A DNA stretch of 64,000 nucleotides from Nitrososphaerota archaeon (lineage in GTDB: Archaea > Thermoproteota > Nitrososphaeria > Nitrososphaerales > Gagatemarchaeaceae). Shown here piece by piece: positions 1 through 64,000 of the stretch (the stretch's first letter is position 1; every line of letters begins with the position of its first letter). The stretch spans positions 1 to 64,000 of the forward strand of contig JACQFN010000008.1 of NCBI GenBank assembly GCA_016200045.1, read 5' to 3'. The position numbers were made by a program, and so were the translations under genes. A model generated the notes under the pieces. That model saw nothing but the letters and a program-made list of their open reading frames with translations. It ran no database searches and had not been told where the DNA came from.

Positions 1-1
1 A

Positions 2-1726
2 AGAGAAAAGGAGACGCGCCGAGCAGAGGAAAAGGTCCTCGAGAGGCAGACTAGGGATCGTGAAGAGGGGGAGGAGAAGAGCAAGAAGGACGACGAAAAG
101 AAGAGGAAAGCTATGGTCGAGAAGCCCGACAAGCCGACTCTCTCAAGGATACTCGGGCGCAAACAAGATGGACAAGAAATTACCTTCCCTCGCACTGGCA
201 GGCCGGTTCCTCCAAGTTGGAAAATCCTAGAGAGATATCCCCTTCACGCAGCTTTTGTGTACGCGACGGTGGCAGAGGACCCGACGGGCACGAACAGGAC
301 TTACTTCCTTGACGAAGTTCCGCTTTCGGATTCCGAAGCTGAGACCTACACCCTTCTCATGAACGCGCTTGAGACAGAACTCGCAGTTCCGCGGAAACTG
401 GTCGATGCGAACGAATATTTCGACCAGCAATCCAGGAAGATCGCCGCAAAGTACTCGATTGACTTGCCAGCTCTCCCATGGGCTAAGATACTTTACTTTA
501 CCCAAAGGGATGTGGTCGGCTTCGGGGAGCTGGACGGGTTCATGAGGGACCCGAGCATCGAGGACATCTCGGTCGACGGCTTCGGCAAGCCCGTCTTCAT
601 CTACCACAACAAGTACGAGAGGATTCCGACAAATGTTTCGTTCGAGGACGGAGATGCCGTGAGCGAACTCATCGGCAGGTTCGCGCACATCTCCGGCAAG
701 CACGTCTCGACTGCGTTCCCTATAGTGCAGGGTACCCTTCCGGGCGGGCACAGGATGATCGCCACCTTCATGACCGAGGTCTCGCCGAAGGGCGGGACCC
801 TGAACATCAGGAGGTTCAGAGAGGACCCCATCACCATAGTCGACATGCTGAACTTTGGTGTCCTCGACTACAATCTCGCAGCGTACACATGGCTCTTGAT
901 GGAGAACAGGGCCGTCGCCATGGTTGTCGGGGCCACCGGAGCTGGGAAGACGACAATGCTGAACGCCCTCCTTACGATGGTCAGGACCAACGCCAAGATC
1001 ATCACGATCGAGGAAGTGCAAGAGCTCAATGTGGCGCACCCGAACTGGACGCCATTCACCTCAAGGGAGAGGTACGGTGTGACGGAGGAGGGCCCTGGAG
1101 AAATCGGGCTCTTCGACCTTGTAAAGGCCGCGATGAGGATGAGGCCGGACATTGTCGTAGTGGGCGAGGTCAGGGGAGAGGAGGCGTACGTCCTCTTCCA
1201 GGCCATCAGCACGGGCCACGGTGGGTTGTGCACCCTCCACGCTGATGATGCGCAGTCGGCCATCCAGAGGCTCGTGTCGAAACCAATGGACGCGCCGCCG
1301 TCATTCATCTCATTCCTTGACCTTGTCTACACCGTCAGGAGGGTCGCCTTGCCCACTCCCGAAGGAGGCGCGAGGGCGGTCAGGAGGGTCATCTCTGTCG
1401 ATGAAGTGAACGGGGTTGGTGACTACACGCGGATATTTACATGGAATCCGGCCACGGACACGCAATCGGCGATCCCGCTCAAGAACAGCCGGAGACTCCA
1501 GAAGATCGCGAACGACCAGAATATTACAATCTCTGAGGTCGAAGAAGAAATCCGGAGGAGAGGGGTAGTGCTTGAGTGGATGCAACGGAAGGGAATCAGG
1601 AACTTCAAGGAGATCACCCCGCTCTTCGAGGCATATGTGAACGACCCGAAGGCCACATACCAGAGGGCGCTCAAAGAACTAGAAACAATTCGGAGAGTGG
1701 GCCCCAGCACCACAAGAGTGGCATAA
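2..1726 (+). CDS. Type II/IV secretion ATPase (ArlI/FlaI-TadA like), 5' end cut by window edge
   Basis: Hexameric ATPase expected to power an archaellum-, pilus- or Tad-like machine at the inner face of the membrane. Counting from the first in-window ATG (113): Walker A GATGAGKT at residues 273-280, acidic pair EE at 300-301, Walker B RPDIVVVGEVRG at 343-354, His box GHGGLCTLHADD at 368-379. The same frame is open without a stop back to base 2 and encodes a very charged Lys/Glu/Arg-rich stretch, so the protein probably begins upstream and ATG 113 may be internal. The stop is 2 nt before the GTG of the platform gene, the usual ArlI-ArlJ pairing. No pilin or archaellin gene is visible nearby, so the machine's product is unknown. 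Confidence 0.9.
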   Translation, partial: REKETRRAEEKVLERQTRDREEGEEKSKKDDEKKRKAMVEKPDKPTLSRILGRKQDGQEITFPRTGRPVPPSWKILERYPLHAAFVYATVAEDPTGTNRTYFLDEVPLSDSEAETYTLLMNALETELAVPRKLVDANEYFDQQSRKIAAKYSIDLPALPWAKILYFTQRDVVGFGELDGFMRDPSIEDISVDGFGKPVFIYHNKYERIPTNVSFEDGDAVSELIGRFAHISGKHVSTAFPIVQGTLPGGHRMIATFMTEVSPKGGTLNIRRFREDPITIVDMLNFGVLDYNLAAYTWLLMENRAVAMVVGATGAGKTTMLNALLTMVRTNAKIITIEEVQELNVAHPNWTPFTSRERYGVTEEGPGEIGLFDLVKAAMRMRPDIVVVGEVRGEEAYVLFQAISTGHGGLCTLHADDAQSAIQRLVSKPMDAPPSFISFLDLVYTVRRVALPTPEGGARAVRRVISVDEVNGVGDYTRIFTWNPATDTQSAIPLKNSRRLQKIANDQNITISEVEEEIRRRGVVLEWMQRKGIRNFKEITPLFEAYVNDPKATYQRALKELETIRRVGPSTTRVA

Positions 1727-1728
1727 CG

Positions 1729-3447
1729 GTGAGCCAGAGCAGTTTCGAAGGTCCTGGACAGCCAGCTGTTCCTGTCTCTCTGAGCTTCTTCGACAGACTT
1801 ACGGCAGTGTCCTTCAGAATCTTCAAGTCCACGGCAAGGGGTCTCTCAAAATCGTTCCCGCGCTTGAAGCAGGACCTGCTGAGGTCGGACATGTCCGTAA
1901 CCCCTGAGGGACTGGTGTCCGTGGCCCTCCTCCTGACGGTGGTGTCAACGATCGTCGTAGGGGTGGTTGCGACAATTGTCCTGATCTTGTACGCGCAATT
2001 CGCAGTCCTGCTGTTGTTCCTTCTTCCCTTGGCAGTGTTTGGGACAGTCCTCTTCTCCCCCAGGTTCAGCGCCTTGGCGAGGGGGGGCAGGCTCGACAAC
2101 GAACTCCCGTTCGTGGTTGGTTTCATCTCCATCCTTTCGGGCGGCGGAGAAACCTTCGTGGAGGTCCTGAGGAGGCTATCGAACCTGAAAATCTTCCCGG
2201 CCGCGTCAAAGGAGTCCAACAGGGTGCTCGTCGACGTCGACATTTACGGGAGCGAGCCCATAACGGCGCTCGAAAAAGCAGCAGAACACAACCCGAACAA
2301 GTGGTACGCCGACCTGCTATCGGGCTATTCTACTGTCCTCAGGACCGGGGGGGACCACATCAACTACCTGAATCTCAAGCTGAAGGAGGTCTTCGAGGAG
2401 AGGGCCGTCAAGGTGAAGCGAGCCGCAGAAGTGACGGGGGCAATCGCCGAGGTCTATCTTATCGTGACGGTGGTTCTCGGGATAACCGTCTTCACTCTCT
2501 TTCTCGTCCAAACGCTGGTCGCTGGGTCGGAAGAAGGTCTGACCAACATCTTCCTATTTGCATTCATCATCGTTCCCGTAATCTCTCTGGTGTTCATCTG
2601 GGTGCTTGACGATACCCAGCCCAAGTACCCCTTTACTGACAAGAGGCCGTACAGGGTATTTGCTGTGACTTTGGCAGTCGGAGTGGTCGTATTCTTCGTC
2701 CCCCTTCCCATCAAGACATACCTTCACCTCGCGCTAGCCTTGACGGTGATTTCAGCACCTCCGGCGTTCTTTGCCACCAAATACTCTCGAGAGCGAAGAG
2801 GAATTGAGGGATCACTGCCGGACTTCATCAGAGACGTCGCTGAGGGGAGAAAGATCGGACTGCCCCCCGAAGCGAGCGTAGAGAGGCTGGTGGGTCGCGA
2901 TTATGGGCAGCTCTCGAAGTCGGTGAATTCGATGGGCTCCCAGTTGAGCTGGGGCCTTTCCTTGAAGAAGGTGCTCTCTTCCTTCACGAGCAAAGTCAGC
3001 AGCTGGGTCGCCAGGGCGGTCGCCACGCTCATGCTGGAGGTCGTCGAGGTGGGCGGAGGGACAGTGAAAGGCTTCGCGGAGATGGCGGACTTCACGAGAA
3101 GGGTGAGTTCCATGGAGAAGGAGTCTAGGTCGTCTCTTCGTGGTTACATTTTCATCGCATACCTCTCAGGGATAATGATAATCGTCTCCACCTACATCTT
3201 CATCTATTTCCTGCAGCAGGGGCAGGCCAGCGGGATAACTGGCGACGTTTCCGTGTTTCAGGTGTCTCCCGAAGTTGTCGATTTGCTCTTCACAGCTACG
3301 GTCTTTGAGGGATGGGTAATCGGCCTTGTAGCCGGGAAGATGGGGGAGAGCAGCGTTTCTGAAGGCTTCAAGCACGCCCTCATCATGGTGATATTCACGC
3401 TGGCGGCTGTGGGCATCGGCCAGACGTTCTTCCCAATACCTTTGTAG
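1729..3447 (+). CDS. Secretion platform membrane protein (ArlJ/FlaJ-TadC like)
   Basis: Polytopic membrane platform that partners the preceding ATPase. The frame stays open upstream, but the GTG at 1729, 2 nt after the ATPase stop, gives a 572-residue product starting VSQSSFEGPG. There are two T2SSF-like halves, each a cytoplasmic segment beside hydrophobic helices (about residues 60-115, 240-300, 315-365 and 480-570). A paralogous relic of its N-terminal third lies at 10452-10929, with the same FDRxTAxSFRIFK and DELPFVVGF core, so a second secretion locus probably once existed. The family call rests on the motif pattern and ATPase pairing. Confidence 0.87.
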   Translation: MSQSSFEGPGQPAVPVSLSFFDRLTAVSFRIFKSTARGLSKSFPRLKQDLLRSDMSVTPEGLVSVALLLTVVSTIVVGVVATIVLILYAQFAVLLLFLLPLAVFGTVLFSPRFSALARGGRLDNELPFVVGFISILSGGGETFVEVLRRLSNLKIFPAASKESNRVLVDVDIYGSEPITALEKAAEHNPNKWYADLLSGYSTVLRTGGDHINYLNLKLKEVFEERAVKVKRAAEVTGAIAEVYLIVTVVLGITVFTLFLVQTLVAGSEEGLTNIFLFAFIIVPVISLVFIWVLDDTQPKYPFTDKRPYRVFAVTLAVGVVVFFVPLPIKTYLHLALALTVISAPPAFFATKYSRERRGIEGSLPDFIRDVAEGRKIGLPPEASVERLVGRDYGQLSKSVNSMGSQLSWGLSLKKVLSSFTSKVSSWVARAVATLMLEVVEVGGGTVKGFAEMADFTRRVSSMEKESRSSLRGYIFIAYLSGIMIIVSTYIFIYFLQQGQASGITGDVSVFQVSPEVVDLLFTATVFEGWVIGLVAGKMGESSVSEGFKHALIMVIFTLAAVGIGQTFFPIPL

Positions 3448-3462
3448 TGGAGAGACCAGGGA

Positions 3463-3981
3463 ATGATTGACAGAATTCCACAATTCGGTGACGACCTAGT
3501 CACATTCGATTCGACCGAGAGCATGCGGCTCTACATCAAGAAGCTTCTGAACTACTACCAGAAGCAGGTCGACAGGTATGGTGCGGCGTCCGGAGAAATG
3601 ATGCGCGAAGTTCTACGCCGTGAAAACAGTGCCAAACGCCAGGAGAAGAGGAAGAAGGCCGACCCTTCTCCTTGGCAGAAGATGGGCTCCCTTCTGGTCA
3701 ACACTACCGACTCGCTCCTGGGAAAGAACGAGATCAACCTCCAGTTGCTACAGGAGTATACGTTCAAGCTCAGGGGAACTCAGGGGGCCCTTGAGGCCTT
3801 CGAAGGTCTTGAGCGATTCGACCTAGAAGGGAGCAGTTCGTTGATCCTGTACCTCAAAGACGGTGTACCGGGAAGAATCGTGGTGGAGCACGTCCGACCA
3901 AACCCTCCAGATGCTACTGCATCAGCCAAACCAGCAACGACGGTCGTCGATTCAGAAGGAAAAGGCGTGCAGCAACGGTAG
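3463..3981 (+). CDS. Conserved-looking small protein of the secretion locus, unknown function
   Basis: A 172-residue soluble protein 15 nt after the platform gene, so probably in the same transcript. The N-terminal half is helical and charged, with a Lys/Arg/Glu-rich segment at about 55-70. The middle (about 85-135) alternates helix and strand, and the tail is Ala/Pro/Thr-rich. No signal peptide, membrane helix or catalytic motif is visible. Its position suggests a cytoplasmic accessory of the ATPase/platform complex. That is inference from synteny only. Confidence 0.7.
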   Translation: MIDRIPQFGDDLVTFDSTESMRLYIKKLLNYYQKQVDRYGAASGEMMREVLRRENSAKRQEKRKKADPSPWQKMGSLLVNTTDSLLGKNEINLQLLQEYTFKLRGTQGALEAFEGLERFDLEGSSSLILYLKDGVPGRIVVEHVRPNPPDATASAKPATTVVDSEGKGVQQR

Positions 3982-4073
3982 GCTTGCCCAGAGAGCCCTA
4001 GAGATTCCAAACGAACAGAACAAATTGTCGCTAAGAATTTTGACCTCTAGAAATCCGACGAGACGATGGGGGG

Positions 4074-4081
4074 CTTAAATC
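4074..4081 (+). promoter_or_regulatory. TATA box (CTTAAATC) for the Kelch-like gene
   Basis: A CTTAAATC box ends about 31 nt before the TTG start at 4113, which separates this gene from the secretion operon as its own transcription unit. Confidence 0.55.
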
Positions 4082-4112
4082 AGCAGAGAGCCGACGCTAT
4101 GGCAGAGGGACT

Positions 4113-5405
4113 TTGAGGAGGGTCGCCGGCAAGGTTGATGCTGTCTTCGTGCTGACGACGATGTCCTTGGCATTGGCATTCTACTTGCTCGTAGCTTTTC
4201 TGCCGGCAACTGCAGCGTCAGTGGATGCTTGGGAGCCGACCACTAGCTATCCCGTACCGGTGGAATTGGCTTCGTGTGTGGCGACCGGCGGACAGATGTT
4301 CTGCATCGGCGGATTCATGGGCGCTTCGTGGACCAACGCCATCTACCATGCCCCTGTATCGTCCTCCGGGATTTCAGGTTGGTCGCCCAACTCAATCGGG
4401 TATCCCACGACCGTATACGGGCTTTCTTGCGTCGAATCCGGTGGCTACGTTTACTGTGTGGGAGGATTTGCTGGCAATGCGTACACCAACCGGGTGTACT
4501 TTGGTCCCATCTCGGCCAATGGTATAGCAAGCTGGACTAGAACCGCAGACTATCCGCTCAACGTTTTGAGCCCGTCGTGCGCAGCTGACTCAGGTCTTAT
4601 CTATTGTGTCGGTGGAGACACTAGTTCAGGTGTCACCAGGAAGGTATACTACGCTTCGCTCTCATCGTTGGGAGTCACCGCTTGGAAGGCTGCCACTGAC
4701 TATCCATCAGCCGCCTTCGGTCAGGCCTGCATTGCTCACGCTAAGAATATCTACTGTGTGGGAGGACAAGCAGGAACGGGACCTACGAGCGACGCGTACT
4801 TCGCAACTCTGTCGTCATCGGGGACGTCGTTCTGGAGTTCCACCACCGCCTACCCAACCTCCATCTATGGCCTCGGGTGCGTGTCCACGGGTGAATACGT
4901 CTATTGTGTTGCAGGGCGGACCGGTTCGGGCAACACCGACTCTTCGAACTTCGGTCCTCTCGCGCTGAACGGTATTTCCAGCTGGGCCTCAACGGCAAGC
5001 TACCCTTTGAGCGTCTACAACGAAGGCTGCGCAGCGTCAGGAGGTTACATCTACTGCGTCGGGGGTGACGACGGTGCTGAGACCGGTAGTTGGGTGTATT
5101 ATCGTCAGGCACTCCAGGCTTCACTGACTACCACGATGTCGACCACGTCCGCAACTTCCGTCATGTTCTCGGGCTCTACTTCCACAATTACGCAGATTAC
5201 GACCTTCACGAGCACGGAGACGACCACACTTGTCCAAACCGAGACTTCAACCAGGCCAACGACAATTTTGATTAGTCATACAGATACAACGACAAAATCC
5301 GTCCCCTCCACTGACCCAACCCTTCCAATCGGCGCCCTGTTAGTCGGCCTTGTGATCGGGGTGGCCTCTGGTGTCCTTGTGGTCAAGGCCCGAAAGCCTC
5401 ACTAG
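4113..5405 (+). CDS. Membrane-anchored extracellular protein with Kelch-like repeats
   Basis: A 430-residue protein. The N-terminus has basic residues, then a hydrophobic segment ending LPATAAS, which fits a signal peptide. About six repeats of roughly 50 residues follow, each with a core like YPxxxxxxxCxxxGxxxYCVGG, as in Kelch-type beta-propeller blades; two cysteines recur per blade and may form disulfides. Next is a Ser/Thr-rich stalk (about 340-400), then one membrane helix (about 405-424) and a short basic tail. The start is TTG 4113; ATG 4161 is an alternative that still leaves a signal sequence. It probably faces the cell surface, and it lies just after a secretion ATPase/platform pair. 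The ligand is unknown. Confidence 0.8.
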   Translation: MRRVAGKVDAVFVLTTMSLALAFYLLVAFLPATAASVDAWEPTTSYPVPVELASCVATGGQMFCIGGFMGASWTNAIYHAPVSSSGISGWSPNSIGYPTTVYGLSCVESGGYVYCVGGFAGNAYTNRVYFGPISANGIASWTRTADYPLNVLSPSCAADSGLIYCVGGDTSSGVTRKVYYASLSSLGVTAWKAATDYPSAAFGQACIAHAKNIYCVGGQAGTGPTSDAYFATLSSSGTSFWSSTTAYPTSIYGLGCVSTGEYVYCVAGRTGSGNTDSSNFGPLALNGISSWASTASYPLSVYNEGCAASGGYIYCVGGDDGAETGSWVYYRQALQASLTTTMSTTSATSVMFSGSTSTITQITTFTSTETTTLVQTETSTRPTTILISHTDTTTKSVPSTDPTLPIGALLVGLVIGVASGVLVVKARKPH

Positions 5406-5531
5406 TTCACCTAGCCTGGCTCCGCCTCCTTGCCGGGCGGTAGAGGAGCGAACCGCCCCATCTACTATCTGGCGCACAAGCACGGTCCGACCCTGAGCTA
5501 CTCAGGTTCCACCGAATGCAGACACGAGGAC

Positions 5532-5768
5532 CTACAGGTGGCTTCGGTGCTTACCTACAGACTCATAGGTGGCCAACGCAGCCCCAACCCCGGTCGTGAC
5601 CCACCCGCCTCCTTGAGTGAGGGCTGCCAGGTAGAACAAGAAGTTGTAGAAGTAGCCAGCCTGACCTCCCGTCGATGGGGTCGACAACTGAATGCCGTAC
5701 CCGATAGACACTACGATGACTCCGAGGGCGAGCAGGACGATTCCAGTCAGTGACGCTTCGTCGGACAT
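5532..5768 (-). CDS. Small two-helix membrane protein, unknown function
   Basis: A 78-residue ORF with a strongly hydrophobic stretch at about residues 8-28 and a second, weaker one at about 40-65. The composition looks like a real membrane protein, not an antisense shadow. It starts at ATG 5768. A perfect 16-bp palindrome (5812-5827) lies about 45 bp upstream and could be its operator. No family recognised. Confidence 0.5.
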   Translation of the reverse strand: MSDEASLTGIVLLALGVIVVSIGYGIQLSTPSTGGQAGYFYNFLFYLAALTQGGGWVTTGVGAALATYESVGKHRSHL

Positions 5769-6086
5769 CTATTGTCGTTTCGATTCGGCCAACGTGTTCC
5801 TAACCAAGTGTGTCAAGACGTCTTGACTCGTGGCGCGATTGCCCTCCACGAGACGCCAACCCCCCTCATCGCCAACTTGCCGCCTTGGACAAAGCACGTA
5901 ATTGGTCCGTCTTGCCCTGTCTCGTGGGATTTCTACCAGCAAGGCTGATCCGACAAGTCACATGAGAGGATCTCGGAAAGAATTCGCACGCATGATTCCT
6001 CGCCTAACAGAGTACCTCGCGGTATTCCGTGAAAGTCGGTAAATCAGAAGCTCGAGAAGAGAAAAAAGAGGTGTTCGCGGGTCTTA
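5769..6086. other. Intergenic stretch with one perfect palindrome
   Basis: No convincing coding sequence. The only clear structure is the 16-bp palindrome at 5812-5827. The rest looks like ordinary intergenic DNA between two minus-strand genes. Confidence 0.5.
5812..5827. promoter_or_regulatory. Perfect 16-bp palindrome, possible operator
   Basis: GTCAAGACGTCTTGAC reads identically on both strands. It lies just upstream of the small membrane-protein gene ending at 5768. A dimeric regulator site is the simplest reading. Confidence 0.4.
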
Positions 6087-6602
6087 CTACGTAGCAGTCC
6101 AGGGCCCTGTTATGGTGGTGCTGAGGATCGTTACCGAGAAGCTGTCGAGCAGGGACACGGTTGCGCTAGCGTATACCGCCGAGACGAGGACTACGCTCCA
6201 ACCTCTTCCACTTGCCGAGCAGAAGCCGGCTGCTGAGGGAGCCGAACCTGCACTCAGTGTTACGCTGAATGTCACTTGGCCGTTGTGGGCTGTGACTGGC
6301 ACGGACGCGAAGGCGGGACCGGTGGTCGTCGTCTTCGGGCCGGGTTGATTACCGCCGTGGTTGACGCACTGCCATGTTGCGGTCACGGAGGTTGTGGAAG
6401 CTGTTGCAGTGGTCACCGAATTCCCCAATCCGGATGCCATGCCGCTGATGTTCAGAGTTCCTGTGCCGTTGGAACTCGGTGTCACGGTTGGGCCTGAAAT
6501 AAAACGTGCGCTTGAGGCTAAGGCGGGTGAACCAAGGACTAGTGCCAGTAAAGCTAAGGAAGACACGCGAACTAATGTTTTCTTGCCGAGCGTGATTCGC
6601 AT
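6087..6602 (-). CDS. Secreted Ser/Thr-rich protein, unknown function
   Basis: A 171-residue protein with a clear N-terminal signal peptide (basic MRITLGKK, hydrophobic core about 12-26, small residues ending ALAS). The mature part is rich in Ser, Thr, Gly and Val, consistent with an exported beta-sandwich. It has two cysteines, in TWQCVN and GFCSAS, which could form a disulfide. A GGTTAAATC box at 6626-6634 (minus strand) sits about 27 nt before ATG 6602, so the start is probably leaderless. No known family recognised. Confidence 0.65.
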   Translation of the reverse strand: MRITLGKKTLVRVSSLALLALVLGSPALASSARFISGPTVTPSSNGTGTLNISGMASGLGNSVTTATASTTSVTATWQCVNHGGNQPGPKTTTTGPAFASVPVTAHNGQVTFSVTLSAGSAPSAAGFCSASGRGWSVVLVSAVYASATVSLLDSFSVTILSTTITGPWTAT

Positions 6603-6625
6603 TTACGGACGCCTGATACTGAAAA

Positions 6626-6634
6626 GATTTAACC
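6626..6634 (-). promoter_or_regulatory. TATA box for the secreted protein
   Basis: GGTTAAATC on the minus strand, about 27 nt before ATG 6602, matching the leaderless spacing seen elsewhere in the window. Confidence 0.55.
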
Positions 6635-6840
6635 ATTGAAAATCTTGGGAAAGTCCAGAGCCGTTTCACCAATAATTCATGCGAATACGAGAATCGCCCG
6701 GACAAAAGTGCCTGTTTTCGCGCTGCTTTCAGCTTTTCTGCAACCGGTGTAAATTCCCAGCTTGATCCTATGGCCCGAGCATTGTTTTCAGCAGAGTTAC
6801 ATCGAATACAATGGAGGAATCTAGCCTAGGTTCGCGCCGC

Positions 6841-8412
6841 TCAGGAGACCTGGAAGGTGCACGCCCCGGAACTCGACAGGACGACTGCCTGTACTTTGTA
6901 CGTACCAACTTCGGAATGGGGCATGATCCTGTACCTGATGGATAGAGAGCCGCTGGAATCCGTCGAACCGGTCGAGCTCCAGACCTGTCCCGACGGGCTG
7001 GTGACTTCTACCGCGACGAGCATCCCTGGAGTGCCCTGACCAGTCGAGTCAGTCACGACGACGTTGACATTCGCCCAGGAGTTCAGGGTGTAGGCCGCCC
7101 TGTCGGTCGACAAAGCCACTGTCAGAGACGTTGGAGGAGGCGGTGTCGTGCTCCCCGCGTTTGTCGCCTTCAGGGAGTCCACTCTTCCGTACCCGATCAT
7201 TGTGTTGGGGCATGGCGATGTCAAGCATTTGGCGGTTGAGAACAGAGCCGTGCGTACTTCCGTGGGCGTCAAGCCCGGAGACTGGGTGAGCATCAGGGCA
7301 ATGGTCCCCGAGACCATCGGAGTCGCCATTGAAGTGCCAGAGAGGGTCTTGTAACCGCCGTTTAGCCAAGAGGAATAGATGTTCACCCCTGGGGCGGATA
7401 TGCCGTGGTCTTTCATTGCCGCACCCTGGCTCGAGAACCACGCCAGAGTGTCCGTACTGTCCACTGCCCCGACCGCAATCACACTGCTGATGCAGCCCGG
7501 GGCGCCCAACCCGCCAGTTCCGCTGTTGCCCGCGGCAGCTACAACCGTGACCCCCGCGGCGACCGCGTCGTTGATCGCCACAGTGAAGGTCGGGTACACG
7601 GAATCGCAGTTCGATAGCGTTCCTCCCGCGTCCACGGGGGCCGTGCCCAGACTCATGCTGATGATCTGTGCGCCGTTCGCGACAGCCCAGTCTATTCCAG
7701 AAATCACCTGGGAGAGCGAACCTGAACCGGTCTTGTCGAGAATCTTGTCAATCATGAAAGAAACCGAGGGTGCAACGCCCTTGCCCAAGGGGTCTACCCC
7801 AGAAGCGCCAGCGATTCCGGCTACGTGCGTCCCATGCCCGTTGTCGTCCTCACAAGTGCGGGCTCCTTTTACTTCCGACGCGCAAGCAAGAATCCTGCCG
7901 GAGAATTCAGGATGAGTTGTGTCTATCCCGGTGTCGAGCACGGCAAGCTTGACTCCGGAACCTGTGAGACCCAGAGACCACACCTGATTGGCAGAGATCT
8001 GGGTGTCCGCACCGGAATCCGCTGGATGCACCGCCGCGTCTTCGTCGACGGCAAGGATCAACGGATTCCTCTGAAGGTCTGAGATCCCACTTTCGGGGAC
8101 AACCGCCGCTACTTCCGGGATTGTCGAATATGCACGGGTGACTGTGCCCCCAGCAGAAGCCACAGCCGAGAGCATTTCGCTATGGGTGACCTTCGGGGCG
8201 AACAGGACCAGGACAGGGGTCATGGCCCCTTGGGCGTAGACGGGGAGCTGCACCGAGGTGCCTACGACGACGAGCAGCAACACGACGACCTTGGCTATTC
8301 GCATCGATTTCCTTCTGGAAGCGCGGAACGGATTAGTGGATTGTGCAGACGGAATACGGATTAGAGACCTGAACTGCCGGACTTGAACCTCCCCAATGCC
8401 AGAGAGACGCAT
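6841..8412 (-). CDS. Secreted subtilisin-like serine protease (family S8) with C-terminal beta domain
   Basis: A 523-residue extracellular protease. Numbered from ATG 8412: hydrophobic signal at about 38-60, I9-like propeptide at about 66-128, peptidase S8 domain at about 150-410, and a C-terminal beta-sandwich at about 425-523 after a TTPPPP linker. The triad is visible: Asp160 in AVLDTGID, His193 in NGHGTHVAG and Ser361 in SGTSMATP, with oxyanion Asn296 in AAGNSG. A TATA box (8433-8442) is about 25 nt before ATG 8412, so that start fits a leaderless mRNA. It adds about 36 residues before the signal; ATG 8304 (MRIAKVV) would give a conventional signal peptide. Confidence 0.93.
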   Translation of the reverse strand: MRLSGIGEVQVRQFRSLIRIPSAQSTNPFRASRRKSMRIAKVVVLLLVVVGTSVQLPVYAQGAMTPVLVLFAPKVTHSEMLSAVASAGGTVTRAYSTIPEVAAVVPESGISDLQRNPLILAVDEDAAVHPADSGADTQISANQVWSLGLTGSGVKLAVLDTGIDTTHPEFSGRILACASEVKGARTCEDDNGHGTHVAGIAGASGVDPLGKGVAPSVSFMIDKILDKTGSGSLSQVISGIDWAVANGAQIISMSLGTAPVDAGGTLSNCDSVYPTFTVAINDAVAAGVTVVAAAGNSGTGGLGAPGCISSVIAVGAVDSTDTLAWFSSQGAAMKDHGISAPGVNIYSSWLNGGYKTLSGTSMATPMVSGTIALMLTQSPGLTPTEVRTALFSTAKCLTSPCPNTMIGYGRVDSLKATNAGSTTPPPPTSLTVALSTDRAAYTLNSWANVNVVVTDSTGQGTPGMLVAVEVTSPSGQVWSSTGSTDSSGSLSIRYRIMPHSEVGTYKVQAVVLSSSGACTFQVS

Positions 8413-8810
8413 CTTGACAAAAGACAGACATTGGATTTAAGACCCTCCAATGGAAACATTCTAGACCCATTGGTGGAATCTATTGAGCCGTCGGCGGAAT
8501 CGCAAGGTGGGGTTTCAGAAACTCTCCTGCCATGATACGCGTTGTTGGTCTCCGGCGCCATCGCTCGCGAAATGTTTGGTTCAAGTTCCACGCGCAACCC
8601 CCGGTGTTGCCCTTCACCCAAGGTGCAAGCCGAGGAGATGCCGTCCCCGAATCCGTCTTACCCGGGTTGCCGCCGAACACGTAAGGGCCCTCCACACATG
8701 TTGATGAGGTGGAGGGGTAAAGTACACTCACCCTCGGGGCCTTCCGCTCTGTCTCCCTATTGACTGAAAGAGCGATTGAAATTGGACTCGGGGCAACTGC
8801 GGGTCATGCC
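8413..8810. other. Intergenic region holding the protease promoter
   Basis: Contains the minus-strand box TCTTAAATCC at 8433-8442 for the protease. No supported gene, repeat or hairpin is visible in the rest; short ORFs on both strands have neither promoters nor protein-like composition. Confidence 0.5.
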
Positions 8811-9203
8811 TCAGACCGGGAAGTGCCTGACATCGCACCCTTCGCTTTTCGCCAGTACGCTGTCCGTAGTGAGCAGAGTTCCGTGGATCGACTTCACAAG
8901 AGCCAGGGCGTAGGCGTCAGCGAGTGAGAGCTTCGTGTTTCTGCACTTTTCCAGGCCCGATGATATCCACAGCCGGGGGTCGCCCGGGAGGACCTCCATC
9001 CTCTCCTGAATTTGGGTAGCCCAGACCCCTGCGACCTCCTTGCCAAGAGTCGCGCAAGTGCGATAGTAGAACTCCGATAGGGTGACGGGGGAAACGTAGC
9101 ATCTCGCCTTGCCGCTGTCCAACGAGGCAACGAAAGGACCCACTCTAGGGTCGTGGTCGTAGAAGAGAGTGAGGGCACCGGTGTCGAAGATTATTGATTT
9201 CAT
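8811..9203 (-). CDS. vapC: PIN-domain ribonuclease toxin (VapC family)
   Basis: A 130-residue PIN-domain protein, the family's usual size. The acidic metal-binding residues are present: Asp7 (IIFDTGA), Glu44 (TLSEFYY), Asp96 (SLADAYA) and Asp114 (LTTDSVL). It should be a Mg-dependent RNase held inactive by the upstream AbrB-type antitoxin. The two genes overlap by 4 nt (ATGA), antitoxin first, as in classical vapBC operons. First of four such modules in about 10 kb. Confidence 0.88.
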   Translation of the reverse strand: MKSIIFDTGALTLFYDHDPRVGPFVASLDSGKARCYVSPVTLSEFYYRTCATLGKEVAGVWATQIQERMEVLPGDPRLWISSGLEKCRNTKLSLADAYALALVKSIHGTLLTTDSVLAKSEGCDVRHFPV

Positions 9204-9445
9204 TCAGATGCCTCTCTCCGGTGTTCCTTCTCGAGCTCTCGGATTGACTTCACCAGAACATCGTGGTATGCCGTTCCGCCGCCGAACATCTCCCTGAGTG
9301 GAGGAACGCGGACAAGGATAAGCCCTGCATCAGTCTCCAAGAATGCCACCTTGTCGCCTTGCTTTATCCCGTACTTTCTGCGAATGACGGCCGGAAGATT
9401 GATCATGCTTTTGCTCGTCACCGTAGAGGCTTCGGTCAAGACCAT
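9200..9445 (-). CDS. vapB: AbrB/SpoVT-type antitoxin (VapB)
   Basis: An 81-residue protein with an N-terminal swapped-hairpin AbrB DNA-binding domain (about 5-48: TVTSKSMINLPAVIRRKYG then QGDKVAFLET) and a charged C-terminal tail that should bind the toxin. It starts at ATG 9445. The TATA-like element TTAAATA at 9466-9472 is flanked by an inverted repeat (9461-9484), which fits autorepression. It overlaps the vapC start by 4 nt. Confidence 0.87.
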   Translation of the reverse strand: MVLTEASTVTSKSMINLPAVIRRKYGIKQGDKVAFLETDAGLILVRVPPLREMFGGGTAYHDVLVKSIRELEKEHRREASE

Positions 9446-9460
9446 ACAGAGTCACAGAAT

Positions 9461-9484
9461 CCATGTATTTAAGCCTCTACATGG
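9461..9484 (-). promoter_or_regulatory. Promoter and palindromic operator of the first vapBC pair
   Basis: CCATGTA (9461-9467) and TACATGG (9478-9484) are exact inverted repeats around the minus-strand box TTAAATA. The box lies about 25 nt before the antitoxin ATG. A repressor bound to both arms would cover the TATA box. Confidence 0.6.
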
Positions 9485-9583
9485 AATCAGCGGGTGGCGG
9501 GATGAGACACTCACCGTCTAGTGAAACATAAGCCGCTGACAAACTTAACAGCCCCCCGAGTCGGGCCCTGAAACCGTCAGTCT

Positions 9584-10198
9584 TTGCCTGCCAGAGCCAG
9601 CTATTATGAATCGAACTGGCTCTCGACCCGCTGGAGGCGAAGCCTTGCGAAGATGATCAGGGAGATGCTGCCTCCGGAGTGGGAAGGGTCGGAGCTCCTC
9701 GACGTCGGGGTCGGAGACGGATATACCGCAAGGCTGGTGAAGCCCCGAGGCAAGGTCACCGGGATAGACTTCGATGAGGAGTCGGTGGGAGACGCGAAGG
9801 AAAGAGGAATCGACGCGCAGTTCGGGTCTGTCTACGAGCTGCCCCTGCCGGACAATGCATTCGACGTAATCATGTGCGTGGAAGTCCTCGAACACCTGGA
9901 AAAGCCGATTGAAGCGCTGAAGGAAATAAGCAGGGTGCTGAGAGTCGGAGGGCATCTCGTGATCACGACCCCGGTCCCCAACCTCCCCTGGAGGCTAATC
10001 TGGTGGGTGTGGACGAAGTTCGGACCCGGGAAGAAGTGGGAAAGCATTCCGCACATCTCCGAGCTCCGCATCGGCGACCGATCGAGCGCCGACGGAGGTG
10101 TGGAGGCGATGCTTACCGACCTCAGCTTCGAGGTGCTGAAAACGAGCAAGTGCAACTACGGAATGGTTGCGGGTCTACTCGCGAGGAAACGCTCGTGA
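9584..10198 (+). CDS. SAM-dependent methyltransferase, intact copy
   Basis: A 204-residue class I methyltransferase. The SAM site is LLDVGVGDG (about 38-46) with the acidic end of strand 2 in VTGIDFDEE; later motifs are DVIMCVEVLEH and RVLRVGGHLVI. The substrate is not clear. The start is TTG 9584, after a CTTAAC box at 9544-9549. Two shrunken copies lie at 11781-11897 and 13327-13453, sharing the SYYES..LSTRW N-terminus. The sequence just after its stop is a relic of the glycosyltransferase that overlaps the third copy. Confidence 0.85.
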   Translation: MPARASYYESNWLSTRWRRSLAKMIREMLPPEWEGSELLDVGVGDGYTARLVKPRGKVTGIDFDEESVGDAKERGIDAQFGSVYELPLPDNAFDVIMCVEVLEHLEKPIEALKEISRVLRVGGHLVITTPVPNLPWRLIWWVWTKFGPGKKWESIPHISELRIGDRSSADGGVEAMLTDLSFEVLKTSKCNYGMVAGLLARKRS

Positions 10199-10292
10199 GA
10201 GCCCAGAGACTTCGCCATCGAGCGTCTTCTGAGACCTGAAGGGAAGAAGCGACCCCACTCTCCACCCGGCCCTCCTCAGAACCCAAGCGGCC
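10199..10292 (-). pseudogene. Relic of the C-terminus of the glycosyltransferase gene
   Basis: The minus strand reads WVLRRAGWRVGSLLPFRSQ and onward, matching the last roughly 40 residues of the intact gene at 13430-14578 (WVLNKAGWRVGSLIPFRSQ). It lies directly after the intact methyltransferase, the mirror image of 13.4 kb, where the methyltransferase is the relic and the glycosyltransferase is intact. It ends abruptly at the junction with another duplicated fragment. Confidence 0.75.
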
Positions 10293-10423
10293 TTACGATT
10301 GCGGTTCCTGAATATGTGCCGCTTGGATTCATGTTGACTAATTGAACGGTTGTGGAAAAGAGAAGTCTTCTTGCGGATGGTCGACGGGTTTGTCTGAATG
10401 TTGCACTTCGGCGAAGGATTGGG
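10293..10423 (-). pseudogene. Inverted fragment of the secreted-protein gene found at 15081
   Basis: These 131 bases match the reverse complement of 15189-15319 with only about five differences and one inserted A. It carries an internal part of the small secreted-protein gene, without start or end, fused to the glycosyltransferase relic on one side and near the secretion-platform relic on the other. The high identity suggests a fairly recent copying event. Confidence 0.8.
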
Positions 10424-10451
10424 ACATCAGGGGAGAATAGATTCGACCCTT

Positions 10452-10929
10452 CCGCTTACACCTTTCGACCGAGTCACCGCTCTCTCTTTCAGAATATTCA
10501 AGGGCCCAGCCCGGGCCGCCGCAAAAGGGAGTCCCAGACTGAAGGTCGACCTTCTGAAGTCGGACATGACTGTCACACCTGAAGGGCTTGTCTCGCTCGC
10601 CTTCTTCCTGACAACGGTTTCGATCGCCCCCACCGCCCTCGTCGTCGGGGTGCTCCTCGCCTTGGGTATCGCTTTGGGTCTTGTGTTCCTAGCGGTGCCG
10701 GTTCTAACTTTCTCTGTCACTATGTATTACCCCCACATCAGTCAATCCTCCCGCGCCAGTCGCCTCGATGACGAACTCCCTTTTGTTGTGGGATTCATGT
10801 CGATACTCGCGGGGGGGAGGGCAGTCTCTCGTGGCGGTCCTGAGGATGATATCGAACATGTCCATCTTCCCCGCTGCCTCGAATGAGGTCAGCCGCATCC
10901 TCCGTCCCTGCGGTCCCTCGGTGGTAGGA
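10452..10929 (+). pseudogene. Truncated, frameshifted ArlJ/TadC-like platform gene
   Basis: The translation LTPFDRVTALSFRIFKGPAR, then LLKSDMTVTPEGLVSLAFF and DDELPFVVGFMSILAGG, is plainly homologous to residues about 17-140 of the platform protein at 1729-3447. After a GGGGGGG run near 10811 the frame breaks. A neighbouring frame continues with SLVAVLRMISNMSIFPAASNE, the next conserved block, then ends at a stop near 10931. The remaining two thirds of the gene are missing. Confidence 0.85.
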
Positions 10930-10985
10930 ATTTGAGACTGTCAGGACCAAATAGAGTAGTCCGTGCCGCCTTGGTTCTGTCGGTG

Positions 10986-10992
10986 TTATATA
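10986..10992 (+). promoter_or_regulatory. TATA box of the second vapBC pair
   Basis: TTATATA centred about 27 nt before ATG 11016. It supports that internal ATG over the longer frame that begins at 10932. Confidence 0.55.
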
Positions 10993-11015
10993 GAACCCAC
11001 CGGTGTACAGGTGGG

Positions 11016-11246
11016 ATGAACGCAGTGGTCGAGGTCGACGAGAAGGGGAGAATCCTCCTCCCTCTGGAGCTCAGGAAGAAGCTGAAGTCAAAACGGTTCA
11101 AAGTGAAGGCTGACGACCACGGGGTCAAGCTGGAGCCCATAGCCGATTTCAGGAGCCTCAGGGGTAAGTACAGGGACTCCATATCATCGGATTGGGAAGA
11201 GTTGGAGGAGAAAGGGGAGCAGCTTGTCTCGTCCGGCAAGAGGTAG
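11016..11246 (+). CDS. vapB: AbrB-type antitoxin (VapB)
   Basis: A 76-residue protein with an N-terminal AbrB-like hairpin (NAVVEVDEKGRILLPLELRK) and a charged helical C-terminus for toxin binding. The frame is open further upstream, but ATG 11016 fits both the domain boundary and the TATA box at 10986. The next gene starts inside it, overlapping by 23 nt, so the two are coupled. Confidence 0.82.
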   Translation: MNAVVEVDEKGRILLPLELRKKLKSKRFKVKADDHGVKLEPIADFRSLRGKYRDSISSDWEELEEKGEQLVSSGKR

Positions 11247-11685
11247 TTCGAGTCCGGGCGTCTTCCTTGCTGACACCGACCTGTTCTTCTTTTATCTGCG
11301 AGGCGGAAGGTACGAATCTCAAGCAGAGAAAGTCCTCAAAGCGGCTGACTCAGGCGTGTTGGACCTCCGGACGTCGTCCGAAGTGTACGATGATGCCATC
11401 ACCGCGATGAGGGCAGACGGTCTGTCGCTGGAGCTGGCAATGAGCTTCGTGGGAGATATGAAGTCTTTCCGCCACACTCCACTCCCAATGAGCGCAGAGA
11501 TCGCCGAGGATGCCCTAAGCCTCTACTATTTGCACGGAGGGAGAAGGAAGCTGAGCTATTTCGATTCATTTCATGTTGCCACGGCAAGGAGGTACGACCT
11601 GCCTCTCTTGACCAGCGACGGGTTCATCCTTGAACAGTCGGGAGCCCTTTCGCTAGAGGTCCAGAGTCTGGCTTCCTGGAAGTGA
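11224..11685 (+). CDS. vapC: PIN-domain ribonuclease toxin (VapC family)
   Basis: A 153-residue PIN protein. The likely metal ligands are Asp17 (FLADTDL), Glu53 (SSEVYDD), Asp114 (SYFDSFH) and Asp132 (LTSDGFI). It starts at TTG 11224, inside the 3' end of its antitoxin gene. It should be an RNase neutralised by the AbrB-type partner. The pair sits between the platform relic upstream and a methyltransferase relic downstream. Confidence 0.85.
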   Translation: MSRPARGSSSPGVFLADTDLFFFYLRGGRYESQAEKVLKAADSGVLDLRTSSEVYDDAITAMRADGLSLELAMSFVGDMKSFRHTPLPMSAEIAEDALSLYYLHGGRRKLSYFDSFHVATARRYDLPLLTSDGFILEQSGALSLEVQSLASWK

Positions 11686-11780
11686 GATCCCACGGCAACC
11701 GGAACACGAAACATCAAGAGGTTCATGAAAGACGGTTCGCAACTTCAACAGCGCCCGGAATTTGGCGTTGAAGTGAAACC

Positions 11781-11897
11781 ATGAAGCGAGGGCGGCGAAG
11801 CTATTACGAGTCCGATCGGCTCTCGACGCGCTGGAGGCGCAGCCTGGCGAAGATGATGAGGGGATGCTCCACCCCGGGGTGGGAGAGGCTGGGTTAG
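11781..11897 (+). pseudogene. 5' remnant of the methyltransferase gene (second copy)
   Basis: Encodes 38 codons starting MKRGRRSYYESDRLSTRWRR, colinear with the N-terminus of the intact methyltransferase at 9584, then terminates at TAG where the original continues into its SAM-binding domain. The preceding 5' flank (about 11745-11780) also resembles the flank of the other copies, so the duplicated unit included the promoter region. Confidence 0.8.
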
Positions 11898-11912
11898 TTG
11901 ACTCTACCTAGA

Positions 11913-11928
11913 TTATACTTAAATATAA
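11913..11928 (+). promoter_or_regulatory. Strong TATA element of the AbiE-like pair
   Basis: TTATACTTAAATATAA lies about 20-35 nt before GTG 11948, so the AbiEii-like gene appears to start on a leaderless message. Confidence 0.55.
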
Positions 11929-11947
11929 TTCTGGTTCATCCGCTAGT

Positions 11948-12604
11948 GTGCCCACGATTCCGTTGGCTCTGAGGCTCAGGCGAGCCGTACACAGAGACAT
12001 CGCTGCCGCCCAGGATTTGATGGTTATTGACCTCTACAGTGCCCTTCCCGCTTCCGTGATGCATGGCGGGACGGCCATATGGAGGTGCTACGGCGGAAAC
12101 AGGTTCTCAGAGGATATCGACGTCTACCTCCCGCCCTCGCTCAGAGGGAGCTTCGGGAAGTTCCTGGAACGCCTTAAGGAGAAGGGGTTCGCTCAGACGA
12201 AGGTAAAACAGACGAAGAATGCCATCTTCGCCAACTTCGAGCTCAGAAGGACCGCAGTCAGGTTCGAGGCATCGCTCAGGCCCAAGAAGTCGGTGGTAAA
12301 GGAGTATGAAGCTGTGGACGGCAACTTCCTGACGGTCAGGACCATTCCCCCCGATGAGCTGTTATCCGAGAAAGCCATGGCCTACACGAGCAGGAGGTTG
12401 GTCAAGGACCTCTACGATGTTTTCTTCCTCGTCCATCGCGTCGAGGCCGCAGGGACGCCAAGACAGAACGTGGTTCGAATGCTCAAGGAATTCCACGAGC
12501 CGGTCGACGGGGGCGGTCTGGAAGCCATCGTCATCAGTGGAGTTGCCCCAAACGTGGAAGAGATGCTCGAAGGGATCTCAGAATGGGCAGGTCGCGGCAC
12601 CTAG
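11948..12604 (+). CDS. AbiEii/AbiGii-like nucleotidyltransferase toxin
   Basis: A 218-residue protein of the AbiEii/AbiGii (DUF1814) nucleotidyltransferase fold. The signature is visible: GGTAIWRCYGG at residues 40-50, then RFSEDIDVYL with Asp56 and Asp58 as predicted metal ligands. Later conserved blocks include the helical EKAMAYTSRRLVKDLYDVFF segment. Characterised relatives (AbiEii/MenT-like) transfer nucleotides and block growth unless neutralised. The next gene, overlapping by 22 nt, is the AbiEi-like partner. The order here is toxin first, the reverse of the common abiEi-abiEii arrangement. Confidence 0.85.
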   Translation: MPTIPLALRLRRAVHRDIAAAQDLMVIDLYSALPASVMHGGTAIWRCYGGNRFSEDIDVYLPPSLRGSFGKFLERLKEKGFAQTKVKQTKNAIFANFELRRTAVRFEASLRPKKSVVKEYEAVDGNFLTVRTIPPDELLSEKAMAYTSRRLVKDLYDVFFLVHRVEAAGTPRQNVVRMLKEFHEPVDGGGLEAIVISGVAPNVEEMLEGISEWAGRGT

Positions 12605-13164
12605 GGAATGTAAGGGCCCTAATCGGGAAGACCCCGGCGTTCAGGGCGAGAGACGCGGAGCTGATCGTTGGGGACAGGGCTTACGCCATGCTGCTCCTTC
12701 ACCATCTCGCGAAGAAAGGGGAGGTGCACCGAATCACCAGGGGATGGTACAGCAAGTTGGACGACCCGGTCGTCTCGGTCTTCGCCTTCCGGCCGGCCTA
12801 CCTCGGGCTACAGGAGGCACTGAGCCTTCACGGCCTGTGGGAACAGGAGACCAACGTGGTCCTTGTCACCACTCTGAAGGTGCGGACCGGTCCAAGGACG
12901 ATGATGGGAAGCAGGGTGGTGGTCCACAGGATCGACGGGAGTCGGTTCTTCGGCTTGGAGTACCTGAGGTACGATGGTTTCTTCGTCCCCGTTTCGGACG
13001 TCGAAAAGACGCTGATTGACCTGGTGTATTTCCGCGCCTCGCCGGGTCAAGAGGCAATCGAGGCCCTGAAGAAGAGGGTCGACAGGAGGAAGCTCAATAC
13101 ATACTTGCGCGAGTACACTGAAGGGTTCGGGAAGCAGGTTCTCCGTACCGCAGGTCTCGCATGA
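12583..13164 (+). CDS. AbiEi-like antitoxin/regulator
   Basis: A 193-residue protein with an N-terminal winged-helix-like region (AYAMLLLHHLAKKGEVHRITRGWYSKL, about 33-60) and an AbiEi-type C-terminal domain containing YLRYDGFFVPVSDVEKTLIDLVYF. In known AbiE systems the antitoxin represses its own operon and blocks the nucleotidyltransferase. The start at ATG 12583 lies inside the toxin gene, so the two are translationally coupled. Pairing with the toxin makes the call firm; a general transcription regulator is less likely. Confidence 0.8.
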   Translation: MGRSRHLGNVRALIGKTPAFRARDAELIVGDRAYAMLLLHHLAKKGEVHRITRGWYSKLDDPVVSVFAFRPAYLGLQEALSLHGLWEQETNVVLVTTLKVRTGPRTMMGSRVVVHRIDGSRFFGLEYLRYDGFFVPVSDVEKTLIDLVYFRASPGQEAIEALKKRVDRRKLNTYLREYTEGFGKQVLRTAGLA

Positions 13165-13326
13165 CTCTCCTCCAGTTAGCGCCAGTCATGACCACTCAAC
13201 TGCCTCCAGAAGGCCTGAGACACCAGCGATCCTCGCTCGACGCGTGAAATACGCCCCTGTGAACGGTGCATCTCGTTCGGCTTACAAGCCTAACAGCGCG
13301 CAGGATTTGGCTCTAAGGGCGAAGCG

Positions 13327-13453
13327 ATGAAGCCCGGGAGGCGGAGCTATTACGAGTCCAATTGGCTCTCGACGCGCTGGATTTGAGACGCTGGTGACGA
13401 GGAAGTGCAACTACGGAACGGTCACCGGCCTACTCGCCAGAAAACGTGCTTGA
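13327..13453 (+). pseudogene. Internally deleted methyltransferase (third copy)
   Basis: Starts MKPGRRSYYESNWLSTRW, then jumps directly to FETLVTRKCNYGTVTGLLARKRA, the last roughly 23 residues of the intact enzyme at 9584. About 500 bp of the catalytic domain are gone, and the join creates a stop in the starting frame. Its 3' end overlaps the 3' end of the glycosyltransferase gene on the opposite strand. Confidence 0.88.
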
Positions 13454-14578
13454 GAGCCCGGGGACCTCTACACCACCATCGAGTGTCTTCTGAGACCTGA
13501 AAGGAATGAGCGACCCGACCCTCCACCCGGCCTTGTTCAGAACCCAGACCGCCAACCACAGCAGCATGACCGCCCTGAGCAGGGCCATCGTCTGCGGGAT
13601 CGTCCATGCCAAGGTAGGGTCAGGATAGATGAACCAGGTCAATATGATCAGGGCGTTGAAAGTGTCCCAGAGATACAATGACGGGTGTTCGACGGACAGG
13701 ACGGCGACGAGGGGAATCAGAACCAGGTTGAACTGAGGGGTGTAGATGTACGTCCCGAGAAGATAGGCCGAGAGTGCCAGGAAGCTCTTCGTAACAGGGT
13801 CCATCCTCAGGGTGTACACTCGAAGGAGAAGGACCCCCATCAGGCCGAAGCCGAAGAGTTTCGCGACGGGCCAGGTGGAGGGGTCCTGGAAGATCCAGAC
13901 GAACCAGGCGTCTTCCAGCCCCCAGTTGCTGATGTAGGCGTAGGTCCCCAGCCAGTTCGAGTAGTTGGCCAGCACGAGGGGCAGGTTCAGAACCCCCAGA
14001 AGCCCTCCAAAGACCGCGGCGAACTTCGCCGAGTTCCTCCAGTCGCGAATCTCCAGAAGATAGACCGGGAGGAGCACCCCGCTTGCAAGCTTTGTAGAAA
14101 CGGCGAGCCCGAGAGCTATTGCGGAGGAAGACCTTCTTCCAGACAACAGCGCGTACAGGCTGATCATGACGAACATCGCGTGGAAGAGGTCGAAGTTGTA
14201 AATCCCATAGACGATGACGCTAGGCATGATGAAGTACCAAGACCTCAGCTGCGTTCCACGGAGCTTCGCAGTCCTCCAGCAGGTCGCGGCGAGGACCACA
14301 CCAGCCGCCAGGCTCATTGCCGAGAACACCTCGTAGTAGCCTGTCTGACTCCCGCCTACGATTCGCGCGAAGTAAAGGAGGAAGCCCGAGACCGGAGGAT
14401 ACTCGAAGACTTCGCTCACGTAAGGCAGGCCCCCTGAACCGACCCACCCCCTGTACCAGAAGGAGCCGATGTCGCTGTAGATGTTTGGGACCGATATCGG
14501 GTTGTGAACCACGAAGCTCAGGAGAAGACCAGAAACAATCGCCCCCAGCGACGCGAAAAGAGATTCCTTCCCGCTCAA
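13430..14578 (-). CDS. Polytopic GT-C-type glycosyltransferase (GT87/DUF2029-like)
   Basis: A 382-residue integral membrane protein with about 9-10 hydrophobic helices across its length. Features expected of lipid-phosphate-sugar dependent glycosyltransferases are present: an early loop with NIYSDIGSFWYRGW and an FEYPPVSGFLLYFARI segment. It probably transfers mannose or a similar sugar on the outer membrane face. A minus-strand CTTTAAGC box at 14603-14610 precedes ATG 14578 by about 28 nt. Its last 24 nt overlap the methyltransferase relic. A relic of its own C-terminus lies at 10199-10292. Confidence 0.72.
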   Translation of the reverse strand: MSGKESLFASLGAIVSGLLLSFVVHNPISVPNIYSDIGSFWYRGWVGSGGLPYVSEVFEYPPVSGFLLYFARIVGGSQTGYYEVFSAMSLAAGVVLAATCWRTAKLRGTQLRSWYFIMPSVIVYGIYNFDLFHAMFVMISLYALLSGRRSSSAIALGLAVSTKLASGVLLPVYLLEIRDWRNSAKFAAVFGGLLGVLNLPLVLANYSNWLGTYAYISNWGLEDAWFVWIFQDPSTWPVAKLFGFGLMGVLLLRVYTLRMDPVTKSFLALSAYLLGTYIYTPQFNLVLIPLVAVLSVEHPSLYLWDTFNALIILTWFIYPDPTLAWTIPQTMALLRAVMLLWLAVWVLNKAGWRVGSLIPFRSQKTLDGGVEVPGLSSTFSGE

Positions 14579-14602
14579 GCGGGTCGGCGCGTCAGGGTGA
14601 CT

Positions 14603-14610
14603 GCTTAAAG
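14603..14610 (-). promoter_or_regulatory. TATA box for the glycosyltransferase
   Basis: CTTTAAGC on the minus strand, about 28 nt before ATG 14578. Confidence 0.5.
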
Positions 14611-14675
14611 CTCTTGGATTTCCGAAAGAGAATGACTCGTAGAGGTTATAAGTATCAGACGGAGCTCAGACACCC

Positions 14676-14987
14676 GTGGTATCGGTACCGTTCCCTCCCG
14701 ACCTTTCCGTCCCCTTTCTGCTCGCAATCCTCCTCCCTCTCATCGTCGGGTTCATCGTGGGTGTCATCATCAAGAAGGCCCTGAAGATAGGGATCATCAT
14801 CGCGGTCATACTCCTGATCGTGATTGTGCTGGGGCTCGCTTCCCCAAGCCAGATCCTTGCGCCCATCCTTTCCTTCTGGAGGTCGGGAAGCGCGCTCACC
14901 AGTTTCGCGGAGAGGATAGCAGGTTACCTGCCCTATTCGTCCATCGCGTTCGTCATCGGCGCGATAATCGGCTTCCTGAAGGGTTAG
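14676..14987 (+). CDS. Small FUN14-like membrane protein
   Basis: A 103-residue protein with hydrophobic segments at about 12-33, 36-54 and 84-101. The order (a Gly-rich helix, KKALK, a second long helix, an amphipathic stretch, then a third helix ending GFLKG) resembles archaeal FUN14-family proteins. It starts at GTG 14676, about 26 nt after a TTATAAGTA box at 14646-14654. It is divergent from the glycosyltransferase. Function unknown. Confidence 0.6.
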   Translation: MVSVPFPPDLSVPFLLAILLPLIVGFIVGVIIKKALKIGIIIAVILLIVIVLGLASPSQILAPILSFWRSGSALTSFAERIAGYLPYSSIAFVIGAIIGFLKG

Positions 14988-15080
14988 GAAGACAGAGGAC
15001 CGCCGCGACCGAAGATGGACGCGGGCTAAGGACCCGTGCTTCCTCTTTCTAAAATATCAGGAGTCATTTCTGCACCAGCT

Positions 15081-15518
15081 ATGTCAAAGGTGACGGAAAA
15101 AGACGCGTTCGCGCTGACGGTTGCGTTGACCATGATGATGGCCATTGCGATCGTCCCGGTCCTTGCATCGCCAAAGGTCAACCCTACGCCCAATCCTTCG
15201 CCGAAGTGCAACATTCAGACAAACCCGTCGACCATCCACAAGAAGACTTCTCTTTCCATAACCGTTCAACTAGTCAACATGAATCCAAGCAGCACATATT
15301 CAGGAACCGCAATCGTAACGCTGCCGGACTCTTCCTCGGGGGGGAGCGCGTTGTACATCGTCCTGACTGACTCCGTGGGCGCCGGAAAGGCGACCCAGGT
15401 TTATCCATTCGGCTACTCCGGAGGTAGCACATCCATGACGGGGACATACACAGTCTCGATCACCCTGGTGAGCGGGTACACTTCCGTCAGCTGCACGGCG
15501 CTGTTCACGATAGGCTGA
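15081..15518 (+). CDS. Small secreted protein, unknown function (source of a duplicated relic)
   Basis: A 145-residue product with a signal peptide (about 10-30, ending VPVLAS) and a Pro/Asn/Ser/Thr-rich mature region that looks like a beta-sandwich. It has two cysteines, SPKCNIQ near the start and VSCTALF near the end. The frame is open upstream to GTG 15036, but a TAAAATATC box at 15051-15059 favours leaderless ATG 15081. An internal 131-bp part of this gene is present in inverted orientation at 10293-10423. Confidence 0.62.
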   Translation: MSKVTEKDAFALTVALTMMMAIAIVPVLASPKVNPTPNPSPKCNIQTNPSTIHKKTSLSITVQLVNMNPSSTYSGTAIVTLPDSSSGGSALYIVLTDSVGAGKATQVYPFGYSGGSTSMTGTYTVSITLVSGYTSVSCTALFTIG

Positions 15519-15627
15519 GGCCAGCCGAGACGCTGGCCCGCCTTCCTATTTTTGGGGGAAATCGCAGCTGATTCGCAGCTTCTTGGCAATTCCGAGCAGC
15601 TTTAATACTCGTCGGACATAAGTCCTT

Positions 15628-15867
15628 ATGGTACATATGACCGAGACAATAAAGGCAGAGGTTGACGAAGCGCTGGCGAAGCGTTTCCGCAAGAAGGCCA
15701 TGGAGAGGTTCGGGTACAAGAAGGGCGCCGTCAAGAGCGCGCTGGAGGATGCGTTGAGAAGGTACGTTTCCGCAGGGGAGATCGACTGGAAACCCCTTCG
15801 AGGAACCCTCGCTTCGGATCTTGACTCCGTCACCTTGCAGCACTCGACGTGGAAAGGAGTCGATTGA
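15628..15867 (+). CDS. vapB: VapB-type antitoxin
   Basis: A 79-residue basic-helical protein (EVDEALAKRFRKKAMERFGYKKGAVKSALEDALRRYV) resembling a ribbon-helix-helix-type archaeal antitoxin, followed by a tail that would bind the toxin. ATG 15628 follows a TTTAATAC box (15601-15608) by about 24 nt; ATG 15637 is an alternative. The toxin gene overlaps its end by 19 nt. Confidence 0.78.
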   Translation: MVHMTETIKAEVDEALAKRFRKKAMERFGYKKGAVKSALEDALRRYVSAGEIDWKPLRGTLASDLDSVTLQHSTWKGVD

Positions 15868-16268
15868 TCCTCGTCGACACGAACATATTCTTGGAGCACC
15901 TCCTCGGTCGCGAGAACGCCGATGAATGCCAGTCACTGCTCGAACTCCTCTCGAAGGGCGACATGCAGGCGGTCGTCACCAGGTTCTCGCTTCACAGGAT
16001 TGAAGCGGTCTACTCGGATCCATTGCTTGCTGACTTCCTGAGAAATATCGATCGGTCGCTAGGCATCCAAGTCTACGACACGACCACTGCCGAGGAGGCA
16101 GAGGTGGCGAGCAGAAGCAGAAAGAACGGGCTGGACTTCGACGACTCCCTCCAGTACTATGTCTTACAGAGAACCGGGGCGACCTCCATAGTGAGCTTCG
16201 ACAGGCACTTCGACGACCTGGACATCCCTCGGATGGAGCCGGACGAGGCGATGGCGAACAAGGGATAG
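15849..16268 (+). CDS. vapC: PIN-domain ribonuclease toxin (VapC family)
   Basis: A 139-residue PIN protein. The expected acidic residues are Asp10 (ILVDTNIF), Glu52 (HRIEAVY), Asp98/Asp99 (LDFDDSLQY) and Asp118 (SFDRHFD). GTG 15849 is used here; TTG 15864, overlapping the antitoxin stop (TTGA), would remove five residues and is equally plausible. Third vapBC module of the island. Confidence 0.83.
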   Translation: MERSRLILVDTNIFLEHLLGRENADECQSLLELLSKGDMQAVVTRFSLHRIEAVYSDPLLADFLRNIDRSLGIQVYDTTTAEEAEVASRSRKNGLDFDDSLQYYVLQRTGATSIVSFDRHFDDLDIPRMEPDEAMANKG

Positions 16269-16361
16269 AAAGTGGCTGGCGGCCCATGCTGACTATGACG
16301 AGGCGGCTCTGTGGCTGCAGTCGTGAAAGGTACTTGGTGGCTTAAGTAAGCGCTCGCTCCC

Positions 16362-16484
16362 ATGCATGTCATGCTGAGAAAGACGAAGCTGATCCTAATA
16401 GGCCTGGCCGGACTCGCGGGCGTCGTCTCCGTTTTTGCCGTCCTGCTCTGGCTCGCGATGGTGGCAGCGGCCCTGGCAGAGTGA
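16362..16484 (+). CDS. 40-residue single-helix membrane microprotein
   Basis: The ORF MHVMLRKTKL is followed by one long hydrophobic helix (about residues 9-37) and a TGA. The promoter evidence is good: CTTAAGTA at 16341-16348 precedes ATG 16362 by about 20 nt, the leaderless geometry of neighbouring genes. The composition, a basic start then a Leu/Ala/Val helix, is that of a membrane microprotein. No family recognised. Confidence 0.55.
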   Translation: MHVMLRKTKLILIGLAGLAGVVSVFAVLLWLAMVAAALAE

Positions 16485-16560
16485 CCGTCAGGATTTGTTC
16501 TGCGAACCTAACCCCTCCAACGACCTGACCGCCGGCGCCGAGGCATCTGTGGACAGGAGT

Positions 16561-16827
16561 TCAGCCGATCAACCATTCGCTGGGGGGTCCGTTACCCCCG
16601 GCGCAGTCGACGACCCCACTGACCCTCCTTAGGAAAGACGGACAGGCGAAGCAGACCAGAAAAGCGACCTCCTTCTCGACGACGGGGCAGTCGACGCTCT
16701 CCTTCTTCATGCGAGATATCGCCTTAGGGCTTGCGCCCCCCTTCAGCACCTCGCTGACCACTCTTGGAACCCTCTTCGGCTTCACCGCCGGGTAAACTTT
16801 CACCTTGAACTTTGTCTCGGTCGACAC
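16561..16827 (-). CDS. Small cysteine-containing protein, unknown function
   Basis: An 88-residue protein. The N-terminal half is Lys/Val-rich and basic (KFKVKVYPAVKPKRVPRVV). The C-terminal half has cysteines in VDCPVVEKEV, LVCFACPSF and VVDCAGG, a spacing that could bind zinc. It starts at GTG 16827, about 25 nt after a minus-strand CTTTTATC box near 16850. It is probably real and soluble; function unknown. Confidence 0.6.
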   Translation of the reverse strand: MSTETKFKVKVYPAVKPKRVPRVVSEVLKGGASPKAISRMKKESVDCPVVEKEVAFLVCFACPSFLRRVSGVVDCAGGNGPPSEWLIG

Positions 16828-16890
16828 GTTTCTCTCTCCGAGCGCACCGGATAAAAGCGCTATGGTTGCTGCCGTCGAACCAGGCTCTGT

Positions 16891-18231
16891 TCAGCGCCTG
16901 GTTCGGAAGACGTAGAACAGAAACCCGGCAACCACGAACGAAACGAAGTAGCTGAAGTCGGCCCCACCGAAGACCCCTGCCAAGGCTCCGACAGGGTACG
17001 GCAGCGATATCAGAGGGGCCATGAACGGGACCGAGATCAGAATCGATACCAGGTAGGCTGCCAGAGCCCCCCACGCGACGCTCGGGGCCACCGTAACCGT
17101 CTCGACGCTCGCCCTCTTCGAAACGTAGAAGTCGACAAGGACTATCGCGAGCCACGGCATTATCCAATACGTCAGGGCGAGCAGGAAGTTTTCGAAGAAG
17201 CTTTCGAACTGCACCCCTATGCCGACGGCAAACGCGAACCCGACCACCCCTCCCGCAACGACGGTCTTCCACCTGGCCGCCTTGATGTCGAGGACCAGGG
17301 CGGAAAGGGCGTTGGTGTATAGGTTGAGCGCGTCCGCGGCAAAGGCGCCGAGTATGAGCGTCCCCATCGCCAGAGGCCCGAGGCCCCCTGCGAAGCTGTA
17401 GAGCCCCCCGAAGGGCCCCATAGAGAGGGTCTGGGGGGCAGTCAGACTTCCGACGACGGCTCCGACCACCTCGACGGCGAACGACGAAACTGCTCCGCCG
17501 AAGAGGGCGTAGAAGAACACCTTCCCTTTTGACGTCGACTGCGGGAGATACCTCGAGTAGTCAGAGGCATAGGGGGACCAGGACATGAGGTAGGAGAAGG
17601 ACACGACGAGCACGAGACCGAACCCCCCTAGCGTAAGTGCGCCTGTGGAACCCGCCGGAACATGGGCGAATGCATCGCCGAGCCTCGGTAGGGTCGTCGC
17701 GAAAATCACAAGGAAGAGCAGCCCGAGGACTATCGACATCACCTTCTCGAAGAGATGGATGAAATCGTGGCCGTACACAGATATGACCACCTGGATAACG
17801 ACATACGCAGCCGCGGCAACGACGAAGTTCACCCCCGGGAGGACCAGTTGAAGCGCGATCACCGCCAGTATCGTGTTGACCGTGAACCAGCCTACGGTGC
17901 TGACCCAATTGAGCGCGCCAGGAACGTAGTTCCCCCTCCTGCCGAACGTCGCCCTGGAGGAGAACATCTGGGGAAAGCCGAGGCTCGGCCCCATGGCGGC
18001 CGCGAGTCCCAGGAAGATCCCCCCGAGGAGGTTCCCAAGGAGGAGGACCGGAATCGCCTGTGCGAGGGTGAACCCGAAATAGACGGTGGTGAGGACCCCT
18101 ATCACGTAGTCTGCGATGGTAAGGTTCGCGCCGAACCAGAGGGTGAACACCCTCCCCGGCGACCCGTGCCTCTGGTCTTCAGGAACGTGCTCGATCCCCA
18201 GCTTTTCGACTTCCGCCGGCCTGTCGGCCAA
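16891..18231 (-). CDS. NCS1-family nucleobase/hydantoin/thiamine-type permease
   Basis: A polytopic permease of the nucleobase:cation symporter-1 family. The family-typical beginning is seen in LGIEHVPEDQRHGSPGRVF and LWFGANLTIADYVIGVL; roughly 12 helices follow (MSWSPYASDYSRYLP is another characteristic block). The open frame extends to 18546 but overlaps the PadR gene antisense to sense of composition, so TTG 18231 (MADRPAEVEKLG, 446 residues) is the likely start. It may import cytosine, purines, allantoin or a thiamine precursor; the substrate cannot be read from sequence. The PadR gene just upstream may regulate it. Confidence 0.85.
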   Translation of the reverse strand: MADRPAEVEKLGIEHVPEDQRHGSPGRVFTLWFGANLTIADYVIGVLTTVYFGFTLAQAIPVLLLGNLLGGIFLGLAAAMGPSLGFPQMFSSRATFGRRGNYVPGALNWVSTVGWFTVNTILAVIALQLVLPGVNFVVAAAAYVVIQVVISVYGHDFIHLFEKVMSIVLGLLFLVIFATTLPRLGDAFAHVPAGSTGALTLGGFGLVLVVSFSYLMSWSPYASDYSRYLPQSTSKGKVFFYALFGGAVSSFAVEVVGAVVGSLTAPQTLSMGPFGGLYSFAGGLGPLAMGTLILGAFAADALNLYTNALSALVLDIKAARWKTVVAGGVVGFAFAVGIGVQFESFFENFLLALTYWIMPWLAIVLVDFYVSKRASVETVTVAPSVAWGALAAYLVSILISVPFMAPLISLPYPVGALAGVFGGADFSYFVSFVVAGFLFYVFRTRR

Positions 18232-18281
18232 CCTGTTCCACCCTTCGAGGTGCCGTTCTAAGCTTTGCGATTGTAAACGGC

Positions 18282-18659
18282 CTATTTCGAGATCCCGTCT
18301 GCCGCAGAGAGGATCTTCCTCTGAATGTCTTCCCTTCCTGAGAGAGAGGAGTAGGCGGCAAGCAGGCTTAGCTGACGGAGGACGTCCTCTTCGGCCTGCC
18401 CAGAGATTCTCTTCAGCTCCTCCTTCCCCTTCCCTGAAACGATGTAGCGCCTGACGTTCCCTTCCCTTTTGGCGAGCTCGGTTATGAAGCCTTTCTCTAG
18501 CAGCTCCCCGAGAATAAGATACACCGAACCGGGACCAGGGTTCCATTGGCCGTCTGTGATCCTGGAGATCTGTTCGGCGAGGTCGGTGCCCGACAGAGAG
18601 GAACTCGAAAGTAGCTTCAACGCGGCGAGGCGGAGAAGGCCCTTCGGTACACCTATCAT
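18282..18659 (-). CDS. PadR-family transcription regulator
   Basis: A 125-residue protein with a PadR winged helix: PKGLLRLAALKLLSSSSLSG, LAEQISRITDGQWNPGPGSV and YLILGELLEKGFI. The wing and C-terminal dimerisation helix follow. ATG 18659 (MIGVPKG) begins the domain exactly; an upstream ATG at 18692 would overlap the vapC gene. It lies 50 bp before the NCS1 transporter on the same strand and after a vapBC pair, so it may control the transporter or itself. Confidence 0.83.
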   Translation of the reverse strand: MIGVPKGLLRLAALKLLSSSSLSGTDLAEQISRITDGQWNPGPGSVYLILGELLEKGFITELAKREGNVRRYIVSGKGKEELKRISGQAEEDVLRQLSLLAAYSSLSGREDIQRKILSAADGISK

Positions 18660-18678
18660 TGGTCCACCATGACGGGGG

Positions 18679-19083
18679 TCATTGCCTCTCATCTCCCTTC
18701 CGATGATGCGCGTTGCTGACCCTCTCCATCAGGTCGAGCTGCTGTCTGTCAAAGGACCCCAGCTCCAGCCCTGTCCGCAAGGCAAGGACTATGAACACGG
18801 CATCATAGACGGAGACCCCGTGCGCCACCGACAGATCGTAGGCCCTTTGCATGAGCTCGAAGGAGGGGCTGAGCGCGGTGACCATGCTCGACTTCATCAG
18901 GTCGTAGAACGTCTTCAAGAATGGTAGTCCGTCGCGTATGTCCTTGAGCCTTTCCTGATGAGCCCAGATTGCATTCGCCACTTCGTAAGTAGCCAGGTCC
19001 AAAGTCAGGATCTTGTCGCGTTGGAAGAGCCTCCTATCAATGAGAAGGCCCTGGACCAGAAAGCTGCTGTCCGCCACGATCAA
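18679..19083 (-). CDS. vapC: PIN-domain ribonuclease toxin (VapC family)
   Basis: A 134-residue PIN protein. The acidic set is Asp5 (IVADSSF), Glu34 (ATYEVAN), Asp94 (SVYDAVF) and Asp112 (SFDRQQL). TTG 19083 overlaps the antitoxin stop by 4 nt (TTGA), typical of a coupled vapBC pair. Fourth and last such module in the island. Confidence 0.83.
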   Translation of the reverse strand: MIVADSSFLVQGLLIDRRLFQRDKILTLDLATYEVANAIWAHQERLKDIRDGLPFLKTFYDLMKSSMVTALSPSFELMQRAYDLSVAHGVSVYDAVFIVLALRTGLELGSFDRQQLDLMERVSNAHHRKGDERQ

Positions 19084-19298
19084 CGGGTTCTATCCGTCTT
19101 TATCAGTCGTACAGTCTCCTCAGGAGAGGTGGAAACCGGATTCTTTCTCTGGAGCTCCGCCAGGCGGTCGAGGACCCTGTTGGTTTCTTCGTCCTCCAGG
19201 TAGCGGCTAATCGCCTTGCGGACGCTCTCTGAGATTTCCCCTTTCCTTGAGAGCTGCTTTTTTTCTTCGTCGGAAATCCTGACCGTTATTGTGGGCAT
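19080..19298 (-). CDS. vapB: VapB-type antitoxin with ribbon-helix-helix start
   Basis: A 72-residue protein beginning MPTITVRISDEEKKQLSRKG, an RHH-type strand and helix, then SESVRKAISRYLEDEE and a toxin-binding tail. Upstream, two direct TGTAAGAC repeats (19300-19307, 19312-19319) sit between the start codon and a TTAATAATA box near 19327-19337, a plausible autoregulatory operator. Confidence 0.8.
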   Translation of the reverse strand: MPTITVRISDEEKKQLSRKGEISESVRKAISRYLEDEETNRVLDRLAELQRKNPVSTSPEETVRLIKTDRTR

Positions 19299-19299
19299 C

Positions 19300-19319
19300 T
19301 GTAAGACGAGATGTAAGAC
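19300..19319 (-). promoter_or_regulatory. Direct-repeat operator of the fourth vapBC pair
   Basis: TGTAAGAC occurs twice, 12 bp apart, immediately before the antitoxin ATG and downstream of the minus-strand TTAATAATA box (19327-19337). Tandem boxes roughly one helical turn apart suit an RHH antitoxin. The region also lies just before the divergent asparaginase-like gene. Confidence 0.5.
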
Positions 19320-19341
19320 AGGTGGTATTATTAACCCTTTC

Positions 19342-20280
19342 TTGCTTCCCTATGCCAGCCTAGGAGGGAGCAACCTGAAGCCATCTATCGCAGTTCACGG
19401 CGGAGCGGGAAGCGGGAAGTACCCAGAGGGGGACAGGAGGTTCAAGGGACTCAAAGCCGCCCTTCAGGAAGGCCTCTCAGCGCTGAAAAAGGGTTCATCC
19501 CTTGACGGAGTCGTCGCGGCTGTGGAATACATGGAGGGGTCCGGTGCCTTCAACGCTGGAAAAGGCGCGTGCCTGGACATCGAAGGGAAGATCAGCCTTG
19601 ACGCCGCTGTCATGACAGGGGAGGGTCTCCGCGGATGCGGGGTCGGAAGTTCGAGCGGCACCTATCACCCGGTAAGGCTCGCCCATTGGCTCATGGAAAA
19701 CACACCCCATGTGCTGATCGTAGGAGAGGCGTGCAGCGGCTACGCGCGTTCCGCGAGAATGAGAGTCCACGAACTTGTGCCAGCGGACTCGGCCCTCATC
19801 AAGTACCGGAAACTGGTCCGGGAAGGCAGGGGCCTCCAAGGTCGCCGCGCAGAATCGCGGAGGGGCATCCGAGGGGGCGGGACCGTGGGAGCGGTGGCGA
19901 TGGACTCGGACGGGGTGCCGGCAGCGGCCGTCAGCACCGGAGGCATGTGGCTGAAGCTCCCCGGGAGGGTAGGTGACTCCGCAGTGATAGGGGCCGGAGT
20001 CTATGCCGACTCTTCGGGCGGGGCGGCCTGCGCTACTGGTGTAGGCGAAGAAATAATCAGGAACTCGCTGTGTCGAGAGGCTTGTAGGTATTTGACGACC
20101 TCGGGGGCCCAGCAATCGGCAGACCGAGCAATTTCGCTAATCACCATGACAAGCGGGTCTGACACCGCGGGGATCATCACGGTCGACCTTAGGGGACGAG
20201 TTGGTTTTGCCTATAACACGGAAGCGATGGGGCGCGCGTGGCTCGACGCAGACAATGGAAGGATCCACGTCCAGAACTGA
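19342..20280 (+). CDS. Isoaspartyl peptidase / L-asparaginase type 2 (Ntn hydrolase)
   Basis: Removes beta-aspartyl residues from peptides or hydrolyses asparagine, after self-cleavage into two chains. The N-terminal PSIAVHGGAGSG and the autoprocessing site GGGTVGAVAMD, with the nucleophile Thr after GGG, are both visible, followed by AAAVSTGGMWLKLPGRVGDSAVIGAG. The Thr is about residue 181 from TTG 19342. The frame is open further upstream but crosses the vapB gene. An alternative is CTG 19375, with a perfect GGAGG 7 nt before it. Acts alone, probably cytosolic. Confidence 0.88.
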   Translation: MLPYASLGGSNLKPSIAVHGGAGSGKYPEGDRRFKGLKAALQEGLSALKKGSSLDGVVAAVEYMEGSGAFNAGKGACLDIEGKISLDAAVMTGEGLRGCGVGSSSGTYHPVRLAHWLMENTPHVLIVGEACSGYARSARMRVHELVPADSALIKYRKLVREGRGLQGRRAESRRGIRGGGTVGAVAMDSDGVPAAAVSTGGMWLKLPGRVGDSAVIGAGVYADSSGGAACATGVGEEIIRNSLCREACRYLTTSGAQQSADRAISLITMTSGSDTAGIITVDLRGRVGFAYNTEAMGRAWLDADNGRIHVQN

Positions 20281-20373
20281 CCGGCACCCGGACTGCTTCA
20301 CCAACACTGCCCACCGTTAAATAACGTTAGTCCAGTTTCAGTTCGTGGCTTCCGCGAAGGGGCGAATTGCGGA

Positions 20374-20859
20374 ATGAGACTGAAGAAGCCGACTTCAAGG
20401 GGATTGAGGATGCTACGGTGGGCGTCTTTCGTGGTCGGAATGACCGTCTTCATCCTCCTGGCGTCGATCATCTACTCTGCGTACGCGGACTACAGGGGGG
20501 TGACCTCGACATTCAGCTCCGGCGGACACGCCGTAACGGCCACCCGCACCCTTCAGGGGGTCACTGAAACCATCAAGCTGAACGCCACAGTCCCGAACAG
20601 CGGCCTCTACCCGGTGAGGGTCTAGGTATCTTGCCCGGGGCAGACGGACCCCAACATAGTCTGCACCCCCGCGGAGGTGACCGTCCCTCCGAACCAGAGG
20701 CAGACGCTGGAAATAACCATAAGGATCCTCGACGTCACAAAGATACCTCCCGGGACCACGCCGCAACTCAGCGGGACAGTCAAAGCCGACCTGATTCCAT
20801 TCGCCTCCATCACAGTTGGGGTGGACTATGGCTCCCTTGTCAACGCCGGAGGTCCGTGA
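20374..20859 (+). pseudogene. Membrane-anchored secreted protein interrupted by an in-frame TAG
   Basis: The frame from ATG 20374 gives a short basic start, one membrane helix (about 15-35) and an extracellular beta-rich part ending GLYPVRV, then TAG at 20623-20625. The same frame continues with VSCPGQTDPNIVCTPAEV and on to TGA 20857-20859, about 161 codons in all. Protein-like composition runs across the stop, and the final TGA overlaps the GTG of the next gene (GTGA), which argues that the full frame was the real gene. A nonsense mutation or a sequencing error is more likely than readthrough, because TAG ends many intact genes here. Confidence 0.7.
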
Positions 20860-21308
20860 GGGTGTTCGAAACCACGGTCTCGAAGCGCCGGAGGATACTC
20901 CGGGCAACAGCGATACTAGTCCTGAACTTGCTCATCTGGATCGTCGTCCCGAGCTATCTGGGGTCGGTTCTTCTACGGACGCTCCCCTCGACCCCACTCG
21001 CAATACCAGCGTTCGTCTACACCTTCGGGGCGACCATTACAGCCCTCGAAGTGGCGGCCGCCCTGACGGAGGGTATGGAAATCTCCGTCCCCTTCGTCAC
21101 TGCGACTCATCTGATGACCGCGTACTATCTGTGGGTGGTTACGGAGGGAGGGCTGATTTCGGTGGTCGCGAACGGCGCACACGTTCTCCTCTATTTCACA
21201 CCGATCGTCTACATCCTCCTAGTCCCCTCGCTCTTCGGTGCGGCCAAGGCGCCCCTGGCGTACTATCTTCAGAGGCGGGCAATGGAAAGGACGATCCCCC
21301 CCGTTTGA
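20856..21308 (+). CDS. Four-helix membrane protein, unknown function
   Basis: A 150-residue protein starting at GTG 20856 inside the stop of the previous gene. After a basic start (SKRRRILRA), hydrophobic segments lie at about 15-35, 42-65, 75-92 and 95-120. The open frame extends upstream to 20631, but the GTGA overlap and the polar composition before it favour 20856. It forms an apparent operon with the preceding anchored protein. No family recognised. Confidence 0.65.
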   Translation: MRVFETTVSKRRRILRATAILVLNLLIWIVVPSYLGSVLLRTLPSTPLAIPAFVYTFGATITALEVAAALTEGMEISVPFVTATHLMTAYYLWVVTEGGLISVVANGAHVLLYFTPIVYILLVPSLFGAAKAPLAYYLQRRAMERTIPPV

Positions 21309-21310
21309 GG

Positions 21311-21318
21311 CTTAAATC
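21311..21318 (+). promoter_or_regulatory. TATA box for the DHH phosphoesterase
   Basis: CTTAAATC about 27 nt before GTG 21342, consistent with a leaderless start. Confidence 0.55.
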
Positions 21319-21341
21319 ACGACGAAGACCGGTCGCCTGAC

Positions 21342-22298
21342 GTGAACGCGTTCTGCATCTCTCACGTAAAGGACGTCGATGGGGTCGGGGCCGCCGCGAT
21401 AGTGAAGGCAGCGACCGGGGCCCGGGTGATGCTCTCCGACTATGACACTTTGATGGAAGACCTCGACAGGATCCCGAAGGAGACAGAGCAATTCTTTCTC
21501 TGCGACCTCGGGTCTGACAACTCGAACGTCGATCAGTTTCTGGAGAAGCTGAAGTCCATATCAAGGCGGGCGAAGGTCACGTACGTCGACCATCACTTCA
21601 TGTCCGGAGCCACCAAGCGCAGGCTAAGGTCGTCGGGGGTGCGACTGGTTCATGACGTCAAGGAGTGTTCGAGCATCCTGGCCTACCTGACCCTCAAGGA
21701 GTCGCTGCCGGCCGGGGCGAGCCTTGTCGCACTATACGGGGCGGTAACAGACTATGCGGACGGGTCACCCAACGCCAGGGTCCTGATGGAACGGGCGGAC
21801 AGGCAGTTCGTCCTCTTCGAGGCTGCGATGCTCGCATTCGCGCTGGGAAGGAAAGGGGCTGCTGGCGGGTTCCCTGAACTGGTCGTCGACGAGCTTTCAA
21901 GGATGAAGCATCCTCACGAAATCGAGGGGGTCCCTCGCCTCGCCGTCGAACAGCTGGAGAAGGTCAGGGAGCTTGAGGACGAGGTGAGGTCAAAGGGAAA
22001 GAGGTCGGGCAAGCTGGCCTACATGGTGACGGGGCAGTATTCCACAGGGAACGTTTCGAAGCTCCTGATCGGGGCGTTCGGGGTCCGCGTCGGGGTCGCC
22101 CTGAAAGAGAAAAGCCCAGGGTGGTACGAGGTGAGCCTGAGGGGGACTTCGGAATGCAAGGCGCACCTTGGGAGGACCATCGACAGGATTTCAGCGAAGC
22201 TCGGCGGGAACGGAGGGGGCCACAAGGTCGCAGCGGGCTGTCGGATTCCCGTTGGCCGCATGGACGACATGCTGACAGAGCTGGAAAAGAAGATCTAG
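21342..22298 (+). CDS. DHH-family phosphoesterase
   Basis: A 318-residue phosphoesterase of the DHH/DHHA1 superfamily (RecJ-, NrnA- and PAP-phosphatase-like). The N-terminal metal motif is HVKDVDGVG (Asp11, Asp13), CDLGSDN follows, then the signature Asp83-His84-His85 in YVDHHFM. The C-terminal DHHA1 motif is GGNGGGHKVAAG (about 289-300). Likely cleaves short oligonucleotides or a cyclic or bis-phosphate nucleotide; which one cannot be told. Its last 4 nt overlap the convergent methyltransferase gene. Confidence 0.87.
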   Translation: MNAFCISHVKDVDGVGAAAIVKAATGARVMLSDYDTLMEDLDRIPKETEQFFLCDLGSDNSNVDQFLEKLKSISRRAKVTYVDHHFMSGATKRRLRSSGVRLVHDVKECSSILAYLTLKESLPAGASLVALYGAVTDYADGSPNARVLMERADRQFVLFEAAMLAFALGRKGAAGGFPELVVDELSRMKHPHEIEGVPRLAVEQLEKVRELEDEVRSKGKRSGKLAYMVTGQYSTGNVSKLLIGAFGVRVGVALKEKSPGWYEVSLRGTSECKAHLGRTIDRISAKLGGNGGGHKVAAGCRIPVGRMDDMLTELEKKI

Positions 22299-22978
22299 GC
22301 GCCGATGCACTTGGCCACGATCGACCCTCCCATTTGCGCCTCGTGGACGTCAACCTTCCCGAAGTAATTGAGAAGTAGGCTTCGCAGCTCAGAGTTGCGA
22401 AGGACCAGGATGTACGTGTCGAACAGGGAACCGTACCTCAGCCCTGAGCGGCCCGCGGTGACCAGACCGACGATGTTGGGGACCACCCTGAGATAGAACG
22501 AGACCAGCATCGCAGCAAGCAAGGAGTCGGGCTTGCCGAGGTCGCAGAACGCGAAGCGGCCCTCAGGACCCAGCACCCTCGCCACCTCCGATAGGGCTTC
22601 CTGAAGGTCGCGGGAATCCCTGAGTGCGAACCCCGAAACCACTGCCCCGAACGCGCCGCGCTTGAACGGGAGATGTTCGAACGACCCTTGCACCCTGTTC
22701 GAGAAGGACGAGGTCCTCAGCATGGCAACCGACACGTCAAGGAGGATCGGCTCCCCTCCGGAGGCTTCGACGAGCCGTGATATCGTGCCGGGGCCTGAAC
22801 CGAGGTCCAGCGCACGACCCCCTCTCGTTACTGCGAACGAAACCGCCTCCTTCCTCATCTTGGCGTCTGCGAAGAGGGAAATGCGGCTCGAGGCTGCCTC
22901 GTAAGACGGTATGATCTCCTGGAGGGAATTCACCACGTATGCCCACCTACCCTGTAGGCCGGGCCGCCTGCGCTTCAT
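22295..22978 (-). CDS. UbiE/MenG-like SAM methyltransferase
   Basis: A 227-residue class I methyltransferase of the UbiE/COQ5 type. Key segments are the start PSYEAASSRISLFADAKMRK, the SAM loop ALDLGSGPGT (about 56-65), motif VVSGFALRDSRD and EVARVLGPEGRFAFCDLGKP. Relatives methylate quinone rings, which would suit the respiratory genes at the end of this window, but the substrate is inferred. It overlaps the upstream NAD(P)HX dehydratase gene by 4 nt, so the two are probably one operon. Confidence 0.8.
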   Translation of the reverse strand: MKRRRPGLQGRWAYVVNSLQEIIPSYEAASSRISLFADAKMRKEAVSFAVTRGGRALDLGSGPGTISRLVEASGGEPILLDVSVAMLRTSSFSNRVQGSFEHLPFKRGAFGAVVSGFALRDSRDLQEALSEVARVLGPEGRFAFCDLGKPDSLLAAMLVSFYLRVVPNIVGLVTAGRSGLRYGSLFDTYILVLRNSELRSLLLNYFGKVDVHEAQMGGSIVAKCIGA

Positions 22979-23835
22979 TCTACCGTGTCGAACCTTTTCA
23001 TCGCGTTTGCAATGTTGTTTGCAACGTCCGAGGCCGTAATGTGAAGCCCCAGGGTGTGAGCCGCGAGCGTCCCCGCCGCTCCGTTGATGAAAGCCGCTGC
23101 GCAGGCCGCTTCGAAAGGCGCGACCCTCTTCGCGAGTAGTCCCGCCGTCAGGCCCGTGAGCACGTCCCCGGTCCCTCCCACGGTCATGGCGGGGGAATGG
23201 ACGTTGTTCAGCCCCACCCGGTCTCCGTCGGAGACTATGTCGGTCGGGCCCTTCAACAAGACGGTCACCCCGGATTCCTTCGATTTGGCTGACACCGACT
23301 TCACCCTCGATTCCAGGTCGTCCTCGAGCTTCGTCCCGAATAGTCTTTCGAACTCCCCGACATGGGGGGTCACGACCGCGTTGGTGCCCCTGATCGACGG
23401 GAGGACCTGAGGCCGGAGGGCGTCGGCGTCGACCACTAGCCCCCTCCCCTCCCCCTTGAACTGGTTGAGAGCGCTGGCCACCTCCGAGGGGTTCTGGGCA
23501 CCGAGCCCAGGGCCAACAGCGAAGCAGTCGACCTTCTTGACCCAGGCGAGGAGCTTGCTGACGTTCCCCCTCGTAAGCCTCCCGTCAGGGAGCGGGACGA
23601 CTATGAAATCGGGGGACAGGGCCCTCACCGGGTCTGCTATTGAAGCGGGGACCGCTACGAAGACCAGGTCTACCCCCGACCGCATCGCGCCGGTGGCGCA
23701 GAGGTACGGAGCCCCGTGATAGAGCCTGCTCCCTCCGACCACGCATACCGTCCCGTTGTCCCTCTTGTGAGATGACTTCTTCCTGGGAGGGACGACCCTA
23801 GACACGAATCTCTCGTCGACTTCGAACTTGTCCAT
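22975..23835 (-). CDS. nnrD: ADP/ATP-dependent NAD(P)H-hydrate dehydratase
   Basis: A 286-residue ribokinase-fold enzyme that repairs hydrated NADH and NADPH. Family blocks are KRDNGTVCVVGGS near the start, GPGLG (about 108-112), PHVGEFERLFG and the nucleotide-binding GGTGDVLTG (220-228). It is the stand-alone C-terminal YjeF domain; the epimerase NnrE domain is absent and not seen nearby. It lies 9 nt after the HTH-phosphoribosyltransferase gene and overlaps the downstream methyltransferase gene. Confidence 0.88.
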   Translation of the reverse strand: MDKFEVDERFVSRVVPPRKKSSHKRDNGTVCVVGGSRLYHGAPYLCATGAMRSGVDLVFVAVPASIADPVRALSPDFIVVPLPDGRLTRGNVSKLLAWVKKVDCFAVGPGLGAQNPSEVASALNQFKGEGRGLVVDADALRPQVLPSIRGTNAVVTPHVGEFERLFGTKLEDDLESRVKSVSAKSKESGVTVLLKGPTDIVSDGDRVGLNNVHSPAMTVGGTGDVLTGLTAGLLAKRVAPFEAACAAAFINGAAGTLAAHTLGLHITASDVANNIANAMKRFDTVE

Positions 23836-23844
23836 GCCCTTCCC

Positions 23845-24606
23845 TCAGAACGTGTAGTGCCTCGTCTTCTGTTCGAGGGTAACGAGAGACTCGATCGGGC
23901 AGGTGAGCCCCAGCCTGCTTTTCAGCTTCGGCATCGACTGGTCGATGGACGCGATCGCGAAGACTCCCACAATCTTCGCCTTCGCCTTCTCAGCTATCCT
24001 CGTGAGAGCTTCGATGGTTGTGCCCGAGCGGACCATGTCATCGACGATGAGGATGTGCTCCCCCTTCTTCAGGGACGCCTTCGGAAGGTAGAGGTACTTG
24101 ACGGACGAGGGGGAATAGACGACCTTCTGCTCGAGGAACTCCTCGACCCCCAGGTCGCGTTCGGCCCTTGCGACAGCCAAGTTCGCGTTGAACTCTCCGG
24201 CCACCTCCGCAGCCAGCGGGACCCCGTCGACCTCCATGGTCACTACCTTGTCAACCGGCACCAGGCTGAACTCGCTGAACACGACCTTTGCTATCTGCCT
24301 GAGGAGTCCTACGTTGGACACGACCGCGCTGATGTCATAGGACCCGTCCCTCGTCACCCTCACCTGGTCCTGAATCATCTTCCTCAGGAGCTTCTCCCGG
24401 AAGGTGGCGATGAACTTCTCAGACCTCGCGCCGCTGGGGAGAACGTGCCCCCTGACGTATCTGCTAAGGATGGGGGCTGAAAGGTCGAGGACGGCCGAAA
24501 GCTCGCGGTAGCTGTAGCTCTTCTTCAGAGTGGCCAGGAGTTCGACCGATGAAATCCTGGTCTTGACGTCTGCGACCCTGCTCAATTTCAGCCCCGCCGA
24601 CTTCAC
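23845..24606 (-). CDS. HTH plus phosphoribosyltransferase-fold regulator (GfcR/PyrE-like)
   Basis: A 253-residue protein with an N-terminal helix-turn-helix (SYRELSAVLDLSAPILSRYVRG, about 32-53) and a type I phosphoribosyltransferase domain whose PRPP loop is ILIVDDMVRSGTT (185-197). This fusion occurs in archaeal regulators such as GfcR, which senses a phosphorylated metabolite or PRPP and acts on transcription; catalytic activity is doubtful in such proteins. First gene of a likely three-gene minus-strand operon with nnrD and the methyltransferase. Confidence 0.82.
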   Translation of the reverse strand: MKSAGLKLSRVADVKTRISSVELLATLKKSYSYRELSAVLDLSAPILSRYVRGHVLPSGARSEKFIATFREKLLRKMIQDQVRVTRDGSYDISAVVSNVGLLRQIAKVVFSEFSLVPVDKVVTMEVDGVPLAAEVAGEFNANLAVARAERDLGVEEFLEQKVVYSPSSVKYLYLPKASLKKGEHILIVDDMVRSGTTIEALTRIAEKAKAKIVGVFAIASIDQSMPKLKSRLGLTCPIESLVTLEQKTRHYTF

Positions 24607-24660
24607 AGGGAGGTGCTGATTAGGGTATCTGAGGGCTCGGGGAATGAACAGGACCGCGCT

Positions 24661-26568
24661 TCAGCGGCCCAGGAGGACCCTGACCGCACTCGGAAGGAAG
24701 TCCTTCACTGGGAAGTAGAGGAAGAAGATCGCGAAGGCTGACGCGACGTAGATCAGGGCCATCTTCGAGGGGAACCAGTCGCGGGTCACGAAGTACGCGG
24801 CTCCAGAGGCTATCGCCGGGATCGCCGGGATGATGTAGAAGGGATACGTCACCCTTCCGTATGCGAAGAGCAGAAGGTACGGGATGTAGGCCAACAGGAA
24901 CCAGACCATCATGAAGGCGGCGGGCCTGAGCTCCCCTTCCAGAGGCGCGCGGGTCCGCCTCCACTTGACGAGCTGGTAAATTACGAGCGGGAGCCAGGCG
25001 AAGACGAGCCAGACCACTACAGCGTTGGTGGTCCCGTAGTAGCCTACCCCGACGTACGTGAACGGGGTCCCCCCCGCGACTGAGACCGTCACATTCGTGA
25101 TCAGATACCCCACAGGTGTGTAGAAGAGCAGCCAGTCGATTGGGAGGATGGGGGGTCCGCCCGGGGCGCCGGGGAACTTGCACCAGTATCCGGTCGTCGG
25201 TTGGCACTTCAGCACGTTGGCCGTAAGGCTCGCCCCGTAGGAGAACATGAAGTTCACCTGCTGATAGAACCACGGCTGGGCCGAGGAGGTGTAGATGGTG
25301 TCGAATAACTGTATCACGGCAATGAACAGGAGAACCGTGGGGATCAGCATCTTCGTCATCCTCGTGAGGAGGGACCTGACGGGACCCTGACCGAAGATCA
25401 GGTCATACCCGACGACCGCCGCGACGGAGAAGAGCGCGGTCTCCTTGGACAGCGCCGCCAGTGCGAAGAACACCCCTGACGCCACGTAGTTGTCGACCCT
25501 CCACAGAGAGGTCTTGCGGAAGTAGAATGTCGCCCCGAGGAGGGAGAAGAACACCGCGGGGACGTCGATGACGGCTATGGACGAGTGCACGAAGAACATG
25601 ATGTCCAGCGAAAACAGCACCGACGAGTAGCAGGCCAGCTTCTTGCCCCCTCCAAGGACGAGCACGAGGACGAAGAGGAGAGGGATGCTCAAAGTCCCCA
25701 GGACTACGTTGCCTATCCTCCAGCCGAGGTCGTTCACCCCGAAGACGGCCATCCCCCCGGCGATCAGGGCCTTCGCGAGGGGCGGGTGCTCGAGGTTGCA
25801 GCTGTCCGCATACTGCGCGCACTGTTGTCCGGTCAGGATCCCCTGGGCGGAAGGGACGTAGAAGACTTCGTCCATCACGCACCCGTAGACTGCCTTGTCA
25901 TCCCCCACCTTCGGAACGTGATAACAGTTCAGCAACTGATAGTTCACGGTGACGGTCGAGGAGGCGTTCTCTGCCGCGTTCCAGGAGCCGACGGTCTGGG
26001 TGACGTACCCGAGCGAAGCGGATTGAGACGGCTGGATGGGTCGGGACGGGGTAGGAAGGGGAGCAAGTCCGGAGGGTGGCAGCTCCCTACCGTCGAGGGA
26101 GACCGTCATTCCGGAGATCGCGCTCTCTCCAACGTCGGCGATGTGAAGGGTGAGGTTCGGCCCGACAAACGAAGAGACAACCTGAACGTTCGAATCGGAG
26201 AAGACGTGCTCGGCGTTTCCGCTCAGGCTGGACGATACGAACGTGGAGGGCGAGTTCACGACATAGAGATGGGCGAGAAAGACCGCCAGCGTAACGGTCC
26301 CCACGAGCAGAAACGACCTGCGCAATTCCGGACGCATGGCGTAGGCATGACGGGCCCCGGCCACCCCCGCGACGATTCCACCCGCAAGCGACACGACGGA
26401 GGCGACCTGCGACGCCGCCAACGCCCATTCCGACTGGGTCCTCGCGTTTGCAATCAGGATTACCAGCATCGCGAGGAGGGCGATCGCGGAAAGGAGGGCA
26501 GACCGCTTCAACAGAGGCTTCGCCCAGGTCGGAGGTGCAAGAACAGTGGTTCCTTCCCCGATAATCAC
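24661..26568 (-). CDS. PMT-type glycosyltransferase (dolichyl-phosphate-mannose protein mannosyltransferase like)
   Basis: A 635-residue polytopic membrane protein. Three hydrophobic segments precede an extracytoplasmic domain (about 110-225). Then comes the GT-C signature: acidic VMDEVFYVPSAQ (about 229-241) and EHPPLAKALIAG (about 263-274), followed by about nine more helices. Such enzymes move sugars from lipid-phosphate donors onto proteins outside the cell. A minus-strand CTTAAATC box (26590-26597) lies about 25 nt before ATG 26568; the same box can serve the divergent TGT gene. Confidence 0.85.
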   Translation of the reverse strand: MIIGEGTTVLAPPTWAKPLLKRSALLSAIALLAMLVILIANARTQSEWALAASQVASVVSLAGGIVAGVAGARHAYAMRPELRRSFLLVGTVTLAVFLAHLYVVNSPSTFVSSSLSGNAEHVFSDSNVQVVSSFVGPNLTLHIADVGESAISGMTVSLDGRELPPSGLAPLPTPSRPIQPSQSASLGYVTQTVGSWNAAENASSTVTVNYQLLNCYHVPKVGDDKAVYGCVMDEVFYVPSAQGILTGQQCAQYADSCNLEHPPLAKALIAGGMAVFGVNDLGWRIGNVVLGTLSIPLLFVLVLVLGGGKKLACYSSVLFSLDIMFFVHSSIAVIDVPAVFFSLLGATFYFRKTSLWRVDNYVASGVFFALAALSKETALFSVAAVVGYDLIFGQGPVRSLLTRMTKMLIPTVLLFIAVIQLFDTIYTSSAQPWFYQQVNFMFSYGASLTANVLKCQPTTGYWCKFPGAPGGPPILPIDWLLFYTPVGYLITNVTVSVAGGTPFTYVGVGYYGTTNAVVVWLVFAWLPLVIYQLVKWRRTRAPLEGELRPAAFMMVWFLLAYIPYLLLFAYGRVTYPFYIIPAIPAIASGAAYFVTRDWFPSKMALIYVASAFAIFFLYFPVKDFLPSAVRVLLGR

Positions 26569-26589
26569 AGCGGCCGTTCCTTCCGACTG

Positions 26590-26597
26590 GATTTAAG
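26590..26597. promoter_or_regulatory. Shared TATA element between two divergent genes
   Basis: GATTTAAG, which is CTTAAATC on the minus strand, lies 22-30 nt before ATG 26568 and 28-35 nt before ATG 26625. It best matches the minus-strand gene but may drive both. Confidence 0.5.
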
Positions 26598-26624
26598 ATT
26601 GCGGAGGCGTCGGGGTCCGCTGGC

Positions 26625-28103
26625 ATGCGTTTTGCGTTCGAGGTGAAGGAAAGCGATTTGCTCGGTAGGGTCGGGAGCCTCAGGGTCGGGGGGAGGTCAG
26701 TCGAGACCCCATGCCTGTTCCCGGTGATACATCCCGTCGTCCAGACGGTCCCCACTTCAGAGATCAAGCGCATGGGTTTCGAAGGCGTGATGACCAACTC
26801 GTACATCATGTACTCGCGGCGAAGGGAAGAGGCGGCGAAAATGGGGGTGCACCGGCTCGTCGACTTCGACGGAATGGTGATGACGGACTCGGGTGGGTAT
26901 CAGGTGCTGGAATACGGAGACCTGGGGATAGGAGTTCGCGAAGTCGCAGAGTTCCAACAGCGGATAGGGTCGGACCTGGCCGTCACCTTGGACAAGCCGA
27001 CAGGGAACTCGGAATCGAGAAGCTACGCCGAGGAGACGGTCCGGGAGAGCCTCAAGGGAGCACTGAAGACAATCAGAGACTTTCCCGACGACCCTACGGT
27101 CTGGGTCGGTCCGGTGCAAGGAGGGACGTTCCCCGACCTCCTGAAGAGGTCCGCCACCGCCCTGGTCAAGGCAGGCTTCCCGTTCCTCGCGCTCGGCAGC
27201 CCGACTCTGGTGATGGAGAGCTACAGGTTCGCGGACCTGGCCAAGATGATAGTGGCCACCCGGGAGTCCATTCCCTACTCTGTGCCTTTGCATCTGTTCG
27301 GGGCCGGGCACCCTCTGACGATGCCCCTTGCCGTAGCCCTGGGGTGCGACACCTTCGACTCTGCCAGCTACATCCTTTTCGCCAGAAGAGGGAACTACAT
27401 CACGGAGAGAGGGGTGGTCTCTCTGCGCCAGATGAAGGTCCTCACCTGCAACTGCCCCGTCTGCGTGGGAACCAGCGTGGAGGGCCTCCTTGGAATCCAG
27501 GAGCGCCAGCGGGCGACCCTGTTGGCGACTCACAACCTCTGGGCGCTGAGGCGAGAGGTGGAGGTGTGCAAGGAGGCTATCGCGGAGGGGAGGCTATGGG
27601 ACCTCGTCCAAGAACGAGCTACGGCTCACCCGCGGCTCTTCGAGGCTCTTGAGGTCTTCACGAAAGAAGGGCGACTCCTGCAGGAGGGGACCCCGGCCAT
27701 GAAGGAAAGGGGGCTCTTCGTAAGGGGCGGGGCTGACCTCGCTCGCCCCGAAGTATCGATCGCTAAGCAGCGCCTTGCGCGGGCCATTCGCAAGGGGTCT
27801 TCGGAAGCAGTAATACTAACAGGGCCGAATCCGCAATCGGCAAGAGCAGCCGGAAACAGCGAGGGTCGGCAGAAAGACTTCTTCAGGATGGGCCCGATCT
27901 ATGGGCCCTATCCGGTGGAACTAGACTTCGTGTATCCCTTCACGCAGACTGTTTCCTCCGAGGGAGTCTCCGGGGTCACTCTTGCGGAGGCGACGAAGAT
28001 GCTCAGGAAGCAAGGTTACGCGAGGGTCCGCGTGGAGGGAGCGAAAAGAAACACGCTTAGGAGTAAACAGAGGTCGAAGGCTGTTTCCCCTTCTCCTCCA
28101 TGA
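26625..28103 (+). CDS. tgtA: Archaeal tRNA-guanine(15) transglycosylase
   Basis: Exchanges G15 of tRNA for preQ0 in the archaeosine pathway. The TIM-barrel is clear: FDGMVMTDSGGYQVLEYGD carries the first catalytic Asp, GCDTFDSASYILFAR the nucleophile, and CNCPVC plus a downstream His are zinc ligands. The 492 residues extend beyond the barrel into a C-terminal region (GPYPVELDFVYPFTQT), but no PUA domain is obvious, so this is shorter than full-length euryarchaeal enzymes. Its 3' end overlaps the convergent PAC2 gene by 47 bp. Confidence 0.92.
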   Translation: MRFAFEVKESDLLGRVGSLRVGGRSVETPCLFPVIHPVVQTVPTSEIKRMGFEGVMTNSYIMYSRRREEAAKMGVHRLVDFDGMVMTDSGGYQVLEYGDLGIGVREVAEFQQRIGSDLAVTLDKPTGNSESRSYAEETVRESLKGALKTIRDFPDDPTVWVGPVQGGTFPDLLKRSATALVKAGFPFLALGSPTLVMESYRFADLAKMIVATRESIPYSVPLHLFGAGHPLTMPLAVALGCDTFDSASYILFARRGNYITERGVVSLRQMKVLTCNCPVCVGTSVEGLLGIQERQRATLLATHNLWALRREVEVCKEAIAEGRLWDLVQERATAHPRLFEALEVFTKEGRLLQEGTPAMKERGLFVRGGADLARPEVSIAKQRLARAIRKGSSEAVILTGPNPQSARAAGNSEGRQKDFFRMGPIYGPYPVELDFVYPFTQTVSSEGVSGVTLAEATKMLRKQGYARVRVEGAKRNTLRSKQRSKAVSPSPP

Positions 28104-28764
28104 CCTTCAGTTCTCCTTCAATCACTTCCGCCCCTTTGATCAGAGGCTCAGTGTTGGCCTTGAACCCGTACCGCCTGGAGAGGAAGTCGACCGCCGAGGC
28201 CGCCGCCCTCGGATCGACCCGCTCCGTGCTGGAGTAGGCCAGGACGGCGAATGACGGGAAGGACTTCATCTCGAAGTAGTTCAGCAGGGACGCGACTGGC
28301 CCCACTATGAGCCTGTCTTCCTCGATCGTGGGCTCGCCCGGCAGCCCCCCCTTCTCCATGAAAGCGCTCGTCATCGCAACCTTGTAGGGATGGTCGTCGT
28401 TCCTGAGCGACTCGTCCAGCCCTCCGACCAGAGCGACCTCCTTGACCCCCGCGTCCACGACCCATTCCGCCAGCTGCCTGTAGAATTCGTTCTCCCTCTC
28501 CCTGACCGGGGAGACCTCCGCCTTCAGAAGCGCAAGGTTTCCGGCTTGGAACACCTCGTACGGTGTTGATATCCCCCTGTCCGACTGCGCGGCCACGGCC
28601 GGGGCATGCTCGTAATCAATGAAGCACTTCCGCGAGGCCTTGAGCTCTGTCACGAGGAACTTCACGGACCAGTAGCCTGTCGCTCCGATCCCGTGGAACC
28701 CTGCGACGAGCGACAGGTCCGTCAGCCGCGCACCTTCCGGGTATATCTTCAAGGTCTTCGACAT
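28057..28764 (-). CDS. PAC2-family protein (proteasome assembly chaperone like)
   Basis: A 235-residue protein of the archaeal PAC2 family. Typical blocks are LVAGFHGIGATGYWSVKFLV near the start, VKEVALVGGL in the middle, VGPVASLLNYFEMK and the closing VDPRAAASAVDFLSRRYG. Eukaryotic relatives chaperone proteasome assembly; the archaeal role is unproven. It overlaps the TGT gene tail-to-tail. A CTTAAAG-like box lies just upstream of the ATG, inside the end of the sialidase-like gene, so it may have its own promoter. Confidence 0.82.
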   Translation of the reverse strand: MSKTLKIYPEGARLTDLSLVAGFHGIGATGYWSVKFLVTELKASRKCFIDYEHAPAVAAQSDRGISTPYEVFQAGNLALLKAEVSPVRERENEFYRQLAEWVVDAGVKEVALVGGLDESLRNDDHPYKVAMTSAFMEKGGLPGEPTIEEDRLIVGPVASLLNYFEMKSFPSFAVLAYSSTERVDPRAAASAVDFLSRRYGFKANTEPLIKGAEVIEGELKVMEEKGKQPSTSVYS

Positions 28765-28782
28765 CCACCGTTTGTCCTGTCT

Positions 28783-31308
28783 TTAAGCTGGAGGAGCGGC
28801 GGGGGCGGGCTGCTCCGGGGGGGCCGGACTTTGAGGCGGGCTCGGAGGAGACGCGCTTCCGCGGTCTGACGTCTTGCTCGCTCCGCCCTTCCTCAAACCG
28901 AGGATGAGGGTCAGGACGGCTACGACGGCAACGGCAACAAGCAGGTACTCGACCAGTGCTATCGTCGACGCGGCCCCGGAGAGAGAAGACGAGAGTCTCG
29001 ACTCGAGGTCCGAGATTGAAGAGCGGAGCGACGAGTTCAGCCCCTGGATCTGCGACCCAAAGCTCGAGGTCAGCGTGGATACCTGCGTCCTGAGCCCAGC
29101 GACAGACGAGTTCAGGCTCGAGAAGCCGGCGGAGACGCTCTGGCCTATCGAGTCAACCTGGCTCTTCAGGGAATCCAAGGTCGACTGGATGGGAGAAAGA
29201 GACACCTGTCCCACCGGGAGCGAGGCGCTCGCCGCAAGTCCGTTGGAGTCCTGGGCCAACGCGGTGTAGACCTGGCTCTCGAGGTTTGGGACTGTGAAAT
29301 TGCCAGCCACGTTCCCGTTCTGGGGGACGTTCGAGGACGCAAGCACGACCTTGGAGCCGCCCCAGTCTACGGAGACCTGGAAGGCCGAGCCTGGGGTGAA
29401 CCCGGACGCGTTGTACGATACGACACCCCCGGGGGGAGTGCCAGTCGGCGCAGCGCTGAGCGAGAAGCTGGTCGCGGCCTCCCCCGACCTAGCGAGGAAC
29501 GGGTCGGTCTGCGGGGTCCCCTGCTCGTAGGCGTAGTTGCCTGTGAAGAGTACCAGAAGCTTCCCGCCGTATGCGGCCGCGGACAAGTAGTCTCCGTACT
29601 GCGGGGTAATGAGGGAGCCCCCGAACGGAGAGAGGTAGTCGAAGAGACTCGGGTCAGCGTTGGGTTCGTTGGACACGCTGGTGACTCTTACGTCGGAAAA
29701 TGTCCCGCCGTGGTCGTGCGAAACCGCGGCCATCACGTCGAGGCGGTGGTTGAAGGGGTCGAACTGCGATGAGTAGTAGGCTACAATCACTGCCCCCGTC
29801 TGTGGGTCGACCGCCACCGCTGGCTGTATGACTACCGCCTCCTGAGAGATCTCTTGCGGGACCGACCAGTCCACGCCTCCGTTAGAGGAAGATAGGAAGA
29901 AGACCGCCGAGGACCCGCAGTTCCCCGGGTTGTCGGCCACTGTCTCAGGGATATCAAGAACGTAATAGGTCCCGGACGTGCATAGCGCGACAGCGAAGTA
30001 TAGCGTGCCGGCGGGCTGGCTCCCGTCCGAGACGAAGGATATGACCGAAGACGCCCTGAACTGCTCCGTGGCAAACCCCTGAATTACGAGTTCGCCAGGC
30101 AAGTCCGTGGCGCCTCCCATGAAGCTGACCACCGCATGGGCCGTTCCGAACGACCCCCCTCCGGGAGTCGACGACCTCGTCTCGCAGTCGACCGGGCCGA
30201 GGGTGACGTCGGTGCCGAAATTGCACCAAGCGACCTGTACAGTCCCGTCGGTGCTGGTCACGACAGCGGAATAGCCGGCGTACTTGTCCGCGCCCGAGAC
30301 GACCGACGCAGAGGCCCCTGAAATCATGACGCATGTGAGCGACGGGCTGCACCTGGCGACGAAGGCCGAGCTGGTACCGTCCGCGTTGAAATGGTCCCAA
30401 GATATGTAGACGCTGCCGAAGAACGGGGAGCTCGGGTTCGTGTCCACCGCCAAGGTATCCTTGTCATCGAAGGTGAACGTCCCGCAGAAGCCGAATATGC
30501 ACTGGTACGACAGGTTACCGTAGACGAGTTTCGATGTCCAGCAGCTGTTGGTCGTCGCTGCCGAGTCTGGGGTAGCGCAGGAATACGCGGGGTCCCACAG
30601 GTGCGCGTTCGACTTTGCTACCATTACCCCGTTCGCCCCCGTGTCCGGGTCGATGGCGAGGGAAGAATAGTAGACCGTACCGTCAGGGGCCGTCCCCACC
30701 CACGGGTCCCCCCATGGAACGAGGTACCCGGTCGCGGAGTGGTGCGAGGTCAGGTTGGTCTCCGACTGGGCGAGGCCGGGTAGGTCGTCGCTCTTCAGCA
30801 CGGTCGCTCCTCCGTCGATCGAGACGGCGAACCCGCTGAGGGATTCAGTGTAACCGTCGGGGCAGTCGGCTGTGTTTAGGTAGGGGCATAGGAAGTAACG
30901 CCCGTCGTTGTAACTCCCGATCACGTGGTCGGGGTTGGAAGGGTCGACCGCGACGGCAGTCTCGCTCTGGGGCATGTAGCTGGAATCTTCGATGAAGCGG
31001 GTCAGCCCCGTAGGCACAGTGTCAGGGCCCGTCAGGGCCAGGGGGGTCCTCGGTGAGGATGCGGAGGCGAGGCTGAGGTACGAATGCATTATCGCGATCA
31101 GGCCCATCTGGGAGATCGGCGCGTGATAGACCGACGCGGCGCCAGGGTTGTATGACACCGCCTGCCCAACCGCAGCGGACGGGTTCGCGGCCTGAGCAGG
31201 GAAGGACCCGAAGGCGAGGAGCGAGATCAGCGCGACGACGAGAACACGGCCAGATGCAAACAAAACGCCGGCCTTTCTTGGCTCTGCTATTTGGGGTTTC
31301 GCAGGCAA
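28783..31308 (-). CDS. Large cell-surface sialidase/BNR-like beta-propeller protein
   Basis: An 841-residue protein with a signal peptide (about 18-42, ending FPAQAA) and a large region of BNR/Asp-box-like blades (VSIDGGATVL, SSNGGVDWS, SHDHGGTFS). A beta-sandwich at about 620-700 is followed by a predicted coiled coil (about 705-785, many SLxSQV and SLNSSV heptads), one membrane helix (about 789-811) and a Pro/Ala-rich tail. It probably projects from the membrane on a coiled-coil stalk. Whether it is a true glycosidase cannot be judged; ligand binding is equally likely. Confidence 0.75.
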   Translation of the reverse strand: MPAKPQIAEPRKAGVLFASGRVLVVALISLLAFGSFPAQAANPSAAVGQAVSYNPGAASVYHAPISQMGLIAIMHSYLSLASASSPRTPLALTGPDTVPTGLTRFIEDSSYMPQSETAVAVDPSNPDHVIGSYNDGRYFLCPYLNTADCPDGYTESLSGFAVSIDGGATVLKSDDLPGLAQSETNLTSHHSATGYLVPWGDPWVGTAPDGTVYYSSLAIDPDTGANGVMVAKSNAHLWDPAYSCATPDSAATTNSCWTSKLVYGNLSYQCIFGFCGTFTFDDKDTLAVDTNPSSPFFGSVYISWDHFNADGTSSAFVARCSPSLTCVMISGASASVVSGADKYAGYSAVVTSTDGTVQVAWCNFGTDVTLGPVDCETRSSTPGGGSFGTAHAVVSFMGGATDLPGELVIQGFATEQFRASSVISFVSDGSQPAGTLYFAVALCTSGTYYVLDIPETVADNPGNCGSSAVFFLSSSNGGVDWSVPQEISQEAVVIQPAVAVDPQTGAVIVAYYSSQFDPFNHRLDVMAAVSHDHGGTFSDVRVTSVSNEPNADPSLFDYLSPFGGSLITPQYGDYLSAAAYGGKLLVLFTGNYAYEQGTPQTDPFLARSGEAATSFSLSAAPTGTPPGGVVSYNASGFTPGSAFQVSVDWGGSKVVLASSNVPQNGNVAGNFTVPNLESQVYTALAQDSNGLAASASLPVGQVSLSPIQSTLDSLKSQVDSIGQSVSAGFSSLNSSVAGLRTQVSTLTSSFGSQIQGLNSSLRSSISDLESRLSSSLSGAASTIALVEYLLVAVAVVAVLTLILGLRKGGASKTSDRGSASPPSPPQSPAPPEQPAPAAPPA

Positions 31309-31383
31309 TTCGGATTTCCTCAGCCTGTCGTGGCAAAGCCTCGAGGTTCACGAAGGCAATAGACTGTCAACGTTTCGGTCCTG

Positions 31384-31913
31384 TTAAGGCAGGGTTTGCG
31401 CCAGGCAGACCTGAGTCGTCCCGTAGGCGACGGATGTCTGATTCATTACGTTCGACGGAGGCTGAATGCTCAGAACCAAGGTCAAGTTTGAGGCGTCCAA
31501 TTTCTGGGCTTCGGCACAGAGGGTAATCCCGTAGGTGCTAGTTCCGCTGACCGTGACCGACTCGTTCGCTGGGGCATGGCCGTAGAAACTGCCTGACTCC
31601 ACGAGTTGACCCGATTCCGGGCTTCCGAGGTAGCCTTGGTGCGTCGCTCCCCAGGGCCCACTGTAATTCACAAAGATGGGGAAGGTCTGGTTGAAGAAGT
31701 AAGGGCAGCCGACATCCCCGGTGTTCGCGCACGATGTGAAGACCGACGTCGTGTTCGTGTAGACAGTGACAGTTCGCAGGACGGGCGACTGTGAGGTGAC
31801 CGTCCTGGTTGTGTTGTCGAACTGCCGACTCGGCCTTGTTCGATGAATGCGAGTGAAGCGAAGATCATTGTCAACAGGATGAAAACGCCCAATATCAGGT
31901 CCTTGGTTCTCAT
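31384..31913 (-). pseudogene. Frameshifted secreted protein
   Basis: ATG 31913 opens a frame with a good signal/anchor segment (MRTKDLILGVFILLTMIFAS, then LAFIEQ). That frame then turns into implausible Arg/Ser sequence. A second frame carries a sensible mature part from about 31830 down to TAA 31384 (QFDNTTRTVTSQSPVLRTVT, later CPYFFNQTFPIFVNYSGPWG), with cysteines and N-glycosylation-type NxT sites. Together they make one protein of about 175 residues broken by a single frameshift around 31815-31845. The stop codon lies inside the 11-bp repeat at 31380-31390. Confidence 0.65.
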
Positions 31914-32000
31914 GCCTGGGTCCGCCGTTCGAAGAGATTGCAGCGGCGACGTCACTTAGGCATTGAGGTGAAGGGACGGTTCTGCAGAGTTCTCACTCGG

Positions 32001-32429
32001 TTAGGGGTAATTTGGCCCGGTAAGATTGGGGAGCAAGTTGCCGTATTCGTACCAATTGAGGGCATAAACAGCCGATGCGAGAAACATGACCATCATAGGA
32101 AGATAGAAGCTCCAACTTCTTTGGCGGTTGATGTAGAGTCCCAGAATGGCTACCGGAAAGCAGGTCAGAGTTGAGATGATTGAGGCCACCATTCCGTTTA
32201 GGTCTCCGATACACACTGGGTAGGTCTCATAGACATATCCTCCTGACTGGTAATAGCTGCATCGGCCCGAATTGAGGTCGCCCGCGCCAGACAAGTAGAA
32301 CAAGAGTAAGACAAGCGTTAGAAGGACTGTAATCACCGCCAATGCCGAGGCGATTCTCTTGGTAAAGCCCACGCCTTTGCTTTCGGTCTTCAAGGCTTTA
32401 GGCTCTTCTCGATGCGACCCATCTTCCAC
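32001..32429 (-). CDS. Three-helix membrane protein, unknown function
   Basis: A 142-residue protein with a charged N-terminus (about 1-24) and hydrophobic segments at about 27-48, 80-99 and 108-125. A short extracellular loop between the first two carries two cysteines (RCSYYQ, YPVCIG) that could form a disulfide. It lies between the inverted repeats at 31380 and 32479. No family recognised. Confidence 0.55.
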   Translation of the reverse strand: MEDGSHREEPKALKTESKGVGFTKRIASALAVITVLLTLVLLLFYLSGAGDLNSGRCSYYQSGGYVYETYPVCIGDLNGMVASIISTLTCFPVAILGLYINRQRSWSFYLPMMVMFLASAVYALNWYEYGNLLPNLTGPNYP

Positions 32430-32529
32430 TTAGTTAGCAGGCAAAGGGCCTCCACCTCTCCGCTGAGTCAGCAACCGCGCCTTAACAGGGAGAACTTGGA
32501 GGCCCAGCAACCGTCAACCTAACAGAGCC

Positions 32530-32607
32530 TTTTTCAGGGTTCTGTTAACTTGGGAGGCCACAGCCTCCAATCTCCGATTTCTGGAGCCTGTTAACTGACT
32601 GGACATG
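32530..32607. repeat. Left end of the IS: target duplication, outer and inner inverted repeats
   Basis: TTTTTCAG (32530-32537) is the left copy of the target duplication. GGTTCTGTTAACTTGG (32538-32553) is the outer terminal repeat, and CTGTTAACTGACTGGACATG (32588-32607) an inner repeat that starts 50 bp inside. Both repeats are exact inverted matches to the right end. GGTTCTGTT is the typical IS6-family tip. Confidence 0.92.
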
Positions 32608-32648
32608 CCTTCCGCGTTGTTTCTTGGTTCCAAAGACACTCAGACGAA

Positions 32649-32780
32649 ATGGTCGTATCGGGATTCGGCATGATGGTAGTCGGGACACTTCTGCTATTCC
32701 GACCCTACGAATTGGGGCTCTGGCTTGTTTGTGGAGGGGCGGTCGTCACCGCAATCGGCGGGGGGTTCAGGGCGGATTGA
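32649..32780 (+). CDS. 43-residue hydrophobic microprotein inside the IS
   Basis: ATG 32649 to TGA 32780 encodes VVSGFGMMVVGTLLLFRPYE and a second hydrophobic stretch, a two-helix hairpin pattern. It faces the membrane-protein gene tail-to-tail and overlaps its last roughly 76 bp on the opposite strand. No promoter is obvious. It may be real cargo or a chance frame. Confidence 0.35.
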   Translation: MVVSGFGMMVVGTLLLFRPYELGLWLVCGGAVVTAIGGGFRAD

Positions 32781-33445
32781 GCCTCCTTTCCCTTTGTCAA
32801 ATCAATCATGGTGGAGAATGCCTCTACGAAAACAAACAGGATGATTATGTAAGTCAAGGCCGTTTGAATCCGTGCATTCTTGGCGTTTTGGATGTCAACG
32901 AAGGATGCTACCGGAATCTTGTATTCGCTGTAAGTGTGGTCAACGCCCGTATTGTTCTCGAAGAAAATAGACAAAGTGGGCGAGTATTCCCCCGCCACAG
33001 GGAACACTATGGTATCCCCACTCACTATGCTCGCGGTGAGGACTCGATTGACCGCTGGCCCAACAAAGAGGACTACCTCTGGGAAGTTGCTGACAAGGCC
33101 CGTCTCATTCGACCATTTGACATTCGCATAGACCGCGCCGCTGATTCTGACATAGACAAACGCGACATTAAGACAATCGTTGAAGACTTCAGCGTGTGCG
33201 GTGTATGCTCTTACAGATGTGTTTGCCGCGAGAATCCCGTCATCTTTGAGTTGAATACTCACTTGGACACAGACCGGCCTTGTGTTGTCCGGATAGGTGA
33301 GAGTAAGAGGAACAAGCGTGGGTGGCGGGGCTGGATTGAGGAAGTTGTAGTTATCGGTTTGGACATCGGAGATGTAAGATATGCTTCCAACAACCAAGAC
33401 CATGAATACCCCGAGTCCCGCCCATCTGGTCTTCCTCAGATTCAG
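32705..33445 (-). CDS. IS passenger: membrane-anchored protein, unknown function
   Basis: From CTG 33445 (LNLRKTRWAGLGVFMVLVVG) the protein is 246 residues: a basic start, an N-terminal helix, a long extracytoplasmic beta-rich domain (about 35-190), a second helix (ALTYIIILFVFVEAFSTMI, about 202-220) and a Pro/Thr/Ser-rich tail. The first ATG in frame (33403) would cut the first helix in half. CTG overlaps the stop of the RHH gene as CTGA, the same geometry as ATGA couplings elsewhere here, hence the choice. No family recognised; its presence in an intact IS makes it cargo. Confidence 0.6.
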   Translation of the reverse strand: MNLRKTRWAGLGVFMVLVVGSISYISDVQTDNYNFLNPAPPPTLVPLTLTYPDNTRPVCVQVSIQLKDDGILAANTSVRAYTAHAEVFNDCLNVAFVYVRISGAVYANVKWSNETGLVSNFPEVVLFVGPAVNRVLTASIVSGDTIVFPVAGEYSPTLSIFFENNTGVDHTYSEYKIPVASFVDIQNAKNARIQTALTYIIILFVFVEAFSTMIDLTKGKEAQSALNPPPIAVTTAPPQTSQSPNS

Positions 33446-33579
33446 TCAGCCTTCTGCTTGAAGTATTCACCCAGAACTGCCCTTGCCGCCTCGGGAATTG
33501 TCTCCAATTTCCGCGCTTTGCGCTCTTGGTCGAGTGCCTTAAGCATCTCCGCCGAGACCGAAAGCATGATTCTCTCCAT
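33442..33579 (-). CDS. 45-residue ribbon-helix-helix regulator inside the IS
   Basis: The short ORF MERIMLSVSAEMLKALDQER, then ETIPEAARAVLGEYFKQKAD, has the strand-helix-turn-helix plan of RHH repressors. A Shine-Dalgarno-like GGTGGAGGTGG precedes ATG 33579. It lies between the element's membrane-protein gene and a promoter region dense in TAGG boxes, which also faces the transposase, so it probably represses both directions. Confidence 0.72.
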   Translation of the reverse strand: MERIMLSVSAEMLKALDQERKARKLETIPEAARAVLGEYFKQKAD

Positions 33580-33600
33580 CAAACTGGTTCCACCTCCACC

Positions 33601-33652
33601 AATAGGTATCAATAGGCACGTTAATATACCCTACTGCCTATACCTATTGATA
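33601..33652. promoter_or_regulatory. Divergent promoter and operator of the IS
   Basis: A central TTAATATACC (33621-33630) can act as TATA in both directions. On its left AATAGG occurs twice, 10 bp apart (33601, 33611). On its right TGCCTATACCTATTGATA (33635-33652) mirrors them; TATCAATAGG at 33607-33616 is the exact inverse of 33643-33652. Repeated short boxes at one-turn spacing are typical RHH operators. Confidence 0.65.
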
Positions 33653-33656
33653 TCAT

Positions 33657-33752
33657 ATGACCACCGAACAAGCCCGCTTCGAAATGACGAGGGACGAGTT
33701 CGAAGAGTGGGAAGCCTACCAAGAAAGGAAGAGGGAGATGGAGCGCGACTAA
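33657..33752 (+). CDS. 31-residue acidic ORF ahead of the transposase
   Basis: ATG 33657 to TAA 33752 encodes MTTEQARFEMTRDEFEEWEA and a charged helical tail. It begins about 27-30 nt after the TATA element, so it is the first possible product of the transposase transcript, and its stop lies 1 nt before ATG 33754. It may be a leader that couples translation of the transposase or a tiny regulator. Confidence 0.5.
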   Translation: MTTEQARFEMTRDEFEEWEAYQERKREMERD

Positions 33753-33753
33753 G

Positions 33754-34962
33754 ATGGGCGCCCTCTCCTTCCCCAAACTTTTGGAGGTTCGCGCTGTGAA
33801 AGGCAACCAGATTGCTCAGATTGAGGGACATGTCGAACGAGTCTCAGAGGGGCACTACCGCGTCCATTCACAAAGGTCGGACGCTTGGTATGATGTCTTT
33901 GCGACCGAGAAGGGGCTGAACTGTTCTTGTGCGGACTTCGTTTATCGCGCTGGCCTTCCGTTCTACAACGCCTCGCTCACCAAGCGCTTCAAGTGCAAGC
34001 ACATCTTCGCGGTCGAATTGTCCCACGCTCTGAGACAGGCTGTCGAAAGACAGGTCAAGATAGAGCTCGTGGGAGTCCAGACGTGCCTCTTCTGCTCTTC
34101 AAGCAAAGTCGTGAAGCATGGAGTCCTTCACAACCAAGGAGGGGACGTTCAGCGATACTCTTGCAAGGACTGCGGGAAGAGATTCACTCAGAACCTTGGT
34201 TTCGAGGGCATGAGGGCGAGCCCTCAGTCAATCACTCAAGCCATGCAACTCTACTTCACGGGCGAGAGTCTAAGGAACGTCCAGAAGTTCCTCAGGCTCC
34301 AAGGCGTGAACGTGTCCCACGTTGCAATCTACAAGTGGATTCGGAAGTATGTCGGGGTCATGGAGCGGTATCTTGACCAGATTACTCCGCAACTCTCGGA
34401 CTCTTGGAGGGCAGACGAATTGTATGTCAAGATTCGCGGGAACATGAAGTATCTCTTTGCGATGATGGACGACCAGACGCGGTTCTGGATTGCTCAGGAG
34501 GTCGCGGACAGCAAGGAGAAGCATGATGCTCGGAGCCTGTTCCACAAGAGCGCGGAGGTTGCGGGGAAGATGCCTCGCTTAGTGATAACTGACGGTCTCC
34601 ACGCGTATCGAGACGCCGCGAGGAAGGAATATCAGACGAACCACGGCCACTCTGGAGCCGTCCATGTCCGTGACATCGCTTTGAAGGGCGTGATTCACAA
34701 CAACAAGATGGAGCGCATGAACGGAGAGGTTCGGGACAGAGAGAAAGTAATGCGAGGACTCAAGCGGTCAGACACGCCGATACTGAAAGGGTATCAAATC
34801 TACCATAACTACATTCGACCCCACTCAGCACTTGGAGGAAAGACGCCAGCAGAACTCTGCGGGATAAACGTCCAAGGGAATAACAAGTGGCTGACTTTGA
34901 TTCAGAATGCCGCCCATGTCCAGTCAGTTAACAGCGAGACGAATACGGAGGACTCGGTCTGA
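33754..34962 (+). CDS. IS6/IS240-type DDE transposase with N-terminal SWIM zinc motif
   Basis: A 402-residue transposase. Domains in order: a SWIM-like motif (Cys57-x-Cys59 ... Cys81-x-His83), a zinc ribbon (Cys111/Cys114 ... Cys137/Cys140), a helix-turn-helix-like region (about 155-200) and the RNase H-fold catalytic core. Likely acidic residues are Asp221 (WRADELYVK), Asp280 (VITDGLHAY) and Glu320 (NNKMERMNGE). The C-terminus runs ALGGKTPAE and NKWLTLIQNA. Its 3' end contains the element's inner inverted repeat. The SWIM module on an IS6-type transposase is uncommon and may add DNA or protein binding. Confidence 0.9.
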   Translation: MGALSFPKLLEVRAVKGNQIAQIEGHVERVSEGHYRVHSQRSDAWYDVFATEKGLNCSCADFVYRAGLPFYNASLTKRFKCKHIFAVELSHALRQAVERQVKIELVGVQTCLFCSSSKVVKHGVLHNQGGDVQRYSCKDCGKRFTQNLGFEGMRASPQSITQAMQLYFTGESLRNVQKFLRLQGVNVSHVAIYKWIRKYVGVMERYLDQITPQLSDSWRADELYVKIRGNMKYLFAMMDDQTRFWIAQEVADSKEKHDARSLFHKSAEVAGKMPRLVITDGLHAYRDAARKEYQTNHGHSGAVHVRDIALKGVIHNNKMERMNGEVRDREKVMRGLKRSDTPILKGYQIYHNYIRPHSALGGKTPAELCGINVQGNNKWLTLIQNAAHVQSVNSETNTEDSV

Positions 34963-34993
34963 TGTCCTACCAAGTTAACAGAACCTTTTTCAG
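34915..34993. repeat. Right end of the IS: inner and outer inverted repeats, target duplication
   Basis: CATGTCCAGTCAGTTAACAG (34915-34934) is the exact inverse of the left inner repeat and lies within the transposase 3' coding region. CCAAGTTAACAGAACC (34970-34985) is the outer tip. TTTTTCAG (34986-34993) is the right target duplication. Inner-to-tip spacing is 51 bp here against 50 bp on the left. Confidence 0.92.
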
Positions 34994-35045
34994 AAAACCT
35001 TAAAGACACAGAGAAAGTCGGTTTTTTCAAGAGTTTACGCATAGT

Positions 35046-36302
35046 TTGGAAGTTAAGGTTCTGGGAGCCGCCAGGCAGGTCGGCCGCTCCGCGTTCCTCC
35101 TGTCGCACAAAGACAGCAAGATCCTGCTGGATTACGGGGCGATGACGACCAAAGTCCCTGGTTTCCCGATGCATGTGCCTCCGAAGGACATCAAGGCGAT
35201 TGTCCTCAGCCACGCGCACCTAGACCACTCGGGGGCAGCCCCGCTGCACTTCTTAGGAGGAAAGATGAAGATGCATGCGACCCCCGTCACGTCGGAGCTC
35301 TCCAACCTCCTGATACAGGATTTCATCAAGATCTCGGGCCAGTATCTCCCCTTCGAGTTCCTCGACCTGATGGCAATGAACTCGAACACGGTCAACCACG
35401 GTTACATGGAGCCGTTCCAGGTGGGGGACTTCACCGTGAGCTTCTACGACGCGGGGCACATCCCGGGCTCGGCGGTGATTGCAGTGGAGGCCGGGAACAA
35501 GAGGCTGATCTACACGGGGGACATCAACGGGGACGAAACGAACCTGCTTTCCGGGTCGTTGAAGAACCTGGGCGAGGCTGACATGGTGATCACGGAAAGC
35601 ACCTACGCCACTGCCGACCACCCGCACAGGTCAGAGGCAGAGCAGGGGCTCGTCGAGTTCGCCCGGACCGTAGTCGAAAGAGGAGGGGTGCTGTTGGTCC
35701 CTGCGTTCTCCGTCGGAAGGGCGCAGGAGATTGCGATGACCCTCGTAAAGTCAGGGTTCAGGCACCCAATAGCTATGGACGGGATGGCGCTGAAGGTCAA
35801 CGGGATACTGATGAGATACCAAGAGTATCTCAAGGACCCGACTGCTCTCAGAAGGACCCTCGAGACGATGGAAGAGGTGACGAGCTGGACCCAGAGGAGA
35901 AGGCTTGTCAAGAAGCCGGGCGTGGTCGTCTCCCCGGCCGGGATGCTAGTCGGAGGAGCTTCGATTTTCTACAACGAGCACCTCTCGATGGACGAGAAGA
36001 ACGGGATCGCCATCGTGAGCTTCCAGGTCCCGGGAACTCCCGGGAGGACCCTCATCGAGAAGGGACTGACGATATACAGAGGAAAGCCGACAAAGGTAAG
36101 GGCCGAGGTGAGGAGGTTCGACTTCTCTTCCCACAGCGGAAAGACCCCTCTCCTGAACGACCTGAAGGGGGTCGGAGGGTCTCCGAAGTTCCTCACCGTG
36201 CACGGCGAGGAAGCGTCTTGCCTGGCGCTCGCACAGGAGCTTCACGACGGGATGGGCGTTGAGGCCACTGCTGCGATGCCGGGACAAGAATTCGTAGTAT
36301 GA
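35046..36302 (+). CDS. Archaeal CPSF2-like beta-CASP nuclease
   Basis: A 418-residue metallo-beta-lactamase/beta-CASP protein predicted to process RNA 3' ends or degrade RNA. The zinc motif SHAHLDH is at residues 55-61. Later metal histidines are in DAGHIPGSA and the C-terminal FDFSSHSGK, with beta-CASP blocks VLLVPAFSVGRAQE and VVVSPAGMLVGGAS. There are no KH domains, so this is the short aCPSF2 type, not aCPSF1. It starts at TTG 35046. The new IS ends about 60 bp upstream, next to a CCTTAAAG box (34998-35005). Its stop overlaps the next ATG. Confidence 0.88.
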   Translation: MEVKVLGAARQVGRSAFLLSHKDSKILLDYGAMTTKVPGFPMHVPPKDIKAIVLSHAHLDHSGAAPLHFLGGKMKMHATPVTSELSNLLIQDFIKISGQYLPFEFLDLMAMNSNTVNHGYMEPFQVGDFTVSFYDAGHIPGSAVIAVEAGNKRLIYTGDINGDETNLLSGSLKNLGEADMVITESTYATADHPHRSEAEQGLVEFARTVVERGGVLLVPAFSVGRAQEIAMTLVKSGFRHPIAMDGMALKVNGILMRYQEYLKDPTALRRTLETMEEVTSWTQRRRLVKKPGVVVSPAGMLVGGASIFYNEHLSMDEKNGIAIVSFQVPGTPGRTLIEKGLTIYRGKPTKVRAEVRRFDFSSHSGKTPLLNDLKGVGGSPKFLTVHGEEASCLALAQELHDGMGVEATAAMPGQEFVV

Positions 36303-37183
36303 CCGAGCAGGAACCTGCGAGGAAACGCGTCACTCCGGTCAATCTAGTGAACGCAGTCGTCATCGTCGTCCTCATCCAGCTCGTCGCCCTCGGAATAACG
36401 TACGAGAACCTTCCTTCGTACACTGCTATCGTCGCATCGTCAGGGCCAACGTTCGCCCCCGCTGGAACCTCGGAGACAGGTTCTTTCCTCAACGCGTCGT
36501 TTCTGGTTGTGTTCGCGTTCGCCTCCACGCTCGGACTCCTCTGGGTACTGAGACGAAAGATGGTGTTCTCGTTCAAAGTCCTGATTTTCGCGTCTGTCGC
36601 AATCTCGGCGTTCCTCCTCACCTTCATAACGGCCGACAGCGTCTTGGCAGGCATCCTGCCGGTGGACCAGGAAGCCGCTCTCGATGTCGCCGTCTCGATG
36701 TCGGTAGTGGTCATCGTCGGTTACACCATTTTCATCAGGAACAGGCCGTGGCTTTCCTCAATCGTGCTCGCCTTCGTTGGGGCAGAGGTAGGGGCTTTCT
36801 TCGCAGGGACCCTCGACCTGCGGACTGCCCTCGTGCTCCCGGTCGTCTTCTCGGCCTACGACGTCTACGCGGTTTTCAAGGGCCCGCTGAAGCACCTCGT
36901 CGGGACCGCACCGGGCCTCGCGCTCAACGGGATGTCTGTCAAGCTTGGAGAATTCACACTAGGCCTCGGGGACGTTGTGTTCTATACAATGATCCCATCT
37001 CTTGCCCTTTTCCACACGGTAGTTGCGCCGACGGTTTCCCCGCTGGCCCCGGTCGCGGTCATTGCAGCCATCGACGCTGGGGTTCTGGCCACGCTGTTGT
37101 TGCTGACGAGGAAACGCCTACTCCCGGGCCTCCCCATCCCGATGATCCTGGGGGTAGGCGCGCTGGCCTTCTATCTGCTCTAG
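36299..37183 (+). CDS. Presenilin/SPP-type intramembrane aspartyl protease
   Basis: A 294-residue polytopic protein of peptidase family A22 (archaeal presenilin homologue). It has about nine hydrophobic segments. The three hallmark motifs are present: Tyr187-Asp188 (SAYDVYAVF), GLGD with Asp225 (LGLGDVVFY) and a PAL-like PGLP at 276-279. It should cut membrane-embedded peptides such as signal-peptide remnants. ATG 36299 overlaps the stop of the nuclease gene, so the two are co-translated; a functional link is not obvious. Confidence 0.9.
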   Translation: MTEQEPARKRVTPVNLVNAVVIVVLIQLVALGITYENLPSYTAIVASSGPTFAPAGTSETGSFLNASFLVVFAFASTLGLLWVLRRKMVFSFKVLIFASVAISAFLLTFITADSVLAGILPVDQEAALDVAVSMSVVVIVGYTIFIRNRPWLSSIVLAFVGAEVGAFFAGTLDLRTALVLPVVFSAYDVYAVFKGPLKHLVGTAPGLALNGMSVKLGEFTLGLGDVVFYTMIPSLALFHTVVAPTVSPLAPVAVIAAIDAGVLATLLLLTRKRLLPGLPIPMILGVGALAFYLL

Positions 37184-37378
37184 TCAGATCTCAACTACGG
37201 GGACCTTGGTCCCCTTCGTGAGCTCGTCCGCTTCCTCCGCAGTCGTCTTGAACGTGAGTAGACCTTCGGGGGTCCGTAGCTTCACCTTGGCTGAGTCGCC
37301 GGCCCTGACAATCCTGATTTCGGTGGCAGAATCCAACATCTTCTCAAACATCGCCTTTTCCTTCAACTCACGGGGCAT
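37184..37378 (-). CDS. rpl38e: Ribosomal protein L38e (eL38)
   Basis: A 64-residue protein starting MPRELKEKAMFEKMLDSATE, then VKLRTPEGLLTFKTTAEEAD, the pattern of archaeal/eukaryotic L38e, a large-subunit protein found in only some archaeal lineages including TACK groups. ATG 37378 is preceded at about 27 nt by a GCTTGAAAGC box (37402-37411). The open frame extends farther upstream, but homology starts here. Confidence 0.82.
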   Translation of the reverse strand: MPRELKEKAMFEKMLDSATEIRIVRAGDSAKVKLRTPEGLLTFKTTAEEADELTKGTKVPVVEI

Positions 37379-37469
37379 CTCGGTGAACGCCCCGGACAAC
37401 CTGCTTTCAAGCATTTCGCATCCGTGACCTTCGCTGCCCTCGTCATGTTTAACAGAACACGGGTGGGCA

Positions 37470-37829
37470 GTGGTTCGCTTGTCGATAAGAAGGAGAGTCT
37501 TCATGTTGAGACTGGGTATCTTCTTGATTTTCATCGCCATTATCGGGACATTCCCGATCCCTTGGCAACTGGGGCCCCTGGTGATTTTGCTGACCGCCTC
37601 CATGATTGTGGGACTCGTCTCAATCCTATACTACGTTTCCCCTTTTGTTTGGAAGAACAGAAGCTTCAGCGAGTTTTCCATTTCTGGAGAGCCGGATTAC
37701 GCCAGGGTGTGCCAGTCCTGTCGCTATGTAAACGATGGCCATCACGCCTTTTGCGCCAAGTGCGGCAAGGAACTTTCGAAGTGGGACATGCCCAATGACC
37801 CTTATGATTCCCAGCGCAGCGCAGTCTGA
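37470..37829 (+). CDS. Two-helix membrane protein with C-terminal zinc ribbon
   Basis: A 119-residue protein. Two helices (about 12-30 and 36-58) are followed by a cytosolic tail with CQSCRYVNDGHHAFCAKCGK, a four-cysteine zinc ribbon (about 81-100). GTG 37470 follows a GTTTAAC box at 37445-37451 at leaderless distance; ATG 37503 is an alternative. Similar small zinc-ribbon membrane proteins are common in archaea, without known function. Confidence 0.68.
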   Translation: MVRLSIRRRVFMLRLGIFLIFIAIIGTFPIPWQLGPLVILLTASMIVGLVSILYYVSPFVWKNRSFSEFSISGEPDYARVCQSCRYVNDGHHAFCAKCGKELSKWDMPNDPYDSQRSAV

Positions 37830-37951
37830 GTTAGGCGACCAACAGGGCCTTCGTCGCTTCTCGCCCTAGGGTTCTGTTAAGTTCTCGGTAGCTGGCTCGA
37901 AGTCGTCTCCCTGTTAAGCGTCGGTCGCTGACGTTGGTCTCCTCAAGTCTC

Positions 37952-38449
37952 TCATGAACTTACGATTAGTTGCCCGCTTTGCTCGAAGGCTTCAAGTGAG
38001 TCGAAGATGCCACTGTAGATTTGGAAAGTCCCTACCTGATTCGCACTAAAGGAGAATCTTTGGCTCTGATTCGGCCTCACTACGTTAGTCGTGGAATCAA
38101 AGTAATGGGCTATCTGGAATCCATGGGCCTGAATGTCGGTGTTGCACACCACCATGTTCACTGTCTGCCCCAGTTGGACATTTATCACGGGCCAATGAGT
38201 CTGAGGGACGCCGTGGTCTACGCTTTCGTTGTATCCCTTGCTGCTTGCTATGATGAGAAAGCCGCCCGCGGGCCTGACGCATGGAATTGAATTCGGAATC
38301 TGGTAGGTTCGATAGGCGTAGACTCCGAAAGCTATTCCTACCATCGCAACTAGTGCAACCGTGGCAATAACCCGCCATCTCAATGAGGAGAGTTTGGTGC
38401 GGGTGAGTCTTTTCTGTCTTTCGAGGCGTTCTGAATGAGAGTCAGCCAT
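37952..38449 (-). CDS. Membrane-anchored cupredoxin-fold protein lacking CuA ligands
   Basis: From ATG 38449 the protein has 165 residues: a charged N-terminus, one membrane helix (about 26-45) and a cupredoxin domain (about 60-165) clearly paralogous to the protein at 62059-62535. AHGFQIAHYF keeps the first His (109). The ligand loop reads YSGIFDSLEAFE where the relative has YCNIFCPVHKFM: Cys to Ser146, Cys to Asp150, His to Glu153, Met to Glu156. It can hardly bind CuA copper. The start overlaps the transposase fragment in another frame; TTG 38383 is an alternative. Confidence 0.68.
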   Translation of the reverse strand: MADSHSERLERQKRLTRTKLSSLRWRVIATVALVAMVGIAFGVYAYRTYQIPNSIPCVRPAGGFLIIASSKGYNESVDHGVPQTHWPVINVQLGQTVNMVVCNTDIQAHGFQIAHYFDSTTNVVRPNQSQRFSFSANQVGTFQIYSGIFDSLEAFEQSGQLIVSS

Positions 38450-38702
38450 TTGTTCTCCCCCCTCGACTTTGATTCCCGCGACCTCGGCGGGGGTCCTTCC
38501 ACCCAAGGGCCTCGTGAGGCCTCATGAAGTCATGGAATGGCTGATAGCCCTTCAGGATTGGGGTGTCCTTCCGCTTGAGCCCTCGCATCACCTTCTCCCT
38601 GTCTCGGACTTCACAGTTGAGCCGTTCCATCTTGTTATTGTGAATCTGCCCTCCGAGCCTGATGTCTCGGACGTGCTGGCTCTGGGGGCCTTTGTTCGCT
38701 AG
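38380..38702 (-). pseudogene. C-terminal fragment of an IS6-type transposase
   Basis: The minus strand reads QHVRDIRLGGQIHNNKMERL, REKVMRGLKRKDTPILKGYQ and PHEALGGRTPAE, then NKWLTLIQNA, nearly matching the last third of the intact transposase at 33754. One extra base in CTTGGGTGGAAGG (about 38503-38515) breaks the frame, and everything before about 38702 is missing. Confidence 0.85.
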
Positions 38703-38785
38703 AACTCCTTCACGAAGGGGGTTGACGCCACGTTTATTTACCTCAGAAAAAACGCAGGGTTCAGCGGTACCGAGAGACGCTAGGA

Positions 38786-39115
38786 TGTGAAAGAACGAGT
38801 TTCGGACGAGGGAATTACGGCCGCAGCGGCGGAAGTGGCGGCGGCGGCGGTTTCAGGTCCTTCAAGCCAAAGCCGGTTGAAGTAGGAAAAGAGTACGACG
38901 TCACCATTTCCGAGATCAGCAGGCGCGGTGACGGCATTGCGAAGATCGACGGTTTCGTCATTTTCGTTGCCGGCGCCAAGCAGGGCTGGCAGGGCAAGGT
39001 CAAGGTGACCCAGGTTGCCAACAGGTTCGCCACTGGTGCTCCAGTAGGCGCCGAGGGCAGTTCCGGGTCGACGGCCAGTTCCTCAACAAGCGAAAGCGAA
39101 CAGTCTGGGATGTAA
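38786..39115 (+). CDS. TRAM-domain RNA-binding protein with Gly-rich N-terminus (start unresolved)
   Basis: The frame ending at TAA 39113-39115 encodes SFGRGNYGRSGGSGGGGGF, then KPVEVGKEYDVTISEISRRG and DGFVIFVAGAKQGWQGKVKV, a single TRAM domain of the type thought to act as an archaeal RNA chaperone. The TATA-like TTTATTTAC lies near 38727-38735. No ATG, GTG or TTG is in frame between that box and the Gly-rich region; GTG 38788 is in another frame. Either a small indel hides the start or a non-standard codon is used. The start given is the earliest codon I would include. Confidence 0.7.
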   Translation, partial: CERTSFGRGNYGRSGGSGGGGGFRSFKPKPVEVGKEYDVTISEISRRGDGIAKIDGFVIFVAGAKQGWQGKVKVTQVANRFATGAPVGAEGSSGSTASSSTSESEQSGM

Positions 39116-39145
39116 GACCCCGTAAGGGGCTCTCTACAGTCGAAG

Positions 39146-39170
39146 GCGGCCAGTCCGCAAAGACTGCCGC
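39146..39170. terminator. GC-rich hairpin downstream of the TRAM gene
   Basis: GCGGC-C-AGTC and GACTGCCGC pair as a 9-bp stem with one bulge around a CGCAAA loop. It is followed by a T-rich stretch (TCTTCATTTTAC). It could aid 3'-end formation. Confidence 0.4.
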
Positions 39171-39253
39171 TCCGTCTTCATTTTACAATCGACGGTTTCT
39201 TTGCCCCAACGACCGGGGAAAGGATTAATTCTGGCAGCGGGGTCGATGAGGGC

Positions 39254-39682
39254 ATGGTCCTGTACGCAAGGGACATTGTCGAGAAGGACTTTCTCTCGCT
39301 CTCATCCCAGACCACGGTCTACAAGGCGGCCGAGGCGATGAAGAAGACGAAGCACGGGTTTGCCCTGATCGGGTCCACGGACCAGCCCGAGGGGATCGTG
39401 ACCGAGTGGGACATAGTTTCGAAGGTGGTGGCCGAGGGCCTCGACCCCGCCAAGGTCGCCGTGGGAGGGATAATGTCGACGGAGGTCGTGTCGGTCGAGG
39501 GGAACATCGGGATCGAGGCGGTCTCGCGGATGATGAACGATAGGGGGATAAGGAGGATGCTGGTCAAGGAGAACGGTGCGGTCCTCGGTTTCATAACATC
39601 GAAGACGATACTCGCGAGGCTTAACGAATACGTCGACAGGGTTTCATCACAGATAAGCCGCCTTCAGACCCCGTGGCTGTAG
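39254..39682 (+). CDS. CBS-domain pair protein
   Basis: A 142-residue protein made of two CBS motifs (about 5-60 and 70-130), the Bateman module that binds adenosyl nucleotides such as AMP, ATP or SAM. Typical segments are TVYKAAEAMKKTKHGFALIG, GIVTEWDIVSKVV, NIGIEAVSRMMNDRGIRRML and GFITSKTIL. ATTAAT near 39225-39230 precedes ATG 39254. As a stand-alone pair it probably regulates a partner; none is evident. Confidence 0.85.
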   Translation: MVLYARDIVEKDFLSLSSQTTVYKAAEAMKKTKHGFALIGSTDQPEGIVTEWDIVSKVVAEGLDPAKVAVGGIMSTEVVSVEGNIGIEAVSRMMNDRGIRRMLVKENGAVLGFITSKTILARLNEYVDRVSSQISRLQTPWL

Positions 39683-39697
39683 CCTGGTTCGATTGAC

Positions 39698-40120
39698 ATG
39701 AGAGTGTACATCTACGTGGACGGCCTGGCCATGCCGTCAAACCCGGGGACCGGGACGTTTGGATACGCCATATACGACGGGGACCGCAAGCTTTCCGAGG
39801 GGGAGGGGCTGGCTGGGTACGGGGTCACCAACAACTTCGCCGAATACACCGCGCTCGTCGAAGGCCTGAAGAGGGCGCGCGAACTCGGAATCGAGGGTGA
39901 CGTCGTCGTCAGGTCGGACTCCAAGCTCCTCGTGGGCCAGATGGGCGAAGGGTGGGAGGTCAAGGGCGGAGGGTACGTCTCGAAGCTGAAGGAAGCCCGC
40001 GACCTGACGAGGGAGTTCGGTTCGATATCGTTCGAATGGATACCAAGGGAGAAGAACGGCGAAGCGGACCTCCTGTCGAGGATAGCCTACGACAAGCACA
40101 AGCACGGCAAGCCGGGCTAG
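39698..40120 (+). CDS. rnhA: RNase HI-family ribonuclease
   Basis: A 140-residue type 1 RNase H that degrades the RNA of RNA-DNA hybrids. The catalytic residues are recognisable: Asp8 (YIYVDGLA), Glu49 (NNFAEYTAL), Asp72 (VVRSDSKLL) and Asp123 (NGEADLLS). It lies 15 nt after the CBS gene, so the two probably share a message. The short archaeal form has no N-terminal hybrid-binding domain. Confidence 0.88.
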   Translation: MRVYIYVDGLAMPSNPGTGTFGYAIYDGDRKLSEGEGLAGYGVTNNFAEYTALVEGLKRARELGIEGDVVVRSDSKLLVGQMGEGWEVKGGGYVSKLKEARDLTREFGSISFEWIPREKNGEADLLSRIAYDKHKHGKPG

Positions 40121-40121
40121 A

Positions 40122-40583
40122 TGTGGCCTTCCTCGCCAGCATCGAGACCGCCTTCGCGACCCGCTTCTTGCGCGTCTCGGGCCTCTTGGCCCCGGAAATC
40201 CAGTCGGCGTAGGCCTTCCTGTGAGAGGCGGCCAACCCCCAGAAGAACGCCGAGGCAACCCGGTTCCTGGCAATCGCCCTCTTGAGGTCGCGGGGGAAAA
40301 CGACCTTTGCGGGGGCGGCGTCGCGGTCCATCGCCACCAGGACCTTGTCCCCTACCCCCTTCCCGATCTTGTCCCTCAGCTCCTACCTAACGACCACGAA
40401 GTGCGAGCCTCTCCCCCCGGGGAGGATGGAGCCCTTGAACGGAGACCCGTCGATTGAGCCCTTGACTTTCATCCTGGGAACTATTCCGGCTTTCTTCGCG
40501 TTGCCTATCTTCAGCGGTGCGAGCGTCCAGGTACCTCTTCCCTCCGGCCTTATGAGGACGGCCGAGAACCTCCAGCGAGGCAT
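40122..40583 (-). pseudogene. DUF1905-OmdA (YdeI-like) protein interrupted by an in-frame TAG
   Basis: From ATG 40583 a DUF1905 domain (RWRFSAVLIRPEGRGTWTLA, then IDGSPFKGSILPGGRGSHFV) stops at TAG 40383-40385. The same frame continues with ELRDKIGKGVGDKVLVAMDR and the OmdA block AYADWISGAKRPETRKKRVA, which normally follow. Relatives usually have Lys at the stop position (AAG to TAG). The original end also seems lost, since the frame runs on to 39960, antisense to rnhA; a one-base shift would give a stop at about 40120. Two defects suggest a decaying gene. Confidence 0.75.
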
Positions 40584-40647
40584 GGAGGCGGCTCCCCTTT
40601 CTCCGACTTAACGATTGCATGGGCAGGGGCCCCGGACGCGTTGGGTT

Positions 40648-40756
40648 TGGTGGGCCGGGAGCGATTTGGACGCTCGACCGTGGCGCTTTCGAGTTTCGCC
40701 GTGTGAGAGCCCGACGGGCATGCGCCTGACGTCCTACCAGGCTAGACGACCGGCCC
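40648..40756 (-). tRNA. Probable tRNA with intron; identity unresolved
   Basis: The minus strand folds as a tRNA: acceptor GGGCCGG pairs exactly with CCGGCCC, then A and an encoded CCA. The D arm TC-GTCT-AGCCTGGT-AGGAC and T arm GAGCG-TCCAAAT-CGCTC are intact. About 55 nt lie between the arms where about 22 are needed, so an intron of roughly 32 nt is likely. GGCGC/GCGCC can pair around ATGCCC (would read Gly), whereas TCAGG with CTCTCAC would suggest Glu; I cannot decide. T-loop position 55 is C, not T. A GACAAATAT box at 40781-40789 lies about 28 nt upstream. Confidence 0.6.
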
Positions 40757-40789
40757 GAGTTCGACCCGGGAGGGGTGCCGATATTTGTC

Positions 40790-40957
40790 TTACTTCTTCA
40801 GCCCGACTGAGCGGTTCTTTAGCCTGAGGTCGGACGTCTTGCACTTGCGGCACCTGTCGGCCTGGAGGGGGTTGCGTGCTCCGCACCTCAGACAGACCTT
40901 GAAGAAGAGTCGCCTCTTCTGTGCTATTTGCTTCTTCGTGACGTCCGCAATCGGCAA
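40790..40957 (-). CDS. rpl40e: Ribosomal protein L40e (eL40)
   Basis: A 55-residue protein: PIADVTKKQIAQKRRLFFKV, then CLRCGARNPLQADRCRKCKT and a basic tail ending VGLKK. The CxxC...CxxC zinc finger and length match archaeal L40e. It starts at TTG 40957, 30 nt after the sucD stop on the same strand, and lies upstream of the tRNA-like sequence. Confidence 0.9.
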   Translation of the reverse strand: MPIADVTKKQIAQKRRLFFKVCLRCGARNPLQADRCRKCKTSDLRLKNRSVGLKK

Positions 40958-40987
40958 AGTCTCGCTAGGCCCCTTCCATTTTCCTTT

Positions 40988-41860
40988 TCAACCTGTCGCT
41001 TGCCTGAGCAAGATCGGCACCTCGGCTGGGGTCATTGCTACCCTCACCCCCGCGCTCCTGAGCGCGGAGATCTTGGACTCCGCGGTCCCGTAGTTCCCGT
41101 AGATTATTGCGCCGGCGTGCCCCATCTTCTTTTCCTTCGGGGCGTGCCTCCCCGCGATGTAGGCGACTATCGACTTGGCATTCGAGGATTCCGAAATGTG
41201 GCGGGCGAGCCTCTCCTCTGCGTCCCCTCCTATCTCCCCGACTACCACGACCGCCTCTGTGTCCGGCATTCGCTCAGCGAAGTCGAGGCACTCTCCCATG
41301 GTCGTGCAGGTGACCGGGTCCCCGCCCAGGCCGATGGCGGCGGTCTGCCCGAACCCGTTCAGCGACAGCTGGTTCGCTATCTCGTACATGAGGGTCCCGC
41401 TGCGCGAGAAGAGAGCTACGTTCCCGGGCCTGTAGGAGGTCGCGGGCATTATCCCCAGCTTCATCTTGCGGGACGGGACGATGAGGCCAGGGCAGTTTGG
41501 CCCTATGACCGAGGCGCCTTTCCTGGCGGAGAGGTCGAGGAGCCGGAGCGTGTCCCTCACCGGGATGTGCTCTGTGATGACAACCAGCAGCTTGATGCCG
41601 GCGTCCAGCGCTTCTTCCCCGGCTGCAAGGGCGAATTCGGCAGGGACGAAGAGGACGGAAGTCCTCGACCCGCTCGACGCGACCGCTTCCGCCACAGTGC
41701 TGAAGACTGGGACACCTTCCACCGACTCCCCCCCCTTTCCAGGGGTCGCCCCCGCGGCCACGTTCGTCCCGTACTCGAGCATCAGCTTCGTGTGCAGCCT
41801 CCCGAACTTCCCCGTGATGTTCTGCACGATGACGGGTTCCCCCGCCTCCGGGAGTATCAA
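40988..41860 (-). CDS. sucD: Succinyl-CoA ligase, alpha subunit
   Basis: A 290-residue subunit that binds CoA and carries the phosphorylated histidine of the citric-acid-cycle enzyme. It has the CoA-binding Rossmann start (VIVQNITGKFGRLHTKLML, GTNVAAGATPGKGG) and GPNCPGLI; the active-site His lies in KKMGHAGAIIYG near the C-terminus. ATG 41860 overlaps the stop of sucC by 4 nt, so the subunits are made together. As usual, sucC precedes sucD. Confidence 0.95.
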   Translation of the reverse strand: MILPEAGEPVIVQNITGKFGRLHTKLMLEYGTNVAAGATPGKGGESVEGVPVFSTVAEAVASSGSRTSVLFVPAEFALAAGEEALDAGIKLLVVITEHIPVRDTLRLLDLSARKGASVIGPNCPGLIVPSRKMKLGIMPATSYRPGNVALFSRSGTLMYEIANQLSLNGFGQTAAIGLGGDPVTCTTMGECLDFAERMPDTEAVVVVGEIGGDAEERLARHISESSNAKSIVAYIAGRHAPKEKKMGHAGAIIYGNYGTAESKISALRSAGVRVAMTPAEVPILLRQATG

Positions 41861-42954
41861 TTCTGCCCGACCACCGCTTCGACGGCCGACGGAGCGTCCT
41901 GAAACGTCCGCACCCGCGTCCCTTCGAGGATTCTCCTGGCTTCCGATTCTTCGACCCCGCTTATGCGGGCGAACACGGGCTTGACCGCACCCTCGGAGAG
42001 GACGGTCCTGATTCCCTGCGCGACGTCCGTCGTCCTCGTGATGCCCCCGAAGATGTTGACGAGGATCCTTTCCACCCCGGGGAGCCTGTTCACCAGCCTC
42101 AGGGCCGCTTCGATCCGGTCCTGCTGCGCCCCCCCGCCCAGGTCCAGAAAACAGGCCGGCTTCCCGCCCGCGTCCCCCACGAGGTCAAGGGTCGAAAGAA
42201 CGAGCCCGGCCCCGTTCCCCACCACCCCTATGTCCCCGTCGAGCCTGACGAAGGCGAACCCCTGCCGGGATGCCTCCCCCTCGAATTCGTCTTCGGGGTG
42301 GAGTTTCGCGAATTCGGGGTGCCGGAACAAAGCGTTGTCGTCGACTATGACCTTCCCGTCCAGGGGGACCACCGTTCCGTCCTTTCCGACCGCGAGGGGG
42401 TTGACCTCGGCCAGTTCGCACTCCTTTTCCCTTGCGAGCCTTTCGAGGTCGACAATGATCGAAACCACCTGGGACGCCTGTTCCCCGGACAGCCCCGCCG
42501 AGGAGGCGACCTCCTTCGCCAGCCGCTCCGAGATCCCAACCAGCGGAATCTTGCGGACGACCTTCCCTGCGAGGGACTCCACCTCGACGCCCCCAGCGGC
42601 CGCGGCTATCACCACGAAGGCCCGCTCTCCCCTGTCCAGGGCGACGGACAGATACAGCTCCTTCTCATGAGGAAACGCTTCTTCGACGAGTACCGAGGAG
42701 GGTCTCTCCCCGCCGATCGCGAGACCCATGATCTTGACGAACGCATCGTGGGCCTCCTGACGGTCTTTCGCCACGATTACGCCCCCGGCTTTGCCTCTCC
42801 CGCCGGCAAGGACCTGGGACTTCAAGACAACGGGGAAACGCAGGCGAGACACCGAAGACTCGAGCTCGGACTTCGAGGCGACGAGGACAGAGTTAGGAAG
42901 GGGGAGCCCGTACTGCCTGAAGAGCTCCTTCGCCTGATATTCGAAAAGCTTCAC
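41857..42954 (-). CDS. sucC: Succinyl-CoA ligase, beta subunit
   Basis: A 365-residue ATP-grasp subunit. It begins with the typical KLFEYQAKELFRQYGLP, has the Gly-rich VLAGGRGKAGGV loop and AEVNPLAV metal site, and ends with the CoA-ligase domain (DLGGGAQQDRIEAALRL, NIFGGITR). It is slightly shorter than bacterial subunits (about 385). GTG 42954 lies about 27 nt after a minus-strand GGTTTATC box (42978-42985). It is divergent from alba. Confidence 0.95.
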   Translation of the reverse strand: MKLFEYQAKELFRQYGLPLPNSVLVASKSELESSVSRLRFPVVLKSQVLAGGRGKAGGVIVAKDRQEAHDAFVKIMGLAIGGERPSSVLVEEAFPHEKELYLSVALDRGERAFVVIAAAAGGVEVESLAGKVVRKIPLVGISERLAKEVASSAGLSGEQASQVVSIIVDLERLAREKECELAEVNPLAVGKDGTVVPLDGKVIVDDNALFRHPEFAKLHPEDEFEGEASRQGFAFVRLDGDIGVVGNGAGLVLSTLDLVGDAGGKPACFLDLGGGAQQDRIEAALRLVNRLPGVERILVNIFGGITRTTDVAQGIRTVLSEGAVKPVFARISGVEESEARRILEGTRVRTFQDAPSAVEAVVGQN

Positions 42955-43019
42955 GCCACCGCGGCCCGATTTCGGGCGATAAACCTAGCGATGCTGGAGG
43001 GAGTTTGTGGCTCAGAGCG

Positions 43020-43028
43020 ATTAAATAC
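43020..43028 (+). promoter_or_regulatory. TATA box for alba
   Basis: ATTAAATAC about 25 nt before ATG 43049; the divergent sucC box lies at 42978-42985. Confidence 0.6.
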
Positions 43029-43048
43029 GGGAGAGCCCGCGGAGACTC

Positions 43049-43369
43049 ATGGAAGGCCAGGTGGAAGGCCAGCCGCAGCAGGAAGAGCGAGCTCCGAGGG
43101 AGCCAAACACCATTTACATCGGGAAGAAGCCGACGATGAGCTACGTCTTGGCGTGCCTGACCCAGATCCAGAACGGTAGCGACTGGCTCACGGTGAAGGC
43201 GAGAGGGAAGTCCATATCGAGGGCCGTCGATGTCGCACAGATCTTGACGAAGAGGTTCGCGATGGACCTGAAGGTGAGCAGCGTAGTCATCGACACCGAG
43301 CAGGTGAGGAGCGAGCTGACGAACTCGATGAACAACGTGTCGTCGATAGTCATCAAGCTCGAACGATAG
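43049..43369 (+). CDS. albA: Alba-family chromatin protein
   Basis: A 106-residue DNA/RNA-binding protein. A flexible Glu/Gln/Pro-rich head (1-20) precedes the Alba fold: NTIYIGKKPTMSYVLACLTQ, VKARGKSISRAVDVAQILTK and the closing VSSIVIKLER. The Lys/Arg-rich KARGKSIS segment corresponds to the known nucleic-acid contact. The residue usually acetylated in Sulfolobus Alba lies in the GKKP context. Confidence 0.92.
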   Translation: MEGQVEGQPQQEERAPREPNTIYIGKKPTMSYVLACLTQIQNGSDWLTVKARGKSISRAVDVAQILTKRFAMDLKVSSVVIDTEQVRSELTNSMNNVSSIVIKLER

Positions 43370-43486
43370 GCCCCGCGCGGAAATCATTGCGAGGAGAGTT
43401 TCACTAACCCCCGGGTACCGGTTCGGTCAGAAGTTCTGACGATAGTCTTATCCGTGGGCCGCGGTCGCGCGACCAAAGGGGCGCTC

Positions 43487-44800
43487 CTAGGGCTGCAGGG
43501 TATCCGGGTCGCGCGGGAAGAGCGCTGCTTCCTTGATGTTGGGAAGGTCGAGCATGTACGCCACGAACCGCTCGATCCCGAAGGAGAACCCTCCGTGCGG
43601 AGGGACCCCGTAGCGGAAAGGCTCCGTGAACCATCTGAGACCCTCCTCGCCGTACCCCTTCTCCTTGATCTGGCTCACGATCCTGTCATGCCTGTGCTCC
43701 CTCTGTCCGCCCGACGAGAGCTCCAACCCCTTGTAGACGAGGTCGACCGAACGGGCGAATTCAGGTTCGTCGTCCACCTTCATCACGTAGAAGGGCTTCA
43801 CCGCCGAGGGGAACCGGTTGATGAAGAAGAAGTCGGCCCCTGTTTCCTTTTTGATGTGCTCCGCCAGCACCCTCTGCGACTGCTCGTCAACGTCCTGACC
43901 CCTCGGGAGGCTCCTTCCGAGTTTCGAGAGGACTCTGTAGGCCTCGGGAAAGGCCACCTCCGGGAAGGGGGGCTTCGGAGTCTTCAGCTCGATCTTCAAA
44001 AGGGACAGCTCCTCCGAACAGCTCTCGGCAGCCTTCTTCATTCCGGCGACAACCATCCCTTCCTGGGCGCGCATCGTGTCCCGCTCGTCTTCTATGAACG
44101 CCATTTCCGGAGCTATCGTCCTGTGCTCGCTCAGGTGTCTCGGCGTGTGAGAGAGCTCCGCCCTCCAATTCGTCCCCAGGTCGTAGACCCTGTCGAACCC
44201 TCCCGCTATGGTCAGCTGCCTGTGGAGCTGGGGGTCCTGCCTCAGGAAGGCCGGCTTGCCGTAGTAGTCGACCTTGAAGACCTCGGACCCCCCCTCTGAA
44301 ATTCCGCCCAAGATGCTCGGGGTGAACGCTCTCACGAACCCGTGCTCGCGCAGGTGGTCTTCGAAGCCCTGGACGACTGCGTTCTCTATCTTGAATATCG
44401 CAGCGGATTCGGGCCTCCGGAGCTCCAGCGTGCGCCACTTGAGCCTGGTGTCGAGGGAGCTTTGCGTCACCCCTCTCGGGTCGAGCGGGAGCGGCGCTGC
44501 CGCCTTGCTGATCACCTTGACCTCCTTCGGAACGACCTCGACCCCCGCCCTCGCGGCCTTGCTCTCCTTGACCACCCCCCTGCACGAGATGACGTCTTCC
44601 TGCCTAAGCGACGCGATGACTTCCATCGCGTTCTTGTCGACGTCTTTCTTTGGTGCCGCGACCTGGACGATTCCTTTCGAGTTCCGCAGGAGGACGAAGC
44701 TGATCCCACCGAGGACCCGGACGTCATGGACCCACCCAGAAAGCGTGACCTCCTTGCCGACCCTCTCCTTCACCTGCCCGGGGGACAGGAACTCGTTCAT
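43487..44800 (-). CDS. aspS: Aspartyl-tRNA synthetase, archaeal type
   Basis: A 437-residue class II synthetase. It has an N-terminal OB-fold anticodon domain (about 5-100: VKERVGKEVTLSGWVHDVRV) and a catalytic core with motif 2 (NWRAELSHTPRHLSEH) and motif 3 (GGFSFGIERFVAYML). Being archaeal type, it may be discriminating or may also charge tRNA-Asn; the sequence alone does not settle this. The open frame extends to 44854, but ATG 44800 fits the domain start and a CTATTTATC box (44822-44830). Confidence 0.93.
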   Translation of the reverse strand: MNEFLSPGQVKERVGKEVTLSGWVHDVRVLGGISFVLLRNSKGIVQVAAPKKDVDKNAMEVIASLRQEDVISCRGVVKESKAARAGVEVVPKEVKVISKAAAPLPLDPRGVTQSSLDTRLKWRTLELRRPESAAIFKIENAVVQGFEDHLREHGFVRAFTPSILGGISEGGSEVFKVDYYGKPAFLRQDPQLHRQLTIAGGFDRVYDLGTNWRAELSHTPRHLSEHRTIAPEMAFIEDERDTMRAQEGMVVAGMKKAAESCSEELSLLKIELKTPKPPFPEVAFPEAYRVLSKLGRSLPRGQDVDEQSQRVLAEHIKKETGADFFFINRFPSAVKPFYVMKVDDEPEFARSVDLVYKGLELSSGGQREHRHDRIVSQIKEKGYGEEGLRWFTEPFRYGVPPHGGFSFGIERFVAYMLDLPNIKEAALFPRDPDTLQP

Positions 44801-44924
44801 CGCCCGACGGTCGCGGGCTCGTGATAAATAGTTAGGGAGCCAGTTGGGTTGCAACTGTGAATCCTGCGTCGTTCAGTTGGAGAGGTCTATCGAGACCCGC
44901 TCCCCGGCTCGGGAAAGCCCGCTG

Positions 44925-46151
44925 CTAGAGGGCGTTGAAATTATTCGACCACTGCAGGTAAGCCCTCTGCATGTCCGGAGACACGGACGGCTTCCTCGTG
45001 CGCATCACTTCCTTGAAGTCTGCCACGGTTATCGGGCGGGTCTGCGTTTCCTTGTCCAGCGCCTTCCCAGAGCTGAAGAGCTCTCTCACGACCCTAAGCT
45101 GAACCCCCTGACAGATGTCCTTTATGTCGCTCCCCGAGTAGCCTTCGCTCAGCTTGGCGAGCGAATCCAAATTGACGTCTTCATTGAGAGTTAGGGGCGC
45201 GGTGTACATGCGGAACTGCGACATTCGGGCGTCCGATTCCGGAAGTGGGACCAGGATTCTCTTTGCGAACCTGCGGAGGAACGGAGGGTCCAGGGTCCAC
45301 GGCTTGTTCGTGGCACCGATGACGTAGAGGTGGAGGTTCTTACCCTTGTCGTTTATGCCGTCGGTCTCCCGGAGGAATTGGTCACGGACCCTGACCTCGC
45401 CCCCCACCTCCTGCCCCCTCGTCCCGAGTAGGGAATCGATTTCGTCCACGAAGATGATCACGGGCTTGTTCTCGGAAAGCATCTTCCTCGCGTTGGCGAA
45501 GAGCTTCGAGACGTTCTTCTCCCCCTCCCCGAGCCACTTGCTCATGATAGAGGCTGCGTCCACGGAGATGAAGTATCCGTCGATCTCGGCAGCAGTGGCG
45601 GCTGCTATCATCGTCTTGCCACATCCCGGCGGGCCGTAGAGGAGTATCCCCCTCGGCCACCCCAGCTTGAACAGGTCTGGCCTCAAGAAGGGGAAGACAA
45701 TCGACTCCCTGATGGCCTGCTTGCAGTCCTCGAGACCCACGACGTCGTCCCACTTCACCTCAGGCTTCTCGGTTATGACGAGGTCGCTGAACGACGCCTT
45801 CAGCTGCTGGACGACCTGGGGCCCTTTCGGGGAGTTTGCGCTGGCGTTGGTCCCCGCTCCTCCGTTCTTGCCCGGGATTGTCCAGTCCATCTCCGACGAC
45901 TGGTCCTGCGGAAGGAGGCCGTGTGCGGCCTGGATGGCCTTGACCCTCTCCTGGTAGGCCATGGCCCTCTCGGTGTACTGCTTGTTCAGCCGGTAGTCCG
46001 GGTAGAGGTGAACGAGCTTGACAAGGGTCGATATCACCTTCTGGTACATCTGGATGGCCATCCCGTGTGCTCCCTGCGAGTCGAGCCGGATAGCCTCGGA
46101 AGCGTACTTCTTGGCGTCGTCCTCAAGTTCCTTCGCCGCCACGACGCTCAT
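44925..46151 (-). CDS. cdvC: Vps4-type AAA ATPase of the Cdv division system (CdvC)
   Basis: A 408-residue ATPase that remodels ESCRT-III polymers in cell division and vesicle release. It has an N-terminal MIT domain (about 1-85: three helices with LVKLVHLYPDYRLNKQYTER) and a linker. The AAA core has Walker A GPPGCGKT (173-180), pore segment SKWLGEGEKNV, Walker B VIIFVDEIDS (231-240) and downstream arginines. It ends with a Vps4-like C-terminal helix. ATG 46151 overlaps the end of cdvB by 4 nt. Confidence 0.95.
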   Translation of the reverse strand: MSVVAAKELEDDAKKYASEAIRLDSQGAHGMAIQMYQKVISTLVKLVHLYPDYRLNKQYTERAMAYQERVKAIQAAHGLLPQDQSSEMDWTIPGKNGGAGTNASANSPKGPQVVQQLKASFSDLVITEKPEVKWDDVVGLEDCKQAIRESIVFPFLRPDLFKLGWPRGILLYGPPGCGKTMIAAATAAEIDGYFISVDAASIMSKWLGEGEKNVSKLFANARKMLSENKPVIIFVDEIDSLLGTRGQEVGGEVRVRDQFLRETDGINDKGKNLHLYVIGATNKPWTLDPPFLRRFAKRILVPLPESDARMSQFRMYTAPLTLNEDVNLDSLAKLSEGYSGSDIKDICQGVQLRVVRELFSSGKALDKETQTRPITVADFKEVMRTRKPSVSPDMQRAYLQWSNNFNAL

Positions 46152-47011
46152 TTCTCAACGACCCCGGGCTCGATGATCTTGACCTTCCCCTGCGACAGGA
46201 GCCTCAGCATGGCCTGCTCGACCTCGTCGGAGGGCATCTTCAGGATGCTGGAAGCGTCGGTGATGTCGACGTTGCCGTTGTGGATGTTGGCGTACTGGAG
46301 GACCTGCTCCTCGGCGTCTTCGACGGGAGGGGTCCGATAGAGGGTCCCCAGGAGCGCCGATTCCTCCTCGTCGTCCTCCCCCCCTGCGAGAAGGGGGACC
46401 CTGCTGTCGAAGCTCTCGGCGTCCCGCTGGATCTGTCGAGGCGAGACCGCTAGCGTCTGTTTCATCTCCTCGGCCCGCTGCTCCGCCAGCTTGCGGGCCT
46501 GCTCGACGAGCTCCTCCCCGCTCTCGGTCTGGATGTTCAGGTTGATGGAAGGCGAAACGTTCCCCATCTCGGCCATCGTCTCGGTAAGCGTGTTGCTGAT
46601 CTCGTCCGACGCTTGGTCGAGGGACGGGACGAGTCCCTGGACGGTCTTGTTCACCTTTCGGAGCACCTTGAACGCCATGCTCATGTGTGCCATAACGTCG
46701 CCAACGTCCACGATGCTCTCGAGCCTGAGCACAACCTGGGTGAGGGCGAGCTCGCTGGCGTAGACCACCTTTCCTACCTTTCGCAGCTCCGCCCATTCGT
46801 TGGCGTAGACTGACGCCTTCGACTTGTCTTTCGCCATCATGGCCTTTACAGTTGTCTCGAAGAGAGACTTGCGTCTCCCCTCCAGTTTGACCCTTAGGTT
46901 TTCGAGCTCTCGCCTGTGAAGTTCGATCTCCTTGATGGTCGACGCGATCCTCGGCTTTACGTTCTCGTCCTTTCGGAGCCCGATGTACTTCAGAGGGTCG
47001 CGGGCAGACAA
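46148..47011 (-). CDS. cdvB: ESCRT-III protein CdvB with C-terminal winged helix
   Basis: A 287-residue protein. A Snf7-type helical domain (about 15-190) is followed by an acidic linker, then a Pro-containing LYRTPPVEDAEEQ segment that resembles an MIT-interacting motif for CdvC. The C-terminus is a winged helix (EQVLQYANIHNGNVDITDAS, about 228-287), typical of the main CdvB that contacts CdvA. TTG 47011 follows a minus-strand GATTATGG box near 47035-47042. It is co-transcribed with cdvC. No cdvA is present in the window. Confidence 0.92.
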   Translation of the reverse strand: MSARDPLKYIGLRKDENVKPRIASTIKEIELHRRELENLRVKLEGRRKSLFETTVKAMMAKDKSKASVYANEWAELRKVGKVVYASELALTQVVLRLESIVDVGDVMAHMSMAFKVLRKVNKTVQGLVPSLDQASDEISNTLTETMAEMGNVSPSINLNIQTESGEELVEQARKLAEQRAEEMKQTLAVSPRQIQRDAESFDSRVPLLAGGEDDEEESALLGTLYRTPPVEDAEEQVLQYANIHNGNVDITDASSILKMPSDEVEQAMLRLLSQGKVKIIEPGVVEK

Positions 47012-47340
47012 ATACGTTGCCTCAAAGTAGCTCGTCCATAATCACGGGGTGGGTGAAGACAATCAAGACAAATAGGTGAAATCTTGATGTCAACAGCCCT
47101 GGAAGGCTTGGCCCAACAGATTCCAATCGAGAGTCAATCCCAATCCATGGCGAATCCCCCTTTGCGCGCCAATCTAACAGCCTGGAGTTTCGTCATCTTG
47201 ACAATGACAACTGGAGGCAAGAATCGGCCCGCAAACCAAGACAGGCATTAGCAACACGATGGCTGTGCGAGAACTGACTGGGGGAGACCTTTTTGAAATT
47301 GGACAAAAGAAAAAGAGTCCGGGAACTTTCGTTCCCGTCT
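47012..47340. other. Spacer between the two ESCRT-III genes
   Basis: Holds the cdvB promoter (about 47035-47042) at one end and the terminator hairpin of the upstream paralogue (47302-47337) at the other. The middle shows no convincing gene. An 11-kDa plus-strand frame from 47259 is antisense to the paralogue for most of its length. Confidence 0.5.
47302..47337 (-). terminator. Hairpin and T-tract after the ESCRT-III paralogue
   Basis: On the minus strand CGGGAAC-GAAA-GTTCCCG forms a perfect 7-bp stem with a 4-nt loop, 4 nt after the stop codon. It is followed by a TCTTTTTCTTTTG tract. This looks like a terminator separating the paralogue from cdvB. Confidence 0.65.
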
Positions 47341-47991
47341 CTAATACGTGGAGCCTTCCGTCCCGGCTTCTGCAGAAGGCAGCGTTGCGGGTATTTCAGG
47401 GAAGCGATCCTTCATGCGCTGCTCCGCGACCGCGGATGCCTCTGCTAGGATCTTCTCCGCGTCCTCGTTTGCAGCCTCGAAGTTCAGTGAGTACCCGCCC
47501 ACTGTCCCTGCGTCTACCAGGATACTGCTCAGCAAACCAGAGATCTCGCCGATCTCGCTCTCAGCTTCAGGCAGCACGCCCACCAAGCCCTGCTTGACGT
47601 TGCGTATCACTGCCATTGCGGGAGTGAGGGTGACGACGATGTCGCCTAGTTCTGTGATTGTGTTGAGTCTGAGCACTATCTGTTCCAGCGCGAGTTTCGC
47701 CTGTGTGACCATCTTGTTCATCTTTCTGATCTCGGCGAGCTCGTTTGCGAAGACAGACGCATGCTGTGTGTCGTGTTTCTGTAGAGAGCTCACGACCTTT
47801 CCGAAGATCGAGTTGTCTCTCTCTCTGAGTTTGGTGGATGTTGAGTCGAGTTTGGCGACCTGGACTTGGATTTGTCTGACGGCTAGATCGAGCCTTGGCT
47901 TTAGAGGTCCGGGATTCCTTACGGATTCCTTAACCTTTCCGCCGAAGCCCTGGTTGTTTTGCTTTTCCCATTTTCCTGCGAACGCAGACAT
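47341..47991 (-). CDS. ESCRT-III paralogue (CdvB1/CdvB2-like, no winged helix)
   Basis: A 216-residue Snf7-type protein. A basic start (GFGGKVKESVRNPGPLKPRL) is followed by long helices with the CdvB pattern (HDTQHASVFANELAEIRKMN, LALEQIVLRLNTITELGD), then a short acidic tail. It lacks the winged helix of the other copy. In Thaumarchaeota and Crenarchaeota such paralogues help form division filaments with CdvB. It is on the same strand 330 bp upstream of cdvB, with its own terminator. Confidence 0.88.
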   Translation of the reverse strand: MSAFAGKWEKQNNQGFGGKVKESVRNPGPLKPRLDLAVRQIQVQVAKLDSTSTKLRERDNSIFGKVVSSLQKHDTQHASVFANELAEIRKMNKMVTQAKLALEQIVLRLNTITELGDIVVTLTPAMAVIRNVKQGLVGVLPEAESEIGEISGLLSSILVDAGTVGGYSLNFEAANEDAEKILAEASAVAEQRMKDRFPEIPATLPSAEAGTEGSTY

Positions 47992-48166
47992 TAGCTTCGA
48001 GTATCACGTGGGTCAAATTCTCTATGTGGGAGAGAGTATAATATTGTTCACAAAACACGTCAAGATAGTTCGTTGTCATAGCGCTCTGGCCCGGGGAGAT
48101 GCGAATTCGGTACGGTCCAGTCTTACGCTTAAAGAACGGAGGCACCTCGCTACCCGCGGCGACAGT

Positions 48167-48478
48167 TTGGCATTCTGCCCTAACTGCGGCAGAGAGGTCT
48201 CTCCGGAAGCCATCTCTTGCCCCAACTGCGGGCACCCGTTGAGGCAGACGGTGCTGAAGCCTGAGCTTAGAGAGAAGATCAGCGCCGCGTGGTGGCTGCT
48301 CCCCTTCTTCCTGGCCTGGATTGGGGGACTGATCGCGTATTTCGTCCTCAAAGACAGGAACGGCAAGACTGCGACGAACATGCTGATCTTCGGAATCGTC
48401 TGGACGTTCGTCGGGTTCGTGCTGAGCATAGCGATAGCAGCGTTCATTTTTGGGCTCTTCGGGATGTTCGGGGCGTAG
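48167..48478 (+). CDS. Zinc-ribbon membrane protein, copy 1
   Basis: A 103-residue protein: an N-terminal zinc ribbon (FCPNCGREVSPEAISCPNCG), a linker and two membrane helices (about 40-58 and 72-97). The open frame extends far upstream, but that part is antisense to the ESCRT-III paralogue. A CTTAAAG box at 48128-48134 and the ribbon boundary support TTG 48167. A close paralogue follows after 6 nt. Confidence 0.72.
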   Translation: MAFCPNCGREVSPEAISCPNCGHPLRQTVLKPELREKISAAWWLLPFFLAWIGGLIAYFVLKDRNGKTATNMLIFGIVWTFVGFVLSIAIAAFIFGLFGMFGA

Positions 48479-48484
48479 TCGAGC

Positions 48485-48775
48485 GTGGCCTTCTGCCCCT
48501 ACTGCGGCAAGGAAGTTTCGCCTCAGGCAGTCTCGTGTCCGAACTGCGGGCACCCGTTGCGCACGCCCGAGGTCGCGAAGCTTTCCGAAAGCGTCAGCGG
48601 ATGGTGGTGGCTGCTCCCGATCTTCATGGCGTGGGTGGGCGGGCTCATAACCTACGTTGTCTTCAAGGACAGGAACGCACGCGCGGCCAAGAAGATGTTG
48701 GTCCTCGGGATAGTAATGAGCGCTGTGTTCTACCTAGTTACGCTCGCGATCTTCGCCGTCTTATTCCGCCTGTGA
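48485..48775 (+). CDS. Zinc-ribbon membrane protein, copy 2
   Basis: A 96-residue tandem paralogue of the preceding gene with the same plan: FCPYCGKEVSPQAVSCPNCG, a short linker, a helix (WWWLLPIFMAWVGGLITYVV), FKDRN, then a second helix. It starts at GTG 48485, 6 nt after the first copy's stop, so the pair is co-transcribed. Function unknown; the two may form a heteromer. Confidence 0.72.
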   Translation: MAFCPYCGKEVSPQAVSCPNCGHPLRTPEVAKLSESVSGWWWLLPIFMAWVGGLITYVVFKDRNARAAKKMLVLGIVMSAVFYLVTLAIFAVLFRL

Positions 48776-48844
48776 TGCCACGCCCCGCTCAGAAAGCCTA
48801 TTGACCGCGTTCCGCCACTATGATGACGGTGACAGGGTTCCCAG

Positions 48845-49534
48845 ATGAAGAAGCTCGCCTTCATTTCCGACGTCCACGCCAACCTCGAGGCCCTGACCGC
48901 GGTCCTAGACACGCTCGGAGAGGAGGAGCTCGTCTGCCTCGGGGACAGCGTGGGGTACGGGGCGAGCCCGAACGAGGTCGTCGGGGTGCTTAGGAAGAGA
49001 GCATCTCTAGTCCTCCTCGGGAATCACGACAACGCCGCCCTCGCAGGAGACGTGAGCCTCTTCAATCCGAGGGCGGCGATGGGAGCGCAGTGGACCGCCC
49101 GGGAGCTCACTCCCGAATCCCGGGGGTTCCTGGCGTCGAAACCGAGCATGATGGAGGCGGTCTTCGAGGGCGTCCGGTTCCGGCTGGTCCACGGGAGCCC
49201 TGACGACCCGCTCCGGGAGTACGTAGACCCGTTGACCCATTCCAAGCTCTTCGGGCATTACCTGACGAAGCTGGGGGTTGGGGCCATCGCGCTGGGGCAC
49301 ACTCACATCCCCTACACTTGGACGGGCACCGAGGGGACGGTATTCAACCCAGGATCGGTAGGGCAGCCGAGGGACGGGGACTGGAGAGCATCCTTCGCTC
49401 TCGTGACAGTGCAAGAAAGGAGGGTGACCGTCGAGCACCGAAGAGTAGCGTATGACTGGGAGCTTGCCGCCCAGAAGATTAGGGACGCGGGCCTTCCGGA
49501 ACAGTTCGCGTCGAGGCTGTCCCAGGGATTTTGA
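48845..49534 (+). CDS. Calcineurin-like metallophosphoesterase (YfcE/MJ0936 type)
   Basis: A 229-residue two-metal phosphoesterase. The motif series is complete: FISDVHANLEAL (Asp8, His10), CLGDSVGYG (Asp), LGNHDNAAL (Asn-His), LVHGSP (His) and ALGHTHIPY (GHTH). Relatives act on phosphodiesters of unknown physiological identity. It begins an apparent pair with ileS, 42 bp downstream on the same strand, though GTTAAATC at 49539-49546 suggests a separate ileS promoter. Confidence 0.85.
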   Translation: MKKLAFISDVHANLEALTAVLDTLGEEELVCLGDSVGYGASPNEVVGVLRKRASLVLLGNHDNAALAGDVSLFNPRAAMGAQWTARELTPESRGFLASKPSMMEAVFEGVRFRLVHGSPDDPLREYVDPLTHSKLFGHYLTKLGVGAIALGHTHIPYTWTGTEGTVFNPGSVGQPRDGDWRASFALVTVQERRVTVEHRRVAYDWELAAQKIRDAGLPEQFASRLSQGF

Positions 49535-49576
49535 TACGGTTAAATCACCGCCGGGACGGAGGAGAGGGAGCGTTGA

Positions 49577-52500
49577 GTGATTACAAAATTAGCGCGGCGT
49601 CCTAGGCAGAAGCTCACACTCAGCGCGAAATACGATTGGAAGGTCATTGAGGACAGAGTCAGGGAGTTCTACGACTCGACCGACGTGCACAGACTGATAG
49701 CGAGAAGGTATCCGCGGAAGAAGCCCATCGGGTACGTCGAGGGGCCCCCGACCCTCAACGCTCAACCTCACGTTGGGCACGTCAGGGGGAGGGTCTTCAA
49801 GGACGTCTACTTCAGGCACAGCACGCTTTCGGGAAGGAGGGTCGTGTTCCGTGGAGGGTGGGACGCGCAGGGGCTCCCGGTCGAGCTCCAGGCGGAGAAG
49901 GAGCTCGGGCTGACGGGAAACAAGTGGGAGAACCTGAAGAAGGTCGGGGTGGAGAGGCTCGTCCAGACCTGCAAGGAGCTGATCTTGAAGGTGCAGAGGG
50001 ACTGGCTCGAAGCGGACAGACTCATGGGACTCCTGCTCGACCAGAAGCGCGCGTACATGACGTACCGCGACTCGTACATAGAAAGGGAATGGAAGTACCT
50101 CGAGACAGCATGGAGGAGGGGGCTTCTCGGCGAGGGGTTCAAGGTCGTAGCCTACTGCCCGAGCTGCCAGACCTCCCTGAGCCACGCGGAGGTCTCCCTC
50201 GGGGGGTACGAGAAACTGGAGGACCCGAGCCTTTACTACAAGGTCAGGAGCTCTGACGGCTCGTTCCTGGTCGTCTGGACGACGATGCCCTTCACCGTGG
50301 TCACCGACGAACTGGTCGCCGTCGAGCCCGAAGCGGACTACGAATACGTCAACGTAGGGACCGAGACTTGGGTCGTCTGCTCAGACAGGAAGCAGGACCT
50401 GGCGGCGGAGCTCGGGGTTGCGTTCGGACGGACGGTCAAGACCGTGAAGGGAACTGAGCTCAGGGGACTGAAGTATACGCACCCGCTTCTGGACAGGATT
50501 CCCGGCCTGGCCCCTGGGAAGATGGGGCCCAAGGTGCACTCGGTCGTCGCAGAGGACTTCGTCGATACCACTACAGGGACGGGGCTTGTCCATCTGGCGC
50601 CCGCAAACGGGGAGGACGACTTCGCAGTCGCCCAAAAGATGAAAATCCCGGTGTTCGCGCCCTTCGACGATCAGGTCAGGTTCACCGATGAGGCGGGGGC
50701 GTACGCGGGGCTGTTTGTCCGCGACGCGGACCGGAGAGTCGTCGGGGACCTGGAATCGAAGGGGGCGCTCGTAAAGTCAGGGAGCCTCGTCCACGACTAC
50801 CCGGTCTGCTGGCGGTCGGGGCACAGGATAGTCTGGCTCGCCCGGAGGGAGTACTTCTACTGGGTCGACAGGGTGAGAGACAAGCTCGTCAAAGCCGCCG
50901 AGGGGGTCGAGTACTTCTTCGAGTCCCCCAGGAACCGGTTCGTGGAGTTCATCAGGGAGTCCCCGCCGTGGGGGATCACGAGGGAGAGGGTCTGGGGTAC
51001 CCCCCTGCCTGTCTGGTCCTGCGAGAAGTGCGGGGAGAAGACGGGGGCGTTCTCGAGGAAGAGGATCCTCCGGCTGGCTTCGGAGCTCCCTGACGGGGAG
51101 GACTTCGAGCTCCACAGGCCGTGGATAGACCGAGTGGTGCTGAAGTGCCCGAATTGCGGGGGAAGGGCGATCAGGGAGCCGTTCGTCCTCGACGCATGGC
51201 ACAACAGCGGAGCGTCGCCGTACGCATCCTTCACGGATGAGGAGTTCAGGAGCCTTGTGCCGGTCGGATTCCTGACCGAGGGGATAGACCAGACGAGGGG
51301 ATGGGCCTACACCCTCCTGGTGCTCAACGTGATAATGACTGGGCGAGCGGTCGCCCCTTATGGAGCGTTCCTCTTCCAGGGGCATGTGCTCGACGAAGAG
51401 GGGAGGAAGATGAGCAAGAGCCTCGGGAACACCATGTGGGGCCTCGACCTCCTGCGCAACAACTCCGCGGACGTTTCAAGGTTCTACCTGACCTGGAAGG
51501 GTTCCCCGGAAGACTCGCTCAGCCTTGACGTGAAGGAGATGGCAGGGAGGCCGTATCAGGTGGCGAACACCCTGTACCACCTTCACCTCTATCTGTCGCA
51601 GAACGGTCCGATGGACGGGTTCGACCCGCGGACACACACCCTGGACTGGGCGCGGCGTCTGAGGCTGTTGACGCAGGTCGACAGGTGGCTTCTGGCCAAG
51701 GTAGCGAGTGCCCGCAGGCTCGCGCTCCAGGCGTACTCCGGCGGCCAGTACAACGTTGCCTGCAGGCTGGCCGAGGACCTGGTGATATCGAGCCTGAGCC
51801 AGACCTATGTCCGGCTGGTGAGGGGGGAGCTTTGGAAGGATGACCCGGAGGAGCGTCAGAGGCGGCTCGCGGTCTTCGCCGTGCTGGGACATGTATTGAG
51901 GTCGGCCGACGAGCTCCTACACCCGGTGATGCCCTTCCTGACCGAGTTCCTCCATCAAGAGGTCTTCGCAGCCAAACGTTGGGCATCGCCGATGATGGTC
52001 GGCGGACTCACCGGGGGGGAGCCTGCCGCAGTGGGCGCAGAGGGCGCCGTGGACTTCGCACTGAAGGTCGAGGAGGCGTGCAACTCCTCGCGCACGAGGG
52101 CCAGGCTGAAGCGCCGCTGGCCCCTCAGTGCTGTCACAGTTCTGGTGACTGCGAAGGAGCTGTCGAAGGCGAAGTCGGCGTCCAGGACCGTAGCGTCCCT
52201 CTGCAACGTGAAGCGGGTCGAGGTGGTATCAGACCCCGATAGGTTCCCGGCCGCCATATCCCTCGTCCCCAACAGGTCAAAGGTCGGCGCGCTGTTCAAG
52301 GAACGGACGAAGGAGGTCCTTGCCTCCCTGTCTACGCTCAAAGGAAGAGGGGCGGTCAGGGCGTTCACTTCGGGGAGACCCGCAGTCAGGTCGGGAAACA
52401 TCGAAGTGCCGCTCTCCGCGTTCGAGCTGGTCACGGCCCCGGCTGAGGGGTACGAGGTGTCGGAAAACGAAGGAGTCTTCGTGGCGATACGGAAGGAGCG

Positions 52501-52777
52501 GGACGAGGAGCTGGTCGCCGAGGGATTGGTCAGGGACGTGTCGAGGAGGCTGCAGGCCCTCCGCAAGAAGAAGGGATACGTCCCGACACAGATGCTGAAT
52601 ACGGCCTCGGTCGCCGGCCTGGAAGCAGGAGACCTCGCGCTACTCGAGCCGAGGAAGGAGGAGATAGCTTTCCTCGTCAGGGTGAGTCGGGTGGTCCTCA
52701 CGGGGGCAAAGTACGAGGGGACCAGTTGGGAGGAGGACGACATCGACGGGAGGCCGGTCTACCTTGACGTGCGCTAG
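49577..52777 (+). CDS. ileS: Isoleucyl-tRNA synthetase
   Basis: A 1066-residue class I synthetase that charges tRNA-Ile and proofreads valine. It has a HIGH-like motif (NAQPHVGHVRGRVFKD, about 61-76), a CP1 editing domain (about 190-400: VVWTTMPFT, TGTGLVHLAPANGEDD), the KMSKS loop (EEGRKMSKSLGN, about 610-621), an anticodon-binding helical domain and a C-terminal extension. Cysteine pairs (CEKCGEK, CPNCGG) may hold zinc. GTG 49577 is used, with GTTAAATC at 49539-49546. Its last 4 nt overlap the convergent flippase gene. Confidence 0.95.
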   Translation: MITKLARRPRQKLTLSAKYDWKVIEDRVREFYDSTDVHRLIARRYPRKKPIGYVEGPPTLNAQPHVGHVRGRVFKDVYFRHSTLSGRRVVFRGGWDAQGLPVELQAEKELGLTGNKWENLKKVGVERLVQTCKELILKVQRDWLEADRLMGLLLDQKRAYMTYRDSYIEREWKYLETAWRRGLLGEGFKVVAYCPSCQTSLSHAEVSLGGYEKLEDPSLYYKVRSSDGSFLVVWTTMPFTVVTDELVAVEPEADYEYVNVGTETWVVCSDRKQDLAAELGVAFGRTVKTVKGTELRGLKYTHPLLDRIPGLAPGKMGPKVHSVVAEDFVDTTTGTGLVHLAPANGEDDFAVAQKMKIPVFAPFDDQVRFTDEAGAYAGLFVRDADRRVVGDLESKGALVKSGSLVHDYPVCWRSGHRIVWLARREYFYWVDRVRDKLVKAAEGVEYFFESPRNRFVEFIRESPPWGITRERVWGTPLPVWSCEKCGEKTGAFSRKRILRLASELPDGEDFELHRPWIDRVVLKCPNCGGRAIREPFVLDAWHNSGASPYASFTDEEFRSLVPVGFLTEGIDQTRGWAYTLLVLNVIMTGRAVAPYGAFLFQGHVLDEEGRKMSKSLGNTMWGLDLLRNNSADVSRFYLTWKGSPEDSLSLDVKEMAGRPYQVANTLYHLHLYLSQNGPMDGFDPRTHTLDWARRLRLLTQVDRWLLAKVASARRLALQAYSGGQYNVACRLAEDLVISSLSQTYVRLVRGELWKDDPEERQRRLAVFAVLGHVLRSADELLHPVMPFLTEFLHQEVFAAKRWASPMMVGGLTGGEPAAVGAEGAVDFALKVEEACNSSRTRARLKRRWPLSAVTVLVTAKELSKAKSASRTVASLCNVKRVEVVSDPDRFPAAISLVPNRSKVGALFKERTKEVLASLSTLKGRGAVRAFTSGRPAVRSGNIEVPLSAFELVTAPAEGYEVSENEGVFVAIRKERDEELVAEGLVRDVSRRLQALRKKKGYVPTQMLNTASVAGLEAGDLALLEPRKEEIAFLVRVSRVVLTGAKYEGTSWEEDDIDGRPVYLDVR

Positions 52778-54312
52778 AGCAGTTTGCGAGCCAACCTCGA
52801 AAGGAGCCTCAGCCATTTGGGGAGGAGAGAATCGATGAAGTCCATGTCCTCCTCGGTGTAAGCCTTCAGGAGCTTCATGATCAGGAGGTAGTATGCAAAG
52901 CCGATGGGGATCATTACGATCGACCCCGCGACCAGGCCCAGCCTCCCCAGGCCCAGCGCCTGCCCGACGTAGAGGACTCCGTAGACGAAAACGGCCATGA
53001 AGGCGGAGGCTGCAAGGGACTTCGCGTATGCCCCCCTGTCCAAGACGAGCATCCCGCTCCTCCGCACAAAATACGAGACTGCGCCCATCATCACGAAGAG
53101 CATGACAGCCCTCCCCAGGGCGATCCCGAAGAAGCCGTAGGCCGGGACCGTTAGGTATGCGACCGCAACCAGGCTGGCAAGGCCCGCGAGGTTGCTCAGG
53201 GTGAAGTGGTGCGCCCTGTCTTCTACGAGGAGGATCGATGAGTAGACCGATGCGACCGCGGTGAACGCGATGGACGCCGCGATGACTGCCATCACCCCCG
53301 CCCCGGCAGAGTACAGGTCCCCGAAGATCCTGAGAAGGAAGGGAGACACGGCCGCCAGCTCGAACCCTATCGGCACGGCAGAGAGGCTGATGTGCCGGGT
53401 GTACGCCCTCACGAGCTCGAGCTTCTTCGCCCGGTCGACGGCAAAGTTGCTGAGGGCGGGGACCAGGACGTTGGTAGCCGCGCTGGGCGCGAAGGAGGCT
53501 GCTGCGGCACCGGTGGTGGCTATCGTGTACACGGCGAGCGGCGGGAGGCCCAGCTGGAGGAACGCGAGGAGCTTGTCCGTCTGGGAGACGGCGAGCCCCA
53601 TCAGGGCTGCGAAGAAGACCGACGCCATGTACTTGAAGACTGGACCCATATTCGCCCCGGTGAGCGATGGCGCTGTCTGCCTGAGCGCCTCCCCGTTGGC
53701 GACGACGGCTAGGACCGAGTCCCCGATTGCGAACCCTATGAAGACCCCCGGGGCTCCCCATCCGGCGAGGAGGAGGGCCGACGCGAATGTGTACCGGAGG
53801 GCGACAGAGACCACTATTATCTTACCTGCATGGGTCGCCCTGTCCGACCCGAGGAGGGCGTACGCGCCGAGCTGGGCGAATGAGTATACGAGCGCGTCGA
53901 GGCATGCGAAGAAGACCCCTCCCGCCTGGCTTGGACCTGCCACGCTCCCCGCGATCGAGGAGTTCGACGCCAGGGCCACGATTGCGGTGGAGATCCCCCC
54001 GCAGAGGGCAAGGGACACCAAGTAGACGCGCCTCCCCGAAGGGGCCCCCTCGCCCCGAGACGAGAGGAACCTGGTGACCGCAGGCGGGGTCGCCACTACC
54101 CCCGACCCGACCAGAGGGAGCGCGAGGACCGCCAGGGTCGCGGCTGAGACCAGGACGACGTTCAGGAAGTTGATGAGGCCGACCTCCGCCTGATTGGACG
54201 CGTAGTAGTTGGCGAGAAGGACCAGGAATATCGTGTTCAGGACGAGGCTCGTTATTCCCGCGAGGTAGAGGGCGGCCACGCCTCTGGCGACCCTCGCGTC
54301 GGTCTCTATCAA
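52774..54312 (-). CDS. Polysaccharide/lipid-linked oligosaccharide flippase (MOP family)
   Basis: A 512-residue membrane protein with about 14 helices, matching the Wzx/RfbX-like branch of the MOP superfamily. It probably flips a lipid-linked glycan across the membrane for N-glycosylation or surface polysaccharide. It fits functionally with the PMT- and GT87-like glycosyltransferases elsewhere in the window, but is not adjacent to them. It starts at ATG 54312. Confidence 0.83.
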   Translation of the reverse strand: MIETDARVARGVAALYLAGITSLVLNTIFLVLLANYYASNQAEVGLINFLNVVLVSAATLAVLALPLVGSGVVATPPAVTRFLSSRGEGAPSGRRVYLVSLALCGGISTAIVALASNSSIAGSVAGPSQAGGVFFACLDALVYSFAQLGAYALLGSDRATHAGKIIVVSVALRYTFASALLLAGWGAPGVFIGFAIGDSVLAVVANGEALRQTAPSLTGANMGPVFKYMASVFFAALMGLAVSQTDKLLAFLQLGLPPLAVYTIATTGAAAASFAPSAATNVLVPALSNFAVDRAKKLELVRAYTRHISLSAVPIGFELAAVSPFLLRIFGDLYSAGAGVMAVIAASIAFTAVASVYSSILLVEDRAHHFTLSNLAGLASLVAVAYLTVPAYGFFGIALGRAVMLFVMMGAVSYFVRRSGMLVLDRGAYAKSLAASAFMAVFVYGVLYVGQALGLGRLGLVAGSIVMIPIGFAYYLLIMKLLKAYTEEDMDFIDSLLPKWLRLLSRLARKLL

Positions 54313-54351
54313 GAAGGGCCCCGCTCCCCGGCTGCGTTATTTAACGGGGGC

Positions 54352-55353
54352 CTAGTCGCCGTTTGCAAAATCGCCCAGGGAGCTCTGGTAGGGGGCGAGC
54401 GGCCGGGCGGTGAACCCCATGTGCCGGAGGTCGGCCGCGAATTCCGCCGCAAAGCCGTGCGTGGTGTAGACGACGTCCGGGGAGACCCCCTGCACGAGCC
54501 TTACAAGTTCCGGGTAGTCGCAGTGGTCGCTCAGGGGAAAGGCGAAGTCCGCCCCGATCGAACGCCTGTATCCTTCCCTGGCCGCCCATCCACTGAACGC
54601 CACCAGGACTGCCCCATGCTTCCGCCTCAGCTCCGACATGAGCTGGCTCCTCCCGCTCGACATCGGCGAAATCATGACCCAGGGTCCTCGCGGGAGGGAA
54701 TCCGTTCCGTCAGCAGGGTCGAAGACTGTCCCGACCTTCAGGGGGACCCCGTGGCTCGCGTAGATCTCGTTCATCCTGGCGACCCCGGAGTGCACGATCA
54801 AGGGGGACCAGGTCGAAAAGTAATAGGTCAGCAGCTGTGCCTTGCCTAGAGGGTAACCCATGAGGACCACCGGCCTCCCGCGGTGGAACATTTCGCCAAC
54901 CAGCGAATTGACCTCCTTTACGAGCTTGGCAGTCTGCGGGAAAACGTACTCCGGGCTCCCGAAGGTGCTCTCCATGATGAGGACCCTCGACCGCCTCGTC
55001 TTGCATTTCCCGAGGAACCCCCTCTCACGACCTGACGCATCCCCGGTGTAGTAGACCTCCTCGCCGACCGCGAGGGCCCGCGACCCCAAGATGTGGCCGG
55101 AGTCGAGCGTGTCCGCACCGTCTACGGACTCCACCGTATCCCCTAGGTCGAACCCCCTCGCAGCCGCCAGCTCCCTAGTCTCTTCGGAGGCGATGACGGT
55201 TGCATTCCTGGATGGCGTGTGCATGTGGTCGACGTGCGCGTGCGATACGAAGGTGTAGTCGGCGCGGGCGGGAGAGGTGGGGTCGAGGGCGAACCTCTTC
55301 CCCTGATAATCGACCTGGATCCCGTTGTTCGCGGAGACCTTCGCCGAGACCAA
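54352..55353 (-). CDS. Metallo-beta-lactamase-fold exonuclease (YSH1/DNA-ligase-associated type)
   Basis: A 333-residue nuclease-like protein with the zinc motif SHAHVDHMH (His38, His40, Asp42, His43 from TTG 55353), DSGHILGSRAL, YTGDASGRE and a beta-CASP-like second half ending in FPLSDHCDYPELV. It resembles the small COG1236 proteins, some linked to DNA ligase in bacteria; no ligase is seen here. The longer frame to 55434 is unlikely, because a GCTTAATAG box (55377-55385) points to TTG 55353. Confidence 0.82.
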   Translation of the reverse strand: MVSAKVSANNGIQVDYQGKRFALDPTSPARADYTFVSHAHVDHMHTPSRNATVIASEETRELAAARGFDLGDTVESVDGADTLDSGHILGSRALAVGEEVYYTGDASGRERGFLGKCKTRRSRVLIMESTFGSPEYVFPQTAKLVKEVNSLVGEMFHRGRPVVLMGYPLGKAQLLTYYFSTWSPLIVHSGVARMNEIYASHGVPLKVGTVFDPADGTDSLPRGPWVMISPMSSGRSQLMSELRRKHGAVLVAFSGWAAREGYRRSIGADFAFPLSDHCDYPELVRLVQGVSPDVVYTTHGFAAEFAADLRHMGFTARPLAPYQSSLGDFANGD

Positions 55354-55381
55354 GGACAGAGGCCCGCGCGCGTTTCGACTA

Positions 55382-57688
55382 TTAAGCTGAGACCCGGAAG
55401 GCCTTCCACTCCGAGGGACCGAGGGTCGCGTCAAACGACATGCTGGCCTGGACCCTGAGTGACCCGACCTTCCCCCACGTCTCCTTCGCCGGGTCGTACT
55501 CCTCGAGGGGGACGCTGAGCCTTTTCGACATGTCCTCGCCTCGCGGAGAGAAGGAGACCGCCGACTGGACCCTGCCTCCGGTCCCGTTCCCGACGCAGAT
55601 GACCTGGCCGGGTCCGAAGAACGAGAACGCGGTCAGGCCCTTCTGGGAGCACGTCGCCTGCTCCGCCTTCGAGAATGTAGAACCGTTCCTCTGAGGGGTT
55701 TGGAGCCCGGAGACGAACAGCGCGACCTTGGCCGGCAGCCTCCCGACGAAGACTGTTGCGGGGGTGCCAATCCAGAACTCTCCCCCGAGCCACTTCAGGG
55801 TGGACGTGGTTGCTGGGGAGAAGGAGAGACCCCCGGGGGCGAAGGAAAAGCCTAGTTCCCCCTCGACCAGGGCCTCGATGAACCGCGAAGCCGACACAGG
55901 GTCGCTTCCTCCCCCGTGCGAAGCCCTCCCCTCGACGTCCATCCAGAGAGGGAACTCGCCGGGGCCTCCCCCCAGCCTCACCGAGTCCTCCGCCACCAGC
56001 CTTGCGATCTTCTCAAGGATGAGGCTCCCGGTCCCTGCGAGCCCAGACCTGTAGCAAAGGATCGCGTGTGCCAAGGCGGCTCGTGTCCAGTACCCTCCGA
56101 GCTGCCCCTGGCCGTACGTCCCGTTGAAGAAGATGCGGTTGGACGTCGGGACCGTCCGGGGGCCGTAGCCCGACTCGAAATCCTTCTCCAGCAGCCGGTG
56201 AGCTGCGGCCTGGGACTCCGCGACGAGGCCCGGACCTCTGTAGCACGCCACGGCCGTGTCTATGGTGTCTTCCCCGTGCAGCTTCCCGGTCGAGTCGACG
56301 GCAAGGGCGACGAGGCCGCGTTCGTCGGTCAGCCGTTTCCTGACCCCGTCTATGATCATGTCCCCCCTCTCCCTGAACCTGCTGGCGTCCGCGCCCTTCC
56401 CTAGGACCCTGGCCAGCTGCGACGCCGTTGCCAGTGCGGTGGCGACTGCGACCGACACCTCGGGAATCTCCCCGGTCGGGTACCCCTTCCCCAGGAGCCT
56501 CCGCCACCCCTGCGGCAGCTTCGGGTCGGGATGGACCGCCGCCCCCGCCGATTCTTCGAGCAGGAAGTTCGCGCTCTTCCTTAGGAAAGGATACTGGGTC
56601 CTTGCAGGCTTCTTGTCCCCCGAGAGGAGGAGGTAATGAGCGGTCGAGTTCAGCAGGAGCGCCGTTTCCAGGAGCCCCGCGTTTCCAGGGTCGAGCGAAT
56701 GGCCCAACGACCCGTCCTTCCGCGCTGAGGCCTTCACCCTGGCGACAAGACGCATCGACGCGGCAGGGTCGGTGTACAGGAGGCCGGGCATGGAATCCAG
56801 CCGGTCCAGGGCATCGCCGTCGAACTCCGCTTCGGCAACGCTAGCCAGAGCCCATTCGAAAGTCCTCACGACTTGGGGGTTGGAGCACCCGAAGGCGCGG
56901 CCCGGCTGCGGCTGGCCCTTCGTCTCCTTCTGGAGAGAGGCGAACTCCGCGAGGGCGTCCTCCAGCTTCGGATGGTATATCGAGGCGAACAGTATCGACT
57001 TCGTCTCCTGAGGGGCGAGCTCGAGCTCGTGAAGCGAGAGGATGATAGTCTGCCCGGACATTCCCGCCGTCGCCTCGGGGACCTCCCCCGACTGCACGGC
57101 GTCCGACGCCCTCCCCCTGTCGGTCGTCATGTAGAAACGAAGAGGCTGCGGGATCGTCCCGAAGACCCTCGCGGAGGGGGGGTCGGAGACTTCGTCCATC
57201 GCGACATGGCTTACCCTCCCGAAGGCGTTCACGCCCAGCGCTCCCCACCCGAACGTTTCGTCCCTGAAGTGGGCGGCTGTCGGGTCTGAGACACCGATCG
57301 CCCTGAGCTTGACAGGGGAGGAGCCGAGGTTCGTCAGCTTCAGCGACCTCGTATGACCTTCCCGAGTGCCGCCGAGAAACTCGAACGACTGCGTCACGTC
57401 GACGGACTCGAACACCTTCCCGGAGAATCCGGCCGACCTCGGAAGCGCGCGGATGTTCCAGTCGGGCCTCTGCGACTGCACGGTCACCCCCGCCTGGATC
57501 TTGTACAGCCATACCTGCTCCCTCCCGAAGATGAGCCTCCCTTCCCTGAGGGACTCCATCCACCTGACAGACCCGTCGGGGTCGAGCAGCAGCCTGCACC
57601 CTCCGGACCGAAGCACCGCGGGCCGCTTCAGCATTGACGACCTGAGCGGCTGGGCCCTCGCGGGGAGGGATTCCATAGTGGCCCCCAT
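55382..57688 (-). CDS. Six-hairpin glycosidase-like protein (glucoamylase/trehalase fold)
   Basis: A 768-residue cytosolic-looking protein without a signal peptide. The N-terminal part (about 20-250) is a beta-sandwich. The middle (about 270-600) is an alpha-toroid with acidic motifs (AVACYRGPGLVAESQAAAHR, FFNGTYGQGQLGGYWTRAAL). The C-terminal part is again beta. This plan matches GH15/GH63/GH78-type enzymes. The substrate cannot be named, and catalytic residues are not certain. ATG 57688 lies about 26 nt after a minus-strand GATATTATCC box (57709-57718). Confidence 0.7.
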   Translation of the reverse strand: MGATMESLPARAQPLRSSMLKRPAVLRSGGCRLLLDPDGSVRWMESLREGRLIFGREQVWLYKIQAGVTVQSQRPDWNIRALPRSAGFSGKVFESVDVTQSFEFLGGTREGHTRSLKLTNLGSSPVKLRAIGVSDPTAAHFRDETFGWGALGVNAFGRVSHVAMDEVSDPPSARVFGTIPQPLRFYMTTDRGRASDAVQSGEVPEATAGMSGQTIILSLHELELAPQETKSILFASIYHPKLEDALAEFASLQKETKGQPQPGRAFGCSNPQVVRTFEWALASVAEAEFDGDALDRLDSMPGLLYTDPAASMRLVARVKASARKDGSLGHSLDPGNAGLLETALLLNSTAHYLLLSGDKKPARTQYPFLRKSANFLLEESAGAAVHPDPKLPQGWRRLLGKGYPTGEIPEVSVAVATALATASQLARVLGKGADASRFRERGDMIIDGVRKRLTDERGLVALAVDSTGKLHGEDTIDTAVACYRGPGLVAESQAAAHRLLEKDFESGYGPRTVPTSNRIFFNGTYGQGQLGGYWTRAALAHAILCYRSGLAGTGSLILEKIARLVAEDSVRLGGGPGEFPLWMDVEGRASHGGGSDPVSASRFIEALVEGELGFSFAPGGLSFSPATTSTLKWLGGEFWIGTPATVFVGRLPAKVALFVSGLQTPQRNGSTFSKAEQATCSQKGLTAFSFFGPGQVICVGNGTGGRVQSAVSFSPRGEDMSKRLSVPLEEYDPAKETWGKVGSLRVQASMSFDATLGPSEWKAFRVSA

Positions 57689-57758
57689 GGACTACCGGGC
57701 CCCGCCTGCGGATAATATCTGGAGGATTAACCGAAATTGAGCGCGTGGCTACCCTGCG

Positions 57759-59159
57759 TTAACCAGAATCGGCCCGCTTCCAGACCTGCCCTCCAGGGGT
57801 GTCTTCCACGACGATACCCTTTTCGCGCAGCCGGGCCCTCAGCCTGTCGGACTCCGCGAAGTCCCGCCTCTTTCTCGCCGACTCCCGATCAGCCACTAGG
57901 GCTGCCAGGTCGTGTGACAGCGTCTCCTCTTCGAACTGGAGCACCCCCAGGACGGAGTCGATTCTCCGAAGGCCGTCGAGGAGGCTCGCCGCGACTTCCT
58001 CTCCGAGCGAACCCCTGTCTATCAGGGCGTTCACCCTCTTCGCCCAGGAGAACAGGGTCGCCAGGGCGGCTGGGGTGTTCAGGTCGTCGTCCATGGCAAC
58101 CTCGAAGTCGCGCAGCATCTCGCCCGCCATTGCGGAACCGCTCCCCCCGCCCTCCCTGACCCCGCGGAGCCGCGAGACCAACTCCTGCAGCCTGGCCCGC
58201 TGCGACTTCGCCTGGTCGAGCCCTGCGTCGGTGAGGTCCATCGGGTCGCGGTATCGGGATGAAATCAGGAAGAGCCTGATGACCCGGGGGTCTCGCCCGG
58301 CCCTGATGAGGTCCTTCAGGTAGACGACGTTCCCGACCGACTTGTGCATGTCCTCCCCGGCGACGCTCAGCAGCCCCGCGTGGAGCCAGTAGCGGACGAA
58401 CTTCTTGCCGGTCGCCGCTTCGGACTGGGCTATCTCGTTCTCATGGTGGGGGAATCGGTTGTCGAGCCCCCCCGTGTGGATGTCGAAGGACTCCCCCAGG
58501 TACTTCATCGACATCGCAGAGCACTCGATGTGCCATCCGGGCCTCCCCTTGCCGAGCTCGGTCTCCCAGAAGACTTCCCCGTCTTCGTGGTCCCACGCCT
58601 TCCAGAGGGCGAAGTCGTTTGCCTCTTCCTTTTCGTAATGGTCCTGGGAAACGCGCGCGCCCGCCTTGAGCTCCTTCGGCCGGATCCCCGAGAGGGCTCC
58701 GTAGCGCCTGAACTTCCTGACCGCGAAATAGACGGAGCCGTCGGCGGCCTTGTACGCATATCCCTTCTTGATGAGCCGATTGATCAGCGCCACCATCTCC
58801 GCTATGTGCTCGGTCGCCCTCGGGTAGCGCTCCACCTTCTCCACTCCGAGGGTCGCGATGTCTGCGAGGAACGCCTTCTCGTAGAAGTCGGAAAGCTCCC
58901 TGCGCGTCATCTTGAACCTCCGCATCCCGTTGATTATCTTGTCCTCGACGTCCGTGATGTTCATCACCTGGGTCACCTCGTATCCTTTGAGCTTCAGGTA
59001 GCGGCGCAGCAGGTCCTCGAAGACGAATGTCCGGAGGTTCCCGACGTGGGCGTAGTTCCAGACGGTTGGACCGCACGTGTACATCCGCACCTTTCCCTTG
59101 GAGATCGTCCTGAAGGGCTGGACCTTTCTTCCGAGCGTGTTGCGGAACCTTAGGGCCAT
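57759..59159 (-). CDS. cysS: Cysteinyl-tRNA synthetase
   Basis: A 466-residue class I synthetase. Zinc-binding Cys is in [16 protein letters not shown], which also contains the HIGH-type motif (HVGN). The KMSKS loop appears as [10 protein letters not shown], and a helical anticodon domain completes the protein. Its presence means this organism charges tRNA-Cys directly, not only through the SepRS/SepCysS route. It starts at ATG 59159; the DUF5679 gene lies 50 bp upstream on the same strand. Confidence 0.95.
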
Positions 59160-59209
59160 AGGACACTGCTATCTGAAAAACGGAAAATAAAGGGAACGGG
59201 AGAGTTGAA

Positions 59210-59359
59210 TTACTTCAGCTTGCCAATCCTGAAGATCTGCTTGCCGCAAGAGGCGCAAATGCCCTTGATTGCGGGTCTGCCGTTCTTCAGTTTGATTTGC
59301 TTGGGATTCTTGATCTCCCTGTTCTTTTTCTTCTCGTATACGCAGTATCCAGTGACCAA
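59210..59359 (-). CDS. DUF5679-like 49-residue zinc-binding protein
   Basis: The short frame from TTG 59359 reads VTGYCVYEKKKNREIKNPKQ, then IKLKNGRPAIKGICASCGKQ and IFRIGKLK. The KNGRPAIKGxCxxCGxxIFRIG pattern is that of small archaeal DUF5679 proteins, with one Cys near the start and CxxC later. It is rich in lysine and may bind RNA or the ribosome; function unproven. A minus-strand GGTTTATATATC box lies at 59393-59404. Confidence 0.8.
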   Translation of the reverse strand: MVTGYCVYEKKKNREIKNPKQIKLKNGRPAIKGICASCGKQIFRIGKLK

Positions 59360-59717
59360 CTGCGAGTTTCCTCGCGCCCAAATCGCTCGAATTGATATAT
59401 AAACCTCACCTAAACGGCTCGTTTTGGGGTTTTCTGGGCCTGCTCGATGGTTTCGGGGGCGTTGGGGCCCCTAAGGGCTCGACAGCCAAGGGGAGCCACA
59501 TCAGATGTTTCCAGAAACGCCGACATTGGGCGGGCGCTACCGTCTGGAATGGCCTTGTTTTCGAATCAGGGGAACCGCTATTCGGAATTTCTCCGACGAG
59601 ACAGAACGGCCTTGGCCTTATTTCGCCCTGTCAGGGAGGGAATCGCACCTTTTCGGTCTGAACGGCTCGGAGTGGGAAGAACGAAAGCCTTGGAGGCTTC
59701 TGTCGGCGGGTTCAATT
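59360..59717. other. Promoter region and long leader before the MFS gene
   Basis: Contains the TATA-like GGTTTATATATC of the minus-strand DUF5679 gene (59393-59404). The plus-strand frame of the transporter is open through part of this stretch, but its translation is polar and not transporter-like, so I leave it non-coding. Otherwise nothing clear. Confidence 0.45.
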
Positions 59718-60932
59718 ATGCATGCTCGTCGAGGCCGGTCGGGACTTTTGTTTCAGGGGCCGAAGGCTCGAAACGCGGTCGCATCCCTCGTCGTCGCAAG
59801 GGTGGTGTATGCGATAAACTGGCTGAACGTAGGAGCGATATTCTACCTGATGGCCCCGGACCTTGGGTCGGGGGTCGGGGGCCTCGGTCTCTTATCGGCG
59901 ACCTTCTACCTCGGGGTCGGCCTTTCGCAGGTTCCAGGAGGTCTCCTCGCGGCCAGGTGGGGTCACAAGAAGATCGTCGTGGCCGGAATCTTGACCTTCT
60001 CGGTATCGAGCCTCGCCTCGTCGGTAGGGGGGAGCCTCCTCGAGCTCGGTGTCCTTCGCTTCTTCGTCGGGGTGGGAATGGCTTTCGTGTTCGCCCCAGC
60101 TGTAGTGCTCATCTCCAGGCTGCTTAAGGGAAGGCGCTCCGGGGTGGGCGTCGGCCTTTTCAACTCCGCCTTCAACATCGGGGGACTGTTCGGGCTCTTC
60201 GGGTGGATAGTGTTTGCTTCAGCCTTCGGGTGGAGACCAAGCCTAGCCCTGAGCGGGTTCTTGGGAATCATCACCGCCTTGCTTGTGGCTGTCTTCGTGC
60301 CGGCCGACAACGAGGAGGAGCGGGCGGTTCCTTCGAAGGAGGTGGTTCTCCAGATACTCTCTGACTGGAGGCTCCTGCTCCTCGGGCTCGGGACGCTAGG
60401 GATGGGAGTCGGGAACATAATGATCTCGACCTTCATGGTTTACTATCTAGTCCACGAAGCGGGCGTCGCAGGGTCCGCCGCGGGCCTCGTTGCGAGCCTC
60501 ATCGTCCTCGTCCCCATAGCTTCGGCGCTCTGGGCCGGAAGGTTGTACGACCGGACAAGGCGCCCGAGACGCCTGATGCTCTACTCTCTCCTGGGAATGG
60601 GCGGGTCGATACTCCTCCTTGCCTTCGACCCCGGGCTGTTCCCCGCGGCATTGGCTGCGGCTGGAGGAGGGGTCTCGTCCGGGCTGGGATTCACGGTGTC
60701 GTTCGCTGCGGCGAGGGACCTGAACAGGGCTCCTCCCGCCTACGACGGCATGGCGGTCGCCTGGGTCAACTGCGTGTCACTCACCTCGTCCTTCTGGCCC
60801 CCCGTCCTGTTCTCGTTCCTCGTCGGAGCATCGGGGTATCCGGCCGCGTGGCTCGGGAGCGCGTTGATTTGTCTGGCGATGGCGATACCGGTCGCCGCGA
60901 TGGGAGAAGGAGTTCCTTCTAGAGCGGAGTAG
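59718..60932 (+). CDS. MFS transporter
   Basis: About 404 residues with 12 hydrophobic helices in two halves. The first-half loop LLAARWGHKKIVVAG matches the MFS DRxGRR-type motif, repeated weakly in the second half as AGRLYDRTRRPRRLM. Both termini are inside. The frame is open upstream to 59505. ATG 59718 is chosen because it lies just before the first helix; TTG 59751 is a fair alternative. Substrate unknown. It overlaps the convergent R2-like gene by 14 bp. Confidence 0.8.
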   Translation: MHARRGRSGLLFQGPKARNAVASLVVARVVYAINWLNVGAIFYLMAPDLGSGVGGLGLLSATFYLGVGLSQVPGGLLAARWGHKKIVVAGILTFSVSSLASSVGGSLLELGVLRFFVGVGMAFVFAPAVVLISRLLKGRRSGVGVGLFNSAFNIGGLFGLFGWIVFASAFGWRPSLALSGFLGIITALLVAVFVPADNEEERAVPSKEVVLQILSDWRLLLLGLGTLGMGVGNIMISTFMVYYLVHEAGVAGSAAGLVASLIVLVPIASALWAGRLYDRTRRPRRLMLYSLLGMGGSILLLAFDPGLFPAALAAAGGGVSSGLGFTVSFAAARDLNRAPPAYDGMAVAWVNCVSLTSSFWPPVLFSFLVGASGYPAAWLGSALICLAMAIPVAAMGEGVPSRAE

Positions 60933-61905
60933 CTATGATCTCGTCGCCCTTCTTGACGCTGACCTCGAGCCCCGCGACCCCGATTTCCTTGATTTCCGGG
61001 ACCGGGATTCCGAGCTCCTCGATCTTCGAGCGATGGCGCGTGATCGCCTGCATCCAGGCCTCCTTCCTGTCCTCGACCTTGGGGACTCCGAGGCCGGACC
61101 CGGCAGCAAGCCCCTCCAGCTTCTGGTCGTACTCGAAGAAGTCTTCCGGGAGCTTCCAGAAATCCACCATGGGCTTGAACAATAGCGGCGAGAGGTAGAT
61201 GAAACCGTGCTTCATCTGGCGCGAGATCATGACTTTCTGAACAGGAGTCATCCTCTCGGCTAGCCTCTCGAGCATCGCAAGGGTCCCGGTCAGATGCCGC
61301 GACTCGTCCTTTGTGATGTTTCGGAACGCCCCAGCGTAGACCTTGTTGGTTGAGCGCTCACCCACTTCTCTGAATATCAGCTGGGCGCCGATCTCTGCGA
61401 AGAAGAAGCTTGAGAAGATGAGCTCGAGCGGGTACTTCCCCCATGCCTGGTTGAACGCGCTCCAGTAGCGTCTGCCGTTTTCGTAGAGCGCCATGATGTT
61501 GCGATGCGCCTTCTCTTCCAGCTCCGACTCCGGTTTGAACTTGTACGGGAAGCCGGGGCATACCCTCGAGCAGGCCCTTCTGCACACCTCGTCGTGCCTG
61601 CATTCGTCGAACGCGACAGCCGAAAGGAACTTCTTCGTGGGGTCCTCGAATTCGTGGGTCGCGGCCTGGACCGCCGCTGCGCCGAAGGCACCTATCCCCG
61701 ACTTCTCGAAGAGGGCGAGCTTCGAGAGCCAGTACGCCTGGGCAACCCGTTCCTCCGGGGAGAAGTTCTTGGAGTCGCACTCGTCCCAGGGGAGGTCCAC
61801 TGGGCTCCAGTTCTGCGGGAACCAGAGTTCGTAGGTCCTCAACAGGGTGTCGGAGACGACATCCCAGTTGCCGGGGAAGACATTCCCGTCATCGGGGCCA
61901 TCCAA
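60919..61905 (-). CDS. R2-like ferritin-fold di-iron protein
   Basis: A 328-residue all-helical protein with a carboxylate-bridged metal site: Glu101-x-x-His104 (DECRHDEV), Glu171 (FAEIGAQ) and Glu201-x-x-His204 (KDESRHL); an earlier Glu in the LALFEKSG helix may complete the set. The layout resembles ribonucleotide reductase R2, R2-like ligand-binding oxidases and AurF-type N-oxygenases. It is not accompanied by an R1 gene, so an oxidase/oxygenase role is more likely than RNR. A short beta-like C-terminal extension (about 300-328) is unusual. A minus-strand CTATTTACC box lies near 61932-61940. Confidence 0.78.
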   Translation of the reverse strand: MDGPDDGNVFPGNWDVVSDTLLRTYELWFPQNWSPVDLPWDECDSKNFSPEERVAQAYWLSKLALFEKSGIGAFGAAAVQAATHEFEDPTKKFLSAVAFDECRHDEVCRRACSRVCPGFPYKFKPESELEEKAHRNIMALYENGRRYWSAFNQAWGKYPLELIFSSFFFAEIGAQLIFREVGERSTNKVYAGAFRNITKDESRHLTGTLAMLERLAERMTPVQKVMISRQMKHGFIYLSPLLFKPMVDFWKLPEDFFEYDQKLEGLAAGSGLGVPKVEDRKEAWMQAITRHRSKIEELGIPVPEIKEIGVAGLEVSVKKGDEIIATPL

Positions 61906-62058
61906 ATTAATCCACCTCGGGACTCGTCATAGGTAAATAGGTTGTGGTGAAGTCTTGGCATTGGCTTTGAAACCGTCATCCCGCAGTCCTCAGAATTGAG
62001 GGGCTTTGCCACCAGTTTGGGCCTGTCGTAAGATGAAAACAGGATAAGACCAACAGTA

Positions 62059-62535
62059 ATGGAGATAAGCAGACATGCGGTCCCAACAAGAAACTGGTGG
62101 ATAAGGCACGGCATGAAGACTTCAGGGTGGTTCGCCGTCATGGCTGTCATCGGCCTGACGGTCTTGACTGGGGCGTACTCGTATTACTCCCAGTCGGTTC
62201 CGTCAGACTCTTTTGGATGCAGCTCACCTCAGGGCTATCTTACCATCGTCTCAGATGCGTCGGGATACAATGATAGTATAAACCAACCCCTGCCCTGGCC
62301 GGTTATTACGGTTCAGAGGGGCAGCGTTGTGAACCTCTTCGTTTGCAACAACGACGGTTCTTCTGCCCACGGATTTGCCATCGACCACTACCTGGTTTCC
62401 GGAGCCGCAATTGCTCCGGGGAGAAACTTCAGGGTGTCATTCGTAGCAGACCAAGCGGGGAACTTCACCATTTATTGTAACATCTTTTGCCCCGTCCACA
62501 AGTTCATGGTCGGACGACTTGTTGTGAGTCCCTGA
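62059..62535 (+). CDS. Membrane-anchored CuA-like cupredoxin
   Basis: A 158-residue protein with one N-terminal membrane helix (about 21-41) and an extracellular cupredoxin domain. The ligand set is His104 (SAHGFAID), Cys140, Cys144, His147 and Met150 (YCNIFCPVHKFM). This is a CuA-type loop one residue shorter between the second Cys and His than in the coxB product downstream. It is about 180 bp upstream of coxB on the same strand, so it likely passes electrons to the oxidase or helps copper loading. ATG 62113 would shorten the N-terminus. A ligand-less paralogue is at 37952-38449. Confidence 0.8.
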   Translation: MEISRHAVPTRNWWIRHGMKTSGWFAVMAVIGLTVLTGAYSYYSQSVPSDSFGCSSPQGYLTIVSDASGYNDSINQPLPWPVITVQRGSVVNLFVCNNDGSSAHGFAIDHYLVSGAAIAPGRNFRVSFVADQAGNFTIYCNIFCPVHKFMVGRLVVSP

Positions 62536-62678
62536 CTCTGAAGGGTGCCGGATCGACGTGGTCCTTGCCATATGAATTGAGATGTGGAACGATCACGTCG
62601 GGGCGATGGAGATTCTTTGTTGGGTTTTCTCAGGCGAAATCGGCCATCGTGTGGTTTCGTCGGTTGCGGTTCAAAGGG

Positions 62679-62688
62679 AATAAATATC
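62679..62688 (+). promoter_or_regulatory. TATA box of the coxB-coxA operon
   Basis: AATAAATATC about 30 nt before ATG 62716. Confidence 0.6.
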
Positions 62689-62715
62689 TTTGGCAGATGG
62701 CGGGGGTAGATTAGG

Positions 62716-63372
62716 ATGCTCGGGGTGTACCTAGCTACTGTCCCACCCACGGTGGGAATCTGGAGTTCGTTGTTCAATCTCTACAACGTGTTTGGCGCGA
62801 TAGCCGCGATCCTTGTCATTTCCTACCTCGTATACAACGTGGTGAAGTACAGGAGGAGGGAAGGTCATGACGAGGCCGTAGAAGAGCGAGGGGAAGAGAA
62901 AGTCAACTGGAGAAAGGTCCTCTTCACTTTGGCAATTACATCGTCGGTCCTTTTTGTGGTGGAATTACAGACCTTCAACTCAGTTCCCCTCATCGTACCC
63001 CCCCAGTCTTCAGACCCCCTGAATATCGGGGTCGTCGGTCACCAGTGGTCGTGGACGTTTGTCTACCCAAATGGTGATAGGTTGGTGGGGAACCTGACGG
63101 TGCCCGCGGGGAGGGTCGTCATTCTGAACATAACCTCCACCGACGTGACACATTCGTTTGCGATTACGGGGCTCGATGTCGCTGTGGACGCAAACGCTGG
63201 GAGGTACAATTCGTTGTGGTTCACAGCCCCAGACGCCGGTTCGACGTACACTATCAGGTGCAAGGAACTCTGCGGCGTAGGCCACGCGTTCATGACGGCG
63301 AAGATGACTGTGGTTGACCAAGCCACATTCAACGCTTGGATCCAATCAACGGGGGGCAAGCCAGGATCATGA
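62716..63372 (+). CDS. coxB: Haem-copper oxidase subunit II (CuA)
   Basis: A 218-residue subunit with two N-terminal membrane helices (about 20-42 and 66-84) and a CuA domain. The CuA ligands are His146 (VTHSFAI), Cys182, Glu184, Cys186, His190 and Met193 (CKELCGVGHAFM). The aromatic HQWSWTFVYPNG segment for electron entry is present. It accepts electrons on the outer face and passes them to subunit I. ATG of coxA overlaps its stop (ATGA). Confidence 0.95.
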   Translation: MLGVYLATVPPTVGIWSSLFNLYNVFGAIAAILVISYLVYNVVKYRRREGHDEAVEERGEEKVNWRKVLFTLAITSSVLFVVELQTFNSVPLIVPPQSSDPLNIGVVGHQWSWTFVYPNGDRLVGNLTVPAGRVVILNITSTDVTHSFAITGLDVAVDANAGRYNSLWFTAPDAGSTYTIRCKELCGVGHAFMTAKMTVVDQATFNAWIQSTGGKPGS

Positions 63373-64000
63373 ACTCATGGCTGAGGAGATGGCTGTTCAC
63401 AACCTACCACAAGGACATCGGGCTTCTCTATTTCGTTACGTCCCTGTGGTTCGGCTTCATAGGGTCCATACTGGCCCTCTTGATCAGGACACAACTCTCC
63501 GTGCCCGGGAACACCCTTCTCTCTCCGGGCAGCTACGACCAGGCGGTGACAATGCACGGCCTGATAATGATCCTGTGGTTCCTCTCCCCCCTGGCCATCG
63601 GCCTGGCCAATTACTTCGTACCGACTCAGATCGGTGCCGCGGACCTGGCACTTCCAAGGCTGAACGCCCTCGGGTACTGGCTTTACCTTGCTGGGGGCCT
63701 GATGGCGGCGCTGGGGTTTTTCATGCCGGGAGGCAACGCAAACAGCGGCTGGACTTCCTACGCCCCCCTGTCCAGCGCTCAGTATAGCCCTGGCCCCGGC
63801 CCGACGTTCGCTTTCGCAGGCCTCATACTTCTAGCGGTGTCGATTACACTGGGGAGCGTCAATTTCCTGCTGACCATCGCCTACCTTAGGGCCCCGGGAA
63901 TGACATTCTCGAAGATGCCGATGTTCACCTGGTTCATCGCCTTCACAATGCTGCAGATGCTTCTAGCGTTTCCTACCCTGATTTCAGCGCTGCTGATGCT
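63369..64000 (+). CDS. coxA: Haem-copper oxidase subunit I, 3' end beyond the window
   Basis: The first roughly 210 residues are present: TTYHKDIGLLYFVTSLWFGF, then VTMHGLIMILWFLSPLAIGL and NYFVPTQIGAADLALPRLNA, all hallmark subunit I sequence. The His in MHGLIMI is a ligand of the low-spin haem. Four to five helices are seen before the edge. The catalytic haem-CuB part lies outside, so the oxidase type (A or B, proton channels) cannot be assigned. Confidence 0.95.
   Translation, partial: MNSWLRRWLFTTYHKDIGLLYFVTSLWFGFIGSILALLIRTQLSVPGNTLLSPGSYDQAVTMHGLIMILWFLSPLAIGLANYFVPTQIGAADLALPRLNALGYWLYLAGGLMAALGFFMPGGNANSGWTSYAPLSSAQYSPGPGPTFAFAGLILLAVSITLGSVNFLLTIAYLRAPGMTFSKMPMFTWFIAFTMLQMLLAFPTLISALLM

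Follow-up and report, generated by a model that had tools for sequence, protein, structure and literature searches.

A group of IS6-related archaeal transposons with exchangeable cargo that very probably inserts just upstream of TATA boxes

A 64,000-nucleotide stretch of contig JACQFN010000008.1 from a Nitrososphaerota archaeon (the window, by which we mean the whole stretch analysed) contains at positions 32538-34985 a 2448-bp transposable element that has an IS6-type transposase and, in addition, genes for a small DNA-binding protein and a membrane protein. This locus raises the question whether such an element is a single accident or one representative of a larger group, and what determines the place at which it inserts.

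The element is single-copy in its genome and is bounded by perfect 8-bp target duplications, with the same sequence TTTTTCAG beyond both tips (32530-32537 and 34986-34993). Its terminal inverted repeats form 23-bp arms (32538-32560, plus strand; 34963-34985, minus strand) that are 91% complementary and whose tips GGTTCTGTTAACTTGG are identical over 16 bp. An inner 20-bp repeat CTGTTAACTGACTGGACATG (32588-32607, plus strand; 34915-34934, minus strand), located 50 and 51 bp from the tips, is 100% complementary and contains the tip core CTGTTAACT once more. The transposase (402 aa; 33754-34962, plus strand) matched DDE_Tnp_IS240 above the Pfam cut-off (PF13610, E=5e-16) as well as an rve-type domain, and the Pfam scan gave no Mutator-type (p-MULT) match for it. 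Its N-terminal part consists of a SWIM-like domain (C57, C59, C81, H83; PF04434, E=0.011, below the cut-off) and a zinc-ribbon domain (C111, C114, C137, C140), and these residues are invariant in the alignment. AlphaFold produced only a poor model of the transposase (pLDDT 57 from an 11-row alignment). The next transposase in the same genome is 38% identical to it, and no convincing ends were found in the surrounding DNA examined for this distant relative.

Between the repeats, the cargo gene (32705-33403, minus strand) encodes a 232-aa membrane protein with a beta-rich domain and a C-terminal transmembrane segment; it had no match in Pfam or PADLOC, and its AlphaFold model was poorer still (pLDDT 40 from a 3-row alignment). 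The adjoining gene (33442-33579, minus strand) encodes a 45-aa ribbon-helix-helix (RHH) regulator, RHH-A, which on its own stayed under the Pfam cut-off (E=0.029) and belongs to a family with 14 or more members in the same slot of many sister elements. Between RHH and the transposase operon lies a divergent promoter (33600-33652), in which the perfect 10-bp inverted repeats CAATAGGTATCAATAGG and CCTATACCTATTGATATC flank a TATA-like stretch in the manner of an operator. A first-pass annotation of this DNA had described an intact IS6-like element with perfect 16-bp tips, a 20-bp inner pair, a perfect 8-bp duplication, a divergently encoded DNA-binding protein of its own and further genes within the repeats, and all of these features were borne out. 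A conserved 31-aa micro-ORF (33657-33752, plus strand), not picked out at that time, ends 1 bp before the transposase start and is common to elements of the window's family (12 elements). The 43-aa ORF at 32649-32780 (plus strand), which encodes a hydrophobic stretch and runs antisense to the end of the membrane-protein gene, is an uncertain gene without independent support.

A transposase scan of GTDB genome contigs yielded 25 loci, nearly all of them from Thaumarchaeota/Nitrososphaerota and Bathyarchaeota MAGs, and the transposase was found in 107 of the 400 genomes searched in the window's class. We counted an element as delimited when it had terminal repeats and a perfect 8-bp duplication. 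By this definition, 50 elements were delimited in the first set, 15 in loci fetched later (one was doubtful and was dropped) and 14 from more distant transposases. The dropped element, L134 from the held-out set, had 9/14 inverted-repeat matches and odd tips and was taken out before the final counts. This gave about 78 intact sister elements of 1.9-6.9 kb in many genera of Nitrososphaerota and in a few Bathyarchaeota genomes. Most of them have a GG tip and a CTGT core, and part of a sister clade has ACTTCTG/AGTTCTG. Since about 78 sister elements have a like anatomy and perfect 8-bp duplications, the anatomy of the window element is not a product of chance, and the element is an intact representative of a large archaeal transposon group that has apparently not been described. 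The first-pass annotation had reasoned that copies lacking the cargo would speak against its reading: no intact cargo-less copy was found among the roughly 78 delimited elements, all of which have substantial DNA beyond the transposase. Three short candidates were rejected: the tips first taken as the boundaries of L022 (1363 bp) and L084 (1439 bp) matched by chance and had no target duplications beside them, complete boundaries later being located for each, and L030 (946 bp) is internally deleted.

The boundaries had been fixed without reference to TATA, and a TATA-like sequence beside the duplications first became visible in the printed flanks. In 80 free flanks, TATA hexamers started at offset 5 in 21 cases, at offset 6 in 9 and at offset 7 in 18 (48 in total), and every other single offset had 0-6; the loci fetched later added 11 hexamer matches at offsets 5-7 in 25 flanks. 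When sites were scored with YTTAWAWA as a fixed consensus, the highest-scoring position within 100 bp was offset 5 in 34/62, and the outward reading of the consensus scored above the inward reading. When a score threshold was applied, a box was present at offset 3-7 in 50/62 testable sites versus about 5 expected (background about 0.04 per flank), which corresponds to P ~1e-43 if the sites are treated as independent, which they are only in part, some elements sharing a promoter type. In a separate sister-clade set, TATA was at the expected spacing in 14/14 sites. About 12 of the 62 sites had no TATA at the expected spacing, and a few of these are inside or between genes. Selection against insertions in genes adds to the promoter bias, yet a single-base spacing is beyond its reach.

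The boxes are those of genes that face away from the elements. In 42/53 TATA flanks, an outward ORF started within 120 bp; the median distance of its start from the duplication was 39.5 bp, with 33 of the 42 at 25-60 bp. The genes beside TATA-side flanks were outward in 29 cases and inward in 5; no tRNA gene adjoined these flanks. The host genes probably have a very short leader or none and start about 35 bp after the box. Because the box lies outside the duplication and reads away into a gene about 40 bp off, the insertions lie just upstream of BRE/TATA, at a fixed distance (3-7 bp, mostly 5, from duplication to TATA), with box and gene intact. Such a position would allow the elements to spread without breaking host genes. 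Statistically, promoter targeting is strongly supported.

We consider it very probable, on the strength of these sequence comparisons, that the window element represents a group of IS6-related DDE transposons composed of fixed and exchangeable parts that insert 5 bp (3-7 bp) upstream of BRE/TATA. The fixed parts are the tip site, often with a subterminal copy, and the SWIM/zinc-ribbon IS6 transposase, and the exchangeable parts are a cargo module and the small DNA-binding regulator encoded divergently. The comparisons show each insertion to duplicate 8 bp and to leave the core promoter intact, with new insertions reusing the same 8 bp and producing arrays. What guides the transposase may be either promoter-bound TBP/TFB or the DNA of the TATA/BRE. 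In its fullest form, which we hold tentatively, as nearly an even bet, the proposal is that the basal transcription machinery (TBP/TFB on BRE-TATA) is the landing signal of the group, which would make this the archaeal equivalent of Ty3-type targeting, and that elements stack at this safe site and carry an exchangeable regulator and cargo (restriction-modification, Fic, proteasome-like and membrane proteins) from one member of the Nitrososphaerota to another. It is also well conceivable, though we lean against it, that the transposase directly recognises an AT-rich motif (YTTAWAWA plus spacing), with promoters being targeted for containing this motif and not for bound TBP/TFB: all evidence is at the level of sequence, and the site consensus is the box itself. 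Direct recognition does not readily account for the TATA-side flanks leading into outward genes some 40 bp away; moreover, these AT-rich genomes (32-35% GC) should have the motif in coding DNA too, yet there are few coding insertions, although selection could remove those.

The gene content of the elements, determined by codon-scored ORF calling, inspection and clustering, separates the constant from the variable. The regulator slot mostly lies immediately before the transposase gene, in divergent orientation, and is occupied by the RHH family of the window element (14-17 elements), other RHH proteins, or AbrB/MazE-like or zinc-ribbon proteins. Cargo genes encode different kinds of membrane protein (window element, L069, L070, L072, L077, L079, L097), the Tsp45I-type restriction enzyme and methyltransferase pair of L067, in L078 a type II/IIG restriction-modification enzyme together with DUF3800, in L112 a Fic protein (SoFic according to PADLOC), proteasome-like Ntn hydrolases (L082 and L108, with relatives in L113, L115 and L118) and, in L095, a nucleotide cyclase domain. 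The regulator class must have changed at least 18 times across a tree of 49 transposases. Three elements (L106, L107c, L115) have transposase DNA that is 82-85% identical; apart from the transposase, only one end matches, in the comparisons with L115 (84-89%), and all else differs. Cargo and regulator are thus evidently exchanged between elements with nearly identical transposases, and the cargo differs in almost every element, which does not support the "conserved passenger" of the first-pass annotation. The check that it suggested, whether the RHH and membrane-protein genes are always inside the repeats, showed linkage: the RHH family adjoins this transposase in 26/30 fetched RHH loci, and the only 2 relatives of the window membrane protein among 46 family genomes are both within elements.

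Both membrane-protein relatives (L072, L201) have in common the motif G.YSP.L.I.F.N.T and a two-transmembrane layout. In the window, an in-frame CTG at 33445-33443 overlaps the RHH stop (CTGA, 33445-33442) and would extend the product to 246 aa with an N-terminal signal anchor; the membrane-protein gene may therefore be translated from this CTG, giving the N-terminal anchor seen in the relatives. Related operator-like repeats, ATACCAATNGATACCAATG, occur in other RHH-A elements, and a different motif is common to L069 and L077. We infer that the RHH protein acts on both divergent promoters as a repressor by binding the repeats that separate its gene from the transposase operon, that membrane protein and RHH are translated from one operon, and that the former is a swappable passenger, which might be of use to the host in its envelope or in defence, or might exclude competing elements. 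An addiction module of the toxin-antitoxin type, in which RHH and membrane protein would stabilise the element instead of acting as transposition repressor and passenger, would fit the adjacent, same-strand genes with their possible CTGA overlap, and RHH and MazE/AbrB-like proteins are common antitoxins. We regard it as improbable: no conserved pairing of toxin and antitoxin families was seen, the same RHH family standing beside unrelated cargo, sometimes on the opposite strand; the cargo differs where the regulator type is the same; and the operator-like repeats cover the transposase promoter.

The reading as a transposon group with a promoter-linked target can be followed at the insertion site of the window element. 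The element lies 5 bp upstream of CTTAAAGA (34999-35006, plus strand), 47 bp before a metallo-beta-lactamase/beta-CASP nuclease gene (35046-36302, plus strand; identified by Pfam), which is present in 21/31 genomes of the genus. The box is conserved in 20 sister genomes; across about 20 of these genomes, promoter conservation begins at the duplication edge, and the sequence further upstream is unrelated. Most sister genomes have no element at this promoter. Four of them (L152, L153, L163, L164) carry other element tips or remnants at the identical position, as in TTGACAGAGCC-CAATCCAG-AAAGGCTTAAAG; L163 and L164 are alike and may share one event.

Elements also accumulate at such sites. Among 64 elements, 23 adjoin the tip of another element with the 8-bp duplication alone between them, and where one flank abuts a tip (21 elements), TATA is on the opposite side in 19. 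L107 contains three different elements with TGTTTCGA between each, that is, one shared target duplication. We attribute these arrays to repeated insertion into the same TATA-adjacent 8 bp. The window element is itself an example, with the right tip of an older element (reverse complement of GGCTCTGTTAGGTTG; 32515-32529, minus strand) directly to the left and only the 8-bp duplication between it and the window element. The TATA-box target, the arrays and this older tip were absent from the first-pass annotation. Most surviving insertions are intergenic, as would be expected if target choice were loose and the position upstream of promoters reflected survival after purging of in-gene insertions, but this is very improbable, since survival could not fix a one-base spacing (offset 5 in 34/62) or bring other tips to exactly the same position ahead of a single gene in four sister species.

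The transposase, the tips and the duplication place the group with IS6: it shares with IS6/IS26 the DDE_Tnp_IS240 domain, GG tips with a CTGT core and an 8-bp target duplication (PMC7986276, PMC6807381), and also the presence of extra N-terminal zinc-finger domains, which IS6 has in its clades h (Clostridia) and i (PMC7986276). In size, gene content and target, the group differs from the family as described. IS6 elements usually have one gene, and the elements described here are 1.9-6.9 kb long with several; in the window, the transposase is accompanied by RHH, membrane protein and micro-ORF. The SWIM-like domain with the zinc ribbon, the divergent regulator slot, the exchangeable cargo and the TATA-directed target are further differences. 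That an ordinary IS6 element trapped neighbouring genes by chance between its ends, as a one-off transporter IS, agrees with IS6 being normally single-gene and with the IS6 review (PMC7986276) noting ISDsp3 as the sole carrier of passenger genes and none from archaea. It is nevertheless very improbable, and the sister elements already speak against it: they occur in many genera, and all have extra genes, with a regulator in the fixed divergent slot.

Insertion at a fixed distance upstream of promoters with the gene left intact is known from the bacterial TnGBS, ISLre2 and ISKra4, and has been suspected for archaeal ISH6 from its AT-rich target (PMC3942029). Those bacterial elements have transposases of the Mutator-like superfamily and insert 15-17 bp upstream of the sigma-A -35 box, whereas the group described here uses archaeal TATA boxes at 5 bp. 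Ty3, as far as the source cited portrays it (PMC8632968), likewise integrates at precisely placed positions upstream of promoters, termed harmless targeting; it is a retrotransposon whose integrase acts at Pol III genes, unlike the present DNA transposons at protein-coding promoters. Tn7-like transposons similarly combine core transposition genes with variable cargo including defence systems; in the account consulted (PMC8649781) they are larger and use the multi-protein Tn7 machinery in place of a single IS6-type transposase. The main survey of thaumarchaeal mobile elements (Krupovic 2019, PMC6563490), which deals with the same hosts, mentions IS6, describes IS-like transposons as having 1-2 genes and lists passenger-carrying DNA transposons as undetected in archaea; the present group is of this kind. 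For TATA-directed transposition in archaea we found nothing closer in the open literature, that is, outside subscription papers and preprints. Since insertion is tied to the archaeal TATA box almost to the base pair, use of the TBP/TFB machinery by a prokaryotic transposase becomes directly testable. The elements might be developed into a means of introducing genes ahead of archaeal promoters that leaves these undisrupted, and the exchangeable regulator and cargo slot would provide a route for gene modules, including restriction-modification, between ammonia-oxidising archaea and their relatives.

Finally, a second copy of the tip core is a feature of many elements. Subterminal copies of an element's own core matched it at a mean of 7.66 of 11 positions, versus 7.03 for the cores of other elements and 6.94 for shuffles, and 9 or more of 11 matches were reached by 22% with the own core versus about 5% with other cores and 3% with shuffles. 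The signal is moderate. The copies are often near position 31 or 41. Many elements may thus have two transposase sites per end, the subterminal repeat being the proposed second binding site, and the 20-bp inner repeat of the window element is a clean form of this subterminal core copy.

The window contains another element (37870-38705) of the same transposon group as the intact element at 32538-34985, in truncated form. Its tip, GGTTCTGTTAAGTTCTCGG, lies at 37870, an inner site, CTGTTAAGCGTCGG, lies within 37870-38705, and a C-terminal transposase fragment occupies 38469-38705. The apparent cargo is a cupredoxin-like membrane-anchored gene on the minus strand (37952 to about 38450). A cupredoxin-like host gene is found elsewhere in the window (62059-62535). 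The right tip of an older element (32515-32529) directly abuts the left target duplication of the intact element, and a 142-aa membrane ORF (32001-32429, minus strand) might be the cargo of this older element. Apart from these elements, the ORF at 10398-10886 is similar to the start of the archaellum/secretion-type membrane protein encoded at 1576-3447, whose gene adjoins an ATPase gene, and looks like a truncated paralogue of it.

In two related loci (L072 and L077), a small coiled-coil/TM reading frame downstream of the RHH gene overlaps the end of that gene. It has no ATG, GTG or TTG start; a CTG overlapping the RHH stop codon (CTGA) could be its start. Proteasome-like Ntn-hydrolase genes are recurrent cargo (loci L082, L108, L113, L115 and L118), adjoining an AbrB-like or RHH regulator.

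At the locus L107 (2643-11940), three different elements form a tandem array beside one promoter, and all three share the 8-bp TGTTTCGA. A sister clade (L206-L217), with tips ACTTCTG or AGTTCTG, has large cargo, 8-bp duplications and the same TATA spacing as the group of the window element.

The transposase is also encoded on four IMG/VR contigs (L202-L205; 51-55% identity), with intact ends and 8-bp duplications in L204 and L205. Furthermore, archaeal elements of the group occur in a MAG titled 'bacterium isolate clean1925' (L012, contig DAIDAO010000007.1); this genome is placed in the window's genus, and its title looks wrong.
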